Assembly (NCBI GenBank): GCA_947648875.1
Contig: CANSPM010000020.1
Location: forward strand, 1 to 59,431
Reading direction: 5' to 3'
Source of the DNA: an uncultured Lachnospiraceae bacterium
Lineage (GTDB): Bacteria > Bacillota > Clostridia > Lachnospirales > Lachnospiraceae
Length of the DNA: 59,431 bases
Shown here: one piece after another, positions 1 through 59,431 of the stretch
Numbering within the stretch: position 1 is the first letter of the stretch
Layout: every line of letters begins with the position of its first letter
The notes under the pieces: generated by a model
Told to the model about the DNA's origin: nothing
What the model saw: the letters and a program-made list of their open reading frames with translations, nothing else
Databases searched by the model: none
Program-made: the position numbers and the translations under genes

Positions 1-158
1 GCGGCCGGATATTCATCACCGGGTTGCGGGCTATCCGGGGACATGCGGAACTCTGAACAGCATGTTCCCGGATAGACCGATGATGGATATCTGGACGCCT
101 TCAGCGGCCGGATATTCATCACCGGGTTGCGGGCTATCCGGGGACATGCGGAACTCTG
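1..158. repeat. Direct repeat, 55 bp x2, with inverted partial copy between
   Basis: Bases 1-55 recur exactly at 104-158, a period of 103 bp. The 48-bp spacer holds a degenerate inverted version of the same unit: 31-45 and 61-75 are near-perfect reverse complements (one mismatch), so the RNA or DNA could fold into a stem with a loop at 46-60. The array runs off the left edge, so its full copy number is unknown. It ends 21 bp before the start of the symporter gene, so it forms that gene's leader or promoter region. No coding sense was seen. Confidence 0.85.
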
Positions 159-179
159 GATAAGAAAGGATAAAGTACT

Positions 180-1718
180 ATGTTGAAACTCATCATTCTG
201 ATTCTCTATTTTGCCGTACTCATCGGCATTGGTCTGTACTGCCGTAAAAACGCCACGGACGTAAACGGCTTCGTACTGGGCGGACGCTCTGTTGGCCCCT
301 GGCTCACCGCTTTCGCCTACGGCACCTCCTATTTCTCCGCCGTCGTATTTGTGGGCTATGCGGGCCAATTTGGCTGGAAATACGGGATTGCCGCCACCTG
401 GGCAGGCATTGGCAACGCCGTCATCGGCTCCCTGCTGGCCTGGGTGGTGCTGGGCAGGCGCACCCGCATCATGACCCAGCACCTTAATTCCGCCACCATG
501 CCTCAGTTCTTTGGGCAACGTTTCGGCAGCAGACCACTAAAGATCGCCGCTTCCGCGATTATTTTCATTTTCCTGATTCCCTACACGGCCTCCCTGTACA
601 ATGGCCTTTCCCGGCTTTTTGGCATGGCCTTCGACATAGACTATTCCGTGTGCATCATTCTGATGGCGGTGCTGACTGCCATCTATGTCATCGCCGGAGG
701 CTATATGGCCACCGCCATCAACGATTTTATCCAGGGCATCATTATGCTCTTTGGCATTGTCACCGTGATTGCCGCCGTTCTTAAGAGCAAGGGCGGTTTT
801 ATGACCGCTTACCAGGGACTGGCCCACATCACGGACCCTGCCGTCACCGACACCCCCGGCATTTTTGCCTCCTTCTTTGGACCGGACCCTCTGAACTTAA
901 TGTTTGTGGTAATCCTGACCTCTCTGGGCACCTGGGGTCTGCCCCAGATGGTGCAAAAGTTCTATGCCATCAAAAACGAGGAGTCCATCAAAAAGGGCAC
1001 CATCATATCCACGCTTTTCGCGTTGGTAGTGGCAGGAGGATGCTACTTCCTGGGGGGATTCGGCAGATTGTTTTCTGACCAGATAGACATTGCCGCAGGC
1101 GGCTATGACTCTGTAATCCCCGTCATGTTACAGAACCTGGGCCCCGTGCTGATCGCCCTGGTCGTCATTCTGGTGCTTTCGGCCTCCATGTCCACTTTAA
1201 GCTCCCTGGTCATCGCCTCCAGTTCTACTTTAACCATCGACCTTTTAAAAGAAACTTGCCTGAAAAAGATGGACGATAAGAGACAACTCTTGCTGATCCG
1301 CATTCTGGTGGTGGTGTTTATCGCCATCTCCGCCATATTGGCTCTGGTCCAGTACAAGAGTTCCATCACCTTCATCGCGCAGCTCATGGGCATTTCCTGG
1401 GGCGCTCTGGCCGGCGCTTTCCTGGCCCCCTTCCTGTACGCCCTGTACTGGAAAAAGACCACCAAAGCGGCCTGCTGGGTATCCTTTATCTTCGGCTCCG
1501 GCCTGATGATGGTCGAGATGACAGCGCCGGAGCTTCTGCCCGCCATTATGCGCAATCCCATCAACTGCGGCGCCATCGCCATGCTGGCGGGACTGGTCAT
1601 CGTGCCGATTGTAAGCCTCTTTACGCCTAAGCCCGACAAAAAACTGGTGGAAGAGACCTTTGCCTGCTACAACAGGGAGACTGTGGTGAAGCAATCCACG
1701 GCCCTGGGCAAACAATAG
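180..1718 (+). CDS. Sodium:solute symporter (SSS family)
   Basis: A 512-residue polytopic membrane protein that most likely couples sodium influx to uptake of a small solute such as an amino acid, carboxylate or sugar; the substrate cannot be read from sequence. The early segment with the motif VLGGRSVGPWLTAFAYG (about residues 32-48) is the family signature at the end of TM1 and start of TM2. About 13 hydrophobic helices follow, and the length is normal for the family. The start ATG follows an AGGA site (165-170). The gene stands alone: a palindromic repeat array lies upstream and mobile-element debris downstream. The PutP/PanF branch is possible; the family call is firm, the subfamily is not. 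Confidence 0.9.
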   Translation: MLKLIILILYFAVLIGIGLYCRKNATDVNGFVLGGRSVGPWLTAFAYGTSYFSAVVFVGYAGQFGWKYGIAATWAGIGNAVIGSLLAWVVLGRRTRIMTQHLNSATMPQFFGQRFGSRPLKIAASAIIFIFLIPYTASLYNGLSRLFGMAFDIDYSVCIILMAVLTAIYVIAGGYMATAINDFIQGIIMLFGIVTVIAAVLKSKGGFMTAYQGLAHITDPAVTDTPGIFASFFGPDPLNLMFVVILTSLGTWGLPQMVQKFYAIKNEESIKKGTIISTLFALVVAGGCYFLGGFGRLFSDQIDIAAGGYDSVIPVMLQNLGPVLIALVVILVLSASMSTLSSLVIASSSTLTIDLLKETCLKKMDDKRQLLLIRILVVVFIAISAILALVQYKSSITFIAQLMGISWGALAGAFLAPFLYALYWKKTTKAACWVSFIFGSGLMMVEMTAPELLPAIMRNPINCGAIAMLAGLVIVPIVSLFTPKPDKKLVEETFACYNRETVVKQSTALGKQ

Positions 1719-1757
1719 AACACAATTTTGTAAAGGAAAATACACCCGTCCACTTAA

Positions 1758-1826
1758 TCAAAAGTGAACGAAGTTAATATGCCGGATATAACCATACTTC
1801 CATTACTTGCAGATTATTTTAAAGTA
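1758..1826 (+). pseudogene. Fragment of an XRE-family helix-turn-helix regulator
   Basis: This short stretch translates to SKVNEVNMPDITILPLLAD followed by YFKV, matching the end of the Cro/C1-type HTH domain, where homologues read SKWENG-x-x-PDI-x-LLP-x-LA-x-x-F-x-V. A stop codon (1755-1757) precedes it and the similarity ends abruptly near 1826, where unrelated sequence joins the truncated IS66 gene. It is a remnant only, with no start codon or ribosome site. The call rests on recognising the motif. Confidence 0.5.
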
Positions 1827-1860
1827 TGTGCTTATGTAGATGCCGATTGGTGTCGTGCAA

Positions 1861-2145
1861 TTAACCCGATATCCAATTGACAGGAAATGAGGGATAAACC
1901 GTGCGCGGCCACTTTAGACGACCATTTTCGTGACGCTTATAGAAAAGGCAGAAGCCGTCCCCTTCATAGTGGACTGCCTTGATCCGGTCAGCGCGCTTCC
2001 CGCAGAAAAGGAATAAGGAATTGCTGTAAGAATCCAGCTGAAAGCTGTACTGGATGATATCGACCAGACCATCCAGCTGTTTTCTCATGTCGGTATATCC
2101 GGTACGAATATAGATCTTCTCCACCTGGGAGAGGTCGCCTAACAT
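1861..2145 (-). pseudogene. tnpB: IS66-family TnpB (orf2), C-terminally truncated
   Basis: The 94-residue product has the hallmark of IS66 accessory protein TnpB: VEKIYIRTGYTDMRKQLDGL near the start, then NSLFLFCGKRADRIKAVHYE and FCLFYKRHENGRLKWPR. Family members are about 110-120 residues and end in a conserved RWL-x-x-GLS block. Here the reading diverges after WPR and stops after 13 further unrelated residues, so the 3' end is lost. The start overlaps the end of the tnpA remnant by 7 bp, as is usual in IS66 elements. No tnpC transposase follows; the element is dead. Confidence 0.85.
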
Positions 2146-2534
2146 GATCCCACTGCTTTCAGGATGACCTCCAGCAATTACCGGGGAGTATCTTCAAAGA
2201 GTTCAACAGTCACAGTGCCGGTATGGAGCACTGCTACAGGAGCGGCACAGAAATCCTGTCTGCCGCGAAGAGATACCTCCGTAAATTCCGGAGCCGCATC
2301 CGGCATCAACGCAGTCTGCTCCTTTACCAGCCTGCATCCATGACTCTTTCGGAGCAGTTCCTCAAGCGCCAGCTTCCGGATCTTTGTAATCCGGTAATAA
2401 TAGCTTTTTAAACAGATATCATGCCGTTCGCATCATGCCTGGTTTGTGAGGCTGGAGGCCCTGCATTGCCGGATCACGTCCAGTCAGTACTACAGTTTCA
2501 CCTGCTTATCCAGAGTTAAAGTGGAAATGTCCAT
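2139..2534 (-). pseudogene. tnpA: IS66-family TnpA (orf1), broken by in-frame stops
   Basis: Reading one frame from the ATG at 2532-2534 gives a 131-codon protein recognisable as IS66 orf1: MDISTLTLDKQVKL, then WLDVIRQC-like and TNQAxCERHDICLKSYYYRI segments, ending in VTVELFEDTP and LLEVILKAVGS. Four codons in this frame are stops (codons 15, 17, 35 and one near the end), so no product can be made. The frame ends just inside tnpB. With the truncated tnpB and absence of tnpC this is a decayed partial IS66 element. Confidence 0.8.
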
Positions 2535-2554
2535 GAGTATTCTTTGCTTGGATT

Positions 2555-2586
2555 TAGAGTTTTTGGAGTAAATTCTAAAAACTCTA
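2555..2586. repeat. Inverted repeat, 10-bp perfect arms
   Basis: Arms at 2555-2564 and 2577-2586 are perfect complements around a 12-base loop. It lies between the IS66 remnant and the methylase fragment. It could be the terminator or the eroded end of a mobile element; nothing decides between these. Confidence 0.5.
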
Positions 2587-2595
2587 ACCCTAAGT

Positions 2596-2753
2596 CTATA
2601 GGAAAACGCTGTCCGGGGCCGCCACAGGCAACGCGCATAATTCCTCAATCCTCATCGTGGGGTAGTGCCGCCCCGCCGCCCCTTGCAATCCCTTCTGGGC
2701 ATACCGCCAGGACGGGTCCGCATAGATCACGATATACTCTTTGATTTTTTCAC
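2596..2753 (-). pseudogene. MT-A70 family adenine-N6 methyltransferase, N-terminal fragment
   Basis: About 50 residues match the start of phage- and element-borne MT-A70 methylases: IVIYADPSWRYAQKGLQGAA, then RHYPTMRIEELCALPV. The catalytic DPPW motif reads DPSW. The expected start (GTG at 2751-2753, directly after AAAGGAGA) is in a different frame from the conserved block, so a frameshift separates them. The frame then ends after about 50 residues, whereas the family is usually 170 residues or more. It is a dead fragment lying downstream of the toxin gene's terminator. Confidence 0.7.
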
Positions 2754-2769
2754 TCTCCTTTGCACATAA

Positions 2770-2799
2770 AAAGCCGCTTGCGTTATTACAAGCGGCTTT
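2770..2799 (-). terminator. Intrinsic terminator of the toxin-antitoxin operon
   Basis: Perfect 11-bp stem (2770-2780 with 2789-2799) around an 8-base loop, followed on the minus strand by a run of five T. It lies about 50 bp beyond the toxin stop codon, so it ends the antitoxin-toxin transcript. Confidence 0.8.
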
Positions 2800-2847
2800 C
2801 ATAATAGGGGTTTTTATCATCTTCCCGATGCCGGGAAAATGATACTG

Positions 2848-3183
2848 TTATTCGTCTGTTTCATCTGACTGCGCATCACCGAACAAAATACGCATATAAT
2901 CGCGGCGGCCATACAAAACACGATCTATATAAACATCTTTTCCATAAGCCCTGTAGAACACAAGATAGTTTCCGCTTACGAGGAAACGGTAATCGCTTTC
3001 TGTGTCTGCGACCGAAGAAAGCATAGTACCTTCATAAGCCTGATTTTTCAGGATTCGGATTTTCTTTGTGATCCTGCTTATGGTTGCCAGAGCCGCGTCC
3101 GGATTTTCAAGTTCTTCTGTGATATAGGCTTTGATTTCAGCCAGGTCATTTTGCGCCTCTTTCGATAGGTGCAGGTTATTCAT
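2848..3183 (-). CDS. Type II toxin, RelE/ParE family
   Basis: A 111-residue protein with the RelE/ParE fold pattern: N-terminal LSKEAQNDLAEIKAYI helix, a central YRFLVSGNYLVFYRAYG strand pair and a C-terminal VYIDRVLYGRRDYMRILF strand. Members either cleave mRNA in the ribosome A site or poison gyrase; which applies here cannot be told. The gene follows its antitoxin with an 8-bp overlap, the usual translationally coupled order. The length is normal and no damage is visible, although it lies between decayed mobile elements. This suggests it arrived with an element and has been kept for its addictive effect. Confidence 0.9.
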   Translation of the reverse strand: MNNLHLSKEAQNDLAEIKAYITEELENPDAALATISRITKKIRILKNQAYEGTMLSSVADTESDYRFLVSGNYLVFYRAYGKDVYIDRVLYGRRDYMRILFGDAQSDETDE

Positions 3184-3430
3184 GGGAAAGCCCGAGGTTT
3201 TCCTCCACGGCCTCCAATGTCAGCCAGCCTTTCTCTTCCCCGGATTTCCGGCCTTTTTCAAGCTCGTTCATCAGCCGGATGGTTGCCCGTGTCTTTTCAT
3301 AGTCCTGTATGTCAATAATTGCATAGCGCCCCCGACCGTTTTTCGTCAGAAAAACGGGAGCGCCTACTGCTACATCATGCAGTACCTCGCTGTAATTGCG
3401 CAGATCGGAAATAGGTTTAATGTTTGGCAT
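3176..3430 (-). CDS. Antitoxin, Phd/YefM family
   Basis: An 84-residue protein starting MPNIKPISDLRNYSEVL, the Phd/YefM DNA-binding N-terminus; the C-terminal third (roughly WLTLEAVEENLGL) is the likely toxin-binding segment. A longer frame exists upstream, but AGGAGTGG sits 9 bases before the ATG at 3430, which fixes this start. In this family the antitoxin neutralises the toxin and represses its own operon. The promoter just upstream carries small inverted repeats consistent with autoregulation. Confidence 0.9.
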   Translation of the reverse strand: MPNIKPISDLRNYSEVLHDVAVGAPVFLTKNGRGRYAIIDIQDYEKTRATIRLMNELEKGRKSGEEKGWLTLEAVEENLGLSHE

Positions 3431-3454
3431 AGGGTTCCACTCCTTTCTGCCATT

Positions 3455-3483
3455 AGTATAACCCAATCTGCTGTAAAATTCAA
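3455..3483 (-). promoter_or_regulatory. Promoter of the toxin-antitoxin operon with candidate operator
   Basis: On the minus strand TTGAAT (3478-3483) and TATACT (3455-3460) are 17 bp apart, about 25 bp upstream of the antitoxin start. GCTGT and ACAGC arms flank the -35 box, forming a short inverted repeat that could be the antitoxin operator. Confidence 0.75.
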
Positions 3484-3544
3484 CAGCAAAATTTACAACA
3501 CCTAGCAAGTGAATTATAAGCCTTTCCCTCCATTGGCCAAAGCG

Positions 3545-4015
3545 GCTCGTAGACTTATGTCAATACTTTAGACAAGCATTCTTTACTGCCTTCGCTGCCC
3601 GTTGAGGTGCCATAGGCATACCAGATGATCTTACGGCTGCAAAAGTCCATTACGGAGGCAAGATAGGTCCGGCCTTCTTTCTACTCATGGATATATGTTA
3701 TGCCTGTACACCATTTTTGATGGATGGTATCCGCCTCAAAATCGCGCTTGAGGATATTTACCTTATCGTTTGGCTACATGGTGTTCCGCCATTATTAAGG
3801 ATACGGCATATTTTTACAGCATCATACCGTTGTTTGGAGTCCTCACATGCCCTTTTCACCTCCTGACCAAATGTTTTGTACTCTTTCTGCCTGTTTGAAG
3901 GTGCACAAACCAGAGTTTTGTAATAAATACTCCTTGGAAATTTCAAGGCACTACAAAGTCGGATTACAGTGTAGGTATTTAAATTATGCCGGATACAAGT
4001 GGCTATCTCAGCCAT
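3545..4015 (-). pseudogene. IS3-family transposase OrfB, degenerate
   Basis: The first 80 residues (from 4015) match the N-terminus of IS3-family OrfB: CSALKFPRSIYYKTL, then RQKEYKTFGQEVKRACEDS and RYDAVKICRILNNGG. Translation in other frames towards 3550 recovers integrase-core pieces (RDFEADTIHQKWCTGITYIHE, LASVMDFCSRKIIWYAYGTS), separated by frameshifts and at least one stop. The first catalytic Asp, expected in CTDITY, reads Gly. The 3' third is missing. The gene is inactive. Confidence 0.8.
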
Positions 4016-4271
4016 TGTTTTTTTGTGAATATGGCGGTCGCTTTTTTAATATTTCGTTCTTAATCTTAAGGCGCTGGTTCTCATTCTGGAATACCTTATA
4101 CTCCTTAAGGGTGACACTCTCATCATCTGATACCCTGATGGGGGAAAGCTGTTTTACCCGGTTGCTGAGGGTGCTCCGATTTACGCGATATTCACGTTTA
4201 AGTTGTGGATACGAGATTCCTCCGGCATTGTACAGATCTACAATCTGTATGCAATCATCAACGCAGCTCAC
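4008..4271 (-). pseudogene. IS3-family OrfA, N-terminus replaced
   Basis: An 87-residue frame carries the OrfA helix-turn-helix (IVDLYNAGGISYPQLKREY, then VNRSTLSNRVKQLSPI) and the leucine-zipper-like coiled coil (LKEYKVFQNENQRLKIKNEI). The first few codons and the last ones (KKRPPYSQ in place of KKATAIFAKKQ) look shifted. It overlaps orfB by 8 bp, as in IS3 elements that use frameshifting. The upstream end of the element is lost at about 4262, where different sequence begins. Confidence 0.75.
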
Positions 4272-4322
4272 AATGTTGTAAAGAACAACGCCACCTTCAA
4301 GGCTTACTATGGCAAAAAATAG
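4263..4322 (+). pseudogene. Possible C-terminal scrap of an IS110-family transposase
   Basis: On the plus strand this stretch reads NAAHNVVKNNATFKAYYGKK then stop, resembling the conserved C-terminal region of clostridial IS110-family transposases. It abuts the truncated IS3 OrfA in opposite orientation. Only 19 codons support it, so the call is tentative. Confidence 0.3.
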
Positions 4323-4351
4323 ACTAATTCCTGTCGCCGCTACGTATATTT

Positions 4352-5986
4352 CTACCCTTGATTCTGCTGGGCCACCAGCCGCTCCGCGCCGTATTTTTTG
4401 CGCAGTGCCGGTTTCTCGATCTTACCGGTAGCATTTCGGGGCACTTCCGCAAAGATAATCTTTTTGGGCCTCTTATAACGGGGCAAATCCTCACAGTACC
4501 GCACAATCTCCTCCTCCGTGCAGGTCATGCCCTCCTTCACGGCTATGATGGCCCCTGTGATCTCTCCCAGACGCTTGTCCGGCAGACCAATCACCGCCAC
4601 GTCCTTCACCTTTTCATAAGCACTCAGAAAATTCTCAATCTGTACGGGGTAAATATTCTCACCACCGCTGACAATCACATCTTTTTTCCGGTCCACCAGG
4701 AAGATAAACCCCTCCTCGTCCTGCATGGCCATATCCCCAGTACAGAGCCAGCCGTCCCTGAGTGTAGCCGCAGTGGCCTCCGGATCATTGTAATAGCAGG
4801 TCATAACGCCGGGTCCCTTGACGCACAACTCTCCCACGTCCCCCTGGGCCACTGGCTGTCCGCCTTCGTCCACAATCTTGCATTTCCAGCGGTAGCCGGG
4901 TACGCCAATGGCACCCACCTTGTGGATATTTTCGATACCCAGATGCACACAGCCCGGCCCTGTGGACTCGGACAGGCCATAGTTGGTGTCATACATGTGA
5001 TGGGGAAAATATTCCTTCCAGTGTCTGATCAGGGAGGGCGGCACCGGCTGGGCGCCAATATGCATCAGTCTCCACTGGCCCAGCTCATAATTCTCCCGTT
5101 TCAAGTCCCCTCTGTCCAGACAGTCCAAAATATCCTGCGCCCAAGGCACCAGCAACCAGACAATAGTGCAGTGCTCCTTGGACACTGCGTCCAGAATAAT
5201 CTCCGGAGTCGCGCCCTTAAGCAGCACCGCCCTGCTGCCCGCGCAGAGACTCCCCATCCAATGAAATTTAGCCCCCGTATGGTACAAAGGAGGAATACAT
5301 AAAAATACATCCTTACGGTCCGTCAGATGATGCTTTTGCTCCATCTGAGCCGCCTGCATCAGGCTCTCATGATTGTGTAGAATAGCCTTGGGAAAACCCG
5401 TAGTGCCCGAGGAAAAATAAATAGCTGCGTCATCATCCTCCTCCAGACGAACCAGGGGCGGCTGACTGGAACAGTCCGCCACCAGTTCCCGATAACTCTC
5501 CGCAAAAGTAGGACAGCCGTCCCCCACATAGATTAGCAGACGTCCCTTACTTAACTGCCCCTCTATGGACTCGATACGACCGATAAACTCCGGCCCGAAA
5601 AACAGAATATGTACCTGGGCCAGGTCTGCGCAGTACTGAATCTCCCTGGCGTCAAATCGAAAGTTAAAGGGTACGGCAATCGCCCCCGTTTTCAGAATAC
5701 CGAAATAGATCGGCAGCCATTCCAGACAGTTAAACATCAATATGGCCACCCGGTCCCCCTTCTGTATGCCCCGCTCCAACAGCATGTTGGCCACCCGGTT
5801 CGCCTTCTCGTCAAATACGCTCCAGGTGATCTCCCTTCTGTAAGGTTCCGAGGAAGTCTGCTGCACCAGATCATATTCTTTCCAAGTGGTGCGCTTGGTG
5901 TCCCTGATCGTAGGATTTAGTTCTACCAGCGCCACTTCCTCCCCATATAACTTGTGATTTCTCTCCAATAAATCCGTAACCGGCAT
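4352..5986 (-). CDS. AMP-binding acyl-CoA synthetase (fatty acid-CoA ligase-like)
   Basis: A 544-residue ANL-superfamily enzyme that would activate a carboxylic acid as acyl-AMP and transfer it to CoA. Visible motifs in order: the phosphate-binding loop YFSSGTTGFPK (190-200), a YGLSEST-type A5 block, DGWLCTGD, the hinge DRKKDVIVSGGENIYP, and the C-terminal NATGKIEK with the catalytic lysine. The N-terminus has an insertion of about 20 residues before the usual start of the domain. Start ATG follows AAAGGA. It is monocistronic, with its own promoter at 6141-6169. The substrate is not evident; fatty, bile-acid or aromatic acids are all possible. No CoA-transferase or dehydrogenase lies beside it. 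Confidence 0.88.
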   Translation of the reverse strand: MPVTDLLERNHKLYGEEVALVELNPTIRDTKRTTWKEYDLVQQTSSEPYRREITWSVFDEKANRVANMLLERGIQKGDRVAILMFNCLEWLPIYFGILKTGAIAVPFNFRFDAREIQYCADLAQVHILFFGPEFIGRIESIEGQLSKGRLLIYVGDGCPTFAESYRELVADCSSQPPLVRLEEDDDAAIYFSSGTTGFPKAILHNHESLMQAAQMEQKHHLTDRKDVFLCIPPLYHTGAKFHWMGSLCAGSRAVLLKGATPEIILDAVSKEHCTIVWLLVPWAQDILDCLDRGDLKRENYELGQWRLMHIGAQPVPPSLIRHWKEYFPHHMYDTNYGLSESTGPGCVHLGIENIHKVGAIGVPGYRWKCKIVDEGGQPVAQGDVGELCVKGPGVMTCYYNDPEATAATLRDGWLCTGDMAMQDEEGFIFLVDRKKDVIVSGGENIYPVQIENFLSAYEKVKDVAVIGLPDKRLGEITGAIIAVKEGMTCTEEEIVRYCEDLPRYKRPKKIIFAEVPRNATGKIEKPALRKKYGAERLVAQQNQG

Positions 5987-6043
5987 GGTCTTATCCTTTC
6001 TGATTAATAGTTCCGCATCTCCCCTCCCGGCTCACATCATTCT

Positions 6044-6085
6044 TGATCAGCAATCGGCTGCTTTCGTGCATCCGCTTGCTGATCA
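6044..6085. promoter_or_regulatory. Hairpin in the leader of the acyl-CoA synthetase gene
   Basis: Perfect 10-bp arms at 6044-6053 and 6076-6085 with a 22-base loop, between the promoter at 6141-6169 and the gene start at 5986. It would form in the 5' UTR. No T-run follows, so it is not an obvious terminator. Confidence 0.45.
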
Positions 6086-6140
6086 GTGCGCCGTCCGGGC
6101 ATATGCTGTCTCTCTGTAACGCTTTAAAGCACTATAACAC

Positions 6141-6169
6141 ATGATACTATATCGTAGCGGAAAAGTCAA
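6141..6169 (-). promoter_or_regulatory. Promoter of the acyl-CoA synthetase gene
   Basis: Minus-strand TTGACT (6164-6169) and TATCAT (6141-6146) with a 17-bp spacer, giving a leader of about 150 bases before the ATG at 5986. Confidence 0.6.
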
Positions 6170-6197
6170 TGCAGGAAAGAAATAACGCCGGAAGCGG

Positions 6198-6314
6198 CTA
6201 CGAGGCACACTTGATTTCCTGTATCAGATCTTCCACCTCGGTATTGCTGTAGGTCCCGTTCAGGCAAAAACAGAACAACTTTTCCATATAGTTCTCGGCA
6301 TTCTTCTTTGCCAT
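6198..6314 (-). CDS. Doubtful 38-residue open frame
   Basis: A frame starting MAKKNAENYMEKLFCFCLNG and ending EVEDLIQEIKCAS has protein-like composition but no good ribosome site. It lies between the amylase terminator-like hairpin and the acyl-CoA synthetase promoter. It may be the remnant of a longer gene. No family recognised. Confidence 0.2.
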   Translation of the reverse strand: MAKKNAENYMEKLFCFCLNGTYSNTEVEDLIQEIKCAS

Positions 6315-6337
6315 AAAAGATTTTTTGCCCTAAGCAG

Positions 6338-6367
6338 CAGGAAAGCCGTGTTTCCACGGCTTTCCTG
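6338..6367 (-). terminator. Strong hairpin after the amylase gene
   Basis: Perfect 13-bp stem (6338-6350 with 6355-6367) closed by a GAAA tetraloop on the minus strand, 12 bp past the amylase stop codon. There is no immediate T-run, so it may act as a weak terminator or as a 3'-end protecting hairpin. Confidence 0.6.
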
Positions 6368-6379
6368 TAAAGCATTCCC

Positions 6380-7996
6380 CTATCGCAAAACTGCTACACT
6401 GTAAGGGGGAAGCGTCAAGCTGTCTCCCCTGAGCGTCACCTTCTCACCGTCCACCGAGAGATATCCCGCTACTTCCATATAACCATATTGCTCCTTTGAG
6501 AGTGTCACTTCCTTTTTATCCGTCTCCGACAGATTATAAATCAGATAAACTGTGGTTCCGTTGTATGTTTTGGAGATGGCCGCAATATCCTGATCGGTGA
6601 TTTCCTCCAGCCGGGCCACCGTTCCTCTGGCGATCTCCGGATTCTGATTACGCAGTAAAATCGTGTCCTTGTAAAAACTATAGATAGACTTGGCATCCTT
6701 CATCTGGTCCAGAACACAGGCAAACTGATTCTCCTGGGGTTCCATATCCGCAGGTCCCTCCGTCATGCCCTTCGCCTGACTGTCCTCCGACCAGTACATG
6801 GGAGCACGTTTATTCTCATCCCGTCCACTGCCGGTCATGCCGATCTCCTCTCCATAGTATACAAAAGCGCTGCCGCTCATAAGGACATTGAGCGTGGCGG
6901 CCATCTTGATCTTGCGCTCATCATAGCGCAGATAACCCGCCGCTCTGGACAGATCGTGGTTTACAAAAAACGGGGCGTCGATAGCGTCCTCCCGGTAATC
7001 CCGAATGGCATTCTGCACCCGGACCAGGGCCTTGGCATATGCTTGGGCACTGTTGGCCTCCCCGCTGTAGGTCAGAGTCTTGGTGATCACCCCTGTGGAA
7101 TCCGCGAACTCAAAGTTAAAGAAACTGTCGATTCCGCTGGCGTAATACTGAGAATAAATATTCATGCCATCCCAGCACTCCCCCACCAGGTAGGCATAGG
7201 GATCAATATATTTCACATAGTTGTTGACCCAGGTAAGAACCTCCACATTCTTACTGGTAGCATCGCCGTAAAAATGTTTTACCGCGTCCAGCCTGAATCC
7301 TCCCACGCCTTTATCCAACCAGAAACTCATTATTTCTTCAAATTCTTTCCGAAGCGCCTCACAATCAAAATTTACATCCGGCATTCTGTCGGAAAATGCA
7401 CCCTCATAATAGTAATCCGTGCCACCTACCTGATAATAGGTAGGGGAAGCGGGATTCCCTTTGACAAAATTGTAATAGGCGTAATAAGGACATTCCTCCG
7501 CCGAAGGCTCCTCCCCTTCCTCCAGTTGCCGCAGGTACTCACAGGCCGCCGTAAACCAGGGATGCTCCGAAGAAGTATGATTCAGCACCAGATCAATAAT
7601 CAGCTTGATCCCTCTCTTTTCACACTCCTCCACCAATTTGTCAAAATCTTCCATGGTGCCATACAGCGGGTCAATCGCCTGATAATCTGTCACATCATAT
7701 TTATGATAGGAAGGGGACGGCATGATTGGCATCAGCCAGATTCCGTTAAACCCCATTTCCGACACATAGTCCAGCTTGGAGATCACACCCTGCAAATCTC
7801 CAATCTTATCCCCGTCGCTGTCATTGAAAGAATACACAAATATCTCATACCATGTGCGGTAGTTGTCATCTATCACTGACACTTCCCTAGAACGCCAGTC
7901 CTCCTCCTTGCCGCATGCCGCCAGACTGCCCGCCATCAACGCGCATAACAGCAACATTGCCAAAATTCTCTTTCCCGTTTTTCCCGCCAGACGCAT
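6380..7996 (-). CDS. Secreted alpha-amylase family lipoprotein (GH13)
   Basis: A 538-residue glycoside hydrolase family 13 protein likely to cleave alpha-1,4-glucans or maltodextrins outside the cell. The N-terminus is a lipoprotein signal with lipobox LAAC (Cys 28), so it is tethered to the membrane. The four GH13 regions are present: DLVLNHTS (region I), GFRLDAVKH with the nucleophile Asp (II), LVGECWDG with the acid/base Glu (III) and FVNHDLSR (IV), followed by a C-terminal beta domain. The calcium-site-like DSDGDKIGD motif sits near residue 60. The start has AGGAGG 6-7 bases upstream. It is monocistronic. Oligo-1,6-glucosidase or neopullulanase activity cannot be excluded. Confidence 0.92.
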   Translation of the reverse strand: MRLAGKTGKRILAMLLLCALMAGSLAACGKEEDWRSREVSVIDDNYRTWYEIFVYSFNDSDGDKIGDLQGVISKLDYVSEMGFNGIWLMPIMPSPSYHKYDVTDYQAIDPLYGTMEDFDKLVEECEKRGIKLIIDLVLNHTSSEHPWFTAACEYLRQLEEGEEPSAEECPYYAYYNFVKGNPASPTYYQVGGTDYYYEGAFSDRMPDVNFDCEALRKEFEEIMSFWLDKGVGGFRLDAVKHFYGDATSKNVEVLTWVNNYVKYIDPYAYLVGECWDGMNIYSQYYASGIDSFFNFEFADSTGVITKTLTYSGEANSAQAYAKALVRVQNAIRDYREDAIDAPFFVNHDLSRAAGYLRYDERKIKMAATLNVLMSGSAFVYYGEEIGMTGSGRDENKRAPMYWSEDSQAKGMTEGPADMEPQENQFACVLDQMKDAKSIYSFYKDTILLRNQNPEIARGTVARLEEITDQDIAAISKTYNGTTVYLIYNLSETDKKEVTLSKEQYGYMEVAGYLSVDGEKVTLRGDSLTLPPYSVAVLR

Positions 7997-8495
7997 CTTC
8001 TCTCCTCCTACCTGAAAATAAATTCTATTGACTCACTCTTTCTAATACGACCGACACCGCTTCTTCATAAATAAAAGGCCCCTATTATCCGTCAGCGTCT
8101 GGTATTCTTTGGTAAAATATGCATTTTATCCCCTTCGCATTTACATTCCACGTCTCCCCGTCAGGATTTGGTTTCGCCGCAAATTTACCTCTACGCGCGT
8201 ATCATCGGTCATGTCTGCTTTTCCTGCAATAAATATATCATATGTATATCTTAAAATCAACCATTGTTCAGCGTTCACCCATCCGCAGGCAGCACTTCTG
8301 TTATCCACAGTACGCATACTTGACAATCCCTTTCCCAGGTAATATGATGTGCTGGCAAAAACAAATTTCCAATACGAAGCGTTGGAACATACAGCGAAGT
8401 CCACGCTCTGTGTGCTTTCTGTTGTCATCAGCAATTAACTCCACGCAAAACACGGATACTATTATTCCAAAAAAGAAAGGCGGAAAAATCCACCT
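7997..8495. other. Intergenic region without recognisable gene
   Basis: About 500 bp between the divergent amylase and amidohydrolase genes. Short open frames on both strands have no ribosome site or recognisable family. It must hold both promoters; no convincing -35/-10 pair was found for either. The base composition is AT-richer than the flanks. Confidence 0.5.
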
Positions 8496-9119
8496 ATGAT
8501 GATTGATATGCACACACATATTTTTCCCGGACATATCGCGGAAAAAACCCTGGAGAAATTAGGGATCGCCGCCCATATCCGCCCCCATACAGACGGCACT
8601 CTGTACGGACTTCTAGTCTCCATGCGCCATAACGGAATCGCTTACAGTGTCACCCAGCCCGCCGTAACGTCCCCGGGCAGCGTGGAACATCTAAGCGATA
8701 CCATCATGGAAAAGCTGTTGCCGCTGCAAAGCCAGGGCATACTACCCTTCGGCGGCATACACCCGGACCATCCTCATGTGCGCCGGGAACTGCTGCGACT
8801 GAAAAACGCGGATGTGAAAGGCATCAAGCTACACCCCGCTTATCAGAAAACAGACCTGGATGCCCCCAGATATCTGCGGATTCTCTATGAACCCTCCCCG
8901 CACAGCAACACGGTGCTGATTCCTGGAGACTTTGTCCGCCTGTGCCGCAGACATGGCATTCAAAAAATTCTGTTCGGCACCGACTCGCCCTGGCAGGACC
9001 AGGGCGAGTATGTGAAGCAGATGCAGGCTATGGGGCTGACTGGCGCGGAGCAGAAGGCAGTGCTAGGTGAAAACGCCGTAAAACTGCTGGGACTTACCAA
9101 AGCAACGCCTCTCTCCTAG
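8496..9119 (+). pseudogene. Amidohydrolase-2 family protein with apparent internal deletion
   Basis: The 207-residue product begins MMIDMHTHIFP with the HxH metal motif, continues with FGGIHPD and VKGIKLHPAYQ, and ends with the conserved KILFGTDSPWQDQ block. This is a TIM-barrel amidohydrolase of the 260-280 residue type. Between YLRIL (about residue 130) and FVRLCRRHGI only about 15 unrelated residues occur. About 70-80 residues that normally carry the central metal-binding histidines are absent. The reading frame stays open, so the protein may be made but should lack activity. The ribosome site (AAAGGCGG) is about 12 bases from the start, slightly far. Confidence 0.65.
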
Positions 9120-9130
9120 AACCAGGCCGC

Positions 9131-9169
9131 CATGCCAGAGTCTCTGAATAATTCAGAGACTCTGGCATG
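9131..9169. terminator. Perfect 18-bp hairpin, probably bidirectional terminator
   Basis: Arms 9131-9148 and 9152-9169 are exact complements with a 3-base loop. It lies 12 bp after the amidohydrolase stop and about 60 bp after the stop of the convergent kinase gene. It lacks a T-run on either side. Confidence 0.65.
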
Positions 9170-9232
9170 GATCATTCAACAATATACCTCCTGACCCGCG
9201 CCGGGTTTGAACCTCCTGCGGGCGGCTCCCCC

Positions 9233-10360
9233 CTAGATGCCTGCATGATGTTTTTCCACAATGGATACCATCTGATCCCACTTTTTTTCCATGTCCGCCA
9301 CCAGCTTAAACTGCGTCCTGGCCCGGTCCAGGTTATGATTTCCCCGATGAACTTTGAAGTACACATCTCCATTCAGGAAATCCCCCAGAAATCGAATGCC
9401 GCATTCATAGGTCATCAACTTCGCTCCCATGGGAAACATCTCGATCTCTCTGTGGGTAAGCTTCCCATCGCAGCCTTTCAGGAAGCCCTTCGTAAATGCC
9501 TCAAACAGTTCCAGATCCAGTTCTATCCGACTTAAGTCCCTCTCATCCTCCGCGCCAGTGCTGGCTCCGAAACGGATGGAATCGCCAAAGTCATAGAGGG
9601 ACAGCCCCGGCATCACCGTGTCCAGATCAATCACGCACAGAGCCCGTCCGGTGGCCTGATCAAACAGAATATTGTTAAGTTTGGTGTCATTATGAGTCAC
9701 GCGCAGGGGCAACTCCCCCTTTTTCAGCAGATCTGTCAGAGCCCATGTCTCCTCTTCCCTGCTCAGGGCAAATTCGATCTCTGGACGGACCAGGGCCGCC
9801 CTTCCCACACGGTCCTCCTCCAATGCCCGCCGGAAATCCTGAAATCGGGATGGTGTGTTGTGAAAATTCATAATGGTCTCATGGAGTTCCCCTACAGGAT
9901 ACTCCGCAAGCATCTTCTGAAAATTCCCGAAAGCAGCTCCACCATTATAAAAATCTTTTGCACTTTCCACTTTTTCCAGACATAGGGTTCCTTCCACAAA
10001 AAGGAAGACCCTCCAGAAATTTTGCTCTTCGTCCTCAAAATAACTCTTGCCCTCCAGGGTCCTCACCACATTTAGAGTCTCCCTGTCCGGATCGCCGCTC
10101 TGGTCCAGAATCACTTTCCGCAGATATTCCGTGACACCCACCACATTCTCCATGAGCAGCGGCGGATCTTTAAATATATTGTGATTCATCCTCTGTAGGA
10201 TGTATCTCTTCTCTCCGCCGCTCCCAGTCTGGAATACAGCCAGAAAAGTATCATTAATATGTCCGTTCCCATAAGGCAAAATCTCTTTCACGCTACCTTC
10301 TATGGCAAAATGCTCCAATGCTTTCTTCGCCCCGGACCGGACAAGATTCCCTAAACTCAT
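9233..10360 (-). CDS. nahK: N-acetylhexosamine 1-kinase-like phosphotransferase
   Basis: A 375-residue protein of the aminoglycoside/choline-kinase fold. It has the nucleotide loop YGNGHINDTF near residue 29, the catalytic loop RVTHNDTKLNNILFD (HxDxxxxN type) and the metal-binding segment VIDLDTVMPGLSLYDFGD. Its place immediately after the GH112 phosphorylase matches the bifidobacterial lnpA-lnpB order, where the kinase phosphorylates GlcNAc or GalNAc at C1 after phosphorolysis of the disaccharide. It is the last gene of the operon starting at 16317, with 48 bp between it and the phosphorylase. The GTG/ATG region has no competing start. Specificity is inferred from context. Confidence 0.85.
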   Translation of the reverse strand: MSLGNLVRSGAKKALEHFAIEGSVKEILPYGNGHINDTFLAVFQTGSGGEKRYILQRMNHNIFKDPPLLMENVVGVTEYLRKVILDQSGDPDRETLNVVRTLEGKSYFEDEEQNFWRVFLFVEGTLCLEKVESAKDFYNGGAAFGNFQKMLAEYPVGELHETIMNFHNTPSRFQDFRRALEEDRVGRAALVRPEIEFALSREEETWALTDLLKKGELPLRVTHNDTKLNNILFDQATGRALCVIDLDTVMPGLSLYDFGDSIRFGASTGAEDERDLSRIELDLELFEAFTKGFLKGCDGKLTHREIEMFPMGAKLMTYECGIRFLGDFLNGDVYFKVHRGNHNLDRARTQFKLVADMEKKWDQMVSIVEKHHAGI

Positions 10361-10408
10361 AAAACACCCTCATTTCTGCCTATCAAAGAACCTGCCTGCG
10401 ACATTGCT

Positions 10409-12601
10409 TCAATGCATATCCGAAACATCGGTTCCAGCGGCTCCATAATCTACCCATACCATCTCCATAGGAGCCATATCAAGATGCCGCACAATCTGTC
10501 CGTCCACATATAAATCCGTCTCTCTGGACTCCCTGGAATTGTTGATCACGACAATCTTTCCTGTCTCCTCAAAACAGGCCACTTCCGTATCCATGTTGCT
10601 GACATAGTATCTGTGAAGTTCCTCCTCCCGGTGGGCGGCGAAGTATATAGCCCGCAGCAGAATACGACAGTTTTGCGGAGAATACGGAAGTCCCGCAAAG
10701 TAGACGCTTCGCCCCTCACCATAGGTATTCACAATCAGGCGGCAATACTTCCCATCCATATCCAGCACCTGGCAATTTTCTCCCTGGGCATAAATCCGGC
10801 TTTTTCCCTCGCCAAAATCAAGCTCTCCCGGCGTATCCTCCAGAATGAAGTGACTGCGATTTTCCTGATTATACTTGTCTGTACTCATGGAGAAGCCCAG
10901 TTCTCTGTCCGCTCCCAGCACATCGCTGAGTTGGAAATACCGCCCCTGATACTGACAGGCGCTGGGTTCACCCACACCGATAAAGCCGCCGCCCTGATCC
11001 ACGAATCTGCGGACAGCGCACACCACACTCTCATCCTTCCAGTTTTCAGCACCGCTCCAGGAAGTATAGGCGTCTCCCGCATTAATGATCACACGGATGG
11101 CAGGATCAATGCCCTGCCTTACCTGGTCAAAGGTCAGAAACTCCACGTCAATGGGCATCCCGCTCAGACACTCAATCACCCCTACATAGGAATAAATCTC
11201 TCTGTACCACAGGGCGTGATGAACCTGATTAGCCATCCACCGCCGGATGTTGCCCCAGCAATTCAAAATTCCCACCTTGAAAGGCGCCGTATAGGCTTTG
11301 GTCCCCTTCATATTCTCATGAATCTGACGAAACTCGCCCACCACCCGGCTGATCTGATCTATAAAACCCGGCCACTCCGATGCCAGTTTCAAATAGCCGC
11401 CGTACCCGATTCTGTCCAGTGGCGAACGAAGGATCGCCCTTCTGGCTTTCAGCCAGTTGTCCTGTGCCTCCCCGATGGGGTCGCCGCCCTCCGTAAACAC
11501 ATCCGGGAAGAAATAAGGAAGAAGACGTCCCTCCGTGTACTTAACTCCCTTAATATCCGAAATCATACGCATGGTGACGCCGTCTCCCACGGAGCCCACT
11601 ACGGCGTCCAGTCCTATGCTCTCAAAATATTTTCCATAGGGCTCTGTACCGATCCAGTGATCACCCAGGAACATCATGGCTTCCTTGCCATAGCCATGTA
11701 CGATGTCCACCAACTCTTTAGCCAGCTTGCAGACCTCTATCTGCTGAAACTCCATGAAATCTTGAAACTCTTTTGAGGGAACGCGGAAAATCGAATTGTG
11801 GTACCCCTGATCCACGATGTACTCCGGTCGGAAAGGATATCCTGCCCATTTCTCAAACTGTTCCAGTATATAGGGACTGACACTGGCGCTGTATCCGAAC
11901 CATTCCACATATTTTTCCCGCTTCTGGTCGTCAAAGGTCAGTGTGAACTGATGGAAAAAAGTAGTGAAACGCACCACATCCACATGGGGATTCTCCTGAC
12001 ACCACCTGCGCAGTTTTTCCTTCACATAAACCTGCGTCTTGGGCTGGCGCACATCAAAAGTAAGCTGATGAGGTGCGTCCTTCCAGTCATTGGTGATAAA
12101 ATTGTACATATGTACCGGGTCCCAGATCAGGAAGGCCAGGAAACTCACCGTGTACTGGTGATAGGGGACGGTCTGGATCACTACCTCGCCAGACTCCCCG
12201 TCATACTCCCATCGGTCAACAGGAACCACTTCCCCCGTGGTCCGGTCCACCACCTCCCACCAACGTTTAGGCGAGTCTATGGTATTCACCTTTAGCTGCT
12301 GTGTGTGGAAACCTTTCATAAGTTCTATGCGCAGTTCACTGCCCCTGGCCGTCACCCGATCACTGATCAGATACTCCTGCTGGATCTCCTCCGGGTTTTT
12401 CATGGCCCAGTCGTTATCTTTCCTGGTAGTGTAGTAAGTGGCATATATTTTCGCGTCCTGGCTTAATAGTTCCTCCGGCATATTGGTCCCGTCGCAATCC
12501 CGCAGGGCATCCGCCCCCAGCAGGTTCTTCAGGCGGATTGTCTCATCCACCATGTCCACATCGGTTGGCAGGGTCAGCCTGCCCACATTTTCCATATTCA
12601 T
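10409..12601 (-). CDS. lnpA: 1,3-beta-galactosyl-N-acetylhexosamine phosphorylase (GH112)
   Basis: A 730-residue enzyme of family GH112, which reversibly phosphorolyses beta-1,3-galactosyl-GlcNAc or -GalNAc to galactose-1-phosphate plus the N-acetylhexosamine; some members act on beta-1,4-galactosyl-rhamnose. Recognisable stretches are GRLTLPTDVDMVDETIRLKN with LGADALRDCDGT at the N-terminus, MMFLGDHWIGTEPYG, and a C-terminal glutamine-amidotransferase-like domain with VIINAGDAYTSW and GGGFIGVGEPSA. The length fits the family. A frame 11 codons longer exists, but AGGAG lies 7 bases before the ATG at 12601. It acts in the cytoplasm on sugar brought in by the adjacent ABC transporter. Which disaccharide is preferred is not visible. 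Confidence 0.92.
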   Translation of the reverse strand: MNMENVGRLTLPTDVDMVDETIRLKNLLGADALRDCDGTNMPEELLSQDAKIYATYYTTRKDNDWAMKNPEEIQQEYLISDRVTARGSELRIELMKGFHTQQLKVNTIDSPKRWWEVVDRTTGEVVPVDRWEYDGESGEVVIQTVPYHQYTVSFLAFLIWDPVHMYNFITNDWKDAPHQLTFDVRQPKTQVYVKEKLRRWCQENPHVDVVRFTTFFHQFTLTFDDQKREKYVEWFGYSASVSPYILEQFEKWAGYPFRPEYIVDQGYHNSIFRVPSKEFQDFMEFQQIEVCKLAKELVDIVHGYGKEAMMFLGDHWIGTEPYGKYFESIGLDAVVGSVGDGVTMRMISDIKGVKYTEGRLLPYFFPDVFTEGGDPIGEAQDNWLKARRAILRSPLDRIGYGGYLKLASEWPGFIDQISRVVGEFRQIHENMKGTKAYTAPFKVGILNCWGNIRRWMANQVHHALWYREIYSYVGVIECLSGMPIDVEFLTFDQVRQGIDPAIRVIINAGDAYTSWSGAENWKDESVVCAVRRFVDQGGGFIGVGEPSACQYQGRYFQLSDVLGADRELGFSMSTDKYNQENRSHFILEDTPGELDFGEGKSRIYAQGENCQVLDMDGKYCRLIVNTYGEGRSVYFAGLPYSPQNCRILLRAIYFAAHREEELHRYYVSNMDTEVACFEETGKIVVINNSRESRETDLYVDGQIVRHLDMAPMEMVWVDYGAAGTDVSDMH

Positions 12602-12656
12602 TCCCGCTCCTATCCGCCCGCCTTTTGCAGGCATTCAACTAGTAAAAAACTGTGTG

Positions 12657-12821
12657 TCATTGATACTTTCGGTTATACAGATAGAGGAGAAGCAGAATCC
12701 CTGCCAGGCCCACCAACATGATGGAGAGTCCTGTCGGACCGATCATGCGCTGCCCGATTACCACCAGGGCCACACCCACTATAAAAACTGCCAGAGAAAG
12801 CAACCTGATTATCCATTTCAT
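12657..12821 (-). CDS. Small membrane protein (DUF6903-like), 54 residues
   Basis: A short gene with a perfect AGGAGG ribosome site 7 bases before the ATG at 12821. The product starts MKWIIRLLSLAVFIVGVAL, then has a conserved-looking IGQRMIGPTGLSIMLVGLAG loop and a second helix ending LLLLYLYNRKYQ: two transmembrane helices joined by a Gly/Pro turn. This resembles the DUF6903 small membrane proteins seen beside sugar transporters in Lachnospiraceae. It sits inside the sugar operon between permease and phosphorylase, so it is probably co-expressed and may assist the transporter. Its function is unknown. The family name is from memory and not checked. Confidence 0.8.
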   Translation of the reverse strand: MKWIIRLLSLAVFIVGVALVVIGQRMIGPTGLSIMLVGLAGILLLLYLYNRKYQ

Positions 12822-12840
12822 GATTTTCCTCCTATTTTTA

Positions 12841-13002
12841 ATCGCCGCGCGATAGCTCTAAAGCGTAAAGTCCCTTCGGCACACCCCTTGTGAGGAACTT
12901 TCACTCGGAAGTGCTCTCTTGAAACTTCCTCCCGTGTTCCTTCGCGGCTTTACATTATCGCCGCGCGATAGCTCTAAAGCGTAAAGTCCCTTCAGCACAC
13001 CC
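12841..13002. repeat. Two copies of a 46-bp intergenic repeat
   Basis: Bases 12841-12886 recur at 12957-13002 with one mismatch, period 116 bp. The spacer contains a partly complementary copy (GTAAAG...CTTTAC and GAGGAACTTTC...GAAACTTCCTC arms), so the region can fold into a long imperfect hairpin. It fills the gap between the permease stop and the small membrane gene, inside the operon. It could set differential stability of the transporter and enzyme parts of the mRNA. Confidence 0.8.
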
Positions 13003-13014
13003 TCACAAGAATCA

Positions 13015-13896
13015 TTACCCCTTCAATCCTCCAAGGCTCATGCCCTGGGTCAGCTTCTTCTGTACCATAATATACAGGATCAGCGTGGGCAGCATTACGA
13101 TAACCAGACCAGCATACAGCTGACCGTAGTTGGCCGCCGCCTTCTGGGCCTGCATCAGCTGCATTAGCCCCACAGGGAGCGTTTTGGCATCCGAAGTAAG
13201 CAGCGTCATGGAGATAATATATTCATTCCAGAAAGATAAAAAGTTAAACAATATAACCGTGATGATACTGGGCAGCGCCATGGGCATCATGATGCGGATC
13301 ATGGTCCTGAAATAGCCGCTGCCGTCCACATAGGCGGCCTCCTCATAGTCCTTCGGAATGGTGACAAAAAAGCCTGACAGCAGGTAAATCGTGAAGGGCA
13401 ATGCCGTGGAAGCATAGACCAGTGCCACCACAAAAAGGTTGTTCAGGAAAAAGCCTGAACCGCCCCAACTCCTGAGCAGTTTATCCGCATCCACGAACAT
13501 CAGAAAAATGGGAACCACAATATAATTTACATTGATGAACAGACCACCCATAAACATGACATTGATCAGCTTGCTGCCCCGAAAACGGTATCTCGCCAGC
13601 ACATAGGCAGCAGGTAGCGCCACCACCAGCAATATGGCCAGAGCCAGCGCCGTCACCAGAACTGAGTTCAGAAAGTACTCACCCATTTTGGCCTTCTGGA
13701 AGGCATCCACGAAGTTCTGGAAGTAAAATCCCTTGGGCATGGTCCATGGGTTCCCGTAGAACTCGGAGTTTTCCTTGATAGATGCCAGGAACACCCAGGC
13801 CACGGGGATGACAATGCTGACCGCCAAAGTCAGCAGGGCCACATAAATAAAGATTTTATAAAGAGTGTTAAAACTCATTTCCTTTTTCTTCTTCAT
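13015..13896 (-). CDS. Carbohydrate ABC transporter permease, MalG type
   Basis: A 293-residue CUT1 inner-membrane permease with six predicted helices. The binding-protein-dependent permease signature EEAAYVDGSGYFRTMIRIMMP (EAA loop, about residues 190-210) contacts the ATPase. It ends TQGMSLGGLKG, the usual MalG-type tail. The start was placed at the ATG preceded by GAGGT; the longer frame has no ribosome site. It pairs with the permease gene just upstream (54 bp gap) and the binding protein. The ATPase is not encoded in the locus, as is common for Clostridia that share one MsmK-like ATPase among sugar transporters. Confidence 0.93.
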   Translation of the reverse strand: MKKKKEMSFNTLYKIFIYVALLTLAVSIVIPVAWVFLASIKENSEFYGNPWTMPKGFYFQNFVDAFQKAKMGEYFLNSVLVTALALAILLVVALPAAYVLARYRFRGSKLINVMFMGGLFINVNYIVVPIFLMFVDADKLLRSWGGSGFFLNNLFVVALVYASTALPFTIYLLSGFFVTIPKDYEEAAYVDGSGYFRTMIRIMMPMALPSIITVILFNFLSFWNEYIISMTLLTSDAKTLPVGLMQLMQAQKAAANYGQLYAGLVIVMLPTLILYIMVQKKLTQGMSLGGLKG

Positions 13897-13950
13897 ATTT
13901 ACCTCATTCCCACACACCACAGACAGACCTGTGATATGCTGTTTCCTCCC

Positions 13951-14844
13951 CTAAAACTCCAGGGGCTCCCTCTTGGTGACAAAATTGATCAGCGCCGACA
14001 GGCCGAAGGAGAACAGGAATACCACCACCCCCACCGCCATGCCGTATCCATAGGAGGAATTGGTGTACGCCTGCTTATACATGTAACTCAGGAACACTTC
14101 GGTGGACCCATCCGGCCCGCCGCCTGTCAAAGCCTTGACAAACAGGAAACTCAAATTGATGGAACTGATCACAAAAAAAGTCAGTGTGGTCCTGACATTG
14201 GTCCAGATCAGCGGCAGGGTAATCGAGAAAAACTGTTGAACTCTGCCTGCTCCTTCCAGGTTTGCCGACTCATAAAGACTCTGGGGCACACTGGCCATAC
14301 TTGCCATATACATAACCATATAATAGCCGATGGCCTGCCAGATCATGGCGATAGCCAGGCTGTATATTACCAGCTTCTGGTCTCCCAACCAGAGAATGGG
14401 CGTCTTGTCACTTCCCCGGAAAATGCCGATAATGCTGTTGAGCAGTCCGTTGTTGGGGTCATAGATCGCCGAGAATATGGCCGAAATGACAACCACCGAA
14501 AGGATGTTGGGAATGTAGAACACAATTCTGTAAAAATTCTGACCCTTGATTTCCTCCCTGGAAAGAATCGCTGCAAAAATCAGAGAGAGGGCCATAGTGA
14601 CAATGGTGACAATGATAATCAGGAGGATCGTGTTCTGAAAAGAGCGGAAAAAGTTCATATCCTCCATAAGGATCTTGAAATTGTTAAGACCCACAAAGGT
14701 CTTATTGTTAGAGTAACCTCCCCATTTGTACAGTGACATCTTAAAAACATTGATCGTGGGAATCAGCATAAAAATTATGAACAAAATGACTGCCGGCGCC
14801 ACACATATTCCAATAAAGACACTTCTCGCTCTGCCCCTTTTCAC
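13951..14844 (-). CDS. Carbohydrate ABC transporter permease, MalF type
   Basis: A 297-residue CUT1 permease. Helices begin at SVFIGICVAPAVILFIIFML; the EAA loop reads ESANLEGAGRVQQFFSITLP (about residues 200-220). A GTG start at 14844 is chosen because AGGAGG lies 7 bases upstream; the longer frame runs back into the binding-protein gene's 3' region without a ribosome site. It forms the heterodimeric membrane channel with the MalG-type protein downstream, importing the oligosaccharide captured by the lipoprotein upstream. Confidence 0.92.
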   Translation of the reverse strand: MKRGRARSVFIGICVAPAVILFIIFMLIPTINVFKMSLYKWGGYSNNKTFVGLNNFKILMEDMNFFRSFQNTILLIIIVTIVTMALSLIFAAILSREEIKGQNFYRIVFYIPNILSVVVISAIFSAIYDPNNGLLNSIIGIFRGSDKTPILWLGDQKLVIYSLAIAMIWQAIGYYMVMYMASMASVPQSLYESANLEGAGRVQQFFSITLPLIWTNVRTTLTFFVISSINLSFLFVKALTGGGPDGSTEVFLSYMYKQAYTNSSYGYGMAVGVVVFLFSFGLSALINFVTKREPLEF

Positions 14845-14907
14845 ATTAACACCTCCTGTTAAAAAAGTGCTCCAAAGGCAGAAGCCTCCGGAGCACCCTT
14901 CTGGCAC

Positions 14908-16317
14908 TTATTCCATTGCTGCTCTCAGTTTATCACTTGCGCTTTCTACGGCTGCCTGCCACTCAGCCACGGTCTTGTCTCCGCTCACGATACTGTTCAC
15001 GGTTCCGCACAGGACGTCCAGCATGTTGACGCCTTCCACAGGCGCGGTGGAAGCAAACCCGCCCATTACAGCGGTGGCACCGTTGTCGTAGATACTGTAA
15101 AACATCTTGTTATCGCCTTCCAGATAATTGCTCACACCGGCAATAGGCTGGATAGCTGTGGATTTCGCAAAAATCTGAGCCGCCTCGTCAGAATACATAT
15201 AAGCCACAAATTCCTTGGCCAGATCCTGATTCTGAGCCGCCGCAGGAATCCACATCTGCTCAAACCAGCAGAAAGAACATCCGGCTCCGCCTGCATTCAC
15301 CGCAGGGATCGCCATGAAGCCCCATTCAAAACCGTCCGCTCTGGGAGCATCTTTCATCTCACCGGGCAACCAGGTGCCGTTGGGACAGAAAATTGCCTTA
15401 TTGTCAAGGATCAGCTGCTGATTTTTGGTGAAATTATCATTATTTGCGTTAGCTACAGTGGTGGCCTCCGTGTATTTCCCCAGCTGCTCAATCAGGTTGA
15501 ACACCTTGGTCGCGTTCTCACTCTCCCAGATGCCGTCCTCATAGGTCATGCAGCTGTTAAAGAAATCAGATCCTCCGGCCGAGGAGAGGGTTGCATATGT
15601 AAACGCGTCGAAGTATCCGGTGGTAGGGTAAGTGAACAGCGCAATGCCGTCCTCTGCCGCCTTGTCGCCCAGAGCCCACATCTCCTCCCAAGTGGTGGGT
15701 ACGTCCCAGCCTTTCTCCTTGAACAGGCCCGCATTGTAAAACAGGCCGCAGGGGCTGTAGAACATGGGCGCGTAATAGGTCACACCATCGCCATAGGGAT
15801 TGGTAGCCAAAGTATCCAGGAAGCCCGGAATGATCTTATCCTTCACCTTTACGTTCTCTCCAGGCACATTCATTTCCAGCACATCCGTCAGGGGCAGCAG
15901 AGCATTTTCCTTGGTCAGGGTCTCTGTCAGAGCCGCCTCACGTCCGGTGGCAAGATGCACCACATCAGGATATTCACCCGCTTTCATACTGGGACTGATC
16001 ACATCCTCCAGCTTCTTGTCAATAGTGAGTTCCACTGTGACGCCGGGATGAGAAGCCTCAAATGCCGCCACAACCTCCGACCACATTTCCGCGCCGTAGC
16101 CGCCCTCAAAGGCTGCTACCTTCAGCACCTGTTCCTCTCCGGTTGCAGGCTGGCTGCTCTCTCCTCCGTCTGTAGGCTGGCTGCTTTCTCCTCCGCCTAC
16201 AGGCTGACCGCTTTGTCCGCCGGTTGTAGGGTTGCCTCCCTCATTGCCGCAACCTGCCAGCAGAGAAGCCGCCATGGCCGCCACCAGTAAAGCCGATATA
16301 ACTTTTTTCTTTTTCAT
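14908..16317 (-). CDS. Sugar-binding lipoprotein of ABC transporter (family 1)
   Basis: A 469-residue extracellular solute-binding protein. It has a signal peptide with lipobox LLAGC (Cys near residue 23), then a low-complexity linker of repeated GGESSQPTDG-like units. The mature domain resembles sugar-binding family 1 (PDVVHLATGREAAL, TYYAPMFYSPCGLFYNAGLF, WEEMWALGDKA). ATG at 16317 follows GGAGGG; ten codons upstream in frame were rejected. It is the first gene of the sugar operon and has a near-consensus promoter at 16406-16434. Its cargo is inferred from the GH112 enzyme downstream to be a galactosyl-hexosamine disaccharide. Confidence 0.92.
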   Translation of the reverse strand: MKKKKVISALLVAAMAASLLAGCGNEGGNPTTGGQSGQPVGGGESSQPTDGGESSQPATGEEQVLKVAAFEGGYGAEMWSEVVAAFEASHPGVTVELTIDKKLEDVISPSMKAGEYPDVVHLATGREAALTETLTKENALLPLTDVLEMNVPGENVKVKDKIIPGFLDTLATNPYGDGVTYYAPMFYSPCGLFYNAGLFKEKGWDVPTTWEEMWALGDKAAEDGIALFTYPTTGYFDAFTYATLSSAGGSDFFNSCMTYEDGIWESENATKVFNLIEQLGKYTEATTVANANNDNFTKNQQLILDNKAIFCPNGTWLPGEMKDAPRADGFEWGFMAIPAVNAGGAGCSFCWFEQMWIPAAAQNQDLAKEFVAYMYSDEAAQIFAKSTAIQPIAGVSNYLEGDNKMFYSIYDNGATAVMGGFASTAPVEGVNMLDVLCGTVNSIVSGDKTVAEWQAAVESASDKLRAAME

Positions 16318-16405
16318 AATAACTCCCTCCATTTTTTCTGTTTCCATTTGGCACTATTGCCAATCTGGGATTTGGACTCTGGAGCTGTCGTCCAACTGTA
16401 TATTC

Positions 16406-16434
16406 ATTATATTAAAATAATTTGTAATATTCAA
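16406..16434 (-). promoter_or_regulatory. Promoter of the sugar ABC/GH112 operon
   Basis: Minus-strand TTGAAT (16429-16434) and perfect TATAAT (16406-16411) with 17-bp spacing, about 90 bp upstream of the binding-protein ATG. Confidence 0.8.
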
Positions 16435-16480
16435 TCTGATTATTGCTCGGTATTTTATATATCTTGCTTTTGTGCATATT

Positions 16481-16496
16481 TTTGTAATTTTACAAA
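16481..16496. promoter_or_regulatory. Palindromic candidate operator between divergent promoters
   Basis: TTTGTAA and TTACAAA arms (7 bp each, 2-bp centre) lie 47 bp upstream of the operon -35 box and between it and the AraC promoter. A half-match (TTTGTAAT) recurs at 16421-16428 in the promoter spacer. The position suits activation by the adjacent AraC protein, though this is inference. Confidence 0.5.
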
Positions 16497-16632
16497 ACAC
16501 ATTTTATCCATTTGTCAATAATATACATACATACCTGTCTGATGCACCTTTTCAAATGCACATTGCACTATGGCGCAAATTTCTTTTTTTGACATTCTCT
16601 GTTTCTATATATATTGAGCCAACGCATACACA

Positions 16633-16661
16633 TAGACAAAATATCTAAAATCTGCTATACT
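16633..16661 (+). promoter_or_regulatory. Promoter of the AraC regulator
   Basis: TAGACA (16633-16638) and TATACT (16656-16661) with 17-bp spacing, 40 bp before the ATG at 16701. A second possible -35 (TTGACA near 16589) lacks a well-spaced -10. Confidence 0.65.
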
Positions 16662-16700
16662 GAACCTGGTAAGCCGGCAGCCAGAAGGAGGAAGCAGATT

Positions 16701-17570
16701 ATGGGAAACACAAGACACCGCATGGAAAATGACAAGCCTTCTTTTTCCTGCCGCCCCAGACTGCTATATGTCACCACTTCCAAATATGAAGGCGACTGGC
16801 AGAGTATACCGCACTCCCACCCTTTCAGTGAGCTATTCTATGTAGTGAACGGTATCGGCACCTTCGTGGCCGAAGGTTCTGAATTTCCCGTAGGTAAAAA
16901 TGACATGGTCATCATAAATCCTCATGTGCAGCACACCGAGAGATCCCTACAATCCACGCCGCTGGACTACATCGCCCTGGGAATAGAGAACCTTTCTTTT
17001 TCCTTTGAAGATATCGTCACCGCTCAGGATGGACTGTCCATGCAGACTTGTTCCGGGGCAGTATATAAATACGCCATGCAGAGTCCCAATGTCTACGCTT
17101 ACCTGAATATCATGCTGGAAGAAATCTCTTCCAAAAAAGACAATTACGAGACAGTATGCCAGAATCTGCTGGAGATTCTGCTGATCTGCATGCTCCGCAA
17201 CGATCACCTGTCCATTGTGCAGGAGGACCAGAATCTTCTAAATAGAGAATGCGCCCAGATAAAAAATTACCTGGACGCAAATTATGCGGAAGATATCTCT
17301 TTGGACACCCTGGCCGCTCTCACGCATATGAACAAATACTATATGGCTCATGCCTTCACCAAATATGCAGGCCTGTCTCCCATCAATTATCTTCTGCAAA
17401 GAAGGATTCAGGAGGCAAAATCCCTGTTGGAATCCACCGCTTACTCCGTCTCACAGATCTCAGACATGCTGGGATTCTCCTCACAGTCATACTTTTCCCA
17501 GGCTTTCAAAAGGGCCACGGGAAAGACACCTGTCCAGTTTCGCAGTGAATATAAATCCGTTCATGACTGA
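16701..17570 (+). CDS. AraC-family transcriptional regulator of the sugar operon
   Basis: A 289-residue regulator. The N-terminal cupin-like sensor includes PHSHPFSELFYVVNG and FPVGKNDMVIINPHVQH (about residues 35-80). The C-terminal pair of helix-turn-helix motifs is in the last 100 residues: DISLDTLAALTHMNKYYMAH, then AYSVSQISDMLGFSSQSYF with SQAFKRATGKTPVQFR. The start has AGGAGG 9 bases upstream; a longer frame of 29 codons lacks one. It is divergent from the transporter operon, so it is probably its sugar-responsive activator. It ends one base from the end of the convergent paaK gene. Confidence 0.92.
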   Translation: MGNTRHRMENDKPSFSCRPRLLYVTTSKYEGDWQSIPHSHPFSELFYVVNGIGTFVAEGSEFPVGKNDMVIINPHVQHTERSLQSTPLDYIALGIENLSFSFEDIVTAQDGLSMQTCSGAVYKYAMQSPNVYAYLNIMLEEISSKKDNYETVCQNLLEILLICMLRNDHLSIVQEDQNLLNRECAQIKNYLDANYAEDISLDTLAALTHMNKYYMAHAFTKYAGLSPINYLLQRRIQEAKSLLESTAYSVSQISDMLGFSSQSYFSQAFKRATGKTPVQFRSEYKSVHD

Positions 17571-17571
17571 A

Positions 17572-18873
17572 TCAATACAGCTTCCTCTTATCAATCACCC
17601 TCACCGCCTTGCCCTCACTGCGGGTGATGGCCTTGGGTTCCACCACTTTCACATCCACCTTGATGCCCAGCATGGATTTGAGTCCGGCCACAATTTTTTT
17701 CTCCCTCTTGTCAACGGTCATGGAGGGATTCTCCGCCATCTCCGGAGTCAGCTCCACCTGTACCTCGATGGTGTCGTTGTTGCCCACACGATCCACCAGA
17801 ATCTGATAGTTGGCCTGATAACCCTGGTTCAGCAGAACCGCCTCAATCTGGGAGGGCCATACATTGACGCCCTTTACCACCATCATATCGTCACTTCTGC
17901 CCATGGGCTTATGCATACGGATATGAGTGCGACCGCAGGAACATTTCTTTCTGGTCAGATAACACAAGTCCCTGGTGCGGTAGCGCAGCAGAGGGAATGC
18001 TTTTTTGGTGATACAGGTAAATACCAGTTCGCCCACTTCTCCTTCCGGCAATACCTCCCCCGTGTCAGGATGAATAATCTCCGGAATAAAATGATCCTCC
18101 TGAATATGCATGCCCGCCTGCTCCTCACACTCAAAGGAGACACCGGGACCGGAGATCTCCGTCAGTCCATAGATATCATAGGCCCTGATGCCCAGAGACT
18201 CCTGAATATTGCGGCGCATCTCCTCCGTCCAAGGTTCCGCGCCGAAGATACCTGCCTTTAGCTTAATCCGGTCCCGCAGCCCTCTCTCGTTGATGACTTC
18301 TCCCAGATTGGCGGCATAGGAGGGGGTACAACAGATGATGGTGGACCCCAGATCCGTCATAAACTGCAATTGGCGTTCCGTGTTACCGGAGGACATGGGA
18401 AGCGTGAGACAGCCCACTTTATGGGAACCGCCGTTTAAACCGGGTCCTCCCGTAAACAGGCCGTAACCGTAACACACATGGCACACATCCTCTCTGGTTC
18501 CCCCGGCTGCCACAATGGCCCGGGCACAACACTCCTCCCACAGATCAATATCCTCCTGCGTGTAGAAAGACACCACTCTGCGTCCCGTGGTGCCGCTGGT
18601 GGACTGGATACGCACGCACTCCGACAGAGGCACGGCCAGCAGACCATACGGGTACTGATCCCGCAAGTCATCCTTGTTGATAAAAGGCAGCTTGCGCAAA
18701 TCCTCTATGCCATGAATATCCGCAGGCTTTACCCCGGCCTCGTCCATCCTGCCACGATAAAACGCCACGTTCTCATACACATGTTTCACCTGTGCCACAA
18801 GCCTCTCACTTTGCAGCGCCTGTAACTGCGGCAGCGGCATTGTCTCAATCTCCGGCTGATAATAGTTTCCCAT
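17572..18873 (-). CDS. paaK: Phenylacetate-CoA ligase
   Basis: A 433-residue adenylate-forming enzyme that converts phenylacetate or a related aryl acid to its CoA thioester. Motifs are RIQSTSGTTGRRVVSFY (phosphate loop), FGAEPWTEEMRRNI, DIYGLTEISGPGVSFEC, LLRYRTRDLCYL with a zinc-type CSCGRTHIRM, and GRSDDMMVVKGVNVWPSQIE at the start of the C-terminal lid. Length is normal. It lies 39 bp downstream of iorB in one leftward cluster with iorA, which makes arylacetyl-CoA or arylacetate from aryl pyruvates. It may act here in the reverse direction or on indoleacetate or hydroxyphenylacetate. Confidence 0.93.
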   Translation of the reverse strand: MGNYYQPEIETMPLPQLQALQSERLVAQVKHVYENVAFYRGRMDEAGVKPADIHGIEDLRKLPFINKDDLRDQYPYGLLAVPLSECVRIQSTSGTTGRRVVSFYTQEDIDLWEECCARAIVAAGGTREDVCHVCYGYGLFTGGPGLNGGSHKVGCLTLPMSSGNTERQLQFMTDLGSTIICCTPSYAANLGEVINERGLRDRIKLKAGIFGAEPWTEEMRRNIQESLGIRAYDIYGLTEISGPGVSFECEEQAGMHIQEDHFIPEIIHPDTGEVLPEGEVGELVFTCITKKAFPLLRYRTRDLCYLTRKKCSCGRTHIRMHKPMGRSDDMMVVKGVNVWPSQIEAVLLNQGYQANYQILVDRVGNNDTIEVQVELTPEMAENPSMTVDKREKKIVAGLKSMLGIKVDVKVVEPKAITRSEGKAVRVIDKRKLY

Positions 18874-18912
18874 CTTCTCTTTTCTCCTGTCTGCTATTTT
18901 TGCTGCTCCGTT

Positions 18913-19488
18913 TTATGCCACATATTCCCGCCCCAGGGCGAAAGCCTTTTTGTTCAGTTCCAGAAATTTGGCCGGAACACACTCTTCTATGGCCTTTTCC
19001 CATTTTTCTACAGGGATATCAAAATATTTGGAGAGCCTGCCCATCAACACGATATTTACCGCCTTGGCGGAACCTGCCTGCTGCGCCAGAGCCAGACAGT
19101 CCATGGCGTCCACCGCAATTCCCAGTTTTTCCATCTTATCAACCAGGTCTGCCGGATAGGGCGCCACTCCGGTAATGACCGGCATGGGATCAATCTCCTG
19201 GGTGTTTACCACAATCCGCCCGTCGGGTTTTAAATACTCCACATAGCGGGCGGCCTCCAGCTTTTCAAAGGATACGATAAAATCCGCCTGCCCCCTGTCA
19301 ATAATCGGGGAAAAAACCTTCTCTCCAAAGCGCACATAGGTCACCACACTGCCGCCCCGCTGGCTCATGCCGTGTACTTCGGATACCTTTACATCCAACC
19401 CCTCTTTTAGGAGCAAATGCCCCAGCAGCTTGCTGGCCAGCAGGGAGCCCTGGCCTCCCACACCCACAATCATAATATTTTTTGTCAT
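18913..19488 (-). CDS. iorB: Indolepyruvate ferredoxin oxidoreductase beta subunit
   Basis: A 191-residue gamma-type domain of 2-oxoacid:ferredoxin oxidoreductases, beginning MTKNIMIVGVGGQGSLLASK and containing VSEVHGMSQRGGSVVTYVRF, both classic for IorB. It partners IorA to decarboxylate indolepyruvate, phenylpyruvate or hydroxyphenylpyruvate to the aryl-acetyl-CoA with reduction of ferredoxin. The start is the ATG with AGAGGTAAGT just before it; 67 in-frame upstream codons are spurious. It is co-transcribed with iorA (124-bp gap containing a hairpin) and followed by paaK. Confidence 0.93.
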   Translation of the reverse strand: MTKNIMIVGVGGQGSLLASKLLGHLLLKEGLDVKVSEVHGMSQRGGSVVTYVRFGEKVFSPIIDRGQADFIVSFEKLEAARYVEYLKPDGRIVVNTQEIDPMPVITGVAPYPADLVDKMEKLGIAVDAMDCLALAQQAGSAKAVNIVLMGRLSKYFDIPVEKWEKAIEECVPAKFLELNKKAFALGREYVA

Positions 19489-19573
19489 ACTTACCTCTTT
19501 CCCGTTTACCCATAGAATGACCTGCGTCATACTCTTGCCGTACTCGTGCTTTGTTATAAATATATTTCCCACA

Positions 19574-19596
19574 TATCCCGAGCCGGGCCCGGGATA
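19574..19596. promoter_or_regulatory. Hairpin between iorA and iorB
   Basis: Exact 7-bp arms (19574-19580 and 19590-19596) around a GC-rich 9-base loop that can itself pair. There is no T-run. It lies in the operon gap and may mark RNA processing or partial attenuation between the subunit genes. Confidence 0.4.
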
Positions 19597-19612
19597 CTTT
19601 GTTAAGCAGTGT

Positions 19613-21346
19613 CTACTCCTGTGAATCCAGCGCGCCGAACTTGCAAAGCTGTCTGCACACGCCGCATCCCACACACAGAGTCTCATCAATTACGGCCTTG
19701 CCGTCCCTGATACTGATGGAAGGACAGCCCAGACGCATACAGGATTTACAGCCCACACATTTCTCGCAGTCCACTTTCAGGGGCTTCTCATGCTTCACAT
19801 ATTTTAACAGCACACAGGGCCTGCGGCTGATGATCACGGAAGGCTCCTGCGCCGCCAGTTCCTGCTTGAGTACTCTGTCACATTCCGCCAGATCATAGGG
19901 GTCCACCACCGTAACCCGTTCAAAGCCCATGGCGCGGCATAAATTCTCCAGATTGATCTGCCCCGCCGGATCTCCCTTTATATTGTATCCGGTGGTGGGA
20001 TTATGCTGGTGTCCCGTCATACCTGTGATGGAGTTGTCCAAAATGATCACCGTGGAATTGCTCTGATTATACGCGATATTGGCAAGCCCCGTCATACCGG
20101 AATGCATAAAGGTGGAATCCCCGATCACCGCCACGGTCCTGCCCTCACTCTCCTGTCCCAGCGCCTTGTTAAACCCGTGGAGGGAACTGACGGAAGCCCC
20201 CATACATAGTGTGACGTCCATGGCGCTCAGGGGCGCCACCGCCCCCAGGGTATAGCAGCCGATATCTCCCAGAACCGTACATTTATTCTGTTTCAGTGTA
20301 TAGAATAATCCCCTGTGGGGACAGCCGGAACACATGACAGGGGGTCTGCCGGGCAGTGTCTCCTCCAGGCGCTTCACAGGGGAGAGGGGGACTCCCAGCT
20401 TCTCCGCCACCATATTCTGGGAGTACTCTCCCTCCATGGGAAATACATCTTTTCCTGTAATCTCCAGCCCCAGCTGCCTGCAATGATTTTCAATGACAGG
20501 GTCCAACTCCTCCACAATGGCCAGTTTGTCCACTTTGGCGGCAAAATCAAGAATCCTCTGCCGGGGCAGGGGATTGACCATGCCAAGTTTTAAAATAGAC
20601 GCCTTATCCCCGAATACCTCCTTGACATACTGATAGCTGGTGGAAGATGTGATGATACCCAGCGCCGTATCCCCCATCTCCTCCCGATTGATCTCCGCCG
20701 TCTCTCCGTAAGCAATCAATCTGCGGTTGCGCTCCTCCACAAAGGGATGACGCTTGATGGCATTGCCGGGCATCATGACATACTTCGCTATATTTTTCTC
20801 ATAGGGCCTGATCTCTGGTACCATCCTCTCCCCGGTGTCCACAATGCTTTGAGAATGGGCCACTCTGGTACACATCTTGATGATGACGGGAGTATCAAAC
20901 TCCTCACTGATTGTAAAGGCAAGTTTCGCAAAGCGGTACGCCTCGTCGGAATCCGCAGGCTCCAGCATGGGGACCTTGGAAGCGATGGCATGATGACGGC
21001 TGTCCTGCTCGTTCTGAGAAGAATGCATACCCGCGTCATCCGCCACGCAGATCACCAGTCCTGCGTTCACGCCGGTGTAAGAACAGGTGAAAAGAGGGTC
21101 CGCCGCCACATTCAGTCCCACATGCTTCATGCCGCAGAAAGCCCTTTTACCGGCCAGGCAGGCTCCGAATGCCACCTCCATAGCCACCTTCTCGTTGGGC
21201 GCCCACTCGCAATAGATCTCGTCATATTTTGCAGCCTCCTCGGTCACCTCCGTGCTGGGTGTGCCGGGATAACTGGATACCACACAGCAGCCCGCTTCAT
21301 AGAGCCCCCGGGCCAGTGCCTTGTTTCCTAACATCAATTGTTTCAT
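19613..21346 (-). CDS. iorA: Indolepyruvate ferredoxin oxidoreductase alpha subunit
   Basis: A 577-residue fused alpha/beta-type subunit. In order it has the pyrimidine-binding domain (EWAPNEKVAMEVAFGA near residue 50), the transketolase C-like middle domain, the thiamine diphosphate region GDSTFMHSGMTGLANIAYN with IILDNSITGMTG, and a C-terminal pair of 4Fe-4S clusters (CEKCVGCKSCMRLGCP and CVGCGVCRQLCKF). It oxidises aryl pyruvates from aromatic amino acids with ferredoxin as acceptor. The length is slightly short of the 590-620 usual but all domains are present. Two overlapping promoters lie upstream. Confidence 0.94.
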   Translation of the reverse strand: MKQLMLGNKALARGLYEAGCCVVSSYPGTPSTEVTEEAAKYDEIYCEWAPNEKVAMEVAFGACLAGKRAFCGMKHVGLNVAADPLFTCSYTGVNAGLVICVADDAGMHSSQNEQDSRHHAIASKVPMLEPADSDEAYRFAKLAFTISEEFDTPVIIKMCTRVAHSQSIVDTGERMVPEIRPYEKNIAKYVMMPGNAIKRHPFVEERNRRLIAYGETAEINREEMGDTALGIITSSTSYQYVKEVFGDKASILKLGMVNPLPRQRILDFAAKVDKLAIVEELDPVIENHCRQLGLEITGKDVFPMEGEYSQNMVAEKLGVPLSPVKRLEETLPGRPPVMCSGCPHRGLFYTLKQNKCTVLGDIGCYTLGAVAPLSAMDVTLCMGASVSSLHGFNKALGQESEGRTVAVIGDSTFMHSGMTGLANIAYNQSNSTVIILDNSITGMTGHQHNPTTGYNIKGDPAGQINLENLCRAMGFERVTVVDPYDLAECDRVLKQELAAQEPSVIISRRPCVLLKYVKHEKPLKVDCEKCVGCKSCMRLGCPSISIRDGKAVIDETLCVGCGVCRQLCKFGALDSQE

Positions 21347-21395
21347 ATGTAGTTTTCCTCGCTCTCACTGAATGCTTACATGCACTAACATTTCT

Positions 21396-21437
21396 ATTAT
21401 ACTTGAACATTTTAGTCCTGTAAAGCAAAAAAGTCAA
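21396..21437 (-). promoter_or_regulatory. Two overlapping promoters of the ior-paaK cluster
   Basis: Minus strand: TTTACA (21419-21424) with TATAAT (21396-21401), 17 bp apart; and TTGACT (21432-21437) with TAAAAT (21409-21414), also 17 bp apart. The first would give a leader of about 43 bases. Confidence 0.7.
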
Positions 21438-21495
21438 CTAAATTTGTCCCCTGCATATCGACCGTGATGCAAAATTAAATTTTTAAAAATAGGGG

Positions 21496-21524
21496 TTGCA
21501 TTTTTTCTCATTACCCGATATAAT
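21496..21524 (+). promoter_or_regulatory. Promoter of tRNA-Thr
   Basis: TTGCAT (21496-21501) and TATAAT (21519-21524) with 17-bp spacing, ending 10 bp before the mature tRNA. Confidence 0.8.
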
Positions 21525-21534
21525 AAATTGCAGT

Positions 21535-21607
21535 GCTGAAATAGCTCAGTTGGTAGAGCACTTCACTCGTAATGAAGGGGTCGTGGGTTCGAGTCCCATT
21601 TTCAGCT
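21535..21607 (+). tRNA. tRNA-Thr (anticodon CGU)
   Basis: A full cloverleaf: acceptor stem 21535-21541 with 21600-21606 (7 perfect pairs), D-arm with AGCTCAGTTGGTAGAGCA, anticodon stem 21561-21565 with 21573-21577, loop CTCGTAA with anticodon CGT at 21568-21570, and T-arm GTGGGTTCGAGTCCCAT. CCA is not encoded. It stands alone with its own promoter and terminator. Confidence 0.97.
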
Positions 21608-21646
21608 TTTAAAAACCTCGGAAAGAATTTCTTCCCGAGGTTTTTA
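21608..21646 (+). terminator. Terminator of tRNA-Thr
   Basis: A-rich/T-rich stem with AACCTCGG paired to CCGAGGTT, followed by TTTTT at 21641-21645. The same hairpin faces the 3' end of the convergent glf gene and may serve both directions. Confidence 0.8.
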
Positions 21647-21673
21647 CTTTCCTCCATGGCACATTACGAGTTC

Positions 21674-22801
21674 TTACACTTGCAGTTCTCTGTCGCAAAA
21701 GTCCAGCGCTGCCGCAATCACCGCATCCATATCATAATATTTGTACTCTCCCAGTCTTCCGCCAAAAAGTACCTTGTCCTCCGAGTCGGCCAACTTTCTG
21801 TATTCCTCATATAACGCGCTGTTTTTAGCGTCGTTCACCGGATAGTAGGGCTCGTCCCCCGGCTTCCACTCCAGACTGTACTCCCGGCTGATTACCGTTC
21901 CCGGAAACTCTTTTCCCTCTTCGTCTCTGCCAAACAGGAACCATTTGTGTTCTATAATCCGGGTCCAGGGCGTCTCCCTGTCCGTGTAGTTCACCGCCGC
22001 GTTTCCCTGGAAATTCGGTATGTCCAGTACCTCCGTCTCAAAGCGCACAGAGCGGTATTCCAGCGCTCCCAGCCTGTACTCGTAAAATCCGTCTATCGGT
22101 CCGGTGTACACCACCCTGTCCGCCAGAGCGTCCAGTTCCTCCCGGTGCTTCAGATAGTCCGTGTTCAGACGGACCTCAATCCCCTCCAGCAGATTTTCCA
22201 CCAGCTGCGTATAGCCCCCCACAGGGATTCCCTGATAAAGAGCATTGAAATAGTTGTTGTCAAAGGTCAGCCGCACCGGCAGACGCTTGATAATAAACGC
22301 CGGCAATTCCTTACAGTCGCGTCCCCACTGCTTCTCCGTATACCCCTTGACCAGCTTCTCGAAGATATCTCGCCCCACCAGAGAAATGGCCTGCTCCTCC
22401 AGATTCTTTGGATTTGTGATGCCCGCCTCCCGCTTCTGCTCCTCAATCCTGTCCATTGCCTCCTGGGGAGTAGTCACGCCCCACATTTTGTTAAAGGTAT
22501 ACATGTTGAAGGGCAGGGAATACAATTCCCCCTTATAATTCGCCACAGGGGAATTGGTAAAGCGGTTAAACCGGGCAAACCTCGTAATATAATCCCACAC
22601 TCTGACATTGTTTGTGTGAAAAATATGGGCGCCATACTTATGCACCGGGATTCCCTCGATCTTTTCCGTATAGATATTGCCGGCCATATGGGGGCGCTTC
22701 TCCACCACCAGCACAGACTTCCCCCTGGCCTTGGCTTCATGAGCAAAAACCGCGCCGTACAGACCAGCCCCCACCACCAGATAATCATAGTGCATCTTCA
22801 T
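21674..22801 (-). CDS. glf: UDP-galactopyranose mutase
   Basis: A 375-residue flavoenzyme that interconverts UDP-galactopyranose and UDP-galactofuranose, the donor for Galf-containing surface glycans. The FAD-binding motif DYLVVGAGLYGAVFAHEA opens the protein; GNIYTEKIEGIPVHKYGAHIFHT (residues 42-64) and YTEKQWG are Glf signatures, and the C-terminal block has SREYSLEW plus YYPVNDAKN. The ATG follows AGGAGG. It begins one base after the stop of the upstream unknown gene, so it is the last gene of that operon. No glycosyltransferases lie beside it. Confidence 0.95.
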   Translation of the reverse strand: MKMHYDYLVVGAGLYGAVFAHEAKARGKSVLVVEKRPHMAGNIYTEKIEGIPVHKYGAHIFHTNNVRVWDYITRFARFNRFTNSPVANYKGELYSLPFNMYTFNKMWGVTTPQEAMDRIEEQKREAGITNPKNLEEQAISLVGRDIFEKLVKGYTEKQWGRDCKELPAFIIKRLPVRLTFDNNYFNALYQGIPVGGYTQLVENLLEGIEVRLNTDYLKHREELDALADRVVYTGPIDGFYEYRLGALEYRSVRFETEVLDIPNFQGNAAVNYTDRETPWTRIIEHKWFLFGRDEEGKEFPGTVISREYSLEWKPGDEPYYPVNDAKNSALYEEYRKLADSEDKVLFGGRLGEYKYYDMDAVIAAALDFCDRELQV

Positions 22802-22802
22802 T

Positions 22803-23591
22803 TCATTCCTCCTCTAAAATATTTGCCCATTCCTGCCGCCAATTATCCATGCTGAGAAGATTATGCCTGACTCCCTTCACCGCGATATACTGGCTGGTGA
22901 TAATATGGGGCGCCCTGGCGATCATCTCCGAAATCACCTCGTCGCAGATCTCCCTGCAATTCTTCTGATTAACCAGCTGCCCGTTTTCAAATCCCTGATA
23001 CCGCTTACCCGTAAACTCATTCTTCACACCGTTATCCCGTGTATCCTGCCTGGTTATGATAAACAGATTATGCCGATAACCTCTGATCCCCGGAATCTCA
23101 TCAGAGTAAAAAGCCGCCACAATATCATCCAGCTTTCGCAGATAGCAGCCTTTTACAGGCCAGATGGACAGAAAATAGTGCTCGGTGATCATAAAAGCGG
23201 TCTCTTGCTTCCCGCCCATTCTGTCTGTCTTACAGACGATTTTTACCGCGTCGCTGCGCAAAAGTTCCCGGTCCGCCTCCCGCAGTTCCTCCAGGCTGTA
23301 GCCTGTCTCCTTCTGATAGTATTCCATATATTTCGCCTGCCTCTTTTTATCAATAGCAAGTCCCGGCAAAAGCATGGCCAGCCCAGGCACCGCAAAAACC
23401 GCTAATACCACAACACCGCCAACTACTTTCACAAACATCAGGGGAATACCAAATAATGCCCCAAAAATAAGCAGCATAATACCTCCGGCCGCCAGTCCTT
23501 TTCCACCGCCGCCCTGAGATCTGAATGCCGCCAGCACACTTCCGCATTTGTCCACCTTCTTTTGTAAGTCTTTCGTCATTTCCGTCTTCAT
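22803..23591 (-). CDS. Unknown two-helix membrane protein
   Basis: A 262-residue protein not assigned to a family. A charged N-terminus (residues 1-30) precedes two adjacent transmembrane segments (GGIMLLIFGALFGIPLMFV, about 35-54, and VVGGVVVLAVFAVPGLAMLL, about 57-76). A cytoplasmic domain of about 180 residues follows, with a predicted helix YMEYYQKETGYSLEELREAD and a beta-rich region around IWPVKGCYLRKLDDIVAAFY that resembles a PH-like or YcxB-like fold by pattern only. AAGGAGG precedes the ATG. It lies between the zinc-ribbon LRR gene (59-bp gap) and glf (1-bp gap), so it is probably co-expressed with both. Confidence 0.7.
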   Translation of the reverse strand: MKTEMTKDLQKKVDKCGSVLAAFRSQGGGGKGLAAGGIMLLIFGALFGIPLMFVKVVGGVVVLAVFAVPGLAMLLPGLAIDKKRQAKYMEYYQKETGYSLEELREADRELLRSDAVKIVCKTDRMGGKQETAFMITEHYFLSIWPVKGCYLRKLDDIVAAFYSDEIPGIRGYRHNLFIITRQDTRDNGVKNEFTGKRYQGFENGQLVNQKNCREICDEVISEMIARAPHIITSQYIAVKGVRHNLLSMDNWRQEWANILEEE

Positions 23592-23650
23592 AAATATCTG
23601 CCTCCTTCGCCAAATACCATGATAGTCTCCATGCAGTCACATCATGCCTG

Positions 23651-25591
23651 CTACTCATTTATAATTTGGATATGGCTTTCATCCAGAACCCGCAAATTGC
23701 TTATGGGATTCCCCGAACACTTCACCAGACGCAACGTGGGGATCGAAGCCAACGCACGCATATCCGTCACATAGTTATCTGCAAAATTTATTTCTTCCAG
23801 ATTTACAAGACTGCCCACAAATTCCAGATCCGTAATTTCATTGTCCGCTATGTCCAGTCTCTTGAGGTTGGGAAAATTTCCCAAAAAATCCAGTTGATCT
23901 TTGATAAATACATCATCCCAATATACATCGGTCATTCCGCCTGAATTGTAAACCTTCACATTATCATGCAGCTTGATCCCGGCCATTTCCAGGGATTCCA
24001 GGGAGGTATTTTCCGCCATTCGGTCAAAGTCAATCTCACACTCCGTCCCGTTTAACACGATTTCCCGGATGCCCGGCAGCCGGAATATGCCCGAAATGTC
24101 GTCAAAAGTCATAATCCCGCTCAGATTTACATATTCCAGAGAAGAAATGTCCCCCGCAAAAGCCAGAGGCATATCCTGATAAAAAGTGGTGCAGGTCAGG
24201 CTCTTGAGCCGGGTGAGCCCCGACAGGTCAAGGCCCGGCGCAAGGTCGCAGCTATGCAGGGTGAGCTCCTCCAGTGCCGTCAGGCCGGGTAGAAAGGAAC
24301 AGGCATCAAAGTTATCCAGCGTCAGGCTCCGCAGCCCGCTAAGTCCCGCAAGAGACGGCTCTTCGCACTCGTAGGGCTTCTCCAGATACAGTTCCGTAAG
24401 GCTTTCAAGAGCGCTCACCGCATCCATTTCTCTAAGTTCCCGGCAGTCCGTCACCGAAAGTTTCTCCAGACCTTCCAACGCCTCTATGCCGTCAAGACTT
24501 AAAAGTTTTCCGCCAGCCAGGCCCAGACTTTGCAGCCAGGGCATCCGCTGTAAAAAATCCAGCGTTTTCAGGTTCTCAGACTCAATATAGAGTTCCGCAA
24601 GATTCTCCATGGAAGCAAATACCGCAAAATCGTTTATGGCATCCCCATCCTGAATCGTTAAGGATTTAAGCTGTTCCAGCGCCACCACCGCGTTCACATC
24701 GTTCAGGCTGCCGGCATCTATGGTAAGACTTTCCAGATTGGGAAACAACTCCAGCCCCTCCAGGTTTTTTACCGAACTGCCAATGGACAACTGGCGAATC
24801 GTAGCGGTATCCTCCAATGCCTTGACCACATCCCCCAAAGCACTGTATGAGGCGGAAAGGCTCTCCAGGGGAAGCCCTCCCAGGTCGCACTGAGAAAGAG
24901 AACCGCCAGTCTCCAGCTTTTTGAGACCGCCAAACATATACAGGCTCGTATAACCCTTGTCACTCCCCCGGGGAAAAGTGAGCCATTCCAGCTGCGCGTC
25001 TGGATTCTCCAGAGGATTTTCAAAGCTGTAGCCTAAATATGTATTGTCCAGATCCGTCTTATCCGCAATCCACTGAATCTGGTCCAGTTCCTCCTGGGTC
25101 ACGCTGTCCGAATCTTTCCCAAAGGCGTATACCACCATCTTTTCCAACATGCCTGAAAGGCCTGCCCTTTCCTCTTCCTCTTCCTTTGCCCCTGCGCCAT
25201 AAAAGTCCCGGGTATAGCTGTCCGCCATAGACTCCCACATCTCCCGCTGCTGCGCCTGCCTTGCCGCCTCCTGATTCTGCGCCTTGTAGTACGCCCTGAC
25301 TCCTACAAGGATCACAAGACAAATCACACTGACTATTGTGCCCATAACGGAACCCCTGGAAGCGGATTCTCTACTGTCTCTTCGGGGAACCGGCTCCCAC
25401 TGCGGAATCTGGCGTCCCCCTGCCGCCTGCCCTGGCAGAGGAGCGTTTTGACCCGTTCCCTGACCGGCGTCTATAATATACTGGTTACCGCAATATTCAC
25501 ACTGAACCGTCCTTGCGTTCCCAGTCGGCATTTTCAGGATGCCGCCACAGCCGGGGCATTTTAAATCCGTTATTTTTACTGTGTCTCCCAT
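23651..25591 (-). CDS. Zinc-ribbon, single-pass, leucine-rich-repeat protein
   Basis: A 646-residue protein of unusual architecture. It starts with a zinc ribbon (CPGCGG about residue 12, CEYCGNQY about residue 33), then a Pro/Gly-rich linker and one transmembrane helix (GTIVSVICLVILVGVRAYY, about 82-100). A charged helical stretch (AARQAQQREMWES onward) precedes about 15 irregular leucine-rich repeats of the form NLESLTIDAG-LNDV, LEKLSVTDC-ELREM and NLKRLDIADN-EITDL up to the C-terminus. The zinc ribbon would lie in the cytoplasm and the LRR outside. ATG at 25591 follows GGGGGG; the 15-codon longer frame overlaps less well. It is 14 bp from the SPFH gene. Function unknown. Confidence 0.75.
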   Translation of the reverse strand: MGDTVKITDLKCPGCGGILKMPTGNARTVQCEYCGNQYIIDAGQGTGQNAPLPGQAAGGRQIPQWEPVPRRDSRESASRGSVMGTIVSVICLVILVGVRAYYKAQNQEAARQAQQREMWESMADSYTRDFYGAGAKEEEEERAGLSGMLEKMVVYAFGKDSDSVTQEELDQIQWIADKTDLDNTYLGYSFENPLENPDAQLEWLTFPRGSDKGYTSLYMFGGLKKLETGGSLSQCDLGGLPLESLSASYSALGDVVKALEDTATIRQLSIGSSVKNLEGLELFPNLESLTIDAGSLNDVNAVVALEQLKSLTIQDGDAINDFAVFASMENLAELYIESENLKTLDFLQRMPWLQSLGLAGGKLLSLDGIEALEGLEKLSVTDCRELREMDAVSALESLTELYLEKPYECEEPSLAGLSGLRSLTLDNFDACSFLPGLTALEELTLHSCDLAPGLDLSGLTRLKSLTCTTFYQDMPLAFAGDISSLEYVNLSGIMTFDDISGIFRLPGIREIVLNGTECEIDFDRMAENTSLESLEMAGIKLHDNVKVYNSGGMTDVYWDDVFIKDQLDFLGNFPNLKRLDIADNEITDLEFVGSLVNLEEINFADNYVTDMRALASIPTLRLVKCSGNPISNLRVLDESHIQIINE

Positions 25592-25605
25592 GTCATTTCC
25601 CCCCG

Positions 25606-26676
25606 TTACTTTAACTTCTCCCCGCACTCCGGGCAAAATCTGGGGTCACCGTCCATGACCGCATCGCATTTGGGGCACTTTTTCGCCAGAGACATCCCGC
25701 ACTCCGGGCAAAAACGACCTCTTGCAGGTATCCTGCCGCCACAGCCGGGACACAGCGTCTGCTGTTCCTGCCGCATGCGTTCCCCAGGCTCCTGCGTTTT
25801 GATCTCTCCGCTGATCTCTCCAAACGCGGCCCCCATCGCGCCGCCCAGGCCCAGGCCCATACCCGTTCCGATTCCCGCGCCCATAAACAGCGCGCCCGCA
25901 GACCCGGGATTGGAGGCGGCTCCTTCCAGAGCGTTAAAGGATCTCTCCTGCCGATAGTCAAACCCAATAATTTCCATCTCCGCCTTTTTCGCCAGCGCCT
26001 CCTTGAGTTTCTTTACGGAAGGGTCCTCCTCCGGGACACTGATCTCATTCACATAAAAATGGATCAGTCGGATTCCGTACTCCGCCATATCCGGCTCAAT
26101 TTTCTCCTTCATATATCCGGAGAGTTCATCAATATACGCGTTTATTTCCATTACGCTGATCTGCCTTTTCAGCAGATAGGAGGAAAGGACATCCTTGACC
26201 TTTGTAACGCAGAGTCCCCTGAAATAATTTGTGAGCATATTTCTGTCAAAGGCGGGCATGGTTCCCACCAGCTTTACCAGAAACTTACTGGCGTCCTCCA
26301 CCCGGATGCCAAACATGCCGTTGGCGCGGACCGGCACAAAAATCCCGTACCTGGAATCCTGCATCTGTATGGGAGATGGCGTCCCCCATTTAACATCCAG
26401 TGTGGAGAGTTTATTGACATACCACACTTCCGCCGCAAATGGAGACTTGCCGCCAAAAGGCAGATTGATGACCTTATTCAGGAGGGGAATATTATGCGTC
26501 TCCAGGGTATACCTTCCGGCCGTGAACATATCCAGCGCTCTCCCGTCCCGGAACAAAAACGCTTCCTGTGACTCGTTCACAATCAACTGCGTCCATGTAC
26601 ACAGTTCCTCCCCTGGAAATTTCCAGGCCAGCAGACCTGGATTTCCGTTATACTTTACAACATCCACAATTGCCAT
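25606..26676 (-). CDS. SPFH-domain protein with C-terminal zinc ribbons (YdjI-like)
   Basis: A 356-residue protein. Residues 1-250 form the SPFH/virion-core (YdjI-type) domain, recognisable by KYNGNPGLLAWKFPGEEL, LTNYFRGLCVTKVKDVLSSY and a long KLKEALAKKAEMEI helix. A Gly/Met/Ala-rich linker (about 265-290) leads to two or three zinc ribbons, CPGCGGRIPARGRFCPECG, CPKC and FCPECGEKL. SPFH proteins form membrane-associated oligomers that organise microdomains or recruit stress proteins; YdjI in Bacillus works with PspA-like YdjH. It is the first gene of a likely four-gene operon ending in glf. Confidence 0.88.
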   Translation of the reverse strand: MAIVDVVKYNGNPGLLAWKFPGEELCTWTQLIVNESQEAFLFRDGRALDMFTAGRYTLETHNIPLLNKVINLPFGGKSPFAAEVWYVNKLSTLDVKWGTPSPIQMQDSRYGIFVPVRANGMFGIRVEDASKFLVKLVGTMPAFDRNMLTNYFRGLCVTKVKDVLSSYLLKRQISVMEINAYIDELSGYMKEKIEPDMAEYGIRLIHFYVNEISVPEEDPSVKKLKEALAKKAEMEIIGFDYRQERSFNALEGAASNPGSAGALFMGAGIGTGMGLGLGGAMGAAFGEISGEIKTQEPGERMRQEQQTLCPGCGGRIPARGRFCPECGMSLAKKCPKCDAVMDGDPRFCPECGEKLK

Positions 26677-26723
26677 TTTACCTTTTCCTCCATCCGTACT
26701 ATCAGAACTATTCTATTCCTGTT

Positions 26724-26737
26724 CATTGCGCGCAATG
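26724..26737. promoter_or_regulatory. 14-bp perfect palindrome upstream of the SPFH gene
   Basis: The sequence CATTGCGCGCAATG is fully self-complementary and lies about 50 bp before the SPFH start, where a promoter is expected. It may be a regulator site. A second GC palindrome (GCCGCGCGCGGC) lies near 26790, between the MscS and SPFH genes. Confidence 0.4.
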
Positions 26738-26812
26738 CCTTCCGTGAAATTGCCGCCCGCCGCAGACACAAAGACGTTCTATTGAAACGCGCCGCGCGCG
26801 GCACAAATTATT

Positions 26813-27703
26813 TTACGGCGAATCCTGCCCTGCCTGTTGCACATGCACATCCAGCTGCGGATAAGGAATCCGAATGTCCGCCTGATCCAGAGCATACTTT
26901 ATTCCCTCCGTCAGGCGATAACGCCCGTCCCAGTACTCCTCATTGGTAAACCAGCAGCGGACAGTCAGCTGTATGGCGCTGTCTCCCAGGGAGTCCACCA
27001 CCACCCGCATCTCCTGGTCCTTCAGCACCGCCGGGTCCTCTGACAGCAATTCCGTCAGAGCCTCCCGGGCCGTCCGGATATCAGAACAGTAGGAAATTCC
27101 CACAGAGATATCGCATCTGCGATATTTATCCGTGGTGATATTCACCAGACTGCCGTTGGCCAGCGCTCCGTTGGGCAATATAACGGTTCGGTTGTCCGGA
27201 GTCAACAGTTTGGTGTAAAACAGCTGAATCTCCGTCACCGTGCCCTCTTTTCCGTTGGCGTCTATAATGTAGTCCCCCACCAGAAAAGGCTTCAAAATCA
27301 GGATCAGCACACCCCCCGCCAGATTGGAAAGGCTTCCCTGCACCGCCAGACCGATGGCCACGCCTGCGGAACCAAGCAGGGCCACCACACTGGCGGCATC
27401 CACCCCAAAGCCGCCGGCTATCATAAAAATCAGCAGGATATACAGAACCGCCTTGAGAAAGGAGTCGGTAAACTGCCTTATTCCCAAGTCCACACTGCTC
27501 CGTTCCAGAGATTTTTTCACAATTCTCCGCAGCAGCTTTATCACCTGGGCTCCCAACAGGAATACTACCAGAGCCAGCACAATCCGCAGTCCCATATGCA
27601 ATGCTTTTTCCGGCAACTCTTCTAAGAATTTTTCAATCATTCCGGGGTCAAGCGAAGATGCCTCCCAGTCTGTTGTTCTGGGAAGGATTCTGTCTGAAAA
27701 CAT
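26813..27703 (-). CDS. mscS: Small-conductance mechanosensitive channel
   Basis: A 296-residue MscS-family channel that opens under membrane tension to release solutes. Three N-terminal helices are visible. The third, lining the pore, has the Gly/Ala-rich pattern VVALLGSAGVAIGLAVQGSLSNLAGG (about 110-135). The cytoplasmic beta domain follows (VGDYIIDANGKEGTVTEIQ, VILPNGALANGSLVN) and a C-terminal alpha/beta part. Length is typical of the short MscS type. AAAGGAG precedes the ATG. It lies 21 bp downstream of glgB and is probably co-transcribed with it. Confidence 0.95.
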   Translation of the reverse strand: MFSDRILPRTTDWEASSLDPGMIEKFLEELPEKALHMGLRIVLALVVFLLGAQVIKLLRRIVKKSLERSSVDLGIRQFTDSFLKAVLYILLIFMIAGGFGVDAASVVALLGSAGVAIGLAVQGSLSNLAGGVLILILKPFLVGDYIIDANGKEGTVTEIQLFYTKLLTPDNRTVILPNGALANGSLVNITTDKYRRCDISVGISYCSDIRTAREALTELLSEDPAVLKDQEMRVVVDSLGDSAIQLTVRCWFTNEEYWDGRYRLTEGIKYALDQADIRIPYPQLDVHVQQAGQDSP

Positions 27704-27724
27704 GTATATACTGCTCCTTTCAGC

Positions 27725-30262
27725 CTACTGGGATACCGCTTCCCCGTTTATCTTACCGTCGGCAACGCCCGGCAGATTGTCGGAAGCCGCTTTCTTCCTG
27801 GCAGATGCCTTACCGGTTGTGTCCGCTGTCTTTGTCGTCACCGTCTTTTTCGGCTTTGCCGCAGTGCCTGTCGCTTTCTGGGTATCCGGTTTTACCCCGG
27901 CGACAGTCTTGGCCTCACGGTCCGCCTCCTGATTGGAAGTCTTCTGATTCGAAGTCTTTTGGGCAGCCGTTCTGCCCGATGCCTTTTTGGGTGTATTCTC
28001 CTTAATCAGCGCCAATTTTTTGCGCACCCGCTCCTCGATCACCCGGTTAAGCTCATCCTCCGTGTATGGTTCAAAACGCAGGATACTTAAAGACAAAGGA
28101 GCCAGTTTCACGCTGATGGACACAGCCTGCTCGTCCCACTCTATGTCCGTTGCGGCCAGAGCTCTCTTGTTCACCACACCCGTGCCACCGTATATCTTTT
28201 CATCCGTGTTCAGGATCTCCTTATACTTGCCGTCAAAGGGCACCCCAGTGCGAATCTCCTGGGCCACACCTGCAAAATTCGCCACCACCACCAGCATATC
28301 GCTGGCATCACTCCCCTTCCGCAGAAAACTCAGATAGCAGTCATTGCCGGAAATGGCATTGAGCCATGCAAAACCTGCGGGTTCCTGGTCCAGTTCATGC
28401 AAAGCCGTCTCCCGGCGATACAAATGGTTCAAATCCTTATACAGTTCCGCCACACCCTTGTGCTCCGGCACATTGAGCAGCTCCCACTGTGCTCTCCTGT
28501 TCTCATTCCACTCGTCAAACTCCGCCAGTTCCTGGCCCATGAACAAAAGTTTCTTCCCCGGATGCGTCATCATATAGGCATAGGTCAGGCGCAGATTGGC
28601 CAGCTTCTCCTCCCTGGTTCCAGGCATTTTTCCCGCCATGGTAGCCTTGCCGTGCACCACTTCATCGTGAGAGAACACCAGTTGAAACTTCTCGCTGTAG
28701 GCATAGATCATGCTAAAAGTAAGTTCTCCGTGATGGTGACCGCGGAAATAAGGGTCCATTCGGATATAGCCCAGATAGTCATTCATAAAGCCCATGTTCC
28801 ACTTTAAATCAAAACCCAGCCCCCCCTTGTCCAGATCCTCGGTGATCAGAGGGAACGCAGTGCTCTCCTCCGCGATGGACAACACGCCGGGATCTCGCTT
28901 TTTCAGAACGGAGTTCAGGTGCTTGATCATCTCCATGGCCTCCAGATTTTCCTTGCCGCCATACATGTTAGCCACCCATTCCCCGTCATTTTTGCCATAG
29001 TCAAGATACAGCATACTGGCCACTGCGTCCATACGAATGCCGTCCGCATGATACTTTTCCACCCAGAACAGTGCGTTGGCAATCAGATAGTTGGACACCT
29101 GAGGCCTTCCGTAATTGTAAATCAGCGTTCCCCAGTGGGGGTGAAAACCCTGGCGGGGGTCCTGATGCTCATACAGGCAGGTACCGTCAAAGCCGGAAAG
29201 TCCGTGGGTATCCCTGGGAAAATGAGCCGGCACCCAGTCCAGAATCACACCGATTCCCGCCTTGTGCATCTCATTGACAAAATACATAAAATCCTCGGGA
29301 CTGCCGTACCGGGAGGTAGGCGCATAATAACCGATGACCTGGTATCCCCAGGAGCCGTCAAAGGGATGCTCCATAATAGGCATCAGCTCCACATGGGTAT
29401 ATCCCATCTCCTTCACATAGGCCGCCACCCTGGGAGCAATCTCCCTGTAGTTGGCATAAGGCTCCCCCTCCGGAGGCTCAAGGAAGGACCCCATATACAT
29501 CTCATAGACACTGACAGGGGCATTTCCTCCCTGAAATTCCCTGCGCCCTCTGATAAAATCCTCGTCCTCCCACGCGAAACGGCCTAAGTCTGCCACCACG
29601 GAAGCGTTGTCAGGACGAAGCTGCGCGGCATTGCCATAGGGGTCCGCTTTCAGAAAAGTAAGTCCTCCTCTGGCCTTGACCTCAAACTTATAGATACTTC
29701 CCTCGGTCACCTGGGGAATAAACAGTTCAAAAATGCCGCTGTCCCATAGACGGCGCATCTGGTGGGCGCGGCCGTCCCAGTTATTAAAGTCCCCCACCAC
29801 GCTGACTCGCATGGCATTGGGAGCCCACACCGCAAAACAGGTTCCCTCCTCTCCGTCCAGAACACAGGGATGCGCTCCCAGCTTTTCATAAATGGTATAG
29901 TGGATACCGGCGTCAAATTTCTCCGTGTCTTTTTGGGTAATCCTTGGGGCATGCCGATAGGGATCTTTCACCTGAACCGCTTTTCCCTCCCGGTCCACCA
30001 CAGCGTACTCATATTCTCCCATCTCTTTCTCCGGGATCAGCGCAGCGAAGAAACCCTCTTCGTCGGCCATATCCATGGGATACTCCTGGCCGCTTTTTAC
30101 CAGCCGCAAAGTCATCTCCACCGCCCCCGGGTAAAAGGCCTGTACCAACATCTGGCTGCCCACTTTATGGGGACCCAGCAGGTCATGAGGATGATCACAC
30201 TCGGAGTATACAATCTCCTCTATTGCCGGCCAGTTCATCAATTTATACAGCTTATTGTCCAT
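27725..30262 (-). CDS. glgB: 1,4-alpha-glucan branching enzyme with long basic tail
   Basis: An 845-residue GH13 enzyme that introduces alpha-1,6 branches into glycogen. It has two N-terminal CBM48-type modules (HPHDLLGPH near residue 23; AVWAPNAMRVSVVGDFNNWDG) and the catalytic barrel with DWVPAHFP, YHADGIRMDAVASMLYLDYG (nucleophile Asp), SIAEESTAFP (Glu) and VFSHDEVVHGK. The C-terminal beta domain is followed by about 95 extra residues rich in Lys, Ala, Thr and Gln (QKTSNQKTSNQ, AAKPKKTVTTKT, ASARKKAASD). The core family length is 630-750 residues, so the tail is an addition. ATG at 30262 follows AAGGGG. No other glycogen genes are adjacent. Confidence 0.94.
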   Translation of the reverse strand: MDNKLYKLMNWPAIEEIVYSECDHPHDLLGPHKVGSQMLVQAFYPGAVEMTLRLVKSGQEYPMDMADEEGFFAALIPEKEMGEYEYAVVDREGKAVQVKDPYRHAPRITQKDTEKFDAGIHYTIYEKLGAHPCVLDGEEGTCFAVWAPNAMRVSVVGDFNNWDGRAHQMRRLWDSGIFELFIPQVTEGSIYKFEVKARGGLTFLKADPYGNAAQLRPDNASVVADLGRFAWEDEDFIRGRREFQGGNAPVSVYEMYMGSFLEPPEGEPYANYREIAPRVAAYVKEMGYTHVELMPIMEHPFDGSWGYQVIGYYAPTSRYGSPEDFMYFVNEMHKAGIGVILDWVPAHFPRDTHGLSGFDGTCLYEHQDPRQGFHPHWGTLIYNYGRPQVSNYLIANALFWVEKYHADGIRMDAVASMLYLDYGKNDGEWVANMYGGKENLEAMEMIKHLNSVLKKRDPGVLSIAEESTAFPLITEDLDKGGLGFDLKWNMGFMNDYLGYIRMDPYFRGHHHGELTFSMIYAYSEKFQLVFSHDEVVHGKATMAGKMPGTREEKLANLRLTYAYMMTHPGKKLLFMGQELAEFDEWNENRRAQWELLNVPEHKGVAELYKDLNHLYRRETALHELDQEPAGFAWLNAISGNDCYLSFLRKGSDASDMLVVVANFAGVAQEIRTGVPFDGKYKEILNTDEKIYGGTGVVNKRALAATDIEWDEQAVSISVKLAPLSLSILRFEPYTEDELNRVIEERVRKKLALIKENTPKKASGRTAAQKTSNQKTSNQEADREAKTVAGVKPDTQKATGTAAKPKKTVTTKTADTTGKASARKKAASDNLPGVADGKINGEAVSQ

Positions 30263-30389
30263 AATTGCCCCTTTTCTGTATGGCTTTTTCTGTTCTATAT
30301 TGTGTCCCTGTGCTGCGGATGCCATACTGCCGCAGAAGGTCCATCATTTTTTTACGCAGACACGCTGTGTATACAAATCCCACCGATTC

Positions 30390-31625
30390 TCACAGTGTAT
30401 GTATAAACAGACCGCTTCTGAGTTTGGGTTCAAACCAGGTGGATTTAGGAGGCATCAGTCTGCCTGCGTCCGCCACGGCAAACAGTTCATAGATGGAAGT
30501 GGGATACAGCGCGAAAGCAACCCGCATATCTGTACGTACCCGTCTCTCCAATTCCTCCAGTCCCCGGATTCCTCCCACAAAATCAATGCGCCTGTCGGTC
30601 TTGGGATCACCAATCCCCAGAACGGGAGCCAGGAGATGCTCCTGTAAAAGAGACACATCCAGCCCCTCCACCGCATCCTGACTGCGAATATCTTCATGGG
30701 CCGTAAGACGATACCATTCTCCCTCCAGATACATGCCGTATTCATACTTTTTCTCCGGCCTACAGGGGGTGTCCCCCATGGGCAGGACGCTGAATTTCTC
30801 TCTGACTTTATCCAGAAAGGACTCTCTGTCATACCCGTTTAAATCCTTCACCACTCGATTGTAGTCCATAATTTTTAATTCATCAGCGGAAAAAAGCACC
30901 GACAGGAAGAAGTTGTACTCTTCCCCCCCAGTGTGGACTGGATTCTTTTCCCTGCGCTGTAGCCCCACCTTCACCGCCGAGGCACAGCGGTGATGACCGT
31001 CCGCAATATAGATCTGCTCCATGGCGGCAAAAGTATCCCGGATCGTCCGCGTCTGCCTCTCCTCTGACACCACCCAGACTCTGTGCGTGACACTGTCCTC
31101 CGAAGTAAAATCACAGACGGCCCGTCCCTCTGTCACCTGCGCTATCACCTGCCGTAGCGCGGCCTGATCGCGATAGGCCAGGAAAATAGGACCTGTCTGG
31201 GCATCGCAGGTATCCACATGCCGAATACGGTCCTGCTCCTTGTCCGCACGGGTATTCTCGTGCTTTTTTATCACCTGGTTTAAGTAGTCGTCGATGGAGG
31301 CACAGGCCACAATCCCCTTCTGACTCCGTCCCTCCATGACCTGTTCATAGATATAGTAGCAGGGCCCCTCCTCTTTGACAAAGCGCCCCTCCCTGATCCA
31401 CTGCCAAAGCATATCGCGGGCTTTCTCATAGACACAGTCCGCATAAGTGTCCACCTCGGGAGGGAACTGGGACTCTGCCCGGTCAATGGAAAGAAAAGAA
31501 CCGGGGTGTCTTTTTACCTCTGCCGCCGCTTCTTCTCGGTTATATACATCATAGGGCAGGGCGGCAATTTCCGCCTCCAGCCCGAGAGCTGGCCTGTATG
31601 CCTGAAATGGTCTGATATCTGCCAT
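30390..31625 (-). CDS. DUF1015 family protein
   Basis: A 411-residue conserved protein of unknown biochemical function. Family hallmarks are MADIRPFQAYRP and ALPYDVYN at the N-terminus, SFLSIDRAE, the central YIADGHHRCASAVK motif and VLPMGDTP in the C-terminal half. Relatives in Clostridia usually neighbour serA and serC; here they lie 4-6 kb away, separated by two genes, supporting a link to serine metabolism. AGGAGG precedes the ATG at 31625; an upstream in-frame extension was rejected. A promoter (31660-31688) drives it divergently from the small gene at 31737. Confidence 0.9.
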   Translation of the reverse strand: MADIRPFQAYRPALGLEAEIAALPYDVYNREEAAAEVKRHPGSFLSIDRAESQFPPEVDTYADCVYEKARDMLWQWIREGRFVKEEGPCYYIYEQVMEGRSQKGIVACASIDDYLNQVIKKHENTRADKEQDRIRHVDTCDAQTGPIFLAYRDQAALRQVIAQVTEGRAVCDFTSEDSVTHRVWVVSEERQTRTIRDTFAAMEQIYIADGHHRCASAVKVGLQRREKNPVHTGGEEYNFFLSVLFSADELKIMDYNRVVKDLNGYDRESFLDKVREKFSVLPMGDTPCRPEKKYEYGMYLEGEWYRLTAHEDIRSQDAVEGLDVSLLQEHLLAPVLGIGDPKTDRRIDFVGGIRGLEELERRVRTDMRVAFALYPTSIYELFAVADAGRLMPPKSTWFEPKLRSGLFIHTL

Positions 31626-31659
31626 GTTTTCCTCCTTTGGGATAAATACTTTTCTTTTT

Positions 31660-31706
31660 ATCATATCAAAAATAGCTATGCACCACAAGCGCTAAAGTGT
31701 TATAAT
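31660..31706. promoter_or_regulatory. Divergent promoters for DUF1015 and the 31737 gene
   Basis: Minus strand: TTGTGG (31683-31688) and TATGAT (31660-31665), 17 bp apart, for DUF1015. Plus strand: an extended -10, TGTTATAAT (TATAAT 31701-31706), for the small gene; its -35 is poor. Confidence 0.6.
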
Positions 31707-31736
31707 AAGAAAAAAATTTGTGAGGTGTGATGTGCT

Positions 31737-32015
31737 ATGACAGACGAAAATCGTGTTATTTTAAAGAGAATCAACGATTACGCGGAGCAGGTGATGGGAG
31801 ATATTGATCCCCAGAAAGTACCTGTTTCCGCACAGATTGAAAAGCTCAAACCTATCCTGCAGGAGATAGCCGACGAGAAAAAAATGGCTCTGGAAGATAT
31901 TTTTATTCTGTACATGGATATTCAATCCGAGGCCTCCTGTGCCACCCAGCAAAAATTGTCGGAGGAATTGCAGGACCTGAACGACGGAAATGGCATGCCG
32001 ATTTTGATACGCTGA
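31737..32015 (+). CDS. Small conserved-looking protein of unknown function
   Basis: A 92-residue acidic, helix-rich protein, MTDENRVILKRINDYAEQVM to DGNGMPILIR, with no signal peptide or membrane segment. Heptad-like hydrophobics suggest a helical bundle. GAGGTG lies about 10 bases before the ATG and an extended -10 promoter just upstream, and a strong terminator follows at 32094, so it looks like a real monocistronic gene. No family recognised. Confidence 0.7.
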   Translation: MTDENRVILKRINDYAEQVMGDIDPQKVPVSAQIEKLKPILQEIADEKKMALEDIFILYMDIQSEASCATQQKLSEELQDLNDGNGMPILIR

Positions 32016-32093
32016 CACTGTGGCAGGCACTCTTCTGCCCCTTCTACGACAAGGCAGCCGAAAATCCCCTGCTCCAGTATGTGTGGATATGCG

Positions 32094-32133
32094 TATAGAC
32101 GGAGTTCCAATTTATATGGAAACTCCGTCTATA
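32094..32133. terminator. Terminator, probably bidirectional
   Basis: Perfect 13-bp stem (32094-32106 with 32121-32133), extendable by three pairs across a bulge. It lies between the convergent ends of the small gene (32015) and the large LRR gene (32170). Flanks are TA-rich but without a long T-run. Confidence 0.7.
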
Positions 32134-32169
32134 TGACTGTTCTGTCCATGCCTGCTATGGCAAATATTC

Positions 32170-35109
32170 TCAATTATTCTTTTGCTTCGCACCCCGTCCG
32201 TCCATTGCGCGATAATAGGCCCGCATCACAAAAAGTACCACCATCACCGGCAGTTTGCGGGACCATCCGCCACATTTTGCCCATCTCACCAACCGGGCCA
32301 GAGACTCTCTTCTTTTTTCCTCCGATATATCATATTTATCCAAAAAGAGAAGTAACAAGTAGAAAAATCCCGCAATCATGGCTACAGTCGCGTATAATTC
32401 CAAAATACCGCTATCTGAAGTCCTGGGTTCTGCGTCCCTCGGCGCATCGACCGGGAGACTGTTCCACAGCAGAACGGGATCAACTTGATTGTCTGTCGGC
32501 GGCTGTAAGATTTCTCCGCCGGGGGGAACGCTCTCGTTGCCACTATCAGGAACAGAAGGGCTGCCGCCGCTTTCGCTGCCAGGATTATCATTGCCCGGCA
32601 CAGAGGGGTCTTCTCCTCCCGGATTATCGTTTCCCGGCACAGAGGGCTCTCCTCCCGGATTATCGTTCCCTGAGACAGATCCACCTCCTGGATTATCATT
32701 GCCAGAAACCGAGGGAGTGCCGCCGTCTCCTTCTCCGCCACCGCTTCCTTCTCCGTTTCCGCCGCCGTCTCCGCTTCCGCCGCCGTCTCCGCTTCCGCTC
32801 CCTTCTCCTGATGCGGGAATGGACTCCGTTTTTTCCATTCCACAAACTGTGCAATTGTAACTCATAACGCCTGACTCAGATGTGGTGGGTTCTTTTGTGA
32901 CGGTTCCTTCGCCCCACGTGTGAGTTGTCGCGTCACTCTTTCCCCCACAGGAGCATTCATGCCAGTGACTGGTTTCATCGCCCTTCCACTCCTCACCATA
33001 ACTGTGAACATGTTTTTCCAATATATTGGCTCCCAGAGATCCCCAGGCCGCCTTATATGTATCTTCACTGCCGCCGGGAACCACTATTCCCTTGGATGAA
33101 TTTTCCACAAACTTGCAGTTATCAAACACAGAAGCCCCCAAAGACGGCGGTGTTGTTCCCTGCATCACCAGCTTTTCCAGAGAACTGCAATCCGAAAACG
33201 CACTATCTCCTATACTCTGGAGATTCGGCGGAAGAGTGATCTCAACAAGAGAAGAGGCGTGCTTAAACGCCAGACTCCCAATGCTGGTCACGGTGTCGGG
33301 AATGGCAATATATTCCATATCACAACATCCACTGAACGCATCGTTCGGAATATTGGTGACGCCGCCTTGAATCAGAACATTCTTCACGTCTGGAAATTTT
33401 CCCTCTGCCCTGCCGCTTGATGTCCAGTCATCCATTCCCACCTGGCTAGATATTGTAAGATTTCCGGCCCCATCCAGAATCCATCCCCTGTCCGGCAACG
33501 GCGGCAGTTTGGCAATGGGAATGATTCCCTCTTTCCCTGCCGAATATCCGCCATACTTGACGTTAACAGCCAACTTTAGAGAACCCTCGGTGTCTACGGT
33601 TGCATTCCCTAAAAATTCAAACTCCGCTATTGTAATATTTGAATTAATATGAAAATAGCCGTCTATCGCATTTTTTACTGCATCCCGTATCTCTTCCTGT
33701 GTTGTATCATTGGTTACCTTCAACGTATCAAAAATTTCCTGTAGTTTCATGTCCAGTGCTTCCTGTGTAAAGCCTGGCTGCTCCCCCTTAATATGTTCTC
33801 CGAAAACACCTCCCGCCGCTTTGTACGCATCCTCGCTTCCCGGCGGAACCACAATTCCTTCACTGCTTGCAGAATCTGTGACAAACTTACAACCGTCAAA
33901 AACAGAATTTCCTACAGCCGGCGGCGTAGTCCCCTGCATGATTACCTTATCTAAAGAGCCACATCCCGAGAAAGCCCCCTCTCCTATGCCCTGTAGATTG
34001 GGGGGCAGAGTTACTTCACGCAGGGATGAGTCTCCCGCAAACGCATAGTCTCCTATATCCGTGACAGTGCCCGGAAGGGAAACAGAATTCAAATTGCCGC
34101 AGCCGTTGAAAGCATTGTCCGGAATCACTGTTACTCCGTCCTGAATCACTATATTGTTCACTGCCTGCATGTTTCCATCTGTCCTGCCGTTTTGCACCCA
34201 GTCTTCCATCCCCGCCTGGCTGGTAATTATCAGATTACCATAATCATCTAACATCCAGCCCTTGTCCTGTCCAATGGAAAGTTGAGGTATCTCTACCGCA
34301 TATTGCCCTACAAAAAAGTCACCACCAACCGTAATACGTACATCAAATTCAATACGGCCCTTATTGTTTATAGTAGCCTTTACACGATCAAACATGGTTA
34401 TGTTTGCAGTTGAATCCATCTGGAAATAATCATCCAATCCCTTTTTAATATACGCTTCAAACCATTCTTTTGTGGTTTCATTTGACACTGGAGCTGTGGA
34501 GACAATTCGTTGAAGCTGCTCTTTAAACTCCTCCTGCAATATTTCATCCATTCTCTTGGACCAAGATGCATATGCGTATTGTGTGGACATAATTGCTTGC
34601 TTAAAATCAAAAGCTGTTCCCGCATTGTTTTTCCACCCCGTAAAGACATAGCCCGTCTTATGAGGAGGTACAATAGCCTCTATTATTGCTCCCCGCAATG
34701 TATACACCGTATCTAAAAGAGCATCGCCATCCACAAAATAAACGGGGCACAACGTATATAATGGAGACTCATCACTAAACTTGGCCGGAATACTTATTCC
34801 CCTGTAGTCCTCCAGACCGATTACCCAATAGTATACCTGATTTCCCTGTTTTACCTCGGCCACTTCACAAGTCATCACATTATCATTTATAGTCCTTGTC
34901 GGAATCCATGTTTGAGTTGGTGTAGCGCTTTCCCACAACGCAACATCTACTATTACGTCCTCAATATTGCCCTCCAAAACCGTCAGCCGAATACGCGCCG
35001 TCTGCGCTGTTTCAGCCGCCTGCGTCCCTGTTGTCATCCCCACACAAAGCACCGCTGAAAGTAACACTGCCAAAGCCTTTCGCCAAAAGCTGCCCTTTCG
35101 CTTTCTCAT
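32170..35109 (-). CDS. Secreted BspA-type LRR surface protein, duplicated module
   Basis: A 979-residue surface protein. A signal peptide (RKALAVLLSAVLCVGMTTG, cleavage after TQAA about residue 32) is followed by an Ig-like region and an InlB-type repeat (GYVFTGWKNNAGTAFDF). Then comes a module of about 260 residues present twice: a helical FKEQLQRIVSTA or LQEIFDTLKVTN part, a beta part ending WMLDDYGNLIITS or WILDGAGNLTISS, and BspA-like LRRs (VIPDNAFNGCGNL, SIGDSAFSDCSSLEKL). A His/Cys-rich domain (WHECSCGGKSD) precedes a stalk of five PGNDNPGG-type repeats and a transmembrane helix near residue 910 with a basic cytoplasmic tail. It is anchored by that helix, not by LPxTG. AAGGAGG precedes the start. 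Confidence 0.9.
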   Translation of the reverse strand: MRKRKGSFWRKALAVLLSAVLCVGMTTGTQAAETAQTARIRLTVLEGNIEDVIVDVALWESATPTQTWIPTRTINDNVMTCEVAEVKQGNQVYYWVIGLEDYRGISIPAKFSDESPLYTLCPVYFVDGDALLDTVYTLRGAIIEAIVPPHKTGYVFTGWKNNAGTAFDFKQAIMSTQYAYASWSKRMDEILQEEFKEQLQRIVSTAPVSNETTKEWFEAYIKKGLDDYFQMDSTANITMFDRVKATINNKGRIEFDVRITVGGDFFVGQYAVEIPQLSIGQDKGWMLDDYGNLIITSQAGMEDWVQNGRTDGNMQAVNNIVIQDGVTVIPDNAFNGCGNLNSVSLPGTVTDIGDYAFAGDSSLREVTLPPNLQGIGEGAFSGCGSLDKVIMQGTTPPAVGNSVFDGCKFVTDSASSEGIVVPPGSEDAYKAAGGVFGEHIKGEQPGFTQEALDMKLQEIFDTLKVTNDTTQEEIRDAVKNAIDGYFHINSNITIAEFEFLGNATVDTEGSLKLAVNVKYGGYSAGKEGIIPIAKLPPLPDRGWILDGAGNLTISSQVGMDDWTSSGRAEGKFPDVKNVLIQGGVTNIPNDAFSGCCDMEYIAIPDTVTSIGSLAFKHASSLVEITLPPNLQSIGDSAFSDCSSLEKLVMQGTTPPSLGASVFDNCKFVENSSKGIVVPGGSEDTYKAAWGSLGANILEKHVHSYGEEWKGDETSHWHECSCGGKSDATTHTWGEGTVTKEPTTSESGVMSYNCTVCGMEKTESIPASGEGSGSGDGGGSGDGGGNGEGSGGGEGDGGTPSVSGNDNPGGGSVSGNDNPGGEPSVPGNDNPGGEDPSVPGNDNPGSESGGSPSVPDSGNESVPPGGEILQPPTDNQVDPVLLWNSLPVDAPRDAEPRTSDSGILELYATVAMIAGFFYLLLLFLDKYDISEEKRRESLARLVRWAKCGGWSRKLPVMVVLFVMRAYYRAMDGRGAKQKNN

Positions 35110-35208
35110 AATATCCTCCTTGAACTTTCCACCGAATTGTCCGCCGCGGCCTTAAACAGCCATCCGCAAGTCTCCCCTTGACAAAGTGAGAAAAATATTG
35201 GCAATTTC

Positions 35209-35237
35209 ATTTTATGTTGTCGACGACTTTATGTCAA
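35209..35237 (-). promoter_or_regulatory. Promoter of the LRR surface-protein gene
   Basis: Consensus TTGACA (35232-35237) and TAAAAT (35209-35214) on the minus strand, 17 bp apart. Confidence 0.8.
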
Positions 35238-35428
35238 GTCAGTTGTGGGTTTTGATAGATATTTGTGCAAATTGACAGTATATTTATATAAAATAGTCAG
35301 CCATATTAATCAGCCCGGGCTTTGATGCTCAAATCCGCAATAAACGACGCCCACACTCCTTAAAAATACAATTGTCATGAACAATAAAAATACACGCCCA
35401 GCGAAAGCATCCCGGAAAACATAATATT

Positions 35429-35468
35429 AAAAGACCACATACGGAGCAATCGCCCTGTACATGGTCTT
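35429..35468 (-). terminator. Terminator of serA
   Basis: AAGACCA pairs with TGGTCTT across an inner imperfect stem and loop, followed by TTTTAAT on the minus strand, about 30 bp past the serA stop codon. Confidence 0.75.
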
Positions 35469-35497
35469 AATATATCACTACCCGGGTAATACCCTTT

Positions 35498-36661
35498 CTA
35501 TTTCACAACTCTCACCCGGAATACGCCGTCAATCTTCTCCAGCGCATCGATGATCTCCTCTGTAGGAACGCTCTCCACATCAATCATGGTGTAAGCAACC
35601 TCTCCCCGGGACTTGTTGGTCATATCGCTGATGTTGATGCCTTTTACGCCGAAGGCGGCGGTAAACTGCGTAATCAAATTGGGTTTATTTTTATGGAAAA
35701 TAGCCACACGCCCCGCCTTGGTGCAAATCCCCATGTCGCAGGCCGGGTAATTCACGCTGTTGCGGATATTGCCGTTCTCCAGATAATCCATGATCTCCTC
35801 CACGGCCATCACCGCGCAGTTGTCCTCTGACTCCTCCGTGCTTGCGCCCAGATGCGGAATCACGATGCATCCCTTCTGCCCCGCCGTGATGGGATTGGGG
35901 AAATCGGATACATAGCGGGCGATCTTACCGCTCTGCAAGCCCTCCAGCACGTCCTTCTCATTGGCCAGCAGATCTCTCGCAAAGTTCAACACCACCACGC
36001 CCTCTTTCATCTTGGCGATAGACACCGCATTGATCATACCCCTGGTATTATCCAGCAATGGCACATGAATGGTAATATAATCACAGTCCGCGTAGATGTC
36101 ATCCACATTCAGCACATGTTTTACGGAGCGGCTCAGATTCCAGGCTGCATTGACCGACAGGTAAGGGTCATAGCCGTACACTTCCATGCCCAGTGCCACA
36201 GCGGCGTTGGCCACTTTCACGCCGATGGCTCCCAGGCCTATGACGCCCAGCTTCTTGCCCATAATCTCCGTCCCGGCGAAGTTTTTCTTCTCTTTCTCCG
36301 CCGCCTTGGCGATGTCCGCGTTGTCTGCGGAAGCCTTAACCCAGTCAATGCCGCCGATTACATCCCTGGCCGCCAGCAGCATGCCCGCCAGTACCAGTTC
36401 TTTTACGCCGTTGGCGTTAGCGCCGGGAGTATTGAATACCACCACGCCTTTCTCCGCGCATTTTTCCAATGGAATATTGTTTACCCCTGCCCCTGCACGC
36501 GCCACGGCCAGCAGCCCTGCGGGGATCTCCATCTCATGCATGGAAGCGCTGCGCACCAGAATGCCGTCGGCCTCCTGCGCATCCGCCGTGATCTGGTATT
36601 TATCGCTGAAATTCTTAAGTCCCACATCGGCGATGGGATTCAGACAGTTAATTTTATACAT
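35498..36661 (-). CDS. serA: D-3-phosphoglycerate dehydrogenase, ACT-containing
   Basis: A 387-residue NAD-dependent dehydrogenase that oxidises 3-phosphoglycerate in the first step of serine synthesis. It has VARAGAGVNNIPLEKCAEKG and GVVVFNTPGANANGVKEL (substrate region), GKKLGVIGLGAIGVKVANAA (Rossmann loop), VLNFARDLL and VIPHLGASTEESEDNC (catalytic His). It ends in a short ACT domain (INISDMTNKSRGEVAYTMID). It lacks the intervening ASB domain, the usual form in Clostridia. RBS is GAGGAGG, and it follows serC in the same direction with a 159-bp gap. Confidence 0.96.
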   Translation of the reverse strand: MYKINCLNPIADVGLKNFSDKYQITADAQEADGILVRSASMHEMEIPAGLLAVARAGAGVNNIPLEKCAEKGVVVFNTPGANANGVKELVLAGMLLAARDVIGGIDWVKASADNADIAKAAEKEKKNFAGTEIMGKKLGVIGLGAIGVKVANAAVALGMEVYGYDPYLSVNAAWNLSRSVKHVLNVDDIYADCDYITIHVPLLDNTRGMINAVSIAKMKEGVVVLNFARDLLANEKDVLEGLQSGKIARYVSDFPNPITAGQKGCIVIPHLGASTEESEDNCAVMAVEEIMDYLENGNIRNSVNYPACDMGICTKAGRVAIFHKNKPNLITQFTAAFGVKGINISDMTNKSRGEVAYTMIDVESVPTEEIIDALEKIDGVFRVRVVK

Positions 36662-36820
36662 CAGGCAATCTCCTCCTCAACCTATACTTACGTCCGCTAT
36701 AATCTGACATGAAACACAGCTCACAGGCACAAATCCCTTTGCATCAGCCGCAAATCTTATGGCTCGTGAGTATATGTACATATCTGTAATACCACACTGT
36801 TACGCCATCCGGCAGTATCA

Positions 36821-37906
36821 TCATTTCCTGTTTTCTGCTTCAAACTTTTTCATGAACTCCACCAGCTTCTCCACACCCTCAATCGGCATGGCGTTATAGA
36901 TGGAAGCTCTCATACCGCCCACGGTCCTGTGACCTTTCAGATTCTCAAACCCCGCCGCCTTGGCTTCTTTGACAAATTTCGCATCCAGTTCCTCGTCGCC
37001 GGTGACAAAGGGCACATTCATCAGGGAGCGGTCCTCCTTGCGCACCGTGCCTTTAAAGAGTCCGCTCTGGTCCAGGAAGTCATAGAGGATCGCCGCTTTC
37101 TTCTCATTGTAGGTCTTCATGACTTCCAGGCCGCCCTGTCTCTTAAGCCACTTAAAGACCTTGCCGCAGATATAAATGCCGTATGCGGGCGGCGTATTGT
37201 ACAGGGAACCATTGTCCGCATGGATTTTGTACCGGAGCATGGTGGGCGTGCCGGGAAGTACATCCTCGGTGATCAGGTCCTCCCGGATGATCACGATCAC
37301 CACGCCCGCAGGGCCTATATTCTTCTGCACACCCCCATAGATCACCCCATATTTGGTCACATCCACGGGCTCGGACAGAAAACAGCTGGACACATCGGCC
37401 ACCAATGTCTTCCCCTTAGTGTTGGGCAGGGTCTTAAACTTGGTTCCGTAAATCGTATTGTTCTCACAGATATACACATAGTCCGCATCCTCACTGACGG
37501 GCAGATCTGAACAGTCGGGAATATAGGAGAAGGTCTGGTCCTCCGAGGAGGCGATCTTGTTGGCCTTCCCGTAGATACATGCCTCCTGATAAGCCTTCTT
37601 GGCCCATTGGCCGGTCACGATATAATCCGCCACCCCGTTTTTCATCAGATTCATGGGAATCATGGCAAACTGCTGGCTGGCACCGCCCTGTAAAAACAAC
37701 ACCTTGTAGTTGTCGGGGATGTTCATCAGTTCCCGCAGATCAGCCTCCGCCTCCTGGATAATTGTCTCATAAGCCTTGGACCTATGACTCATCTCCATCA
37801 CGGACATTCCGGTTCCCCGGTAATCCAACATCTCCTCCGCAGCTTCTTTCAGTACTTCCTCAGGCAAAACTGCCGGGCCTGCCGAAAAATTGTAAACTCT
37901 TGACAC
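36821..37906 (-). CDS. serC: Phosphoserine aminotransferase
   Basis: A 361-residue PLP enzyme converting 3-phosphohydroxypyruvate and glutamate to phosphoserine. The start MSRVYNFSAGPAVLPEEVL is diagnostic; GTGMSVMEMSHRSKAYE, FLQGGASQQFAMIPMNL and ADVSSCFLSEPVDVTKYGVIYGGVQKN (PLP lysine in the last segment) follow. It begins with GTG, 8 bases after AAGGAGG. It is upstream of serA; no serB lies nearby. A 232-base leader precedes it from the promoter at 38145-38173. Confidence 0.96.
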   Translation of the reverse strand: MSRVYNFSAGPAVLPEEVLKEAAEEMLDYRGTGMSVMEMSHRSKAYETIIQEAEADLRELMNIPDNYKVLFLQGGASQQFAMIPMNLMKNGVADYIVTGQWAKKAYQEACIYGKANKIASSEDQTFSYIPDCSDLPVSEDADYVYICENNTIYGTKFKTLPNTKGKTLVADVSSCFLSEPVDVTKYGVIYGGVQKNIGPAGVVIVIIREDLITEDVLPGTPTMLRYKIHADNGSLYNTPPAYGIYICGKVFKWLKRQGGLEVMKTYNEKKAAILYDFLDQSGLFKGTVRKEDRSLMNVPFVTGDEELDAKFVKEAKAAGFENLKGHRTVGGMRASIYNAMPIEGVEKLVEFMKKFEAENRK

Positions 37907-38138
37907 TTCTTTTTCCTCCTTATTTCAGATCTTTGCGGATTCTCTTCAAACATCCGGCCTGGAAAATCAGTCTCCCATCCCCCTGCGGACCTGTGCACCT
38001 TGGTCACCCTGACATATGGCTGGATTTTCCTTTCTGTCCTGCAATGCCGCCCGATTACAACATGTACAGTACAGAAAAAGAAAATCTCAGCGTCCGTCAA
38101 TATATGTACCGTTCCGGGAATCCGTCACCCCATATGAT
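37907..38138 (-). promoter_or_regulatory. Long structured leader of serC
   Basis: The inferred transcript has a leader of about 232 bases. An exact 8-bp stem (37961-37968 with 38023-38030) encloses about 54 bases that contain a GACC/GGTC hairpin and several GG runs. No T-box signature (AGGGTGGTACCGCG) and no known riboswitch core was seen. It may be an unrecognised cis-acting RNA controlling serine synthesis, or simply a long UTR. Confidence 0.4.
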
Positions 38139-38144
38139 TCACCT

Positions 38145-38173
38145 ATTTTATCTCTAATCTATGCTTTAGTCAA
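38145..38173 (-). promoter_or_regulatory. Promoter of serC-serA
   Basis: TTGACT (38168-38173) and TAAAAT (38145-38150) on the minus strand with 17-bp spacing, about 28 bp after the end of the L,D-transpeptidase gene. Confidence 0.75.
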
Positions 38174-38200
38174 CTACTTTGTTAAAATACTGCCCATCCG

Positions 38201-39601
38201 TCAGTAAAACATAATAACCGGCGTTCCCTTTTCCACCTGTTCATACAATTCCCCCATCACCTCCGGGGGTGTGTTAATACAGCCATGGGAACCGTTTGTA
38301 AGGTAGATCTCTCCGCCAAAATCCCTGCGCCAGTCCGCGTCATGTATCCCTATATTTCCAACCACCGGCATCCAGTATTTCACGGGACTGGCATATCCCT
38401 CCCCTCGGAGAATGCGGTTTTTCTGCTTGGCATATACAAAATTGATCCCTTCCGGGGTATTCCATCTGCGGCGGGCGTTTCCTGTGACCACATCCACGGA
38501 TATCAGACACTCGCCGTCCCGGTAATAGTACATGCGCTGCTGCCCCATATCCACTTCGATATAGGTAGCGCCGATATCATCCAGGCCTCTGCAAAAACCC
38601 TCCTGCAAATAGGCAGGTTTACGCGTCAAGGGTTCATTCCGCTCATGGAGCAGTTCCTCCGTAAGAAATTTCACCTCCGCCTCCACATCCAGCTGTGTGC
38701 CATAGGTCTTATAAGCCACCTGCACCACCCGGCCTTCGGTGGTCTGGAAATCCCTGGAAGTGCCCACCGTGTCATACTGCTCCGCCAGCTGCTCCACCCA
38801 TTCCCTGACATGGCCTTCGCTGATTAAAAGTTCCTCTCTCTCCCAGACAGGATATCCCGCGCTGTCTTTTTGTAAGAACGAAGCCATGATCTCCGGCGTC
38901 AGTTCCATCTGCTGCGCCCCCATGTCATAGATCAGATTGCCCTACAAAAAGGATTGTAACTTTGCATAACGCATTCTTTGCAGCAAATCCGCCTCTGTAT
39001 CCTCCAGGTCTTCGTAACAATCCCCCTGACGGACCTGCACCTGGTAGATTCCGCGTTCCACACACTGCTGTACATAGTCGCAGAGTTTTTCCGTGTCTAA
39101 CCGGCTTCTTTTCCCGTCGTAAAGAATGTAGGGGAACTCCCCCTCCCGCCCTGTCCGGATTTCCACCGCCATGCTTTTCTCCCGATCCTCACGCACCCAG
39201 TCCATACCTGCCACCAGTTCACGGAGTTTCTCATGACTCCAGCTGGCCTGGGGGAACATATGCTGCTGTGTCATCTCCTCCTGACGCAGCCAGGCGCTCT
39301 GCCTCCTGCGCAGGTACGCCTGCAAACTGTCTGTATAATCCACACGATAATCCGCCAGGGACAGATCCAGCGGCCAGCTTTGCCCCTCCCCGTCTATGAT
39401 CGTCAGTTCCGGGATTTCCATATTACGCACCAGTTCGCCGTTTACCTCTTCCACCGTCATGCCGGTACAGTATATGCCGTTGATCCATGTATTTACCACA
39501 AAGGTCCTGCCATAGTACCAGGTCAGGGCCAGAAAACCGCCCAGAGTCACAAAAGTCATGCACAAAATAGTCAGCAGGCATATGCGAAGCATCTTTTTCA
39601 T
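38201..39601 (-). pseudogene. L,D-transpeptidase interrupted by one in-frame TAG
   Basis: Two frames, 39601-38942 and 38923-38201, are in the same phase and separated only by a TAG at 38942-38944 plus 18 bases. Read through, they give a 466-codon protein of the usual form: N-terminal transmembrane helix (LTILCMTFVTLGGFLAL), a peptidoglycan-binding-4-like domain (GMTVEEVNGELV), and a YkuD catalytic domain with GIHDADW and the active-site SHGCINTPPE. The enzyme would cross-link peptidoglycan at 3-3 positions. There is no clear ribosome site for restart at the ATG at 38923, and the restarted product would lack the export signal. Either a fresh nonsense mutation, amber readthrough, or a sequence error. 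Confidence 0.85.
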
Positions 39602-39683
39602 CGTAAATCACCATCACGCCGAAAAGGCTGCCCCTTCCCGACCCCCTCTGTGCGGCAAGATTCTGTCAGCTGCCGCAATGCCG

Positions 39684-41351
39684 CTACAGGTCATCCCCGT
39701 CAAACACCTCATTGATGGGCGCTCCTGCGGGCACCATGGGAAATACCTTGTCGTCCTCCGGAATCACACACTCAATCAGTACCGGAACTTTCAGGGCCAG
39801 CGCCTCCTTGAGCGCGGGGGCAAACTCCTCCTTTTCCGTCACCCGGATCGCTTTACACCCCAGTCCTTCCGCCACTTTACAGAAATCCACTTTATCATTT
39901 AAAACCGTCTGGGAATATCGCTTTCCATAAAAAAGAGTCTGCCACTGACGCACCATCCCAAGCACATGATTGTTGATTACCACCTGTATGATGGGAATAT
40001 TGTAACGGCTGGCGGTGGCAAGTTCGTTCATATTCATGCGAAAGCACCCGTCGCCGGCGATATTGACACAGATCTTATCCGGCTGCCCCACCTGCGCGCC
40101 GATGCAGGCCCCCAGACCGTAGCCCATGGTCCCCAATCCCCCGGATGAGAGGAATGTACGGGGCTGTGTATAATGATAATACTGAGCCGCCCACATCTGA
40201 TGCTGCCCTACATCGGTCGTGATAATAGCCTCCCCCCCTGTGATCCTGTCAATCTCCTCAATCACATAGGGGCAGGACAGCTTGTCTTTGTCGTATTTAA
40301 GCGGATACTTGCTCTTTAAATCCTGAATCTGCTTCATCCATTCAAGATGCGTCTGCGGCTCCAGCTTTTCATTGATAGCGCGGAGCACATCTCTCAGATC
40401 TCCGATCAGAGAGGCATCCACTCGTATATTTTTGTTGATCTCCGCCACATCAATATCAATGTGAAGAATTTTGGCGCCTTCCGCAAACTTTTTGGGATTA
40501 CCGGTTACCCGGTCCGAAAATCTGGCACCCAGAGCGATCAGCAGGTCGCACTGGCTCACGCCCAGATTGGACGTCTTGGTTCCATGCATACCGATCATAC
40601 CGGTATAGCGGGGGCTGTTGCCGTCAAACGCCCCCTTCCCCATCAGCGTGTCGCAGACCGGAGCGTCCGTCAGTTCCGCAAAGCGGGCCACCTCCTGAGA
40701 CGCGCCGGAGATCACCGCCCCGCCGCCCAGATAGATATAGGGACGGCTGGCCTGGCTGATCAGTTCCACCGCCCGGTCAATCTCCTGTAGCGTGAAGCGA
40801 TTGACCCTCTCCATTTCCCGGGGCCGGGCCGGTGTATACTCGCACAGTGCCGCCGTCACATCCTTGGTGATATCCACCAGCACCGGGCCGGGCCGTCCGC
40901 TTCTGGCGATGTGAAACGCCTTGCGCAGGGTATCCGCCAGAATCTCCACATTTTTAACAATATAGCCGTGTTTGGTGATGGGCATGGTCACTCCGGCGAT
41001 ATCCACCTCCTGAAACGTATCCTTGCCCAGCAGGGGGAGATTTACATTGGCGGTGATGGCCACCATGGGCACGGAATCCATATAGGCCGTGGCGATTCCT
41101 GTCACCAGGTTGGTGGCGCCGGGACCGCTGGTAGCCATGCAGACACCCACTTTTCCCGTTGCCCTGGCATAGCCGTCCGCCGCATGGGCCGCCCCCTGTT
41201 CGTGACTGGTGAGCACATGCCGGATTTCACTGCTGTGTTTATATAAAGCGTCATAAATGTTCAGAATCGTGCCGCCGGGATAGCCAAATACGGTGTCCAC
41301 GCCCTGTTCTTTCAGACATTCTATTACGATCTCTGATCCTGTCAACTGCAT
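39684..41351 (-). CDS. ilvB: Acetolactate synthase large subunit
   Basis: A 555-residue thiamine diphosphate enzyme making acetolactate or acetohydroxybutyrate for branched-chain amino acids. The N-terminal block MQLTGSEIVIECLKEQGVDT with GYPGGTILNIYDALY includes the catalytic Glu (THEQGAAHAADGYAR). The cofactor motif is GDGCFRMNMNELATASRYN followed by NNHVLGMVRQWQ. The length is that of the biosynthetic, FAD-containing type. The start follows GGGGAGG. It is 21 bp downstream of ilvD. No ilvN small subunit or ilvC is adjacent. Confidence 0.95.
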   Translation of the reverse strand: MQLTGSEIVIECLKEQGVDTVFGYPGGTILNIYDALYKHSSEIRHVLTSHEQGAAHAADGYARATGKVGVCMATSGPGATNLVTGIATAYMDSVPMVAITANVNLPLLGKDTFQEVDIAGVTMPITKHGYIVKNVEILADTLRKAFHIARSGRPGPVLVDITKDVTAALCEYTPARPREMERVNRFTLQEIDRAVELISQASRPYIYLGGGAVISGASQEVARFAELTDAPVCDTLMGKGAFDGNSPRYTGMIGMHGTKTSNLGVSQCDLLIALGARFSDRVTGNPKKFAEGAKILHIDIDVAEINKNIRVDASLIGDLRDVLRAINEKLEPQTHLEWMKQIQDLKSKYPLKYDKDKLSCPYVIEEIDRITGGEAIITTDVGQHQMWAAQYYHYTQPRTFLSSGGLGTMGYGLGACIGAQVGQPDKICVNIAGDGCFRMNMNELATASRYNIPIIQVVINNHVLGMVRQWQTLFYGKRYSQTVLNDKVDFCKVAEGLGCKAIRVTEKEEFAPALKEALALKVPVLIECVIPEDDKVFPMVPAGAPINEVFDGDDL

Positions 41352-41372
41352 GCGATATACCTCCCCATGTCC

Positions 41373-43037
41373 TTAAATCTCCAATATAGCCCCTCTGTTG
41401 CCACTGGTCACCATCTTCTCATACCGGGCCAGATAACCGGTGGTCACCTTGGGCGCTCTGGGCTGCCATTTGGCTCTTCTGGCGGCCATCTCCTCGTCGG
41501 AGACCCTGATATCCAGCTGCAAGCCGGGAATGTCAATGCTGATGATATCTCCCTCCTCCACCAGGGCGATAGGGCCACCCACCGCCGCTTCCGGGGATAC
41601 ATGACCGATGGACGCCCCCCGGGATGCGCCGGAAAATCGACCGTCGGTGATCAGTGCCACACTGGAGCCCAGCCCCATGCCCGCAATGGCGGAGGTGGGA
41701 TTGAGCATTTCCCGCATACCGGGCCCTCCCTTGGGCCCCTCATAGCGGATCACCACCACATCTCCTGCCACAATCCTGCCGCTCTTAATGGCTTCAATGG
41801 CATCCTCCTCGCAGTCGAACACCCGGGCCGGACCTTCATGCACCATCATCTCCTCCACCACTGCGGAGCGCTTCACCACGGAGCCGTCGGGAGCCAGATT
41901 GCCCTTAAGGACGGCCAATCCGCCGGTCCTGCTGTAGGGATTCTCCACAGGTCGAATGACCTCGGGATTCCTGTTTATCGCGTTTTGAATATTTTCCCCG
42001 ATGGTTCTGCCGGTGACGGTCATGCAGTCCGTGTGCAGCAAGCCTATATCCGCCAGTTCCTTCATCACCGCGTAAACGCCCCCCGCCTCGTTCAGATCTT
42101 CCATATACGTGGGCCCCGCCGGAGCGAGATGACACAGATTCGGCGTTTTCCCGCTGATGGGGTTGGCAAAACTTATATCAAAGTCAAAGCCGATCTCATG
42201 GGCGATGGCGGGCAGATGCAGCATGGAGTTGGTGGAACATCCCAGCGCCATGTCCACGGTAAGCGCGTTTAAAACGGCCTCTTTGGTCATAATGTCTCTG
42301 GCCCTGATGTTCTGCCGCAGCAGCTCCATCACCGCCATTCCCGCGTGTTTCGCCAGCTTGATGCGCTCGGAGTACACCGCAGGGATCGTGCCGTTGCCCG
42401 CAAGGCCCATGCCCAGCGCCTCCGTCAGACAGTTCATGGAATTGGCGGTATACATGCCGGAGCAGGAACCACAGGTGGGGCATACCTTATTTTCAAACTC
42501 GCACACATCTTCCTCGGTCATGGTGCCCGCCGCGTAGGAACCCACCGCCTCAAACATGGAGGACAGGCTTCTCTTCTGCCCCTTTACATGCCCTGCCAGC
42601 ATGGGACCTCCGGATACGAACACCGTGGGAAGATTCAGTCTTGCCGCCGCCATCAGGAGGCCCGGCACGTTCTTGTCACAGTTGGGCACCATCACCAGTG
42701 CGTCAAACTGATGGGCAACGGCCATGCATTCGGTGGAATCCGCGATCAGATCCCGGGTCACCAGGGAATACTTCATACCGATATGCCCCATGGCGATGCC
42801 GTCGCAGACGGCGATGGCGGGAAACACCACGGGCACGCCGCCCGCCTCCGCCACACCCAGTTTCACGGCGTCCACAATCTTGTCAATATTCATATGGCCG
42901 GGTACAATCTCGTTGTAAGAACTGACGATACCCACCATGGGTTTCTTCATCTCCTCCTGGGTAAATCCCAGCGCGTTAAAAAGGCTTCTGGCCGGCGCCT
43001 GCTGCATTCCGGCCCTGGCGTTGTCGCTTGTCATCAT
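41373..43037 (-). CDS. ilvD: Dihydroxy-acid dehydratase
   Basis: A 554-residue Fe-S dehydratase that forms 2-keto acids from dihydroxy acids in valine and isoleucine synthesis. Cluster and active-site motifs are [38 protein letters not shown] and, at the C-terminus, [20 protein letters not shown]. Length is exactly normal. GAGGAGG precedes ATG-ATG. It heads an ilvD-ilvB pair. Upstream lie a terminator and three unrelated genes before leuB, so ilvD probably needs its own promoter, for which no clear sequence is visible. Confidence 0.96.
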
Positions 43038-43101
43038 AGAATGTTCCTCCTCTTTGTAATCCTTTCTGGGAAATAAATTCCTGTCACTCGGCTTCCGGCA
43101 T

Positions 43102-43133
43102 CCTGTTTTAAACCTTGAACGGTTTTAAACAGG
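43102..43133 (-). terminator. Terminator after the ADP-ribosylglycohydrolase gene
   Basis: CCTGTTTTAAACC (43102-43114) pairs with GGTTTTAAACAGG (43121-43133) with one shift, loop of 6. It overlaps the stop codon at 43125 and would separate the three-gene insert from ilvD. Confidence 0.6.
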
Positions 43134-44057
43134 CTCTTTATAAAAAACAGAATTTTCAGGATGCTCCATATACCTTAACCATTGCTGTGGGAGCTCATCC
43201 GCAAAAAGAGAAACCATTCCTCCCACGATGGCGCATATGGTATCCCTGTCCCCCAAAGCGGAAACCGCTGTCCACAACGCTTCCTCTACCGAAGTATAAA
43301 AATAGGCCGCACACCAAATACAAAGCGGAACCGTATCCTGTGCCGTCAACCTGATTCCATTTCCGAGTATGGAAACCACAAAATCAATGTTGCTCTCTTT
43401 TTTGATAGAAGCCGCAGACAATATTTTATATTTGGTATCACTTTCCGGCAATTGATCCGCAACATCCCGCAAAATAGTTTCTCCCTCTCCAAAATACCGC
43501 CCCAGCTTTTTATTCAGAAGCAAAGCAGACGCTATGGCGACAGCCATTGCACCCACGATTCCCTCCATATGTGCATGGGTAACTTCAGCAGAGGCCCTGG
43601 CGTGGTACAGAACTTTGTCCAAATCATCGGCATAATATGCGCCTACAGGCGCAACACGCATTGCGCCCCCATTCCCCATGGACCCCATTCCGTCAAATGC
43701 TCCCGAGGCAGCATCCCGCCAGTTTTGTCCTTCTCCTATACTCCGTAAAATAGAATGCGCTGTTCCCCCATACCCCCGATGCCAGTCCAATGCGTAATTC
43801 TTCGCAAAAACCCTGGCCAATGCGTCCTGGTCTATTTCACCATATTTTTCCAGGATTCGGTAAATGCCGATGGCCATCACGGTATCGTCCGTAAAATGCC
43901 ACGGCTCATGCAGAATCTCTCTTTTCTTTATTCTTTCTCGGGCCGTTTCGTCAGGCATGAAAAAACTCTGTCCAAAACAATCTCCCAACGCAATACCGTC
44001 CAATGCGCGCTTTGCGTATTTTATTCTATTTTCTGAGTCCAATTTCAAATCCCTCAT
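43125..44057 (-). CDS. ADP-ribosylglycohydrolase family protein (DraG-like)
   Basis: A 310-residue all-alpha hydrolase of the DraG/ARH type, which removes ADP-ribose from arginine or other acceptors with two bound Mg ions. The metal motifs are present: ALDGIALGDCFGQSF, WHFTDDTVMAIGIYR (first D-D pair), GSMGNGGAMRVAPVGAYY, and GDRDTICAIVGGMVS (C-terminal D-D/T pair as GxxDT-like). It has no partner DraT or toxin beside it. It is AT-richer than the flanking ilv genes and belongs to a three-gene block splitting leuB from ilvD. GGAGG lies 11 bases before ATG. Confidence 0.9.
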   Translation of the reverse strand: MRDLKLDSENRIKYAKRALDGIALGDCFGQSFFMPDETARERIKKREILHEPWHFTDDTVMAIGIYRILEKYGEIDQDALARVFAKNYALDWHRGYGGTAHSILRSIGEGQNWRDAASGAFDGMGSMGNGGAMRVAPVGAYYADDLDKVLYHARASAEVTHAHMEGIVGAMAVAIASALLLNKKLGRYFGEGETILRDVADQLPESDTKYKILSAASIKKESNIDFVVSILGNGIRLTAQDTVPLCIWCAAYFYTSVEEALWTAVSALGDRDTICAIVGGMVSLFADELPQQWLRYMEHPENSVFYKEPV

Positions 44058-44102
44058 AACTGAATGATCCTCCGTTTTCAGCAGGTACTCCTTGAGATTT
44101 TC

Positions 44103-45011
44103 CTATTGGATAGCAAGAAAACTTAAAATTGTATCCGTATATTTCTCTGCCTCTTCAATTCGGGGAAAATGTCCGCTGTTTTCAAAAACAACCCTCGTTA
44201 TATTTGGTACATTTTCAATCATGTACTCTATCTGAAATCTCGTGCATGCAGGATCATATTTCCCATTGATCAACAGAACCGGAAGAGATGTCCCTTGAAT
44301 CATAGGCAAAAAATTATCCATCATGTTAACCTTTTGTGCCGACTGCCTTTCCGATAATTTCCTCAAATGTATATCCGATTTTTTCCACATTTCTACCGTA
44401 ATGCCACTCATGTCCATGCTCATTTGATATTCTTCAAAGGAAATACCGTACAAATAATTCCGCAGTTTCTGGTCCGTGACACAGTTCAGCAGAGCGATCA
44501 GATCATATATTGATTCCTGTCCCCCCTGGTAATCTGTAGTCTTGATCTTTTGATAAAGATCGCTGGCCGCCTTGTTATTCAGACTCTCAATATGCTCCCT
44601 TAAATATTCAGCCACAGATTTTGCAGAATCTTCAAATAATAAGGAAGGACATTCCAGAATCATTCTATGGATGGAATCCGGATACATATGCGCATATAGA
44701 ACAGCAAGCATACCGCCGTAGGAATGTCCCAGTATACTCCACTTTTCTATGCCCAGAGTTCTTCGCATTTCCTCAATCATCTCAACCTGATATTCCATAT
44801 TGTACTTTTCATCCTCGGCAATTGCGTCCGAGCGGAGTACACCAAACTGATCAAATATAATAACCCTCATTTTTCTGCTCAAGACTTTTGCCTGATTTAC
44901 AAAATCGAGGCAGCTTGCTCCCGGGCCTCCGTGAAGATACAGCAAAGTGTCAGTGTGTTCAGTACCATATATATCATAATAGATTTTATGCGAAAAAATA
45001 TTAATAAACAT
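44103..45011 (-). CDS. Alpha/beta hydrolase, proline-iminopeptidase-like
   Basis: A 302-residue hydrolase. LYLHGGPGASCLDFV forms the oxyanion segment, ILGHSYGGMLAVLYA carries the nucleophile Ser (GxSxG), LLINGKYDPACTRFQ has the likely Asp, and VFENSGHFPRIEEAEKY the catalytic His. The pattern is that of S33 peptidases and related esterases. It has no signal peptide. Codon use is AT-richer than leuB and ilvD. It lies in the three-gene block with the ADP-ribosylglycohydrolase and the C39-like protein; no functional link is evident. Confidence 0.88.
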   Translation of the reverse strand: MFINIFSHKIYYDIYGTEHTDTLLYLHGGPGASCLDFVNQAKVLSRKMRVIIFDQFGVLRSDAIAEDEKYNMEYQVEMIEEMRRTLGIEKWSILGHSYGGMLAVLYAHMYPDSIHRMILECPSLLFEDSAKSVAEYLREHIESLNNKAASDLYQKIKTTDYQGGQESIYDLIALLNCVTDQKLRNYLYGISFEEYQMSMDMSGITVEMWKKSDIHLRKLSERQSAQKVNMMDNFLPMIQGTSLPVLLINGKYDPACTRFQIEYMIENVPNITRVVFENSGHFPRIEEAEKYTDTILSFLAIQ

Positions 45012-45142
45012 ACTTTTCCCTTTCTCAACAAGTCTTACTTTATTTATGATTCTCTAATATTTGTCTGTAGTACGTAACGCATATTTATTTCCTTTTTCTG
45101 TGGACACGCAATGGTTCTTCGCACGAGAAAAAACAGGACTCC

Positions 45143-45514
45143 TTATTCGCAGCAATCAACAAAAATCTCCAAATAAGATTGAATTCTGGCTTTGGGATAT
45201 AATTCTTCTGTCAATCCAAATTCAGGGTCATAATATTTCCCATCATAGTACAGAATCCAATGACCATATTGAGGCAAGAGGACTTTAAGAATACATGCCT
45301 TTGGCAAAACAGTTGTATTATCTGCTTTAGTCATCGTCTTTGCCTGATTTATTCCATAATAGTTCAAGGCCCTCTCAATGTCTTTTTTTCCCGTGCCCTT
45401 ATCATTATTCATGACGGAAACAACTTCTTCTACCGTCACACCCGCAAGCATGGCAACACAAGCCTGTCCACATAAATATTCTGTGGGTTGCTTGATATAA
45501 TTGATTCTTTTCAT
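45143..45514 (-). CDS. C39-like cysteine peptidase domain protein
   Basis: A 123-residue protein with a papain-like/C39 pattern: MKRINYIKQPTEYLCGQACV with the likely active Cys, a helix LAGVTVEEVVSVM, and YGHWILYYDGKYYDPEFG supplying His and Asp. No ABC transporter or export domain is fused. The ATG at 45514 was preferred over upstream in-frame ATGs since AAGAGAG lies just before it. It ends the block between leuB and the hydrolase. It could process a small peptide, or be a stand-alone bacteriocin-type or effector-like protease; no substrate gene is visible. Confidence 0.7.
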   Translation of the reverse strand: MKRINYIKQPTEYLCGQACVAMLAGVTVEEVVSVMNNDKGTGKKDIERALNYYGINQAKTMTKADNTTVLPKACILKVLLPQYGHWILYYDGKYYDPEFGLTEELYPKARIQSYLEIFVDCCE

Positions 45515-45548
45515 TGTCATCTCTCTTTTAGACGGGCCATTCATTGGT

Positions 45549-46652
45549 CTATATCCGCGCCGCGATCAGGTCGCCCATCTTGGCAGTGCCTACCTGGGTG
45601 ATATTCCCCGCAGAGTTCTCCCCCTTCTTGGGCATGATGTCGATGGTCCTGTAGCCCTCTGCCAGCACCTGTTTCACCGCAGCTTCCACCGCGTCGGCCT
45701 CCCGGTCCAGATCAAAGGAATATCGCAGCATCATGGCAGCGCTGAGAATGGTGGCGATGGGATTGGCAATGCCCTTGCCCGCAATATCCGGAGCGGAACC
45801 GCCGCTGGGCTCATACAGACCAAACTTGGTATCATTTAAGCTGGCGCTGGCCAACATCCCGATGGAACCCGTAACCATGCTGGCCTCGTCGGATAAGATA
45901 TCTCCGAACATATTCTCCGTCAAAATCACATCAAATTGGGCGGGATCTTTTACAAGCTGCATGGCACAGTTGTCCACCAGCATGTGCTCCAGCGTCACCT
46001 CCGGATAGTCTCTGGCCACCTCTTCCACCACCGCTCTCCACAGTCTGGAGGAATCCAGCACATTGGCCTTGTCCACGCTGGTCACTTTCCTGCGACGCTT
46101 CATGGCGATGTCAAAACCCTTGATGGCGATCCGACGGATCTCGTTTTCATCATAGGTCAAAGTATCCACAGCCCTGCGCACCCCGTTTTCCTCCACGGTC
46201 CTGCGCTCACCGAAATACAGTCCCCCGGTGAGTTCCCGCATGATCATCATATCAAAACCTGCTCTGCTGATTTCCTCTTTCAGAGGACAGGCCGCCGCCA
46301 GCTCGTCATAGAGCACCGCCGGGCGCAGGTTGGCAAACAGGTTAAGCTCCTTGCGGATTTTGAGTAACCCCGCCTCCGGGCGTCTGTCGGGGGGCAGCTT
46401 GTACCAGGGAGAGGTGGTGGTGTTGCCGCCGATGGACCCCATCAACACAGCGTCCGCCGCTTTGGCCACAGCCACCGCCTCCTCTGTCAGAGGCACGCCG
46501 TGCACGTCAATGGACGCGCCGCCCATCAGAATATCCGTAAACTTTATCACATGACCGCACTTCCCGGCCACCTTTCCCAGCACTTTTTTTGCTTCCGCAA
46601 CAATTTCCGGGCCGATTCCATCCCCGGGAATGCAGGCAATATTCATATCCAT
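45549..46652 (-). CDS. leuB: 3-isopropylmalate dehydrogenase
   Basis: A 367-residue NAD enzyme of leucine synthesis that oxidatively decarboxylates 3-isopropylmalate. [19 protein letters not shown] opens the protein; [33 protein letters not shown] and [13 protein letters not shown] follow, then the signature [21 protein letters not shown] and the NAD loop [18 protein letters not shown]. Length is normal. ATG at 46652 follows AAGGAAGAG. Transcribed from 46729-46757. LeuCD and leuA are not in the window. It is separated from ilvD by three foreign-looking genes. Confidence 0.96.
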
Positions 46653-46728
46653 AACTTTCTCTTCCTTTCTTCTTTAGGCATCCCCTATATAATTCGGCTG
46701 TCAGGGGTATGGTAAAACTATTTTAAAA

Positions 46729-46757
46729 AGTATAGCACAAGTGATGCTATTCTTCAA
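46729..46757 (-). promoter_or_regulatory. leuB promoter with overlapping inverted repeat
   Basis: TTGAAG (46752-46757) and TATACT (46729-46734) on the minus strand, 17 bp apart. The spacer carries ATAGCA...TGCTAT arms flanking 7 bases, so a repressor could cover the -10 region. A further ATAAC/GTTAT hairpin lies at 46780-46794. Confidence 0.7.
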
Positions 46758-46969
46758 ATACATATTGTTTATATTTTTCATAACTTCGGGTTATATATTA
46801 CCATTCCTTTTCTCTGAGGATGTCCCTTAAAAATTGCAGTATAATAGTCTCGGTTTTTGTACTTCGATTTATCATCCTTCTCCTATTTCGCGTATCTATC
46901 CCGGACTGTGGCATTGAGATCCATCGAAAGCCATGCCCCGCAAAAACAAAATGATTGATCTATGAAACT

Positions 46970-46998
46970 TTGACAGGCCCATGCGCATACAATACACT
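46970..46998 (+). promoter_or_regulatory. Promoter of the cysteine-rich protein gene
   Basis: TTGACA (46970-46975) and TACACT (46993-46998), 17 bp apart, 27 bp before the ATG at 47025. It looks like a vegetative sigma-A promoter. Confidence 0.7.
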
Positions 46999-47024
46999 AT
47001 AAAAAAACACATGGAGGCACTATC

Positions 47025-47342
47025 ATGAGTGACTTAACTGCTACTAACTGCGGCTGCACCACCAATAGCTGCAATAATAGCTGTGGCTGTGGCTGCGGCA
47101 ACAGCCTGTTTGGCGGCGGTAACTGCTGCTGGATCATCCTGCTCTTATTATTCTGCGGAAACGGCAATGGCTTCGGCTTTGGCAACAATGGCTGTGGCTG
47201 CGGCTGTGGCTGCGACAACAACAATAACGGCTGTGAGTGGCTGATCTGGATTCTGCTGCTGTCCTGCTTCTGCGGCGGCAACAGCTGTGGCTGCAACAGT
47301 GGCTGTGGCTGCAACAGTGGCTGCGGTTGCAATCACTGCTAA
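47025..47342 (+). CDS. Cysteine-rich chorion-like protein
   Basis: A 105-residue protein with 23 Cys, many Gly and Asn, and runs of alternating GCGCGCG. Two short hydrophobic stretches (WIILLLLFC about residues 36-44 and WLIWILLLSCFC about 70-81) separate three Cys/Gly/Asn clusters, and the end repeats CGCNSG units. No Cys-x2-Cys metal pattern dominates and there is no signal peptide. Similar proteins in Clostridia are annotated as chorion class high-cysteine protein; function is unknown. GGAGG lies 8 bases before the ATG, and a consensus promoter precedes it, so it is expressed. A spore or surface structural role stabilised by disulphides, or metal binding, are possible. Confidence 0.8.
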   Translation: MSDLTATNCGCTTNSCNNSCGCGCGNSLFGGGNCCWIILLLLFCGNGNGFGFGNNGCGCGCGCDNNNNGCEWLIWILLLSCFCGGNSCGCNSGCGCNSGCGCNHC

Positions 47343-47356
47343 AACACAAACTTGAG

Positions 47357-47385
47357 AAGGCGGGTCCCTTTCGGGGGACCTGCTT
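47357..47385 (+). terminator. Hairpin after the cysteine-rich gene
   Basis: GCGGGTCCC pairs with GGGACCTGC (one G-T wobble), closed by six bases, 15 bp past the stop codon. The T-run is weak, so it may only partly stop transcription before the next gene. Confidence 0.5.
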
Positions 47386-47595
47386 GCCGTGAAACAAGCC
47401 CATAAGCAACATTTTCGGATACTTTCTGGAGCCTTACTGTCGGTCTGTCCACAACACGGAAGTCTGACACAGGCCGGAACGCAGCTATACAAGATACATC
47501 CGGAAACCGCGCTTCCAAACACTGATTACGCAATATCGCAGGTTCAGCCTGAGTTTGATTTACGCAGACTTCAGATATGCGGGGAAGAGGAAACT

Positions 47596-48177
47596 ATGGA
47601 TAAAGTAACCGCCTTTGACGCCCTATTCACCAACAATCAAATTCAGAAGTTAAAAATTTTGATTTCATATGTGGACAGCCCTATGCAGCGACAGCTTGCG
47701 ATCTATATTAAGTTCCTGGAACTGCAACATACCATGGAGCTGTTTCGGCGCTCCCCGCAACTCACCGTTTCCCCCGCTTCCCAGGAAGGCTCCCTTGACC
47801 CGGCCAGGCTCTGTCAGGAGATCATTCCCTACTGTAGCCCCAAGGAGCAGAGTCAGCTTAATCAGTTTGCCTCCATGTTCCAGGCCATGAACCAATATCA
47901 GGAAATGATGGAAACGGTTAAAATGTTCCAGGAGATGTTCCCTGAGGGGATGTCCTTCCCCGGCGGGGAGACAGCCGACAATAATACCGGCGGAAGCCAA
48001 GAGGGTGCTGACGGCGAAAGTCCCGACATGATGGCTGCGGGGCTTGGAGGGCTGTTTGGCGGCGGAATGCCCGACCTCTCACAGCTCATGTCCATGATGA
48101 GCTTTATGCAGCCCGGGGCCACCGCTTCCACAGACTCCCAGCCCACGGCTCATGAACCCTCGGACGACAGCCCATGA
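47596..48177 (+). CDS. Unknown protein, Met/Gln-rich with acidic Gly-rich tail
   Basis: A 193-residue protein starting MDKVTAFDALFTNNQIQKLK. The N-terminal 120 residues look helical (LKILISYVDSPMQRQLAIYI, FASMFQAMNQYQEMMETVKM). The C-terminal part is rich in Met, Gly, Asp and Ser (MMAAGLGGLFGGGMPDLSQL). The start was placed at 47596 because GGGGAAGAGG lies just before it; a frame starting 69 codons earlier crosses the hairpin region and lacks a ribosome site. No family recognised. It lies between the cysteine-rich gene and another Met/Lys-rich gene, all in the same direction. Confidence 0.7.
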   Translation: MDKVTAFDALFTNNQIQKLKILISYVDSPMQRQLAIYIKFLELQHTMELFRRSPQLTVSPASQEGSLDPARLCQEIIPYCSPKEQSQLNQFASMFQAMNQYQEMMETVKMFQEMFPEGMSFPGGETADNNTGGSQEGADGESPDMMAAGLGGLFGGGMPDLSQLMSMMSFMQPGATASTDSQPTAHEPSDDSP

Positions 48178-48546
48178 CACGAAGCACGGCAAGATAAAAG
48201 CCCTCTCCTATCCGTAATGATAGATACACAATAGATATACGGCAACATAATTTGGAAGAAAGGGATTTTGTTGATATGGACAGGATATTTCCGCAGAAAA
48301 TGGATTTCCATATTCATGGCAATGGAATCTTTACAGATACCAGTTAATTTTGTTTGAAGTCGAGGCCAAACGAAAAACCCGTATGTTACTGGAAACAGAG
48401 ATCAGGAGGCCATAAGCGACCTGAGATTCACGACTCTCTGCGTGCTTTCCGTGAATATGCAAAACCGGAGATCGGAGAAACTCTTCTCCTTTTGAGCCTA
48501 CGCACAGCAATCGGGAGATCAAATGATCTCCAGCAGGAGGAACAAT
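48178..48546. other. Intergenic region without clear gene
   Basis: About 370 bp. A 23-codon frame (48276-48347, start MDRIFPQKMDFHI) and a neighbouring frame reading LFEVEAKRKTRMLLETEIRR are protein-like but short, out of phase and without good ribosome sites; they may be traces of a lost gene. No strong terminator was seen. Confidence 0.4.
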
Positions 48547-48834
48547 ATGGAACCAACCACTGACATCCCCAATTGGATGGAGGACCCCTCCGTCCAGGAT
48601 ATCCCCCGGGAGAAACTCGCCTTCCTCTCTCAGCTCTACCAGCAGGGACAAGGCAAGTCTCAAAAAGAGATGATGAAGTTTTTGATGCCCATGATGGCGC
48701 AGGCCAAGCAAAAGGGACTGACCTTTACTCCCAAGGAACTGCAAATCGCCGTGGCCGCCATCCGTAAAGCCAGTACCCCGGAGGAACTGCGACAGATTGA
48801 TCAGATCATGAGCAAAGCGAAAGAGAAAAAATAA
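48547..48834 (+). CDS. Small unknown protein, Lys/Met-rich and helical
   Basis: A 95-residue protein starting MEPTTDIPNWMEDPSVQDIP, then mainly amphipathic helix (EKLAFLSQLYQQGQGKSQKE, MMKFLMPMMAQAKQKGL), ending with charged SKAKEKK. AGGAGG sits 6 bases before the ATG at 48547. Composition and neighbours resemble the protein at 47596, and both carry QxMM-type helices, so the two may act together. No known domain. Confidence 0.75.
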   Translation: MEPTTDIPNWMEDPSVQDIPREKLAFLSQLYQQGQGKSQKEMMKFLMPMMAQAKQKGLTFTPKELQIAVAAIRKASTPEELRQIDQIMSKAKEKK

Positions 48835-48947
48835 TTTAGCAAAGTACTTTCACCTGTGTCCCCAGGAGAAAAAACCACTCGGCGCAGACCGCCAGTAACG
48901 CCGTCCGCTCCGATCCTCCAAAGTTTGGCGCAGGCCTGCTTTGGGAT

Positions 48948-48985
48948 AAAAACAGCGGTAAATCCGATCGGTTTGCCGCTGTTTC
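48948..48985 (-). terminator. Terminator, probably bidirectional, after leuS
   Basis: AACAGCGG (48951-48958) pairs with CCGCTGTT (48976-48983) with additional inner pairs and a GATC loop. Minus strand continues with TTTTT. It serves leuS and perhaps the plus-strand gene ending at 48834. Confidence 0.7.
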
Positions 48986-49109
48986 CTTATAGTATATGGT
49001 ACCGCATTTTCTGTGTTTCAATCTGCCTGAATAACGCTTCCATAAATGGAAATGGCGTTGGCAGGAAATCCTAAATAGGCGATTGCAGGACTCCCTATCC
49101 ATTTGCCTT

Positions 49110-51644
49110 TTATGGCTTGACCACAATATTCACCAGTCTGCCCGGCACATAGATCTCCTTTACAATCGTGCCCGTCAGCTTGTCCCCCAATAGCTCCTTA
49201 GCCTGGGCAATGACCTGCTCCTTGTCCAGATCCTGGGGAATGGAGAAAGTCCCCCGCATCTTGCCGCCTATCTGCATGGCAATCTCCACCGTGGCCTCCA
49301 CGGTCTTGGCCTCCTCATACTCGGGCCAGCTGGTCTGATAAATCTTGCCCGCAAAGCCGCAGATCTGCCACAGCTCCTCGGTAATATGGGGTGCCACAGG
49401 GTTAAGCAGGGTCAGCAGCGTCCTGTACTCTCCCTTTGTCACGGCCCCCTTCTTATTCATATCGTTGATCAGCGCCATCATGGCCGCGATGGCGGTGTTG
49501 TATTTCAGGTTCTCATAGTCACCGCTGACCTTCTTGATAGTCTGATGCATTCTGGTTTCCAGATCCGCGCTGTAGTCCTCTCCCTCCACCAGAATGTCCT
49601 GTAATTTCCAGACTCTCTCCAGGAATCTACGACAGCCTTTCACCCCATCCTCGCTCCAGGCGGCGGACATGTCGAAAGCGCCGATAAACATCTCGTAGGT
49701 GCGCAGGGTATCCGCGCCGTACTCCTCCACGATCTCGTCCGGATTTACCACATTGCCCAGAGACTTGCTCATCTTCACAATAGGGTGCTCCGCCATCTCA
49801 CCGAACTCCTCCACCAGAGCCGCGCGAGCCGCCTTTTCACTGCCATATTGCTCCACGAGACGCTTCTGCTCCTCCTGGGTCTGATTTACAAAGCTGTGGG
49901 GATTCAGCCCCAGGATCATGCCGTGGCTGGTCCTCTTCTGGTAGGGCTCCGGACAGGGAACTACCCCCTGATCATACAGGAATTTATGCCAGAAACGGGA
50001 GTACAGCAGGTGCAATGTAGTGTGCTCCATTCCGCCGTTATACCAGTCCACAGGCATCCAGTATTTAAGCGCTTCCTGGCTGGCCAGCGCCTCCTTGTTA
50101 TGGGGATCCATATACCGCAGGAAATACCAGGAGGAACCTGCCCACTGAGGCATGGTGTCCGTCTCTCTCCTGGCAGGACCGCCGCAGCAGGGACAAGTGG
50201 TATTGACCCATTCGGTCATGGCTGCCAGCGGAGACTCCCCGTTGTCTGTAGGTTCATAGGATTCCACTTCCGGCAGCGTCAGGGGCAATTCGTTCTCGTC
50301 CATGGGCACATAGCCGCATTTTTCACAGTTTACAATGGGAATGGGTTCGCCCCAGTAACGCTGTCTGGAGAATACCCAGTCCCGCAGCTTAAAATTGGTC
50401 TTGCTGGTTCCAATTCCCTTTTCCTCCAAAAACGCAATGATCCTCTCCTTGGCGTCCGCCACGGACAGGCCATTCAGAAACTCGGAATTTACCAGCGTGC
50501 CGGTAGCCACATCCGTAAACACCTGCTCCTGCACGGACACCGGACTCCCCGCTACCACCTCGATGATGGGCAGGCCAAACTTTTTAGCGAACTCCCAGTC
50601 TCTCTCGTCGTGGGCGGGCACGGCCATAATGGCGCCAGTTCCATAGGTCATCAGCACATAATCCGAAATCCAGATGGGAATCTCCTTACCGTTCACAGGA
50701 TTGGTGGCGGTCAGTCCCCGGATCTGTACACCGGTCTTGTCCTTGGCCAGTTCCGTACGCTCAAAGTCCGACTTCTTGGCAGCCTGCTCCCTGTAAGCGC
50801 AAAGCTGTTCATAGTTGCCGATTTCTTCCTTATATTTATCAATCAGAGGATGTTCCGGGGAAACCACCATATAGGTGGCGCCAAACAGCGTATCCGGCCT
50901 GGTGGTGTAGATGCGCAGCTTATCCTCCTTGCCGCTGATGGTGAAATCCACCTCCGCGCCCTGGCTCTTGCCGATCCAGTTCTTTTGAGACACTTTCACC
51001 CGCTCCACATAGTCCACGCCGTCCAGATCCTGAATCAGTCTGTCCGCGTACTCAGTAATCTTCAGCATCCATTGGCTTTTCACCTTACGCACCACAGCAC
51101 TGCCACAGCGCTCGCAGACACCGTTTACCACTTCCTCATTGGCCAGTCCCACCTTACAGGAGGTACACCAGTTGATGGGCATCTCGGACTTGTAGGCCAG
51201 TCCCGCCTTGAACAGCTTTAAGAAAATCCACTGGGTCCATTTATAATATTCCTCATCCGTGGTGTTGACCTCCCGGTCCCAGTCAAAGGAATATCCCAGC
51301 GCATGGAGCTGTTCCTTAAAGCGGGCCACATTGTTTCTGGTCACAATCCTGGGATGGATATGATTTTTGATAGCATAGTTCTCCGTGGGCAGGCCAAAAG
51401 CGTCAAAGCCCATGGGATACAATACATTATATCCCTGCATGCGGCGCTTGCGGGCCACGATGTCCAGAGCCGTATACGGTCTGGGATGTCCCACATGCAG
51501 TCCCGCCCCCGAAGGATAGGGAAACTCGACCAACGCGTAATACTTGGGTTTGGAATAGTCCTCCGAGACCTTGAATGCCTGCTCGTCATCCCAGATCTTC
51601 TGCCATTTCTGTTCCACCTCGTGGTGGTTGTACGGTACTGCCAT
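49110..51644 (-). CDS. leuS: Leucyl-tRNA synthetase
   Basis: An 844-residue class I aminoacyl-tRNA synthetase charging tRNA-Leu. The HIGH-type motif is [20 protein letters not shown] near residue 40, a zinc-like CTSCKVG/CERCG pair follows, the CP1 editing domain includes [19 protein letters not shown], and the catalytic KMSKS is in [16 protein letters not shown]. The C-terminal anticodon-binding domain ends the protein. Length is normal. The promoter lies at 51687-51715, with a leader too short for a T-box, unlike many clostridial leuS genes. Confidence 0.97.
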
Positions 51645-51686
51645 AAATATTACCCCTCTTCCAGATTTTTCTTAGTATTATGGCTC

Positions 51687-51715
51687 ATTTTAGCCCTATT
51701 TAAAGGCACTGTCAA
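51687..51715 (-). promoter_or_regulatory. Promoter of leuS
   Basis: TTGACA (51710-51715) and TAAAAT (51687-51692), 17 bp apart on the minus strand, leaving a leader of about 36 bases. Confidence 0.8.
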
Positions 51716-51762
51716 GTTTTTTATTTCCGGCACCGCAGCTGCCAGGACCGCAGCTCCCCGCC

Positions 51763-51794
51763 AAAAGGGCAACCTCCCTTTCGGAAAGCTGCCC
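51763..51794 (-). terminator. Terminator of the EF-G-like gene
   Basis: A 12-bp stem (51767-51778 with 51783-51794, G-T wobbles allowed) with a GAAA loop on the minus strand and TTTT after it, 16 bp past the stop codon. Confidence 0.75.
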
Positions 51795-51809
51795 CACCAT
51801 AATTTTCTT

Positions 51810-53903
51810 CTATTCTTCTGAATTGTTCTCCGCCACCTTGGCCGCTCTGGCCGCTACTTCCTTCTCCTGCACATCGCCGGGAGCCTGCTCATAGCGGGCA
51901 AATTCATAGCTGTACTCGCCCTGACCGCCGGTCATGGAACGCAGATCCGTGCAGTAGCCGTACATGCTGCTCATGGGCACGTCCGCCTCGATCACCTGCT
52001 TGCCGTTCGTCGTGGGATTCATTCCCAGCACACGACCGCGTCTCTTGTTCAGATCTCCCATGATATCGCCGGTAAAGGAATCGGGCACCGTCACTTTTAC
52101 GGACGCGATGGGCTCCAACAGCACAGGCCCGGCCTCCATGAAGCCCTTCTTAAATGCCTGAATGGTAGCCATCTTAAACGCCATCTCGGAGGAATCCACC
52201 GGATGATAGGAACCGTCATACAGCACGGCCTTCACACCCACCACGGGATAGGCTGCCAGAGGGCCCCGCAGCACGCTCTCCTGCAATCCCTTCTCCACTG
52301 CGGGGAAGTAATTCTTGGGCACAGCGCCCCCCACCACTTCCTGCTCGAACACAAAGGGAGTATCCAGATCGCCGGATGCGGAGAAACGCATTTTTACATG
52401 GCCGTACTGGCCGTGGCCGCCGGACTGTTTCTTGTGTTTGGCCTCCACATCCGAGGTCTTACGGATGGTCTCACGGTAAGCCACCTTGGGCTTATCCAAC
52501 TCGATCTCCACCTTGTACTCATTTTTCAGACGACTGGCGATAATCTCCAGATGCTGATCGCCCATGCCGTACAGAAGAAGTTGACGGTTCTCGGAATCAT
52601 TGACCACTTTCATGGTGAGATCCTCGTGGGTAATCTTCTGGAGGGCCTGGGAAATCTTGTCGATATCCCCCTTGTTCTTGGCCTTGTAGCGCATATAGGT
52701 ATAAGGCGTGGAAATCTCCCACTTTCCGAACTTGATGGTGGTGTTCTTCGTGGACAGGCTGTTGCCGGTGCGGGCTGCCGTCAGCTTGGCCAGAGCGCCG
52801 ATGTCCCCCGCGTGGAGTTCGCTGACTTCCATGGGCTTGTTGCCCTGCAATATGTACAGCTTGCCGATCTTCTCCTCGATATCCTTATCCACATTGTAAA
52901 TCAGATCGTCGGTCTTGAGCACGCCGGAATTTACCTTAATCAGAGAGTATTTGCCGATAAAGGGATCTACGATGGTCTTCCAGATATAGGCGGATTTCGC
53001 CTTGGAGAAATCATAGTCCGCATGGTAAATCTCGTTGGTCTTCATATTGATGCCCGCCACTTCCCGGTTCTCCGGGCTGGGCATATACTTCACGATATCG
53101 TCCAGCAGTGTGAATACGCCCTGGCACAGAGTGTTGGAACCCATGGTCATGGGCACGATGCTGCCGTCGCACACATTGGTACGCAATGCGGCGCGGATCT
53201 CGGCTTCGGAGAAGGTCTCCCCGTTAAAAAAGCGCTCCATCATCTCCTCGCTGGTCTCCGCCACGGCCTCCATCAGAGCGTCACGGCAGATCTGCAGATT
53301 GGCCTTATTATATTCGGGTACTTCGCAGGGAACCACTTCCTTGCCCTGCCAGCGGTTACCGGACTCGGTAATCACGTTCACATAGCCGACAAACTTCTCG
53401 TTCTCTCGGATGGGCAGATTAAAGGGCGCCAGCTTTTTGCCGAAAAGATTGGTCATATCCTCCACCACCTGGCGGAAAGAAGCATTGTCCACGTCCATGT
53501 TGGACACATATACAAATCGGGGCAGCTTATACTTCTCGCACATCTCCCATGCCTTCAGCGTGCCCACCTCTATACCGGCCTTGCCGTTTACCACGATGAT
53601 GGCGGCGCCCGCCGCGCTCAGGGCTTCCTCCACTTCGCCCACAAAGTCAAAATATCCCGGCGCATCTAAAATATTGATCTTATGCCCCTCCCATTCGATG
53701 GGAATGACGGATGTACTAATGGAAAACTGTCTCTTCTGCTCTTCTTTGCCATAATCGCTGACGGTGTTGCCGTCGGTTACTTTACCCATTCTGGAAGTGA
53801 TGCCGGACAGATAAGCCATAGCCTCCACCAGGCTGGTCTTACCGCTGCCGCCATGCCCTAATAGACATACGTTGCGGATCTTGTCAGTTGTGTAAACATT
53901 CAT
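51810..53903 (-). CDS. Elongation factor G-like GTPase (FusA2 type)
   Basis: A 697-residue translation-factor paralogue with EF-G domains in order. G1 is GHGGSGKTSLVEA (near residue 16), G3 is DAPGYFDFVGE, and the G4 position reads SNMD rather than NKxD. Domains II-V follow with KHKKQSGGHGQYGHVKMRF and the C-terminal DLNKRRGRVLGMNP. This is the pattern of the EF-G-like group rather than canonical fusA, which normally lies in the rpsL-rpsG operon. Members of this group are thought to act in ribosome recycling or stress, but the role here is not known. The start was placed at the ATG with GGAGG 10 bases upstream; 44 upstream codons were discarded. Confidence 0.9.
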   Translation of the reverse strand: MNVYTTDKIRNVCLLGHGGSGKTSLVEAMAYLSGITSRMGKVTDGNTVSDYGKEEQKRQFSISTSVIPIEWEGHKINILDAPGYFDFVGEVEEALSAAGAAIIVVNGKAGIEVGTLKAWEMCEKYKLPRFVYVSNMDVDNASFRQVVEDMTNLFGKKLAPFNLPIRENEKFVGYVNVITESGNRWQGKEVVPCEVPEYNKANLQICRDALMEAVAETSEEMMERFFNGETFSEAEIRAALRTNVCDGSIVPMTMGSNTLCQGVFTLLDDIVKYMPSPENREVAGINMKTNEIYHADYDFSKAKSAYIWKTIVDPFIGKYSLIKVNSGVLKTDDLIYNVDKDIEEKIGKLYILQGNKPMEVSELHAGDIGALAKLTAARTGNSLSTKNTTIKFGKWEISTPYTYMRYKAKNKGDIDKISQALQKITHEDLTMKVVNDSENRQLLLYGMGDQHLEIIASRLKNEYKVEIELDKPKVAYRETIRKTSDVEAKHKKQSGGHGQYGHVKMRFSASGDLDTPFVFEQEVVGGAVPKNYFPAVEKGLQESVLRGPLAAYPVVGVKAVLYDGSYHPVDSSEMAFKMATIQAFKKGFMEAGPVLLEPIASVKVTVPDSFTGDIMGDLNKRRGRVLGMNPTTNGKQVIEADVPMSSMYGYCTDLRSMTGGQGEYSYEFARYEQAPGDVQEKEVAARAAKVAENNSEE

Positions 53904-54682
53904 AAGCTGCTTTCCTCCAATTAAGGTCTGATTTGGGTATTCTGCCAGAGACTGTTTTTGCACATTCTGACACCCATAAGGGTATTTTACTAAATATTCT
54001 GGAAGTTTACAAGTCTTTTTATTATTTTTGTACAAGTCTTCAAATTACTTTTCCGTCCGGAAAATCCAAACCACTGCCGTAAGGGGAAATCCCCACATCT
54101 GTCCTGTCCCGCACCCCGCCTCTGCCCCCGCCGCACACAATCAGCCAAAAAAACCACCGCCGCCGCAGTCCGCCAACTCAATCGGCCCGTTTTGCAATAA
54201 GTATATCGGCAAAGATAAAATTCCCGCAAGCCCGTAAGCCTTTTCATACAATTCCAAAATATCCTTGACAAAACCCTGCTCCGATGCTAAATTATAAAAA
54301 AATGTTGTTTTGGTTTCAGATTGGAGGACCCCATGTAATACGTATCCGACATATAAACAGATCAGAAGCACGGACACTGCCAGTAACCGGTTATAGTGTC
54401 TGCTTTTTTAGCGCATCTGTTTGATTGGATATCTTTGTAGCAGCATGGAACTTTTTGATCCGTTTGGGTTTTCCGCCCGGATTCCAAAACAGCCATAAGC
54501 GGCGTGAATGCCGCAAGACTGTCTTTTTTGGTATGCTGTGAAAGTTTTTCTTCACGGCATTTTTTGTTGCCGGAGAACTGGAAAAACGCGTTTGCGCTAA
54601 CAATATGTGGTATGGCGCAGGTTTAATACTACCTGTTGCCACCCTAATGCCAATATCAGAAAATAAGAAAGGATGATACTAT
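53904..54682. other. Gene-poor region with possible membrane-protein remnant
   Basis: About 780 bp between the divergent EF-G-like and RNA ligase genes. It contains the doubtful frame at 54141-54377 and, at 54391-54642 minus, a Lys/Arg-rich open frame without a ribosome site. A GCCGTGAA/TTCACGGC-type inverted repeat occurs near 54550. The right end must hold the RNA ligase promoter, but no good -35/-10 pair was found. Confidence 0.5.
54141..54377 (-). CDS. Doubtful 78-residue membrane-protein-like frame
   Basis: GTG-initiated frame with one hydrophobic segment (MSVLLICLYVGYVLHGVL), a plausible soluble stretch (ASEQGFVKDILELYEKAYGL) and a Gly-rich end. There is no ribosome site, and the open frame extends upstream of the GTG without an ATG. 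It may be a decayed gene's 3' part. Confidence 0.25.
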   Translation of the reverse strand: MSVLLICLYVGYVLHGVLQSETKTTFFYNLASEQGFVKDILELYEKAYGLAGILSLPIYLLQNGPIELADCGGGGFFG

Positions 54683-55483
54683 ATGGATCAGATTTATAAA
54701 TATCCCCGCACCCGCCATCTGGAAGGTTCCAGAAAGCAGTCCGGGGACGAAGATTTAAAAAATATCTCTTTCAGCGAAATCCAGGGCAAATTCCTGGTCC
54801 TGGAAGAAAAAGTGGATGGGGCCAACTGTGGCATCAGCTTCGACAGCAACGGAAAAATGTACCTGCAAAGCCGGGGGCACTTCTTAAACGGGGGGTACGG
54901 CGAAAAGCAGTTCGACCTGTTCAAACTGTGGGCCGGTTGCTTTGAAGAGAGGCTGCGCCGCCTTCTGGGGGACAGATATGTGATGTACGGCGAATGGCTC
55001 TATGCCAAGCACACGGTATTTTATGACTGCCTGCCCCATTACTTTATGGAGTTTGATATCTTTGACAAAGAGGAGAAAATGTTCTTTTCCACCGGAAAGC
55101 GCAGGAAATTCTTACAGGATGCTCCCTATGTACACTCCGTCCGGGTTTTGGAGGAGGGATATTACACCGGTCCGGAAGCCATTGCGGCGCTGATCGGCCC
55201 CAGTCTCTTCATCTCCGAAGACGCGGAAAAACACTTTTTCTCGCAGTGTAAAAAAGGCGGCGTACACCCGGAGACAGCCCTCCGGCAGACGGATCTTTCC
55301 GGAGTTATGGAAGGTGTCTATATCAAGGTGGAGGATGGGGATTATGTCACGGACCGTATGAAGTTCGTCCGCGCTTCCTTCCTGAATACCATTCTGGATT
55401 CGGAAAGTCACTGGGCCAGCCGCCCCATCGTGGCAAACTGTCTGGCAGACGGGACGGACCTGTTCTCCCCCGACGGATCATAG
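54683..55483 (+). CDS. RNA ligase, nucleotidyltransferase superfamily (Rnl-like)
   Basis: A 266-residue ATP-dependent ligase that would seal 3'-OH and 5'-phosphate RNA ends. The adenylation motif I is EEKVDGANCGI with nucleophile Lys 43; a motif III-like MYGEWLY (101-107) and EFDIFD (123-128), motif IV EGVYIK (210-215) and motif V MKFVR (226-230) are in the right order and spacing. The protein is close to the minimal catalytic core, with no long C-terminal domain. ATG follows GAAAGGATG. It is followed 46 bp later by the HD-kinase fusion, so the two probably form one RNA-repair operon. Confidence 0.9.
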   Translation: MDQIYKYPRTRHLEGSRKQSGDEDLKNISFSEIQGKFLVLEEKVDGANCGISFDSNGKMYLQSRGHFLNGGYGEKQFDLFKLWAGCFEERLRRLLGDRYVMYGEWLYAKHTVFYDCLPHYFMEFDIFDKEEKMFFSTGKRRKFLQDAPYVHSVRVLEEGYYTGPEAIAALIGPSLFISEDAEKHFFSQCKKGGVHPETALRQTDLSGVMEGVYIKVEDGDYVTDRMKFVRASFLNTILDSESHWASRPIVANCLADGTDLFSPDGS

Positions 55484-55529
55484 GTCAGCTACTATAGGAT
55501 GTTGCGCTATAAGACAGGGAGATGAGAAA

Positions 55530-56696
55530 ATGGAAAAAAATATTTTAGACAAAATAAGGGAAACCGGATTTTCGCTGCAAGAACTTGCCTCCGCCTGCCC
55601 GGAGCTGCTGTCCTTGCAGGACGTGCCGCAGAATCCGGAACACCATGGGGAGGGCGATGTGTTTCGACACACGGAGATGGTGTGCGAAGAGCTGAAAGAG
55701 CTTCCCCTTTGGCAGCAATTGCCGGTGGAGGAAAGAGCGCTGCTGTTTCTGGCGGCGGCATTCCACGACATCGGAAAGCCCGCCTGCACCAGGCTGGAGG
55801 ATGGAAAATGGGTATCGCCCAGACACACCATTGTGGGAGAAAAAATATTCCGCAGAATTGCCTATCAGGAGAGCGGGCGTTTGGGGCTGTCCTTCGGCCA
55901 GCGGGAACTTGTGGCAAAGCTGATTCGTTTCCACGGCCTGCCTCTGTGGTTCTGGACCAAAGAGCAGCCCGATACGGAACTGTGCAAGGCCGCCGAGAGC
56001 ATCCCACTTAAGTTTTTGTATCTGCTGTCCCGGGCAGATACCCTGGGACGCCAGGAAAACCTGCCCGGGCAGCTATCCGATCAGGTGGAGCTGTTCGGAG
56101 AATATGTCCGGGAACTTGGCATTTGGGAGCACCCATACCCCTTCGGGAATCCTTATACAAAATTCCGTTTCTATCAGAAGGCGGAACTGTGGCAGGGTGC
56201 CTGTCTGTATGACGACACCACCTTCGACGTAATCATAATGGCCGGACTTCCCCTGTCCGGCAAGGACACCTGGATCACCCAAAAGAGCGGCGAATGGTCT
56301 GACATGCCCATAGTCTCTCTGGATGATCTCCGGGAAAAAATGGGGATTCCGCCCTCCAAACCCTCCGGCAGGGTCGTCCAGGAAGCGCTGGAACTGGCCC
56401 GGGGATATCTGCGAAAGGGCCGGCCTTTTATCTGGAACGCCACCAATCTTCTAATGGAAACCCGGCAAAAACTGGTAAAGCTGTTTGCAGGTTATGGGGC
56501 CAGAGTGCATATCCTGTATCTGGAAGTCCCTTACCAGGAACTGCTGCGCCGCAACCGCGTCAGAGCAAGGCACATTCCCGAGCCCGTTCTGGATGACATG
56601 ATCCGAAAGCTGGAAGTTCCGGCGCCATGGGAGGCTTACAGTGTAACACCGCTCTCCGGGCTTGCTTTTCACACTTTACCGTGCTATAGTCTATAG
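55530..56696 (+). CDS. HD phosphohydrolase-polynucleotide kinase fusion (HD-Pnk-like)
   Basis: A 388-residue two-domain end-healing enzyme. The N-terminal HD domain (about 30-200) has FRHTEMV (His 47), AAFHDIGKP (His 79-Asp 80), SPRHT (His 99) and LLSRADTLG (Asp 170). Its expected job is removal of 2',3'-cyclic or 3'-phosphate. The C-terminal kinase (about 232-388) has the Walker A loop GLPLSGKDT (239-247), SLDDLREK with likely catalytic Asp 265/266, and an Arg-rich lid (RRNRVRAR). It would phosphorylate 5'-OH ends. This architecture matches HD-Pnk described from Runella. GGGAGATGAG precedes the ATG. It is coupled to the RNA ligase gene upstream. Confidence 0.88.
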   Translation: MEKNILDKIRETGFSLQELASACPELLSLQDVPQNPEHHGEGDVFRHTEMVCEELKELPLWQQLPVEERALLFLAAAFHDIGKPACTRLEDGKWVSPRHTIVGEKIFRRIAYQESGRLGLSFGQRELVAKLIRFHGLPLWFWTKEQPDTELCKAAESIPLKFLYLLSRADTLGRQENLPGQLSDQVELFGEYVRELGIWEHPYPFGNPYTKFRFYQKAELWQGACLYDDTTFDVIIMAGLPLSGKDTWITQKSGEWSDMPIVSLDDLREKMGIPPSKPSGRVVQEALELARGYLRKGRPFIWNATNLLMETRQKLVKLFAGYGARVHILYLEVPYQELLRRNRVRARHIPEPVLDDMIRKLEVPAPWEAYSVTPLSGLAFHTLPCYSL

Positions 56697-56781
56697 GGAG
56701 AGCAATCATGGCATGAAAAGTCGCGAATAGGCTTTCGGAAAAATGAAACGCCTGTGTGTCTTGGAAAGGAATGAGGAAAAC

Positions 56782-57885
56782 ATGGGAAAATTACACGTTG
56801 GTTTTATCGGTCTGGGCCTGATCGGCGGTTCCATCGCCAGGGCCCTGGGGGAAAATATATCGGAAATAGAGATTACCGCTTATGATGTGAATAACGCCAC
56901 CCTGACGGCGGCGTTAAGAGACGGGGTTATTCATCGGGCAGCGGCGCGGATTGACAATACCTTCGGAGATTGCGACTATTTGTTCCTATGTGCCCCGGTA
57001 CAGAAAAATGACGCCAATCTGGAAGCGGTAAAAAAAGTTCTCCCCCCGTCCTGCACCCTGACGGATGTGGGCAGTGTCAAGACAGACATCCATGAGCATA
57101 TCGCCCGGGCAGGGCTGGAGGCACAGTTCATCGGAGGACATCCCATGGCGGGCAGCGAGCGGTTCGGTTACGCCAATTCCAAGGCCAAACTACTGGAGAA
57201 CGCCTACTATATCCTGACCCCCACCCCTCAGACAGCCCCGGAGAGGCTGTCCGCCTACCGGATGTTGGTGGAGACCATGGGCGCTATCCCCCTGGTGCTG
57301 GACTATCGGCAACACGACTATGTCACTGCGGGCATCAGCCATCTGCCCCATGTGATCGCCGCCTCTCTGGTCAATCTGGTGCGGGACTCGGACAGCGCGG
57401 AGGGTATCATGAAAATGGTGGCGGCGGGAGGATTCAAGGATATCACGCGAATCGCCTCCTCTTCCGCCGCCATGTGGCAACAGATCTGCCTCACCAATAC
57501 GGATAACATCACCCGACTGCTGGACAGTTACATTGCTTCCCTGTCAAAAATCAGGAAACAGCTTGAGGAGCGCCAGGGGGAGGCGCTGTATCAGCTTTTT
57601 GACAGCGCAAGAATCTACCGGGATTCCTTTATCAATGCCTCCAGCGGCCCTATCAAGCGGGTGTACTCCTTTAACCTGGATATTGACGACCGCCCCGGCA
57701 TGCTGGCCCAGGTAGCCACTACTCTGGCCTTCAACAATATCAATATCAAAAATATCGGTATCATTCACAACCGGGAATATGAGGAGGGCGTGCTTCGGAT
57801 CGAGTTCTATGATGAGGCCTCCCAGGAAGCAGCCAAAAATCTGCTCTCCACACCCCAATTTATCATTCATGAAAAAAAATTGTAA
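56782..57885 (+). CDS. tyrA: Prephenate dehydrogenase with ACT domain
   Basis: A 367-residue enzyme oxidising prephenate to 4-hydroxyphenylpyruvate in tyrosine synthesis. It starts with the Rossmann loop GFIGLGLIGGSIARAL, then TDVGSVKTDIHEHI, GGHPMAGSERFGYANSKA and the helical domain with GISHLPHVIAASLVN. It ends in an ACT domain (LDIDDRPGMLAQVATTLAF), which suggests tyrosine feedback. ATG at 56782 follows GAGGAAAAC; the 13-codon longer frame is less likely. It lies 85 bp after the HD-kinase gene, and a terminator follows. Confidence 0.95.
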   Translation: MGKLHVGFIGLGLIGGSIARALGENISEIEITAYDVNNATLTAALRDGVIHRAAARIDNTFGDCDYLFLCAPVQKNDANLEAVKKVLPPSCTLTDVGSVKTDIHEHIARAGLEAQFIGGHPMAGSERFGYANSKAKLLENAYYILTPTPQTAPERLSAYRMLVETMGAIPLVLDYRQHDYVTAGISHLPHVIAASLVNLVRDSDSAEGIMKMVAAGGFKDITRIASSSAAMWQQICLTNTDNITRLLDSYIASLSKIRKQLEERQGEALYQLFDSARIYRDSFINASSGPIKRVYSFNLDIDDRPGMLAQVATTLAFNNINIKNIGIIHNREYEEGVLRIEFYDEASQEAAKNLLSTPQFIIHEKKL

Positions 57886-57892
57886 AAAATGA

Positions 57893-57924
57893 AGGGGAAC
57901 GCCATTTTGGGCTTTCCCCTCTTT
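57893..57924 (+). terminator. Terminator of tyrA
   Basis: AGGGGAA (57893-57899) pairs with TTCCCCT (57914-57920) around a 14-base loop, followed by CTTTA. It is 8 bp past the stop codon and may also stop the convergent MBL gene. Confidence 0.55.
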
Positions 57925-57954
57925 ACCTCCAGGATCGTAATGATGCCGGACAAA

Positions 57955-58683
57955 TCATTTTAATGCATAAAGTTTAATTGCCGAAATATGTTCTTTGTAT
58001 TTACTTAACTCTTCCGGCCTGAACGGCTTCCCATGCGCGGGATAAATCCAATCCGCTTTTTCGGCAATCAGTATATCCCACGAATTATAAAAGTTGTTCT
58101 TATCTTCTATCCATATCGTAATCCTTTTGAAACTTGGAATGCCATTCATCGCGGCGTCTCCGCAAAAAACGATATTGCCGATTTTGAGAGAGATGGAGTC
58201 AGACGTATGGCCTGGTGTAAACAAAATTTTTCCCTGCAACCTTTTTTCTACATTGTTTATATTCTGAGGAGATATTTCAATGAACCTGCCAAGATGCTGT
58301 TTATCAATTGCGGGAAAACAATGTTTTCCTTTACCAGCCAGTGCCATAAATCCGCAAAATACCCGCGCTGTAAAACTGCTGCACCCACCAATAAAAGAGT
58401 TTTGTCCTCTTAACAGAACCGGTATGGCCCGACTACTGGCGATAACCTCTATTTCAGAATACTTTGATAATAATTCGTTCAGAAAGCCTGCATGGTCGTC
58501 ATGAGCATGGGTTAAGAAAACATATTTTATTTCCGTACACGGTATACCCCGTTTACTCAATTTTTTCTCCACATATTTAAGGCTGTGTTCGTATCCTGTA
58601 TCAATCATAACATAACCCGCCGGGGTACGATAGATATAGGTATTCATGATTCTGTTTCCCGCATTATATAGCTCCCTATCCAT
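57955..58683 (-). CDS. MBL-fold metallohydrolase
   Basis: A 242-residue metallo-beta-lactamase-fold enzyme. The zinc motif is FLTHAHDDHAGFL, followed by FTPGHTSDSISL, VFCGDAAMN and WIYPAHGKPF, supplying all expected His and Asp ligands. The N-terminal segment GNRIMNTYIYRTPAGYVMID resembles the glyoxalase-II-like and lactonase-like groups; the substrate is unknown. A longer TTG-initiated frame exists, but ATG at 58683 is chosen; the ribosome site is weak for either. It is convergent with tyrA. AT-richer than tyrA. Confidence 0.85.
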   Translation of the reverse strand: MDRELYNAGNRIMNTYIYRTPAGYVMIDTGYEHSLKYVEKKLSKRGIPCTEIKYVFLTHAHDDHAGFLNELLSKYSEIEVIASSRAIPVLLRGQNSFIGGCSSFTARVFCGFMALAGKGKHCFPAIDKQHLGRFIEISPQNINNVEKRLQGKILFTPGHTSDSISLKIGNIVFCGDAAMNGIPSFKRITIWIEDKNNFYNSWDILIAEKADWIYPAHGKPFRPEELSKYKEHISAIKLYALK

Positions 58684-58835
58684 CTCGTTTCTCACTTCCC
58701 CTTGGCGTTGGATCAATTCCGGAAAATCCGAGTTAGAACTTATTTATCAGCAACCTCCCATCATAATCTCTGTCCGCTTACCGCATTTTAAGGCATCGAG
58801 CAAAAGTTAGATGACTTCCTAAATGAAAAGGCACT

Positions 58836-59174
58836 TTAGCCGGTCATCTCCGTGAAATGTTCATACACACTGATACGGAAAGCATCCTGCTCAGACATAC
58901 CGATGAAAACAGCGCCATAGTGAAAACTGCCCGGTCTCTCAATCTCCGAACGCACAATCTGCATAAATACGTGTATTACCTCTTTCGTCCATATGGTCAA
59001 ATAGCACTCATATACCGCCCTGATATCCAGCTGATCCGGGCATGAAAAACCTACGCCGGTTCGGGATACATCTGATATGGTTATGACGACCGAGTGCTTT
59101 TCCGTAGAGTCCAGACGCTTCACCATCAGCCGGGCTTCCAGGTCCATTCGTTTGCTTTTTCTGCGTTCTTCCAT
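58836..59174 (-). CDS. PilZ domain protein (candidate c-di-GMP receptor)
   Basis: A 112-residue single-domain PilZ protein. The c-di-GMP binding motifs are EERRKSKRMD (RxxxR type, residues 2-11) and ISDVSRTGVGF (D/NxSxxG type, about 33-43). PilZ proteins sense cyclic di-GMP and alter motility, adhesion or enzyme activity. No partner gene lies beside it. GGGGGG lies about 10 bases before the ATG at 59174, and a consensus promoter is at 59214-59242. Confidence 0.88.
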   Translation of the reverse strand: MEERRKSKRMDLEARLMVKRLDSTEKHSVVITISDVSRTGVGFSCPDQLDIRAVYECYLTIWTKEVIHVFMQIVRSEIERPGSFHYGAVFIGMSEQDAFRISVYEHFTEMTG

Positions 59175-59213
59175 TTAGGCATTCCCCCCAAAACAACAAT
59201 AATCCTAAACAGA

Positions 59214-59242
59214 ATTTTACACTACTTTTCACAAATTGTCAA
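59214..59242 (-). promoter_or_regulatory. Promoter of the PilZ gene
   Basis: TTGACA (59237-59242) and TAAAAT (59214-59219), 17 bp apart on the minus strand. Confidence 0.8.
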
Positions 59243-59360
59243 TTCCTTCTATAGCTTTCACCGGCACTTGTGACATTTTATGCTTACGAAACCTATCGTC
59301 CTTTGGCAATTCTACAATATCCTTTCGTTTCCCCTTGCCATTGAAATACATGATTTTATG

Positions 59361-59431
59361 TCACAAAATCAGCATCGCATCCCCAAAGCTAAAGAAACGA
59401 TACCGCTCCCGTATGGCTTCCCCATAAGCCG
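59361..59431 (-). CDS. queA: tRNA preQ1 S-adenosylmethionine ribosyltransferase-isomerase, C-terminal end
   Basis: The last 22 codons of a leftward gene cut by the window edge read AYGEAIRERYRFFSFGDAM then LIL and stop. This FFSFGDAM ending is characteristic of QueA, which adds the epoxycyclopentane ring of queuosine to tRNA. Only this tail is visible, but the motif is distinctive. Confidence 0.85.
   Translation of the reverse strand, partial: AYGEAIRERYRFFSFGDAMLIL

Follow-up and report, generated by a model that had tools for sequence, protein, structure and literature searches.

A two-gene cassette of an uncultured Lachnospiraceae bacterium raises the question to which damage bacterial RNA-repair cassettes respond. 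The window analysed here (the whole stretch of 59,431 nucleotides, contig CANSPM010000020.1) carries the following two reading frames.

54683..55483, plus strand: ATP-dependent RNA ligase, 266 amino acids, assigned by Pfam, fold and conserved residues
55530..56696, plus strand: HD-Pnk, 388 amino acids, with an N-terminal HD phosphohydrolase and a C-terminal P-loop polynucleotide kinase

According to the ORF list both genes lie on the plus strand and the gap between them is 46 bp. In the Pfam scan the first protein matched PF09414 (RNA_ligase) at 2.3e-33 with 116.2 bits, the curated cut-off being 27, and this was the one match to that model in the genome; the NCBIfam scan gave no model matching the ligase. 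Residues K43, D45, G46, R64, E104 and K227 of the ligase were invariant in an alignment of 25 and E210-G211 in a closer set (alignment of 24), which we take to be motifs I (KxDG), Ia, III, IV and V. In the second protein the HD domain is followed by the P-loop kinase domain within a single chain (Pfam scan). Its residues H47, H79, D80, H135, D170, G239, G244, K245, D265 and R268 were invariant (alignment of 23) and presumably represent the HD metal site and the GxxxxGK, D and R of the kinase, the P-loop having GKD in place of the usual GK[ST]. The same two enzymes are indicated by the domain scans, by the predicted folds and by the catalytic residues, which together with the coordinates bear out the original prediction of an RNA ligase and an HD-Pnk 46 bp apart.

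With regard to the C-terminal domain beyond the nucleotidyltransferase domain that marks Rnl2 proper, the ligase aligned to residues 0-234 of T4 Rnl2, and it was therefore not assigned to Rnl2. A pair that repairs DNA ends and not RNA would be in agreement with the HD-Pnk of Runella, which reportedly acts on DNA ends as well, and with a fold family that takes in DNA ligases too; the predicted fold of the ligase itself is nearer to RNA ligases than to DNA ligases (structure comparison), and we hold this alternative to be highly improbable. Profile searches and structure prediction place the first protein inside the RNA ligases, as had been claimed, and RNA repair is the reading followed here: HD-Pnk would convert ends with a 2',3'-cyclic phosphate or 3'-phosphate and a 5'-OH into 3'-OH and 5'-phosphate ends, and the ligase would then seal the healed ends using ATP.

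The claim of a two-gene healing-and-sealing cassette, for which the domains, the predicted fold and the catalytic residues speak, also gained from the linkage of the genes. The neighbourhood survey found the pair conserved together, the ligase being directly upstream of HD-Pnk on the same strand at 60 of the 65 named genome loci that were fetched with HD-Pnk. Of the other five loci, L029 is cut by the contig edge, L036 has an inverted ligase 2 kb off, L072 has the gene order swapped, and in L065 and L080 no ligase was found, L080 matching the HD part alone. Of the 298 family genomes, 11 gave a strong ligase match (12 a match at E 1e-3), and in every one of the 11 HD-Pnk stood beside it; HD-Pnk itself was carried by 13 genomes (E <1e-60, one partial), G101 and G328 being without the ligase. 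The distribution in the family is patchy, and at the class level a strong ligase was found in 4 of 393 genomes (any match at 1e-10 in 6); of the 36 other genomes of the same genus that were examined, one held the cassette. Metagenome relatives at E 0.001 amounted to at least 7677 ligase and at least 680 HD-Pnk proteins, about 8000 candidates having been scored for each. A methyltransferase gene directly precedes the ligase in 9 of the 78 loci checked, none of the nine being among the 32 leaders described below; such a gene was also seen by eye in L170, outside those 78 loci.

A phage origin was rejected, since the scan of viral_contigs confirmed no HD-Pnk relative and the annotated phages gave nine distant matches for the ligase (the best-ranked with 29.5% identity) and one near-full-length relative of HD-Pnk with 36%. 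Assignment to a defence system was likewise rejected, as no PADLOC family fits and a weak Cas3 HD match was all that appeared. Among plasmid records there are adjoining ligase and HD-Pnk genes that are distant relatives of these two, thus movement on plasmids is possible.

The cassette is flanked by an EF-G-like gene on one side and tyrA on the other. In a close relative, G360 (locus L148; EF-G 96%, LeuRS 94% and TyrA 86% identical), the EF-G-like gene and tyrA adjoin and the cassette is absent, positions 54034 and 56661 of the window mapping to points of G360 that are 31 bp apart. Two stretches are defined by this comparison.

54035..56660, no strand assigned: stretch absent from the empty site of G360 (L148), by sequence comparison
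56661..56695, plus strand: 94% identity to the L148 sequence that precedes tyrA, now coding for the C-terminus of HD-Pnk

To judge by the sequence, the second stretch is likely to be the ancestral tyrA promoter. The last codons of HD-Pnk coincide with the resumed homology to the empty site and read through the tyrA promoter region, and residues 381-388 are disordered in the HD-Pnk model (pLDDT <50). Both flank genes adjoin and the cassette is absent in L151, L152, L153 and L155 of the same genus as well; in L154 the two genes are separated by other DNA, L150 excludes EF-G, and in G370 (TyrA 87%) the cassette is beside tyrA, the contig ending before the EF-G side. Since the distribution is patchy and the same site is empty in a close relative, the cassette is likely mobile. 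Its insertion would be the simplest reading of the sequences, although the cassette may instead have been lost in G360.

If the region upstream of the ligase works as proposed below, the cassette carries its own damage sensor. The beginning of this leader contains two features.

54265..54293, plus strand: predicted sigma-70 promoter, TTGACA-17-TAAATT with an extended -10 (10 of 12 matches)
54323..54338, plus strand: Shine-Dalgarno sequence GGAGG (54323-54327) and start-stop ORF ATG-TAA (54333-54338)

The ligase start lies 390 bp beyond the end of the predicted promoter, a similar TTGACA...TAGATT is found at the matching place in L149, and positions 54264-54568 are 77% identical to G370. At the start of the predicted transcript GGAGG is followed by five bases and then by ATG-TAA, an ORF of one codon. 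In order to count this motif, 65 distinct ligase upstreams of up to 700 bp each (one of only 144) were searched for a Shine-Dalgarno-like (SD-like) tetramer 3-11 bases before the hexamer. SD-ATGTAA was present in 31 of the 65, against a mean of 2.03 and a maximum of 7 in 100 rounds of dinucleotide shuffling. Under the same rule the counts for other hexamers were 0 for ATGTAG, 1 each for ATGTCA, GTGTAA and TTGTAA, 2 each for ATGTGA and ATGTAC, 4 for ATGTAT and 5 for ATGAAA. The SD before AUG-UAA takes varied forms (GGAGG, GGGTGA, GAGGAAG), and the search demanded an SD-like tetramer, not these particular forms. The carriers are Lachnospiraceae, Hungatella and three named Clostridium species, and the motif is also present in L169, from a genome of another Clostridia family. 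Like the two genes, their linkage and the empty site, the SD-AUG-UAA motif can be read directly from the DNA. The statistics on the leaders are not strict probabilities, since the motif served to find the leaders and these are related to one another. The 17 aligned leaders were likewise picked by the motif, the invariance of which is thus no independent evidence there; the CCC preceding it, however, is invariant too.

The motif is absent from 30 of the 65 upstreams, and four loci with similar leaders (L044, L046, L049, L052) have AAGTAA, with AAG for AUG, where a translation start at a usual codon would be impossible at that site to judge by the letters. Both observations, the second of them strengthened by the fact that these four leaders still keep the SD and the helix P1 described below, would suit an ordinary RNA-repair pair, constitutive or regulated at its promoter, with a structured 5' UTR in which the conserved AUG-UAA is untranslated. 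The changing forms of the SD and a count of SD-ATGTAA far above the shuffles and the other hexamers speak against such an untranslated leader, and on the whole of the evidence, including that on folding given below, we regard it as unlikely. A translated start-stop ORF is kept as the preferred reading, and the structures around it are the following.

54341..54362, plus strand: 5' strand of helix P1, just after ATGTAAT
54372..54402, plus strand: apical hairpin P3, followed by a T run at 54404-54409
54414..54433, plus strand: 3' strand of helix P1

Helix P1 follows the motif in 28 of the 31 motif leaders and in the four AAG leaders, giving 32 leaders; L031, L062 and L075, which have the motif and no P1 helix, were left out of all helix tests. 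In a second predicted helix, P0, the sequence CCCCAUG, which holds the start codon, pairs with CAUGGGG just after P1. Strands were paired with their own or with permuted partners. For P1 the energy was -13.2 against -7.1 kcal/mol in 32 leaders, with 0 of 5000 permutations as good; for P0 it was -9.4 against -8.4 kcal/mol in 28 leaders, and 2 of 5000 permutations were as good. The permutation result favours P1 and is partly circular, since the 3' strands were chosen as best complement or by hand. Hand placement of the P1 3' strand concerned 12 leaders in an earlier placement step, 17 in the P0/P1 permutation test and 10 in the antiterminator test, and in L034 the strand was placed differently in the last two tests.

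In the 17 aligned leaders the covariation score of the drawn structure was 0.219 compared with 0.150 in shuffles, and 21 cells were changed on both sides compared with 9.5 (0 of 500 shuffles in each case). Base pairs changed on both sides were no more numerous in this alignment than in shuffles (6 against 4.8, 133 of 500), and none of them was in P0. Since the structure was first drawn by hand and the changes in it were counted afterwards, the covariation count favours it; from the MAFFT alignment RNAalifold gave five pairs only. No Rfam 15 family matched the leader when its covariance models were run on the window and 13 loci. A covariance model of the leader itself, R1, run on the same 298 family genomes at E 0.01 with stricter filters, matched 11 of them, four strongly (E 1.1e-18 or better) and seven weakly. 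No start-stop was present at the four weak matches inspected (L160, L161, L162, L166), which look like chance hairpins; the weak matches L163-L165 are outside these four. Since R1 missed 8 of the 32 leaders (L009, L010, L044, L052, L055, L056, L058, L074), diverged copies would escape it and the spread that it gives is a lower bound. An exact leader pattern, which fits one leader subtype only and does not match the leader of the window, had two matches in viral_contigs, both inside unrelated coding sequence.

All four strong R1 matches precede this cassette, and the idea of a general element placed before other genes was rejected on this ground. The same restriction, in the genomes searched, and the retention of P1 in the AAG variants would be expected of an autoregulatory site bound by the ligase, by HD-Pnk or by another protein, ribosomes being uninvolved. 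Such a site would hardly account for an SD that is retained with changed letters, nor for the predicted pairing, in five of six short leaders, of the start-stop with the start codon of the ligase; we assign it a very small probability. For a start-stop that is read by ribosomes, a means of acting on the downstream genes is offered by two further predicted elements.

54439..54448, plus strand: predicted switch strand AGCAGCATGG, with two alternative partners, the start-stop AUG (P0) and the T2 5' arm (antiterminator)
54533..54560, plus strand: predicted intrinsic terminator hairpin T2, followed by TTTTT

A terminator-like hairpin T2 was called in 24 of the 32 leaders, in most of which the sequence of its 5' arm is close to AUGCUGUG; the strand that takes part in P0, reading ACAGCAUGG in many leaders, is complementary to this arm. 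The complementary P0 and P1 strands, the conserved terminator-like T2 and the complementarity between the P0 3' strand and the T2 5' arm are all apparent from the letters of the leaders. The T2 loop had also been considered as a mimic of the P1 5' strand; this was set aside, as the antiterminator pairing just described fits more leaders by eye. The tests of T2 were made on 23 leaders, L044 having been left out for its poor terminator call and L021, L022, L023, L026, L052, L056, L059 and L067 for the lack of a called T2; in L019 and L020 the automatically chosen terminator was replaced by the conserved one.

The antiterminator gave -10.9 kcal/mol with own and -9.3 kcal/mol with permuted partners (3 of 5000), and this better fit to the own partner, on average, again argues against an untranslated 5' UTR. 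The antiterminator arms were better than their shuffled versions in 13 of the 23 leaders (p 0.05 or less); in the other ten they were not at this level, with p 0.38 or worse in L008, L009, L033, L034 and L058. Both sides of the antiterminator change together in L038 and a matched change is seen in L019, while its relative L020 has one of two matched changes only. When the start-stop was covered in silico as by a ribosome, the mean pairing of T2 fell from 0.90 to 0.56 in the 23 leaders, by more than 0.1 in 13 of them; L004, L028 and L038 switched strongly, and L007 responded in the opposite way. When the cover was slid along the leader, the mean drop was 0.35 for a start 15 or 5 bases upstream of the AUG and 0.24 for a start 25 bases upstream; covers that started downstream of it gave 0.14 (5 bases), 0.11 (15 bases) and about 0 (35-55 bases). 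In the leader of the window the pairing elements of the switch are present, and T2 pairing in equilibrium folding remained 0.92 with and without cover of the start-stop, the lowest value at any cover position being 0.91. This lack of an equilibrium switch favours the untranslated 5' UTR.

As for the marks of an attenuator, an SD with an upstream ORF was found in the window and in 31 of the 65 upstreams in all, the four AAG leaders being without it. A mutually exclusive anti-antiterminator, antiterminator and terminator are predicted by the folding on average across the relatives.

Six short leaders without a called T2 end at the ligase, and in five of them the predicted partner of the start-stop is the start codon of the ligase. 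The probability that the ligase AUG is unpaired was 0.00-0.02 without cover in five short leaders and 0.22 in L067; under cover it was 0.39-0.93 in the five, and in L067 the start codon closed further, from 0.22 to 0.10. The ligase SD became less accessible under cover in five of the six (e.g. from 0.78 to 0.01 in L021), L067 being the sole one with a rise (from 0.32 to 0.45). Thus the translation form of the switch is half supported, since the start codon opens in five of six leaders but the SD closes in five of six. The modelled closure of the SD under cover would count against a simple translation switch, and it is a further point for an untranslated 5' UTR.

Taking these results together, we are somewhat inclined to see here a likely mobile RNA-repair cassette whose leader is likely a ribosome-gated attenuator, which would be turned ON by ribosomes that initiate and are then unable to terminate. 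While the start-stop is free of ribosomes, P0 and P1 would form, the switch strand would be held, T2 would form and transcription would end. A ribosome dwelling on AUG-UAA would cover the 5' strands of P0 and P1, and the freed strand would then pair with the T2 5' arm, so that transcription reads through. In the short leaders without T2, where the start-stop would pair with the ligase AUG, the same ribosome would free the translation of the ligase. The same structures are compatible with a leader that senses the supply of initiating ribosomes, being occupied and ON during healthy initiation and OFF when initiation is lost, and a strong SD could keep the site occupied. It can be reasoned, however, that the start codon itself is predicted to be paired in P0, that a ribosome leaving fast would let P1 fold, and that a repair cassette shut off under damage would be hard to explain, and we consider a sensor of this kind quite improbable.

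Under the preferred reading, the sensing of failed termination, the leader could report only initiation followed by failed release, since the ORF has no elongation codon; and since no elongator tRNA is needed, the start-stop ORF would separate ribosome damage from tRNA damage. The question of the damage answered would then narrow to insults that stall a ribosome on AUG-UAA. The likeliest inducer would be damage that spares initiation and blocks the A site or release, e.g. cleavage of 16S rRNA in the decoding centre. Such cleavage leaves ends of the kind that HD-Pnk heals. For the suggested connection with a RelE-type gene at 2848 no supporting evidence was found, this gene having an antitoxin-like partner at 3176-3508 (both named by eye). 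That the start-stop attenuator would constitute a new class of bacterial riboregulator, in which SD-AUG-UAA reports the ability of an initiated ribosome to terminate and drives a mobile RNA-repair cassette, is put forward tentatively, as a proposition with slightly less than an even chance. A single readout would here be coupled through a transcription or a translation switch, and the repair enzymes would be made when the decoding step is broken. If true, it would, as far as we know, give the plant AUG-stop ORF a bacterial counterpart. Neither a bacterial start-stop attenuator nor a paper on HD-Pnk was among the matches listed in the literature search, most subscription journals being outside the reach of that search.

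The genome holds further loci of a similar kind, namely L113, where an rtcB adjoins a PrfH-like gene, and L114, where genes for microbial PARG and Tpt1/KptA stand near a second rtcB, so that three separate RNA-repair-like loci coexist with the cassette counted among them. The original prediction contained neither these two loci nor the leader and the empty site.

The pair of HD-Pnk and ligase has already been described for Runella slithyformis HD-Pnk and its relatives. The Runella enzyme and its relatives likewise join an HD domain to a P-loop polynucleotide kinase and often have an adjoining ligase gene. We know of no leader of this kind there. The original remark that the system is little described may therefore hold for the leader, and does not hold for the enzymes. 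The ligase appears to differ from the Rnl2 and Naegleria Rnl types in being the catalytic domain alone, its alignments beginning at residue 136 of Naegleria Rnl and ending near residue 234 of T4 Rnl2. In jumbo phages, according to PMC7824862, ATP-dependent RNA ligases work with kinases and phosphoesterases, HD-like ones in a few phages.

For the leader, the nearest likeness is the vmlR leader of B. subtilis, in which, as stated in PMC9226507, stalling of a ribosome within an upstream ORF keeps an anti-antiterminator from acting, so that the antiterminator forms and the intrinsic terminator is bypassed, translation defects inducing it also. The switch proposed here would equally be ribosome-mediated attenuation; unlike in vmlR, which encodes an ABCF factor, the upstream ORF has a single start codon with the stop directly after it, and the genes controlled are those of RNA-repair enzymes. 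A minimal AUG-stop ORF stalls ribosomes and controls the gene in Arabidopsis NIP5;1 (PMC5972666), a eukaryotic case, from which the leader described here would differ by its predicted terminator switch. The RtcB2-PrfH module guards E. coli against breaks made in the decoding centre of its 16S rRNA (PMC9223846) and is, like the present cassette, a sporadic repair cassette; its ligase, RtcB, is unrelated, and it has a release-factor homologue in place of a start-stop leader.

In the start-stop leader, the Shine-Dalgarno sequence (SD) with the one-codon AUG-UAA frame upstream of the ligase gene, the helix that directly follows AUG-UAA (P1) encloses an apical hairpin (P3):

Window 54372-54409: P3 hairpin inside P1, then a T-rich run

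The same elements were found at the same place in most of the aligned leaders, and P3 together with the T-rich run could itself be a weak terminator. In four loci from the fetched set (L044, L046, L049 and L052) AUG-UAA is replaced by AAG-UAA, while the same SD and a P1 helix are kept. In Hazenella coriacea (L062) SD-ATG-TAA is situated 71 bp upstream of the ligase and P1 is absent; by eye, the start codon seemingly falls within the 5' arm of a hairpin which is followed by a T run. This arrangement is possibly a third architecture.

A SAM methyltransferase gene was observed immediately 5' of the ligase gene in loci L013, L014, L063, L064, L066, L070, L071, L073 and L170, belonging to Clostridia and Acidobacteria. 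The start-stop leader and the upstream methyltransferase gene were not seen together in any of these loci. By analogy with Hen1, the methyltransferase may mark the repaired ends.

As for HD-Pnk, an HtpG-like gene (named by eye) lies on the same strand and ends 0.9-3.2 kb upstream of HD-Pnk in nine loci (L035, L036, L037, L039, L041, L042, L043, L045 and L047), which probably reflects shared descent. No ligase gene was found adjoining the full HD-Pnk gene of genome G101 (L115 6922-8094).

The RelE-type toxin which the original prediction had suggested as a possible source of damage belongs to a pair of genes, both named by eye:

Window 2848-3508, minus strand: RelE/ParE-like toxin gene, overlapping the upstream antitoxin-like gene

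Two further loci were observed in the bacterium's own genome:

L113 4526-6278 (contig C5): rtcB adjoining a PrfH-like RF-1-domain gene
L114 3569-9998 (contig C16): second rtcB, three other ORFs, then a microbial-type PARG gene and, farther along, a Tpt1/KptA RNA 2'-phosphotransferase gene

The rtcB, PARG and Tpt1/KptA genes of L114 form an additional RNA-repair-like cluster. The pair at L113 is a putative ribosome repair module of the RtcB2-PrfH type.
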